Of a stretch of 11,383 nt of DNA, positions 1 through 11,383 are shown piece after piece (the first letter of the stretch is position 1; the number at the start of each line of letters is the position of its first letter). The notes under the pieces are model-generated. The model made no database searches and was not told where the DNA came from. It saw only the letters and a list, made by a program, of their open reading frames with translations. This stretch comes from Casimicrobiaceae bacterium. Its GTDB lineage: Bacteria > Pseudomonadota > Gammaproteobacteria > Burkholderiales > Casimicrobiaceae. The DNA lies in the NCBI GenBank assembly GCA_955652025.1, contig CATPAO010000351.1, positions 1 through 11,383 on the forward strand, given 5' to 3'. Both the position numbers and the translations under genes were made by a program.

Positions 1-55
1 AAACCGGTGAGCGCAGGTCGAACCTCACAAGGGGGTCGGCGGGACGAGGGTGGGG

Positions 56-84
56 TTGATGACGTCGCAGGCCGGGCTTATGTT
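56..84 (+). promoter_or_regulatory. Putative sigma-70 promoter of the lipoprotein gene
   Basis: TTGATG at 56-61 (4 of 6 matches to TTGACA) and TATGTT at 79-84 (4 of 6 to TATAAT) are separated by exactly 17 bases. Transcription would start near 91, giving a leader of about 75 bases before the ATG at 166. This is a pattern match only; no operator is visible around it. Confidence 0.4.
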
Positions 85-153
85 CTAGGGATGTCCACAA
101 CGCCTGCGACGGCGTCTCGAGTTCGGTGCACGTGGGCTACAGTGGTCACTGCC

Positions 154-160
154 GGAGGGG
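154..160 (+). promoter_or_regulatory. Ribosome binding site deciding the lipoprotein start
   Basis: GGAGGGG lies five bases before the ATG at 166. The reading frame stays open back to position 7, so this site together with the signal peptide that follows is what fixes the start at 166. Confidence 0.7.
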
Positions 161-165
161 GCATC

Positions 166-630
166 ATGAATCGCCGCGCCGTCACGATCTGCCTGACCTT
201 GCTCGTCGCCGCGTGCACTGCGTCGGAGAATCGCCCGCCGCTGGTCACCACGCCGCCCGGCGAAGCTGCCGGGGCTGCCGTCGCCCGGCGTCCGCTCGAG
301 ACACCCGCAATCCCACCCATCGCTTTGGCGCCGACGCCGGCGGTTCCAGCGCCAGCCCCATCACCGACCAAGATTGTCGTCCCACCCAACACGCTCTACG
401 TTTGCGTCATCGATGCGAAGGCGCAGCAACAGCAAACAGCCATCGAGTTCGCGCCGAAGGTGGGTAAGCTGTGCGGCAAGCACCCCGAAATGGGGCCCTG
501 TCAATACGAGCGCAACAATTGCCGCGCCAGCGGCGGGCGCGTCTTTGCCGCCAACGGCGTCGAGATCACGATGGCGACCGAGGCCGAGTACGACAAGAAG
601 GTAATGCGCGTGCGATTTCGCGCGAACTAA
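166..630 (+). CDS. Small exported lipoprotein, function unknown
   Basis: The protein has 154 residues. It begins with a basic n-region (MNRR), a short hydrophobic core and the lipobox VAAC, with the lipidated cysteine at residue 17, so it should be lipid-anchored in the periplasm or outer membrane. Residues about 24-75 form an Ala/Pro-rich linker. The C-terminal part, about 75-154, is compact and contains four cysteines, including the stretch MGPCQYERNNC, and ends KVMRVRFRAN. I believe similar C-terminal domains occur in hypothetical proteins of Burkholderiales but can name no family. The ATG at 166 is preferred because of the strong ribosome binding site and the signal peptide; upstream in-frame starts would bury the signal. 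The stop lies only about three bases before a tctA relic, so the original downstream neighbour was probably lost by deletion. The four cysteines could be oxidised by the DsbA-type enzyme encoded further right. Confidence 0.82.
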   Translation: MNRRAVTICLTLLVAACTASENRPPLVTTPPGEAAGAAVARRPLETPAIPPIALAPTPAVPAPAPSPTKIVVPPNTLYVCVIDAKAQQQQTAIEFAPKVGKLCGKHPEMGPCQYERNNCRASGGRVFAANGVEITMATEAEYDKKVMRVRFRAN

Positions 631-633
631 GAA

Positions 634-1410
634 CGACGATCGCTCGGCACCGCGGTCGGCGCGCTGCCGGGCGCGGGCGCCGACATCGCGGGGCGGATGT
701 CGTACGCGATCAACAAGAAGTTCTCGAAGGAGCCGGAAAAGTTCGGCACGGGTCACGTCGAGGGCATTGTCGAATCCGGTTCCACGAACAATAGCGCGAT
801 GGCGGGCGCGTCGATCCCGCGCTGGCGTTCGGCATTCCCGGCGACTCGATCACCGCGATCGTCATCGGCGTGCTGTACACGAAGAACATGAATCCGGGGC
901 CGCCGCTCTTCATCAACCCCGCAGAACCTCTACGCCGTTTACCTGCAGTTCGTCATCGCCAACCTGATCATAGTTCCGCTGGGCTATTTGGGCATTAAGG
1001 CGTCGAAGCAGATCCTGAAGGTGCCGCGCAACGTGCTGATGCCGATGATCATGCTGTTCTGCGTCGTCGGCGCATTCGCGATCAACAACACGCCGTTCGA
1101 CGTTGCCGTGATGGTGATTGCATGGTCGCTTTCGTGCTCGAGGAGAACGGCGTACCGATCGCGCCGGCGATTCTCGGTGTCGTGCTGGGCGGCATGCTCG
1201 AGGACAACTTCGTCGTCGATGATCAAGGCCGATGGAGATCTGCTCGCGTTCTGTCATCGTCCCGTCGCGGCGAAGCTCGGGGCAATGACGCTCGCGGTGT
1301 GGTTCCTTCCGATATTGATGCGCCGTCTCCGCCGGCTCGCCGGCGCCTCACCACGCGCGCTGGGCGCGTCTCCGTGGCCGGGCCGGGCGCGACCGAGTTG
1401 CCGCGAATAA
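634..1410 (+). pseudogene. tctA: Relic of tripartite tricarboxylate transporter large permease TctA (3' half)
   Basis: The large membrane subunit of TctABC-type transporters imports citrate and related carboxylates across the inner membrane with a periplasmic TctC/Bug protein. Read across frames, the sequence gives typical TctA blocks in the right order: GALPGAGADIAGRMSYA (from 658), EKFGTGHVEGIVESGSTNN, FGIPGDSITAIVIGVLY (from about 828), VPRNVLMPMIMLFCVVGAFA (from about 1021), FVLEENGVPIAPAILGVVLG (from about 1128) and SMIKADGDLLAF (from 1216). The reading frame shifts near 820 (one base missing), 921 (one extra), 1120 (one missing) and 1215 (one extra). TctA proteins are about 500 residues; only the last 230-240 are present, so roughly the first half is missing. 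No tctB or tctC is seen. The last matching block ends near 1340; the open frame continues to the TAA at 1408-1410. The family call is secure; whether the indels are biological or sequencing errors is not, but the missing 5' half makes it non-functional either way. Confidence 0.88.
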
Positions 1411-1578
1411 CCCGCAGCAGGCACGATTCCCGCGTTAAGCGCACCGCAAGCCCGAGCACTGGCGCAACTCCGCACCGTCGAAGTATCTTACAGTTGCGTT
1501 CGCAAAGCGTGCCAGGGAGCAAAGGCTTCACCGAAGGTTGATCTCAAAACGAAGATTGTAAGTGCCCATCCAGAAGGC

Positions 1579-1969
1579 TCATTTTGATTTCCCGGCGCCC
1601 CATACATTCGGTCCATTTACCTTTGGCGCGGTAATTGCTTTTTTCTCCGGATCACCACCATGCGCCCTGACTGCAGAAATCTGCCTCCCTAGGCAGCTAG
1701 ACGATGACGGCAGTTTGCGGAGCAGCAACGGTCAGTGCATCCGCCGTGACATTCAATTCCTTCTTCAGCGGCAACGCCAACCAGAGCATCGCGATCGGTA
1801 CGATCAACATTGCGAACACGTCCCTGCGGCCCCCACCGTACTGCTGCGGGGAACGGGTCTTGCAGGCTTGATCTCGCGGTACCGAAAGTCCGCCGCGTCG
1901 GCGACGCTCGGCGCTTGCTTTTGTGACCCAACGATGCGATCTTAGCGGCTCGTTTCGCAATCCGCGCAA
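1579..1969 (-). pseudogene. Possible degraded minus-strand gene end, family unknown
   Basis: On the minus strand one frame contains a hydrophobic, membrane-like segment, VFAMLIVPIAMLWLALPL, followed by KKELNVTADALTVAAP, and stops at 1697-1699. The next frame then continues with a hydrophilic tail, DPEKKAITAPKVNGPNVWGA, ending GKSK and a TGA at 1579-1581. The tail looks like a genuine lysine-rich C-terminus of an integral membrane or exported protein. Joining the two would need one frameshift near 1700-1740. I do not recognise the family, and chance open frames are common in GC-rich DNA, so this is a low-confidence call. Confidence 0.22.
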
Positions 1970-2127
1970 TGCGATGTGGACGGGTCAGGGGATTGCGGAA
2001 TTTTCCCGGGCGACGGTTGGGCGATGCCCAGCGCGAACGTGCAGCTTGGAATTTCGAAGTGCCGATCGAATAGCGGATGTGAAAGCGGAATCGGGAAGGG
2101 TAGCTAGTAGCTTTCGTTGCAACGGAT

Positions 2128-2134
2128 AAGGGAG
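2128..2134 (+). promoter_or_regulatory. Ribosome binding site deciding the start at 2144
   Basis: AAGGGAG, extended by further GA repeats, lies nine bases upstream of the ATG at 2144. It supports that ATG over an in-frame TTG at 2117, which would place the signal peptide behind nine extra polar residues. Confidence 0.65.
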
Positions 2135-2143
2135 AGAGACACC

Positions 2144-2875
2144 ATGTTCAGTCCGACTCGTACGGCACTCTATGTCGCCATCGGCGCGATGGCCTTGGCA
2201 GCCAACGAAGCCAACGCCGGATGCAAGCTCATCGGTGGCACCTACGTGTGCGCTTCCTGGATCACAGGGAGCGAGATCTGCCAAGTTGTGTACGATACAC
2301 AGACGACCAATCCCAATCCCGCCAATGTCAGCATCGAGTGCTCCGTCGAGGGAGCCATAGTCACCCCTACGGAGGGTGGTGGAGTCTTTGTCTGTACCAC
2401 CGGTCAGTTGCCCCCCGGCACGTTGACTTGCGGCCCCGGGTTATCTGCAACTACCTCTTCCTCGCTTAGCTCGTTTAGCATGACCGCCGCCGCCACGACG
2501 GGCACGGGCATTGCCAAGAACGAGTGCAAGCACGGCAATGACGTTGGCGCCGATGGCCACACGGACCTAAGCTGCTTCGATTCCTCGCTCGGGATCTTCC
2601 CTCCGCCTCCCCCCGGCGGCTTGTCCGCTTTCGCCACCGACATAAAATGCGACCAGCAGGGCATCTGCACGGGCAGCGCCGAGGTCAATCCTCCCGCGGG
2701 CAGCACGTGCAACGCGAACGGTGGGCCGGTTATCAATTTCACCGCCGACCAATTCGTCGGCACCGTAGATGCCTGCAGCGGCGAAAGCTGCAGGACCTTG
2801 AGCCAGCTGTGCACGCGGAACGGGGAGAAATACGATTGCACGACCATCCCGCCTCCTAGTTCCTGCAGCTTTTAA
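2144..2875 (+). CDS. Secreted cysteine-rich protein, function unknown
   Basis: The 243-residue product starts with a clear Sec signal peptide (MFSPTRTALYVAIGAMALAA, cleavage after ANA at about residue 25). The mature part begins with GCKLIGGTYVC and contains 16 cysteines spread over its whole length, an even number that fits disulfide pairing. Several are followed by short polar loops (GSEIC, VSIEC, GGVFVC, GTLTC, IKC, GIC, DAC, ESC, LC, YDC, SSC). A Ser/Thr/Ala-rich low-complexity stretch at about 105-128 and a run of five prolines near 150 look like flexible linkers between two or three small disulfide-knotted modules. It ends SSCSF. I recognise no family. The protein should leave the cytoplasm and need oxidative folding; the next gene encodes a DsbA-family enzyme in the same orientation, about 390 bases away and separated by a strong stem-loop, so they are probably not one transcript. 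Possible roles such as surface protein, adhesin or toxin-like knot protein cannot be chosen from sequence. Confidence 0.82.
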   Translation: MFSPTRTALYVAIGAMALAANEANAGCKLIGGTYVCASWITGSEICQVVYDTQTTNPNPANVSIECSVEGAIVTPTEGGGVFVCTTGQLPPGTLTCGPGLSATTSSSLSSFSMTAAATTGTGIAKNECKHGNDVGADGHTDLSCFDSSLGIFPPPPPGGLSAFATDIKCDQQGICTGSAEVNPPAGSTCNANGGPVINFTADQFVGTVDACSGESCRTLSQLCTRNGEKYDCTTIPPPSSCSF

Positions 2876-3266
2876 GTTTCGCGGCGCAACAGTCGAGAGG
2901 GCCTCGCCATCTATGTAAGCGCGGCGAGCCGTCCTCGGCCGGAAGCGCCGGCACAGCAGATTGCATCGACCCGGCTGACCCCCGGTCTTCGCCAGTCGCG
3001 GCACCGGGCTGCGACGGCGAAGGATTCGGGGGTCGCGTCTTTTCCGGGCTAGGCGATCGGTCAAGGCCTCATAATACGGCTGTCGATATCGTCCCCATGC
3101 CGTCGCACACGGCGACGATCGGCACGGGGCGGTGACGGCAACGCTGCGCCGTTCGGCTCCGGTTGCGGTTTGCTGACGAAAGCGCCACGCGTCGGTCGGG
3201 CCGTTCGCGGGATTCCCAGCATCGGGTTGAACCCCGCGTCGCACACTCCTCTTTCCAGAGGTCGAG
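2876..3266. other. Intergenic region between the Cys-rich gene and the DsbA-type gene
   Basis: No gene is seen here. It contains the long inverted repeat at 2977-3043 (listed separately). After it, CATAAT at 3070-3075 resembles a -10 element, but no matching -35 element stands 16-18 bases before it, so I do not call a promoter. AGAGG at 3257-3261, five bases before the ATG at 3267, is the ribosome binding site of the DsbA-type gene. Confidence 0.6.
2977..3043 (+). terminator. Long stem-loop followed by TCTTTT, probable terminator
   Basis: The left arm GACCCCCG (2977-2984), CTTCGCC (2987-2993) and GTCGC (2995-2999) pairs with GCGAC (3011-3015), GGCGAAG (3016-3022) and CGGGGGTC (3027-3034). 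Together they give 20 base pairs with small internal bulges around an 11-base loop. TCTTTT follows at 3038-3043. This fits a Rho-independent terminator about 100 bases after the Cys-rich gene. The T tract is short and the stem is long and split, so a structured leader RNA element or protein-binding palindrome is also possible. Confidence 0.5.
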
Positions 3267-4400
3267 ATGAAAGCAGACAAAAAGGGATTTCGAGGATGCC
3301 TTGCGGCGATCGCCAGCGTGCGGCCATTCGCGGCCCCGGCAATCGGCATCTTCCGGCCGCGATGGACCGCGGCTGCGATCGGCGCCCTGATCTTCGCGGT
3401 CGTGGCCGGCGTGCCCGCGGCGCGTGCCCAGACGCTCTCGACCACGGCGCTGGCGGAAGTCAACGGCGTGGCGATCACGGCCAGGGACGTCGAGCGCTCG
3501 CTCGGCGCCAAGCTCTCCCAACTCGAAGAGCAGATCTACACGCTCAAGCGGAACGAGCTCGATGCCCTCGTCGCGCAAAGCCTGCTCGCGCAGGAAGCGG
3601 CGAAGCGCGGCGTGTCGGTCGCCGCCTTAATGGACGACGAAGTGACGTCCAAGGTCGCGCTCGTCACCGAGAAAGAGATCGACGAATACTACCAGGCCAA
3701 CAAGGCCCGGATGCGTGGCGACGAGACAAGCGTCCGTCCGCAGATCCGTTCCCTCCTGCAGCAGCAGAAGCTGACGGCTCGCCAGGGAATCTACCTGGCA
3801 TCGCTGCGGTCGCGGGCGAAGATCGTCGTTCGCCTCGAACCTCCGGCCGCGGCGCGTATCGACGTGGCGATCGCAGGTGCGCCTCTCCGCGGCGCACCGG
3901 ACGCTGCGGTGACGGTCGTGGAATTCTCCGACTTTGAATGCCCGTTCTGCAAGCAGGCGAATGGGACGTTGGCAAAGCTCATGGAAACGTATTCGGGCAA
4001 GATCAGGCTCGTGTACCGCGACTTTCCGCTCGAGAATATTCATCCGCAGGCGCGGCGCGCCGCCGAGGCCGCGCGGTGCGCGCGGGACGGAGGAAAATTC
4101 TGGGAGTACCACGACGTGCTGTTCGTCCAGTCACCGAAGCTTGCGCCCGAAGACCTGAAGCGCTACGCGAGCCAGGTCGGACTCGACGTCGAAAAATTTG
4201 ACACCTGCCTCGCGGGCGGCGCACAAAGCGCACCCGTGCAAAAGGACCTCGATGAAGGCACCCAGCTGGGCATCACGGGCACGCCCGCGTTCTTCATCAA
4301 TGGAAGGTTTCTGAGCGGGGCCCAGCCAATCGAAAGGTTCGCGCGCATGATCGATGACGAACTGGCACGCACCGCCGGCGCTGTCGCCAAGGCGCAATAG
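3267..4400 (+). CDS. Periplasmic DsbA-family thiol-disulfide oxidoreductase with SurA-like N-terminal domain
   Basis: The 377-residue protein would oxidise or rearrange disulfides in exported proteins. A hydrophobic segment at residues 35-49 ending in AARA|Q (cleavage near 54) is a signal peptide with an unusually long n-region. Residues about 60-185 resemble the SurA/PpiC N-terminal chaperone helices (EVNGVAITARDVERSL, ELDALVAQSLLAQEAAKRG). Residues about 195-370 are a DsbA-like thioredoxin fold: VTVVEFSDFECPFCKQ with the active-site CPFC at 225-228, the helical insertion with YRDFPLENIHPQARRAAEAA, and the cis-proline loop GITGTPAFFING with Pro340. Two further cysteines (271 and 314) lie in the insertion, as in BdbD-like proteins. 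The ATG at 3267 has AGAGG five bases upstream; a GTG at 3318 would give a more usual signal peptide but has only a weak binding site. No membrane partner such as DsbB is encoded here. The gene converges on the cyclase relic, whose original end is only 21 bases beyond this stop. The function is secure at family level; substrates are unknown. Confidence 0.94.
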   Translation: MKADKKGFRGCLAAIASVRPFAAPAIGIFRPRWTAAAIGALIFAVVAGVPAARAQTLSTTALAEVNGVAITARDVERSLGAKLSQLEEQIYTLKRNELDALVAQSLLAQEAAKRGVSVAALMDDEVTSKVALVTEKEIDEYYQANKARMRGDETSVRPQIRSLLQQQKLTARQGIYLASLRSRAKIVVRLEPPAAARIDVAIAGAPLRGAPDAAVTVVEFSDFECPFCKQANGTLAKLMETYSGKIRLVYRDFPLENIHPQARRAAEAARCARDGGKFWEYHDVLFVQSPKLAPEDLKRYASQVGLDVEKFDTCLAGGAQSAPVQKDLDEGTQLGITGTPAFFINGRFLSGAQPIERFARMIDDELARTAGAVAKAQ

Positions 4401-4421
4401 CTCCAGACGGCCGGGCCGACG

Positions 4422-6711
4422 CTAACCATTGGTCAGGTGCTCGAACGTCCCGTCCCAATCCGCGGGCGGAGGCGTTTCGCGCAAGGTCCGGCACCGCTCC
4501 CGGATGACGCGGGACGGACCGTCCGTGGGTCATAGCGCGAGGCACTCTCCGAACCGCTCCATGGCGCCGTCCCAGCGCTGGCGGCGGTACGCCTCCATGG
4601 CACTCGCGTAGAGACTCAGCATCTGCGCCTGGTCTCCGGGCAGCGTAGCGCTTGCCACCCCCAGCAGCTCGTAAATCCGCAGCGCCTGCCTGCGGCCCTT
4701 GACCTGGACTTTGTCCAGCTCGCGCAGCAGGAAGCCGTTCCCGATCAGCTCGGCAGTCTCCTCGCCGATCATGATTTCGGTCCCGTATGCCTTGTTCAGT
4801 TGTTCGAGGCGCGACGCGAGGTTCACGCGGTCCCCGAGCACGCCGTAGTTGAAGCGATACCGGGACCCGTAATTTCCGACCAGCCTCGCGCCCGAGTTGA
4901 TGCCGGTGCGGGCGGATAGCGGCGGCCGGCCGATCTTGGCCCACGCCTCCGCGAGCGCGTAACGCGCGTCTCGCATGGCGAGCCGTGCAGGCAAGCTTCG
5001 CGTGGTCGGCCGCCTCGACCGGCGCCCCGAAGATCGCCATCAGCTCGTCGCCGACGTAGGCTGTCAGCGTGCCGTGGTTGGCGAACACGAGCGCGGTCAT
5101 CTTTTCGTAGTACTCGCTCAACACATCGATGATCTCGCTCGGCGAGTAGCGATCCGAGTAGCCCGTGAAGACGACCAGATCGCAGAACAGCACCGAGAGG
5201 GCCCGCTCCTGTCCCCCAAGTGCGCCCTGCTCGGGATTGTTCAGCACCTGCTCGATCACGTCGGGCGACACATACTGCTGGAAGGTTGCCTTGATCCGCC
5301 TGCGCTCGCGTTCTTCGGTCAAGTAGCGATAAACGGTCAGTATCGTGTAGGTCCCCGCGAGGGCCAAGGTCGGGTACACCATGTTGAGCCACACGTGCGC
5401 GTGCACGAAAAGCTGATAGGCGACGCTGACGAAGAGCCCGAAGAGCGTCACGACGAACACCAGCCCGCCGAAGGCGCTCATCCGCGGCAGTGCGGCCATG
5501 ACGAGCAGTGGCAGGACAACGATGGCCAGCAGGTCGAAGATCCTGGACCAGCGCGGTCGGGCGATGAAATTCGTGGTCAGGATATTGTCGATGACCGTGG
5601 CGTGGTTTTCCAGGCCCGGAGACACGGGCCCGAACGGCGTGCCGCGGATGTCGCCGATCCCGATCGCCGTCGCTCCCACCAGCACGATCTTGTCCTTGAA
5701 CGTGCCGCTCGGCAGCTTGCCCCCGAGAATGTCGCTGATGGCGTAGTAGGGAAAGGTCTTCTGGGGGCCCAGGTAATTGATCAGCATCTGCCCGGCCTCG
5801 TCGGTGCGGACGAAGCGATTCCCGATCTGGACCCCTTCGACGCCATCGGGCCTCGCGCGGACCGCGAGCTGCGGCTTGCCCATGAAATGCCAATAGCACA
5901 GGATCGACAGGGGTGGGAACAGGTCCTCTCCGCCCTGGATCATCAACGGCATCCATCGCACGACACCGTCGGGATCGACGGCCACGCTGAAGTAGCCGGT
6001 CGACGCCGCGGCGGCCGTGAACATGTCGAGATTGCCCTGCGGCGCGTAGGCCTTCAGGAAGGGCACCGAGGCAGCGCTCGGGTCCGTGTAGATGACGAGA
6101 GGGTACTTGGAGTCCGCGATGCCGCTGAATTGCCGCTCGATGCTCCCCTCGTCGAGTTTGTGCCCGACCTCCGCCTCGCTCATATGGAAGAAGTAGCCGA
6201 GCACGATCGCGGCCGAAGATCGCTCGAGTGCGCGCCAGCGCGCGATCGTTGTCGGCGTCCAGCCGGCTCTCCCGGAGGAAGTCGGCGAGCTGCGGAACCT
6301 TGAGTTTCAGCGAATCGACCTTGTTCGCCAGTTCATCGACTAAATCCAGCCGCTCGTTCTGGTCGGGCTCCGCGAACGTGATGTCGAACCCAATGGTCTT
6401 GGCACCGTCGCGCGACAGCGCACCGATGAGCGGGCGATTGTCGACCTCGGCCAGGGCCACCGCCCCTCGGCTTGGAGACTCTTCTCGTCGATCACCGCCA
6501 GCACCACCGTGGGGGTGGGCGGAATCGGGCCGCGGGTGCGAAAGCGCAGATCCAGCCAGTTGCGCTCGATCGCGTCGAGAACGGGCGTGTCGACTGCGTA
6601 CAGGGCGATCACGACGCCGATCACGCCCACCGTGAGCGCAGTGGGATTGAGCAGCAGTGACTTCAGGAACGAAAGCGTGAAGCGGCGGCGACGCTTGAGC
6701 GGCGGCTTCAT
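4422..6711 (-). pseudogene. Broken CHASE2-domain class III adenylate/guanylate cyclase
   Basis: The ancestral product, about 760 residues, was an inner-membrane cyclase with a periplasmic CHASE2 sensor. It reads from ATG 6711 (MKPPLKRRRR, membrane segment at residues 24-41) into CHASE2 (GRWPWPRS, GAKTIGFDITFAEPD, GYFFHMSEAEVG, DKIVLVGATAIGIGD, PGLENHATVIDNILT, ending near 5555). Three membrane helices follow (about 5540-5330), then the cyclase domain (about 5205-4690) with metal aspartates at 5179-5181 and 5047-5049 and the YGVLGDRVNLASRLE block with its catalytic Asn and Arg. The frame is broken near 6433 (one base missing), near 6229 (one extra, restoring frame) and near 4985 (one extra). 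A TGA at 4530-4532 then interrupts the tail, but the same frame continues past it with PTDGPSRVIRERCRTLRETP and PPADWDGTFEHLTNG, stopping at 4422-4424. That is the usual end of this family, so the TGA is a nonsense mutation, probably from CGA. The DxxGFT motif reads DLVVFT and the canonical substrate lysine is Ala. The start has only a weak binding site (GGGA). Calling it a pseudogene assumes the base calls are right. Confidence 0.9.
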
Positions 6712-6740
6712 CGGATCCCGACACTATGCATTGCTTGCCG

Positions 6741-6754
6741 ATTCGATATTCGAT
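6741..6754. repeat. Tandem 7-base repeat upstream of the cyclase gene
   Basis: ATTCGAT occurs twice without a gap, at 6741-6747 and 6748-6754, about 30-43 bases upstream of the cyclase ATG at 6711. On the cyclase strand CATAGT at about 6722-6727 resembles a -10 element, so the repeat would sit near the -35 region where a regulator could bind. With only two copies, chance is a fair alternative. Confidence 0.25.
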
Positions 6755-6923
6755 GCGCACCCCGCCGTCGATGGATCGCGGGGGCGCGGCGGCGACGCCG
6801 AAAGCGCAGGCAGCGACAGACTACGATGCGACTGGCGCTAAGGCGCGGGACCTGCCGGCCGCCCGCTGAAGGCGCGGCGCCGGTGACGCATCGCCATGAT
6901 CCGCCCCGCGCGGCAAAGCCCGG

Positions 6924-9900
6924 TCACGGCAGCGCAAGCGTGAATCGGGCGAAGGCCATGCGGCGCGGTTGCAGGGTCGGGTTGCGCACGTCCGTGTCGA
7001 AGAAATTGAAATGCTTGTCGGCCAGGTTGGTGCCGCCGACCGCGATGAAGCCGTAACGATTGGGCAGCCGATACGTCACCGCCGCATCCACGACCCAGAA
7101 CGTCGAGCTGCCGGGTATTCCGCCGACGAACTCACCGTCCTGGTTGACATAGGTTGTCGTTACCCCCGCGCCGAATCCGGAAGGATGAAAGAACTTCGCG
7201 CCCAGCGGGACCCGCTGTGTCTTGAGCAGCACAGGCCGGTCGGTGAGGCCTTCGCTTCGGACCTTCTCGTAGAGGTATTGCGCGCTGAATGCAAACCACG
7301 GATGCGGGGTCCAGAATGCGTAGCCGCGCCCCAGATACTCGATGATTTTCTCGTGGTTCAGAGTCGGCGTCGGGTTTGACGGATCGTCCCCCAATCCGAT
7401 AAACGGAGACTTGACGTCCCGCTTGGAAAACTCTGCCCCGGCGAACACGTCGCGCATGAACTTCTGATCGACCCCGACCCCGTAGCGCCACGACGAGGTG
7501 CCGTTAAAGTCGTCGTAGAACTGGTTGAACCCGGCGACCTGCGTCGGCTCGAGCGTCTGATCCGTCACGAGCGTCCGTTTCAGCACCCTGAACGCCGCCG
7601 CCCGCACCGTCGTGCTCGGCATCGGTTGCCACTCCACGCCGAACTTCGGATTGACCTGGTTCTTGCCTTTGATTTCCAGGCTGTCGCCTTGCAGGAAGTC
7701 GGCGCTGACTCCCGCCGTGAGGATCACGTTCTTCAGCTGCCTGAAATAGGCGTACGCGTAAACATTGGTGTGCTTAACGTCGGTGCTCGCAGTGTCCGTG
7801 ACCTGGAACGGACCCGGACCGTCGGGGGGCGGAATGTCGAGATCGACGATCGTGTCGAGGTGGCCGTTGATGTTGGAATAGCCGACCCCGGTCGTGACGT
7901 TGAACTGCGGCGAGCGGAACAGGTATTGCACTTCGCCGCTCAGCGCCTTTTCGGGCTTGGCGAGAAGGAGGTTCGTAACCGGGAACGCTAATTGGTTGTC
8001 GTTGACCGTGGCTCGCGAACTCTGGTAGATGACCGATGCCAGGACGATCGAATTGGGCGAAAATGTTTGCCGGAATCCGACCCGGGCCATGTCGGTTTCG
8101 GTGTGATTCCGCTCGCCTGGGAAGAAGTCGCTCTCGAAGAAGCGAAGCGCCACGTCGCCCAGCCTGCTGTTGCGGTGTCGGTATTCGGCTTGCACGCTCG
8201 TCTGCGGCGTGAAGTCGTACTGGACGAAGGCATCGACGATGTCGTCCTTCTGGTCGCCATTGATCCGGAATCCGTCGGTCTTGAAGCCGGAGTAGCCGAC
8301 ACTGAACGCCGCCTTGCCGGCCAACCCGGCGATGATGGCGTCCCCGCCCCAGGTGCCGTGCTCGCCGCCCATGCCGCTCAATAGAGCCGTATATCCGTTA
8401 CCGGTGAAAAGCGGATTGAATTCGCTGAAGGACGCCGTGCCGGGCCCTCCGGAGCTGATCAGGGCCAGATTGCTCACGGCCTGCCGCGGCTGGAGAGGCG
8501 TCAGGTTGATCGGCTGCAGGAGTTGCGATTGCAGCAGCTCGCTCACCCGCCCGATCTCCTGGCGCGGCAGCACCGCGTAACTGTCCGAGAGGAATCGGTG
8601 GGCGGAGAAGTTGGTGGGGTCGGCGTTGACCGCCTTGAAGCCTTCGACCAGAGCGAGCTGCTGGAAGCCGAGATCGGTGTAGATGCGCGCCAGGCTCGCG
8701 CTGCGCGCCGCATTGTCCGAGTCGAGCAGCAGCTCCGACCGGTAGACCGCCCGGTTGTCGTTGAGGGCGATGGCCTTTTCCATTTGCTGCAACGCCTCGA
8801 CCGGCCGGTTGGTCGTCTGCTTCAGGATCGCATCGTAAAAATACGCCGTCGGATCCTTCGGATCGAGCTCCTGCGCCATCTTGTATTCGCGCTCGTCGAG
8901 CGGAAAGCGCTTCTCCTCGTAGTAGGTCTTGCCGAGGTAGCTCCGCACTACTGAATTGCCTGGATCGAGACTCGCGGCGATTTCGAGATCGCGGCCGCCC
9001 TCGTCGAGCCTGCCGTCGCGGATTTTCGCTAACCCGAGCCCGAGCCTCGGCAGCGGATCGCCCTGGTCCAGCACGATCGCCTTCTCGAAGGTTTCCCGCG
9101 CTTGCGCGGTCTTGACCTGGAGCAGATAGGCGAAGCCCAGCACCGTCTGGGTTCGCGCCAGATTCGGCTCGAGGGCGACGGCCTTCTGCGCGGCAGCAAA
9201 GGTCGCGTCGAGGTCGCCGAATGCCGAGTTGAGTTCGGCCAGCCGAGCAAAGGCCAGCGCGTTCTGCGGATCGACCTCGACGGCCTTGTCGACGCTCGCC
9301 CGGGCGCGCGGCAGGTCAAAGCGGGCTTGCTGCGCATAGGACAGCGCGATCCACGCGTTGGCTGACGTCGGGTTGTCCGCGACATCCTTCTCGGCAACTG
9401 CCAGCGCCCGATCCTTGTCGTTCTGGACGACGGCGATGATCGCCTGCAGGCTCAACGCATTCGCATCGTTCGGGGCGAGTTGCAGCGCGCGCTCGATGTC
9501 CGCATTCGCGTCGTCGACGCGCCCGACCGCGAGCGAGAGATGCGCGCGATAGCTGAAGAACCGCGGGTCACGGATGTCTGCCGGAGCATTCTCGATGCTC
9601 TGGAATGCGCTCGCGAGGTCGCCCTTCGCGTAGAACTCCGTCGAACGACGGACCATCCCCTGCCAACCGGGGCCTGAGGGGAATTCGTCAGGCCGGAAAT
9701 AGAGGACTGGCGGGTAATACAGTGTCCACTGGACCGCATCTCGCGGCCGCACGACCGTGCGCAGGACCGGAGCTTTCCCCGACTCGGCCACTGCCGACTG
9801 ACCGTTGGCGAGCGAGAGGCTGCCCGCCGAATTCTGGGCCAGGACCGTTCCCTCGAACACGGTGATCAACGCCCTGTCCGGTTCGAGCTCGATGAAAAAC

Positions 9901-10361
9901 TCCGTTCCGCGGACACCGGCGACCGTGAACGGCGTATTCACCTCGAGGCTGCGGGGACCGCGGCTGAAGATGTGGGTCGCACCGCGGAGCAGGTCGACCA
10001 CGCCGGTGGTCTGATCCTTCGGCGCCTCGACCGTAATCGTCGAGTTGGCGTTGAGGCGGAGGACCGACTGATTCAGCAGCGCGACGTCCGCACGGCTCTT
10101 CGTCTGGACGCGGATCGAATCACCCGGGCAGAACGTATCGTTCAACTTCACCGCCTGCCACTGCGCATCGGCGGCCCGCTTCGCCTCCACGGTACCTTGA
10201 ACGGAGACCGCTCTCGCGGGCGCCGGTTCGCACGCCTTTCCGGGTGAGGCGCCCTGAGCATGGACGCCGCCGACCGGGAGTACGGCAACTGCGATCACCG
10301 TGACGATTCGCAATCCCGTGCGGAATCGCGCCAAAACTGCACCAGGTGTCAGATCGTCCAT
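6924..10361 (-). CDS. FecR - TPR - outer-membrane beta-barrel envelope protein
   Basis: The intact 1145-residue protein combines three modules. Residues 1-35 form a signal peptide (RIVTVIAVAVLPVGGVHA|Q). Residues about 50-205 are a periplasmic FecR domain, with VALLNQSVLRLNANSTITVE, then SLEVNTPFTVAGVRGTEFFI and ITVFEGTVLA. Residues about 235-600 are a TPR array of roughly ten helical repeats (for example AFARLAELNSAFGDLDATFA and ALQLAPNDANA). Residues about 645-1145 are rich in alternating aromatic/polar strands separated by polar loops, like the barrel of TonB-dependent receptors, ending GGTNLADKHFNFF then RRMAFARFTLALP. No plug domain or TonB box is seen. The only two cysteines found, 44 and 78, flank the start of the FecR domain and could form a disulfide. 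FecR domains in the classical system relay an outer-membrane receptor signal to a sigma regulator; here no sigma factor is present. The downstream neighbour in the same direction, 212 bases away, is the CHASE2 cyclase gene, suggesting a shared pathway. Start: ATG 10361, with a G-rich site (GGGGGGGA) three bases upstream, which is rather close. Domain calls are confident; the ligand and role are unknown. Confidence 0.92.
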   Translation of the reverse strand: MDDLTPGAVLARFRTGLRIVTVIAVAVLPVGGVHAQGASPGKACEPAPARAVSVQGTVEAKRAADAQWQAVKLNDTFCPGDSIRVQTKSRADVALLNQSVLRLNANSTITVEAPKDQTTGVVDLLRGATHIFSRGPRSLEVNTPFTVAGVRGTEFFIELEPDRALITVFEGTVLAQNSAGSLSLANGQSAVAESGKAPVLRTVVRPRDAVQWTLYYPPVLYFRPDEFPSGPGWQGMVRRSTEFYAKGDLASAFQSIENAPADIRDPRFFSYRAHLSLAVGRVDDANADIERALQLAPNDANALSLQAIIAVVQNDKDRALAVAEKDVADNPTSANAWIALSYAQQARFDLPRARASVDKAVEVDPQNALAFARLAELNSAFGDLDATFAAAQKAVALEPNLARTQTVLGFAYLLQVKTAQARETFEKAIVLDQGDPLPRLGLGLAKIRDGRLDEGGRDLEIAASLDPGNSVVRSYLGKTYYEEKRFPLDEREYKMAQELDPKDPTAYFYDAILKQTTNRPVEALQQMEKAIALNDNRAVYRSELLLDSDNAARSASLARIYTDLGFQQLALVEGFKAVNADPTNFSAHRFLSDSYAVLPRQEIGRVSELLQSQLLQPINLTPLQPRQAVSNLALISSGGPGTASFSEFNPLFTGNGYTALLSGMGGEHGTWGGDAIIAGLAGKAAFSVGYSGFKTDGFRINGDQKDDIVDAFVQYDFTPQTSVQAEYRHRNSRLGDVALRFFESDFFPGERNHTETDMARVGFRQTFSPNSIVLASVIYQSSRATVNDNQLAFPVTNLLLAKPEKALSGEVQYLFRSPQFNVTTGVGYSNINGHLDTIVDLDIPPPDGPGPFQVTDTASTDVKHTNVYAYAYFRQLKNVILTAGVSADFLQGDSLEIKGKNQVNPKFGVEWQPMPSTTVRAAAFRVLKRTLVTDQTLEPTQVAGFNQFYDDFNGTSSWRYGVGVDQKFMRDVFAGAEFSKRDVKSPFIGLGDDPSNPTPTLNHEKIIEYLGRGYAFWTPHPWFAFSAQYLYEKVRSEGLTDRPVLLKTQRVPLGAKFFHPSGFGAGVTTTYVNQDGEFVGGIPGSSTFWVVDAAVTYRLPNRYGFIAVGGTNLADKHFNFFDTDVRNPTLQPRRMAFARFTLALP

Positions 10362-10385
10362 CGTCCCCCCCGATGTTCGCTAGGG

Positions 10386-10415
10386 ACTGTGCCCCATGCG
10401 CGGAACGCGTGTCAA
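10386..10415 (-). promoter_or_regulatory. Putative sigma-70 promoter of the FecR-TPR-barrel gene
   Basis: On the minus strand a perfect TTGACA (10415-10410) is followed after 18 bases by CACAGT (10391-10386), which keeps the important second A and last T of the -10 consensus. Transcription would start near 10379, only about 18 bases before the ATG at 10361. It suggests this gene is transcribed independently of the ligase-like gene ending at 10491. Confidence 0.45.
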
Positions 10416-10490
10416 GCCGCTAGCAGCACCATCAGGTCAGCGGGTCGTTTTACGCTCCGCATTCCGCCACATCGAGGCCACGCGCCGCCG

Positions 10491-11383
10491 TCAATCGGGC
10501 AGCAAGGATACAAATTCCTCGAATTTGCCGTTAGCACCCAATGGCAAATTCTGGAAATAACGGAAATCGATCCGGGCGAAATCGCCCAGATTGCTTCGCA
10601 GTATGGCGGCCAGCGCTGTCTCTTCGCCTTCTGCGAGAGGACGATCCGTCACCAGGCGGAATTCAATCTGATCACGAGCAAGTTGTGCAATTTGATACTG
10701 ACGTACAGGCGCAACCTCGCGGTACTCGGCAAAGCCGACCAAGGGCCAGCGAATTTCCCCTCGCGGCGTCACGAGCATATTCCGGACGCGACCCTGTATC
10801 CGCCGCAAACTCGGCAGGCCACGCCCGCACGGGCAGGGGGCGACTTCTGCGTAATCTTTTAACTCATACCGCAGCAGCGGCATGGCAAACGCGTGCAGCG
10901 TCGTGACCACCACGCGTCCGACGGCGCCTGGCGGGCACGGCGCCCCGCTGGCGTCCACTATCTCGACCAGGAGACTTTCCGACTGAACGTGATACAGGCC
11001 GGACTCCGGGCACTGCAATGCGATGTTTCCCACCTCGTTCGAGCTATAGAGATCGACAACGGGTACTCCAAGGACATTGCGACACAGGTCGCGCGTAGCA
11101 TCGGGGAGGATTTCGCCGACGGTGCGAACTTGACGCAGCCGCGGAAACGCTACGCGATCTGCCTCGAGTCGGCGCAGCACTGCGGCCAGCACCGTCGGGT
11201 AAATCAGCAGATAGTCCGGATCGCGCTGCGCGAGCCACCGCACCTGTTCAACTACATCCGTATCGACGGGAAGCGCAGCGGCTAGCCCGGTGTCAAACAG
11301 GAAATCCGCGGGCGGACCCCAACCGCGACGCCAGGTTCCATCGGGAGTTCGCGTTACTCCGGCACGGATCGCACAGAGTTTCC
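10491..11383 (-). CDS. CapK/phenylacetate-CoA-ligase-like adenylate-forming enzyme (C-terminal part, runs off the window)
   Basis: The visible 296 residues run from the window edge, where the frame is still open, to a TGA at 10491-10493. A GTG at 11243 is inside the protein and not the start: the upstream sequence in the same frame (DGTWRRGWGPPADFLFDTG) is clearly family-like. Characteristic features of the CapK branch of adenylate-forming enzymes are DYLLIYPTVLAAVLRRLE, the TVGEILPDATRDLC helix, the adenine-binding block VDLYSSNEVGNIALQCPE, PLLRYELKDYAEVAPCPCGR with a cysteine pair, LPSLRRIQGRVRNMLVTPRG and a C-terminal lid ending LPLGANGKFEEFVSLLPD with the lysine expected to act in adenylation. 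Such enzymes activate a carboxylic acid as acyl-AMP and pass it to CoA or another thiol or amine; CapK-like members are often found in polysaccharide or lipid biosynthesis loci. The RYxxxD region reads RYELKDYAE, where many relatives have a Gly-Asp. The substrate cannot be told. The start and the P-loop-like motif lie outside the window. Confidence 0.88.
   Translation of the reverse strand, partial: KLCAIRAGVTRTPDGTWRRGWGPPADFLFDTGLAAALPVDTDVVEQVRWLAQRDPDYLLIYPTVLAAVLRRLEADRVAFPRLRQVRTVGEILPDATRDLCRNVLGVPVVDLYSSNEVGNIALQCPESGLYHVQSESLLVEIVDASGAPCPPGAVGRVVVTTLHAFAMPLLRYELKDYAEVAPCPCGRGLPSLRRIQGRVRNMLVTPRGEIRWPLVGFAEYREVAPVRQYQIAQLARDQIEFRLVTDRPLAEGEETALAAILRSNLGDFARIDFRYFQNLPLGANGKFEEFVSLLPD

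Follow-up and report, generated by a model that had tools for sequence, protein, structure and literature searches.

An NsrA-like FecR-TPR-barrel receptor gene beside a CHASE2 cyclase gene, broken as assembled, in a Casimicrobiaceae bacterium

Genes and features of the locus

The window, by which we mean the whole stretch of 11,383 nucleotides analysed here, carries on its reverse strand an open gene for an NsrA-like outer-membrane receptor (P0001) and, 212 bases further on, a gene for a CHASE2 class III nucleotide cyclase (Table 1). The first-pass annotation had placed a CHASE2 cyclase next to the barrel gene, and while this is largely right, it made no mention that the cyclase gene is broken as assembled. 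Here, the CHASE2 domain is spread over more than one frame, with a second PF05226 piece in another frame at 6296-6430.

Table 1. Features of the window and the evidence for each
Feature	Position	Strand	Evidence or remark
CHASE2 class III nucleotide cyclase gene, broken	4530..6711	-	In the assembly, three frameshifts plus an early stop
C-terminal half, cyclase catalytic domain	4536..5006	-	PF00211, E 9e-10; profile 565-716 of 752; frame unlike the rest
CHASE2 domain	5512..6615	-	PF05226, E 1e-43; more than one frame; internal stops (one TGA, one TAG)
NsrA-like outer-membrane receptor gene, 1145 aa (P0001)	6924..10361	-	Open frame; Pfam; NsrA homologue
Predicted outer-membrane barrel, residues 656-1145	6927..8396	-	Model; matched by folds of TonB-dependent receptors
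Most conserved segment, residues 541-655, TPR/barrel junction	8397..8741	-	Column identity; NsrA alignment; part with pLDDT <50
TPR region, about residues 233-540	8742..9665	-	TPR families; model helices; 485-542 with pLDDT <50
FecR domain, residues 81-173	9843..10121	-	PF04773
Probable signal peptide, residues 1-36	10254..10361	-	By eye from translation

As assembled, the cyclase gene of this genome is non-functional, through either decay or sequencing error. Since the receptor fits the NsrA-CyaK type described below and its cyclase, with three frameshifts and an early stop, is not the intact partner of such a pair, the window holds a family member with a broken partner, as assembled. Whether the pair is dead in this genome, the cyclase being a true pseudogene and the barrel protein, itself intact, either an orphan or a partner of one of two other CHASE2 proteins, seems to us an evenly balanced matter. 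All of the lesions fall in a cyclase region of about 2.2 kb while the neighbouring genes of 3.4 kb and 1.1 kb are open, two further CHASE2 proteins are encoded elsewhere in the genome (on C124 and C73), and upstream we found no more than the tail of a TctA transporter gene, all of which would suit a dead pair. Weighing on the other side, the assembly is a draft bin of 400 contigs, in which local errors are possible, and the closest cyclase among the matches listed shares 81% identity across the searched part, so that these matches offer no near-identical copy to decide between pseudogene and error. The cyclase frame is open at one related locus (L101), and full-length cyclases occur in the homologues.

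Architecture and predicted fold of the barrel protein

The reading of P0001 as a FecR domain, TPRs and a plug-less barrel within one polypeptide holds up, given an open frame of 1145 residues, the Pfam matches and a predicted barrel of the TonB-receptor type. The last 500 or so residues had likewise been taken for a barrel, and the refuting outcome named for this, a model without one, did not arise: the C-terminal 490 residues are modelled as a barrel of 23 strands, in keeping with the approximately 22 of TonB-dependent receptors, and the fold matches were also to such receptors. In Pfam, PF00593 matched the relative P0008 and not P0001 itself, and a plug domain was matched in neither protein. 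The position of the plug in TonB-dependent receptors is taken by residues 541-655, which contain a RVSELLQSQLLQPI stretch and have a mean column identity of 0.80, as against 0.53 for the barrel, in a profile of 72 proteins (the window protein and those from 71 of 78 loci). In the model, this segment is helical or of low confidence.

P0001 is homologous to NsrA, the receptor of the NsrA-CyaK pair of Sinorhizobium meliloti, on which Garnerone reportedly published in 2018. BLASTP gave 26% identity over 516 columns (E 2e-18), with 21% (E 2e-6) for a segment of the barrel, and hhalign a probability of 99.7 over 982 columns. This homology spans the FecR domain, the TPRs and part of the barrel, where similarity is low, and segment 541-655 pairs with a similar stretch of NsrA.

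Conservation of the barrel-cyclase pair in other genomes

A scan of genome contigs with the single sequence found no relative. An alignment-based contig scan confirmed 429 stretches, of which the 80 best were kept, and the adjacency figures therefore rest on those 80 loci. A six-frame search gave a CHASE2-cyclase profile match at 70 of the 80, a few matches being pieces cut by contig ends. Among the 45 loci with 3 kb on both sides, a cyclase is present in 42, lying within 2.5 kb in 40 and within 500 bases in 28; its position varies among loci, being upstream, downstream or on the opposite strand. The 10 loci lacking a cyclase include 7 with short flanks on one side or both and three (L020, L085 and L090) at which the six-frame profile search found none in 6-10 kb each side, and two loci from same-order genomes (L102 and L103) have none either. 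The check proposed in the first-pass annotation thus came out in favour of a system among these best loci, its refuting outcome of homologues mostly without such a cyclase close by did not occur there, and the barrel protein and CHASE2 cyclase are supported as a conserved two-gene unit.

Distances in the barrel-protein tree and the cyclase tree, compared for the 59 of 78 loci with a complete cyclase within 2.5 kb, correlate with r 0.36 (59 pairs; none of 999 permutations reached this value), and with r 0.74, unpermuted, over the 50 pairs of usual layout, both values being uncontrolled for shared host descent. Two loci (L018 and L044) are absent from the ORF-based table, distance test and tree because a longer overlapping frame was picked there, and the six-frame count covers all 80. 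As an indirect sign of pairing, at least 11 assemblies, matched by the length of their longest contig, are apparently common to the lists of 120 homologues for each window gene. Taxon labels reading 'Myxococcota' belong to records titled Deltaproteobacteria and were disregarded.

Other neighbours bear on whether the FecR domain instead relays to a sigma factor, as in FecI-FecR-FecA signalling, with the cyclase incidental. A FecR domain and a TonB-receptor-type barrel are indeed both parts of that pathway, yet Pfam gives only FecR and TPR families in P0001, which lacks a cytoplasmic sigma-binding N-terminal domain and has its probable signal peptide at the start. Among the best 80 of 429 loci, the only neighbour families in more than 5 loci are the barrel protein itself and the cyclase cluster, a count that speaks to the larger families. 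As far as domains, signal peptide and these larger neighbour families show, we set sigma signalling of this type aside as highly improbable. The cyclase cluster covers 72 loci with 125 members, 60 of them scoring low with the cyclase profile and some being cNMP-binding or kinase proteins. ORFs resembling cNMP-binding proteins lie within 7 kb at 25 of the 80 loci, as a raw count.

Among 20 neighbour proteins scanned, from some loci without a close cyclase and a few others, there was no common substitute partner. At L014 the scan gave a BTAD/NACHT-type regulator, at L063 a cNMP-binding sigma-54 activator, at L028 a glutaminase frame that carries a cNMP-binding domain and at L020 a GGDEF-EAL protein.

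Residues of the cyclase and its likely product

The catalytic residues (two metal-binding Asp, Asn and Arg) are present in the pieces of the window cyclase, and among the 111 of 120 listed cyclases that exceed 680 residues they occur in 111, 111, 109 and 110, respectively. The adenine-selecting Lys is found in none of these 111; the first purine-binding position is Glu in 67, 61 of which have the Glu-Gly pair, and is Ala in the window copy. Among the 50 cyclases of usual layout, the 49 with this residue listed carry D, N, E, G, A or T. Cya2 of Synechocystis, a guanylyl cyclase, has the same E-G pair (excerpts of PMC4215837 and PMC4886424). With no adenine-selecting Lys and a Glu-Gly pair in 61 of 111, cAMP should not, as far as these residues indicate, be assumed as the product.

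FecR as a partner of CHASE2

FecR genes lie near CHASE2 genes at 17 of 27 places in the genus and 14 of 28 in a class sample, compared with about 0.2 expected on a rough estimate for genes placed uniformly in a genome of 3.4 Mb. In two neighbourhoods, LysM-anchored FecR proteins stand beside CHASE2 histidine kinases, a combination also described in an excerpt of PMC5192318. Pairing so far above chance, with differing anchors and outputs, suggests that FecR may be a general CHASE2 partner.

These pairs also bear on the alternative that the barrel protein serves as an exporter or a porin for uptake, co-regulated with the cyclase and making no physical contact with it. Conserved neighbours may share regulation without touching, the barrel has the fold of a transporter according to the fold matches, and some homologues are without a nearby cyclase. 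However, the LysM-FecR/CHASE2 kinase pairs make FecR plus CHASE2 the common element, rather than barrel plus cyclase, and CyaK signalling needs NsrA (excerpt of PMC7529298), and so we regard this alternative as unlikely.

A wider reading, which we hold tentatively and at somewhat under even chances, takes FecR as the general periplasmic ligand of CHASE2, with swappable anchors outside (an outer-membrane barrel or peptidoglycan-binding LysM) and swappable outputs inside (a nucleotide cyclase or a histidine kinase, and perhaps a SpoIIE phosphatase). In its barrel branch, the hyper-conserved segment 541-655 might be the moving part in place of a plug, and in the window's clade the product might be cGMP or another nucleotide, not cAMP. 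Counting against it is SMc02177, a FecR protein of S. meliloti that by locus number adjoins the CHASE2 protein CyaD1 (SMc02176) and is, in the excerpt of PMC5498481, dispensable for perceiving the plant signal tested. If true, this reading would tell what CHASE2 senses, an input stated in 2016 to be unknown (excerpt of PMC5192318). A partner family found with CHASE2 in many bacteria, along with one experimental case, makes FecR-CHASE2 binding a testable question.

Proposed signalling model

Taken as a whole, the locus is in our view probably an NsrA-CyaK-like module of two genes for envelope signalling, running from barrel receptor to CHASE2 cyclase, patchily distributed and probably moved horizontally. 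The exported protein would sit in the outer membrane through its plug-less barrel, the loops of which may meet an external ligand, while the TPR stalk and FecR domain would project into the periplasm. We infer that the signal is passed on, most likely by the FecR/TPR part touching the CHASE2 domain in the periplasm, whereupon the inner-membrane class III cyclase would make a cyclic nucleotide for a Crp-type protein, or another that binds cNMPs, to read. Conservation lends no support to loop-ligand contact, as the barrel loops (0.538 and 0.531 on the two sides) are no more variable than the strands (0.532). A dead pair in this particular genome is compatible with such a module in the family at large.

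Comparison with known systems

The first-pass annotation knew of no described system with this layout, a view overturned by NsrA-CyaK, which is homologous and has the same architecture and gene order, and also by the Campylobacterota clusters (excerpt of PMC9239204) and an operon of a LysM-FecR protein and CHASE2 kinase (excerpt of PMC5192318). The window locus is a further copy of a little-known type of relay, of which the NsrA-CyaK pair is already known. In S. meliloti, a bacterium of plant nodules in which nsrA-cyaK is located on pSymB, the response to an external signal depends on both NsrA and CyaK (Sorroche 2020; excerpt of PMC7529298). Among the literature excerpts consulted, we found none that reports an experiment with such a protein from bacteria other than rhizobia. 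Relatives of the S. meliloti plant-signal receptor lie next to CHASE2 cyclases in genomes that bear the names Nitrosomonas, Nitrospira, Methylobacter, Desulfosarcina and Brocadia, among others, from which we take it that symbiosis was probably not what the pair arose for.

P0001 and NsrA are each an exported protein, some 1150-1200 residues long, that joins FecR, TPRs and barrel, followed on the same strand and in the same order by the CHASE2 cyclase gene. In contrast, identity to NsrA is about 25%, the two S. meliloti genes overlap by one base where those of the window are 212 bases apart, the Lys at the adenine-selecting position of CyaK is absent in the window's clade, and the window cyclase is broken as assembled. 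The Glu-Gly pair of the 61 close cyclases resembles Cya2, whereas the window copy has Ala-Gly, and the site of a tyrosine reported for Cya2 is putatively a serine in the cyclase alignment by our own mapping. The Campylobacterota clusters similarly set a CHASE2 cyclase beside a FecR outer-membrane protein, but there, compared by description only, a TPR protein and a phosphodiesterase are extra genes (excerpt of PMC9239204). The BiofilmReg operon of Burkholderia (response regulator, LysM-FecR protein and CHASE2 histidine kinase) shares a FecR protein and a CHASE2 inner-membrane sensor with the window, and differs in having a peptidoglycan (LysM) anchor instead of a barrel and a histidine kinase instead of a cyclase (excerpt of PMC5192318). 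The FecA-FecR-FecI components are named in the excerpt of PMC9239204. An outer-membrane barrel and a FecR protein are common to that system and the window. In iron-citrate signalling by FecA-FecR-FecI, the barrel and FecR belong to two different proteins and a sigma factor forms the output, whereas the window fuses barrel and FecR.

Conservation of the barrel protein–cyclase pair

Using the family alignment, we scanned one genome per species and obtained 429 confirmed stretches, the best 80 of which were fetched as loci and searched in six frames with a CHASE2-cyclase profile built from them. This revealed a cyclase in 70 of the best 80 loci (of 429); in 49, its gene is on the same strand and no more than 500 bases upstream. 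Among the 45 of these 80 with at least 3 kb of flank on both sides, 42 contain a cyclase, located within 2.5 kb in 40 and within 500 bases in 28. Setting aside the barrel protein and members of the cyclase cluster, every neighbour family is confined to at most five of the best 80 loci. The first-pass annotation had joined barrel protein and cyclase as a signalling pair, and both counts bear out a conserved adjacency. Counter to a pairing rule, however, the six-frame profile search found no cyclase at L020, L085 and L090, loci with 6–10 kb on both sides, and none is present at L102 or at L103, which come from two genomes of the same order. L102 is also a third NsrA-like copy elsewhere in the genome of the two-copy locus L104 (G039), with no CHASE2 cyclase in its 19 kb examined. 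Barrel and cyclase tree distances correlate with an r of 0.36 for 59 pairs (0 of 999 permutations as high) and 0.74 for the 50 pairs of the usual-layout subset, with permutation applied to the 59-pair set only and shared host descent uncorrected in both. We conclude that the barrel protein and the CHASE2 cyclase form a genuine and conserved signalling pair, of a kind already known.

Conservation in the barrel protein peaks at residues 541–655, with a mean column identity of 0.80 over 72 proteins as compared with 0.60 (FecR), 0.66 (TPR), and 0.53 (barrel) elsewhere. This segment occupies the plug position of a TonB-dependent receptor, its LLQ stretch is set against a similar one in NsrA by hhalign, and the structure model is of low confidence across part of it. 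Here, the segment may couple the barrel to the periplasmic arm.

Features in the window and in other loci
Locus	Position (strand)	Feature
Window	~660–1410 (+)	TctA tripartite tricarboxylate transporter gene remnant; Pfam match limited to positions 362–405 of 423 in one frame, earlier parts in other frames by eye
Window	3267–4400 (+)	377-residue protein, SurA-like N-terminal and DsbA/thioredoxin domains in one chain; convergent with cyclase
Window	10491–11381 (-)	Partial PaaK/FlxY-like AMP-forming CoA ligase, truncated by window end
L023	18285–21515	Protein of nearly the same length as the L031 fusion; cNMP-binding-like match
L031	13078–16311	Fusion of an MMPL-type transporter with cNMP-binding and GGDEF domains, close to the pair
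L104	3929–7222; 10167–13463	NsrA-like barrel genes, two copies a few kb from each other, with one CHASE2 cyclase
L105 (window's genome, contig C73)	952–1227; 2859–3320	Second FecR–CHASE2 neighbourhood of this genome; TGA within frame of FecR place
L108		LysM-FecR and CHASE2 histidine kinase
L110		LysM-FecR and CHASE2 histidine kinase
L111	915–4166	CHASE2 fused to SpoIIE phosphatase; FecR place ~1.6 kb from CHASE2 place
L112		827-residue FecR protein and CHASE2 cyclase
L113		1153-residue FecR-TPR protein; CHASE2 place downstream

The window cyclase and its product

In the window, the CHASE2 class III cyclase gene lies downstream of the barrel gene on the same strand. As assembled, it is not readable in one frame: relative to the intact cyclase of a same-genus genome (G018), it has three frame changes and a stop about 36 codons before the expected end, and the profile matches it in pieces. 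These breaks would represent either real decay or an assembly error; the adjacent barrel gene is open over 3.4 kb, and cyclase homologues among the matches listed reach 81% identity over the part searched, many being full length (~760–780 residues).

The window cyclase pieces retain both metal-binding Asp residues and the catalytic Asn and Arg, as does nearly the whole family. The Lys marking adenylyl cyclases, by contrast, occurs in none of the 111 closest cyclases among the matches listed, so the product, first annotated as cAMP, is better called "a cyclic nucleotide". At this position, Glu is found in 67 of these 111, with a Glu-Gly pair in 61, and the 50 usual-layout cyclases have mainly Asp (28) or Asn (13). 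Guanylyl cyclases have Glu in place of the Lys, and Cya2 an E-G pair, according to the accessible text of PMC4215837; the window copy has Ala-Gly. As far as literature searches show, these unexpected base-selecting residues are new.

cNMP-binding-like ORFs are found within 7 kb in 25 of the best 80 loci (of 429), a raw count with no background rate, and that of L038 is a Crp-type regulator by Pfam. These ORFs are candidate readers of the nucleotide.

FecR and CHASE2 as a recurring unit

Of 27 FecR places across 22 genus genomes, 17 have a CHASE2 place no more than 5 kb away (15 of 24 without the window's genome), as do 14 of 28 across a class sample of 46 genomes (12 of 25), against about 0.2 expected under uniform placement in either set. 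Conversely, 17 of 33 (genus) and 14 of 50 (class sample) CHASE2 loci have such a FecR place, many CHASE2 genes in both sets having none within 5 kb. Six neighbourhoods were opened and nine of 12 proteins Pfam-scanned, with L109 left out of the scan. At L111, the FecR place has a stop within its frame, and the neighbouring frame scanned gave no Pfam match. The constant element is the pairing of FecR with CHASE2, with the anchor and the output differing between loci. Counter to a general partnership, the S. meliloti FecR protein SMc02177, which adjoins CyaD1 by locus number, is dispensable for perceiving the plant signal tested (PMC5498481, accessible text). FecR as a general CHASE2 partner was not met as a proposal in the accessible parts of the CHASE2/FecR full-text literature, mostly excluding subscription papers, and the regularity is new as far as searches show.

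Distribution

Carriers of the family include Thermodesulfobacteriota, Pseudomonadota, Nitrospirota, Rokuibacteriota, Planctomycetota (Brocadia), Nitrospinota, and others, a breadth that is new as far as literature searches show. With E 1e-60 as the cutoff, 4 of 41 relative genomes have a homologue, and within the genus only 2 of 22. In the FastTree family tree (same-genus L018 left out), the window's protein clusters with two Rokuibacteriota sequences (support 100), outside the Nitrosomonadaceae/gammaproteobacterial branch. Horizontal transfer would be the simplest reading of this patchy distribution and tree placement.

Comparison with known systems

The founding paper on NsrA-CyaK is reportedly that of Garnerone in 2018. 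In a plasmid-record search, the barrel protein matched nsrA of Sinorhizobium pSymB (25% identity, residues 44–534), which is followed by cyaK in an annotated record. As in the window, a FecR-TPR receptor gene thus stands beside a CHASE2 cyclase gene, with NsrA carrying FecR and TPR domains and CyaK CHASE2 and cyclase domains. Moreover, hhalign aligned the barrel-protein family with NsrA across 982 columns, and BLASTP also matched part of the barrel. According to the accessible text of PMC7529298, perception of signal 1 needs the outer-membrane receptor NsrA (β-barrel, residues 600–1200) and the inner-membrane cyclase CyaK, with ribosomal protein uL2 proposed as the signal; the portions seen of PMC13001267 restate this model. 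Elsewhere, the majority of Campylobacterota CHASE2 cyclases are clustered with a FecR outer-membrane protein (PMC9239204, in part), and LysM-FecR is paired with a CHASE2 histidine kinase (PMC5192318, in part). The initial proposal, in which the FecR/TPR part of the barrel protein signals to the CHASE2 cyclase, comes near to the model reported for NsrA-CyaK in the text available of PMC7529298.
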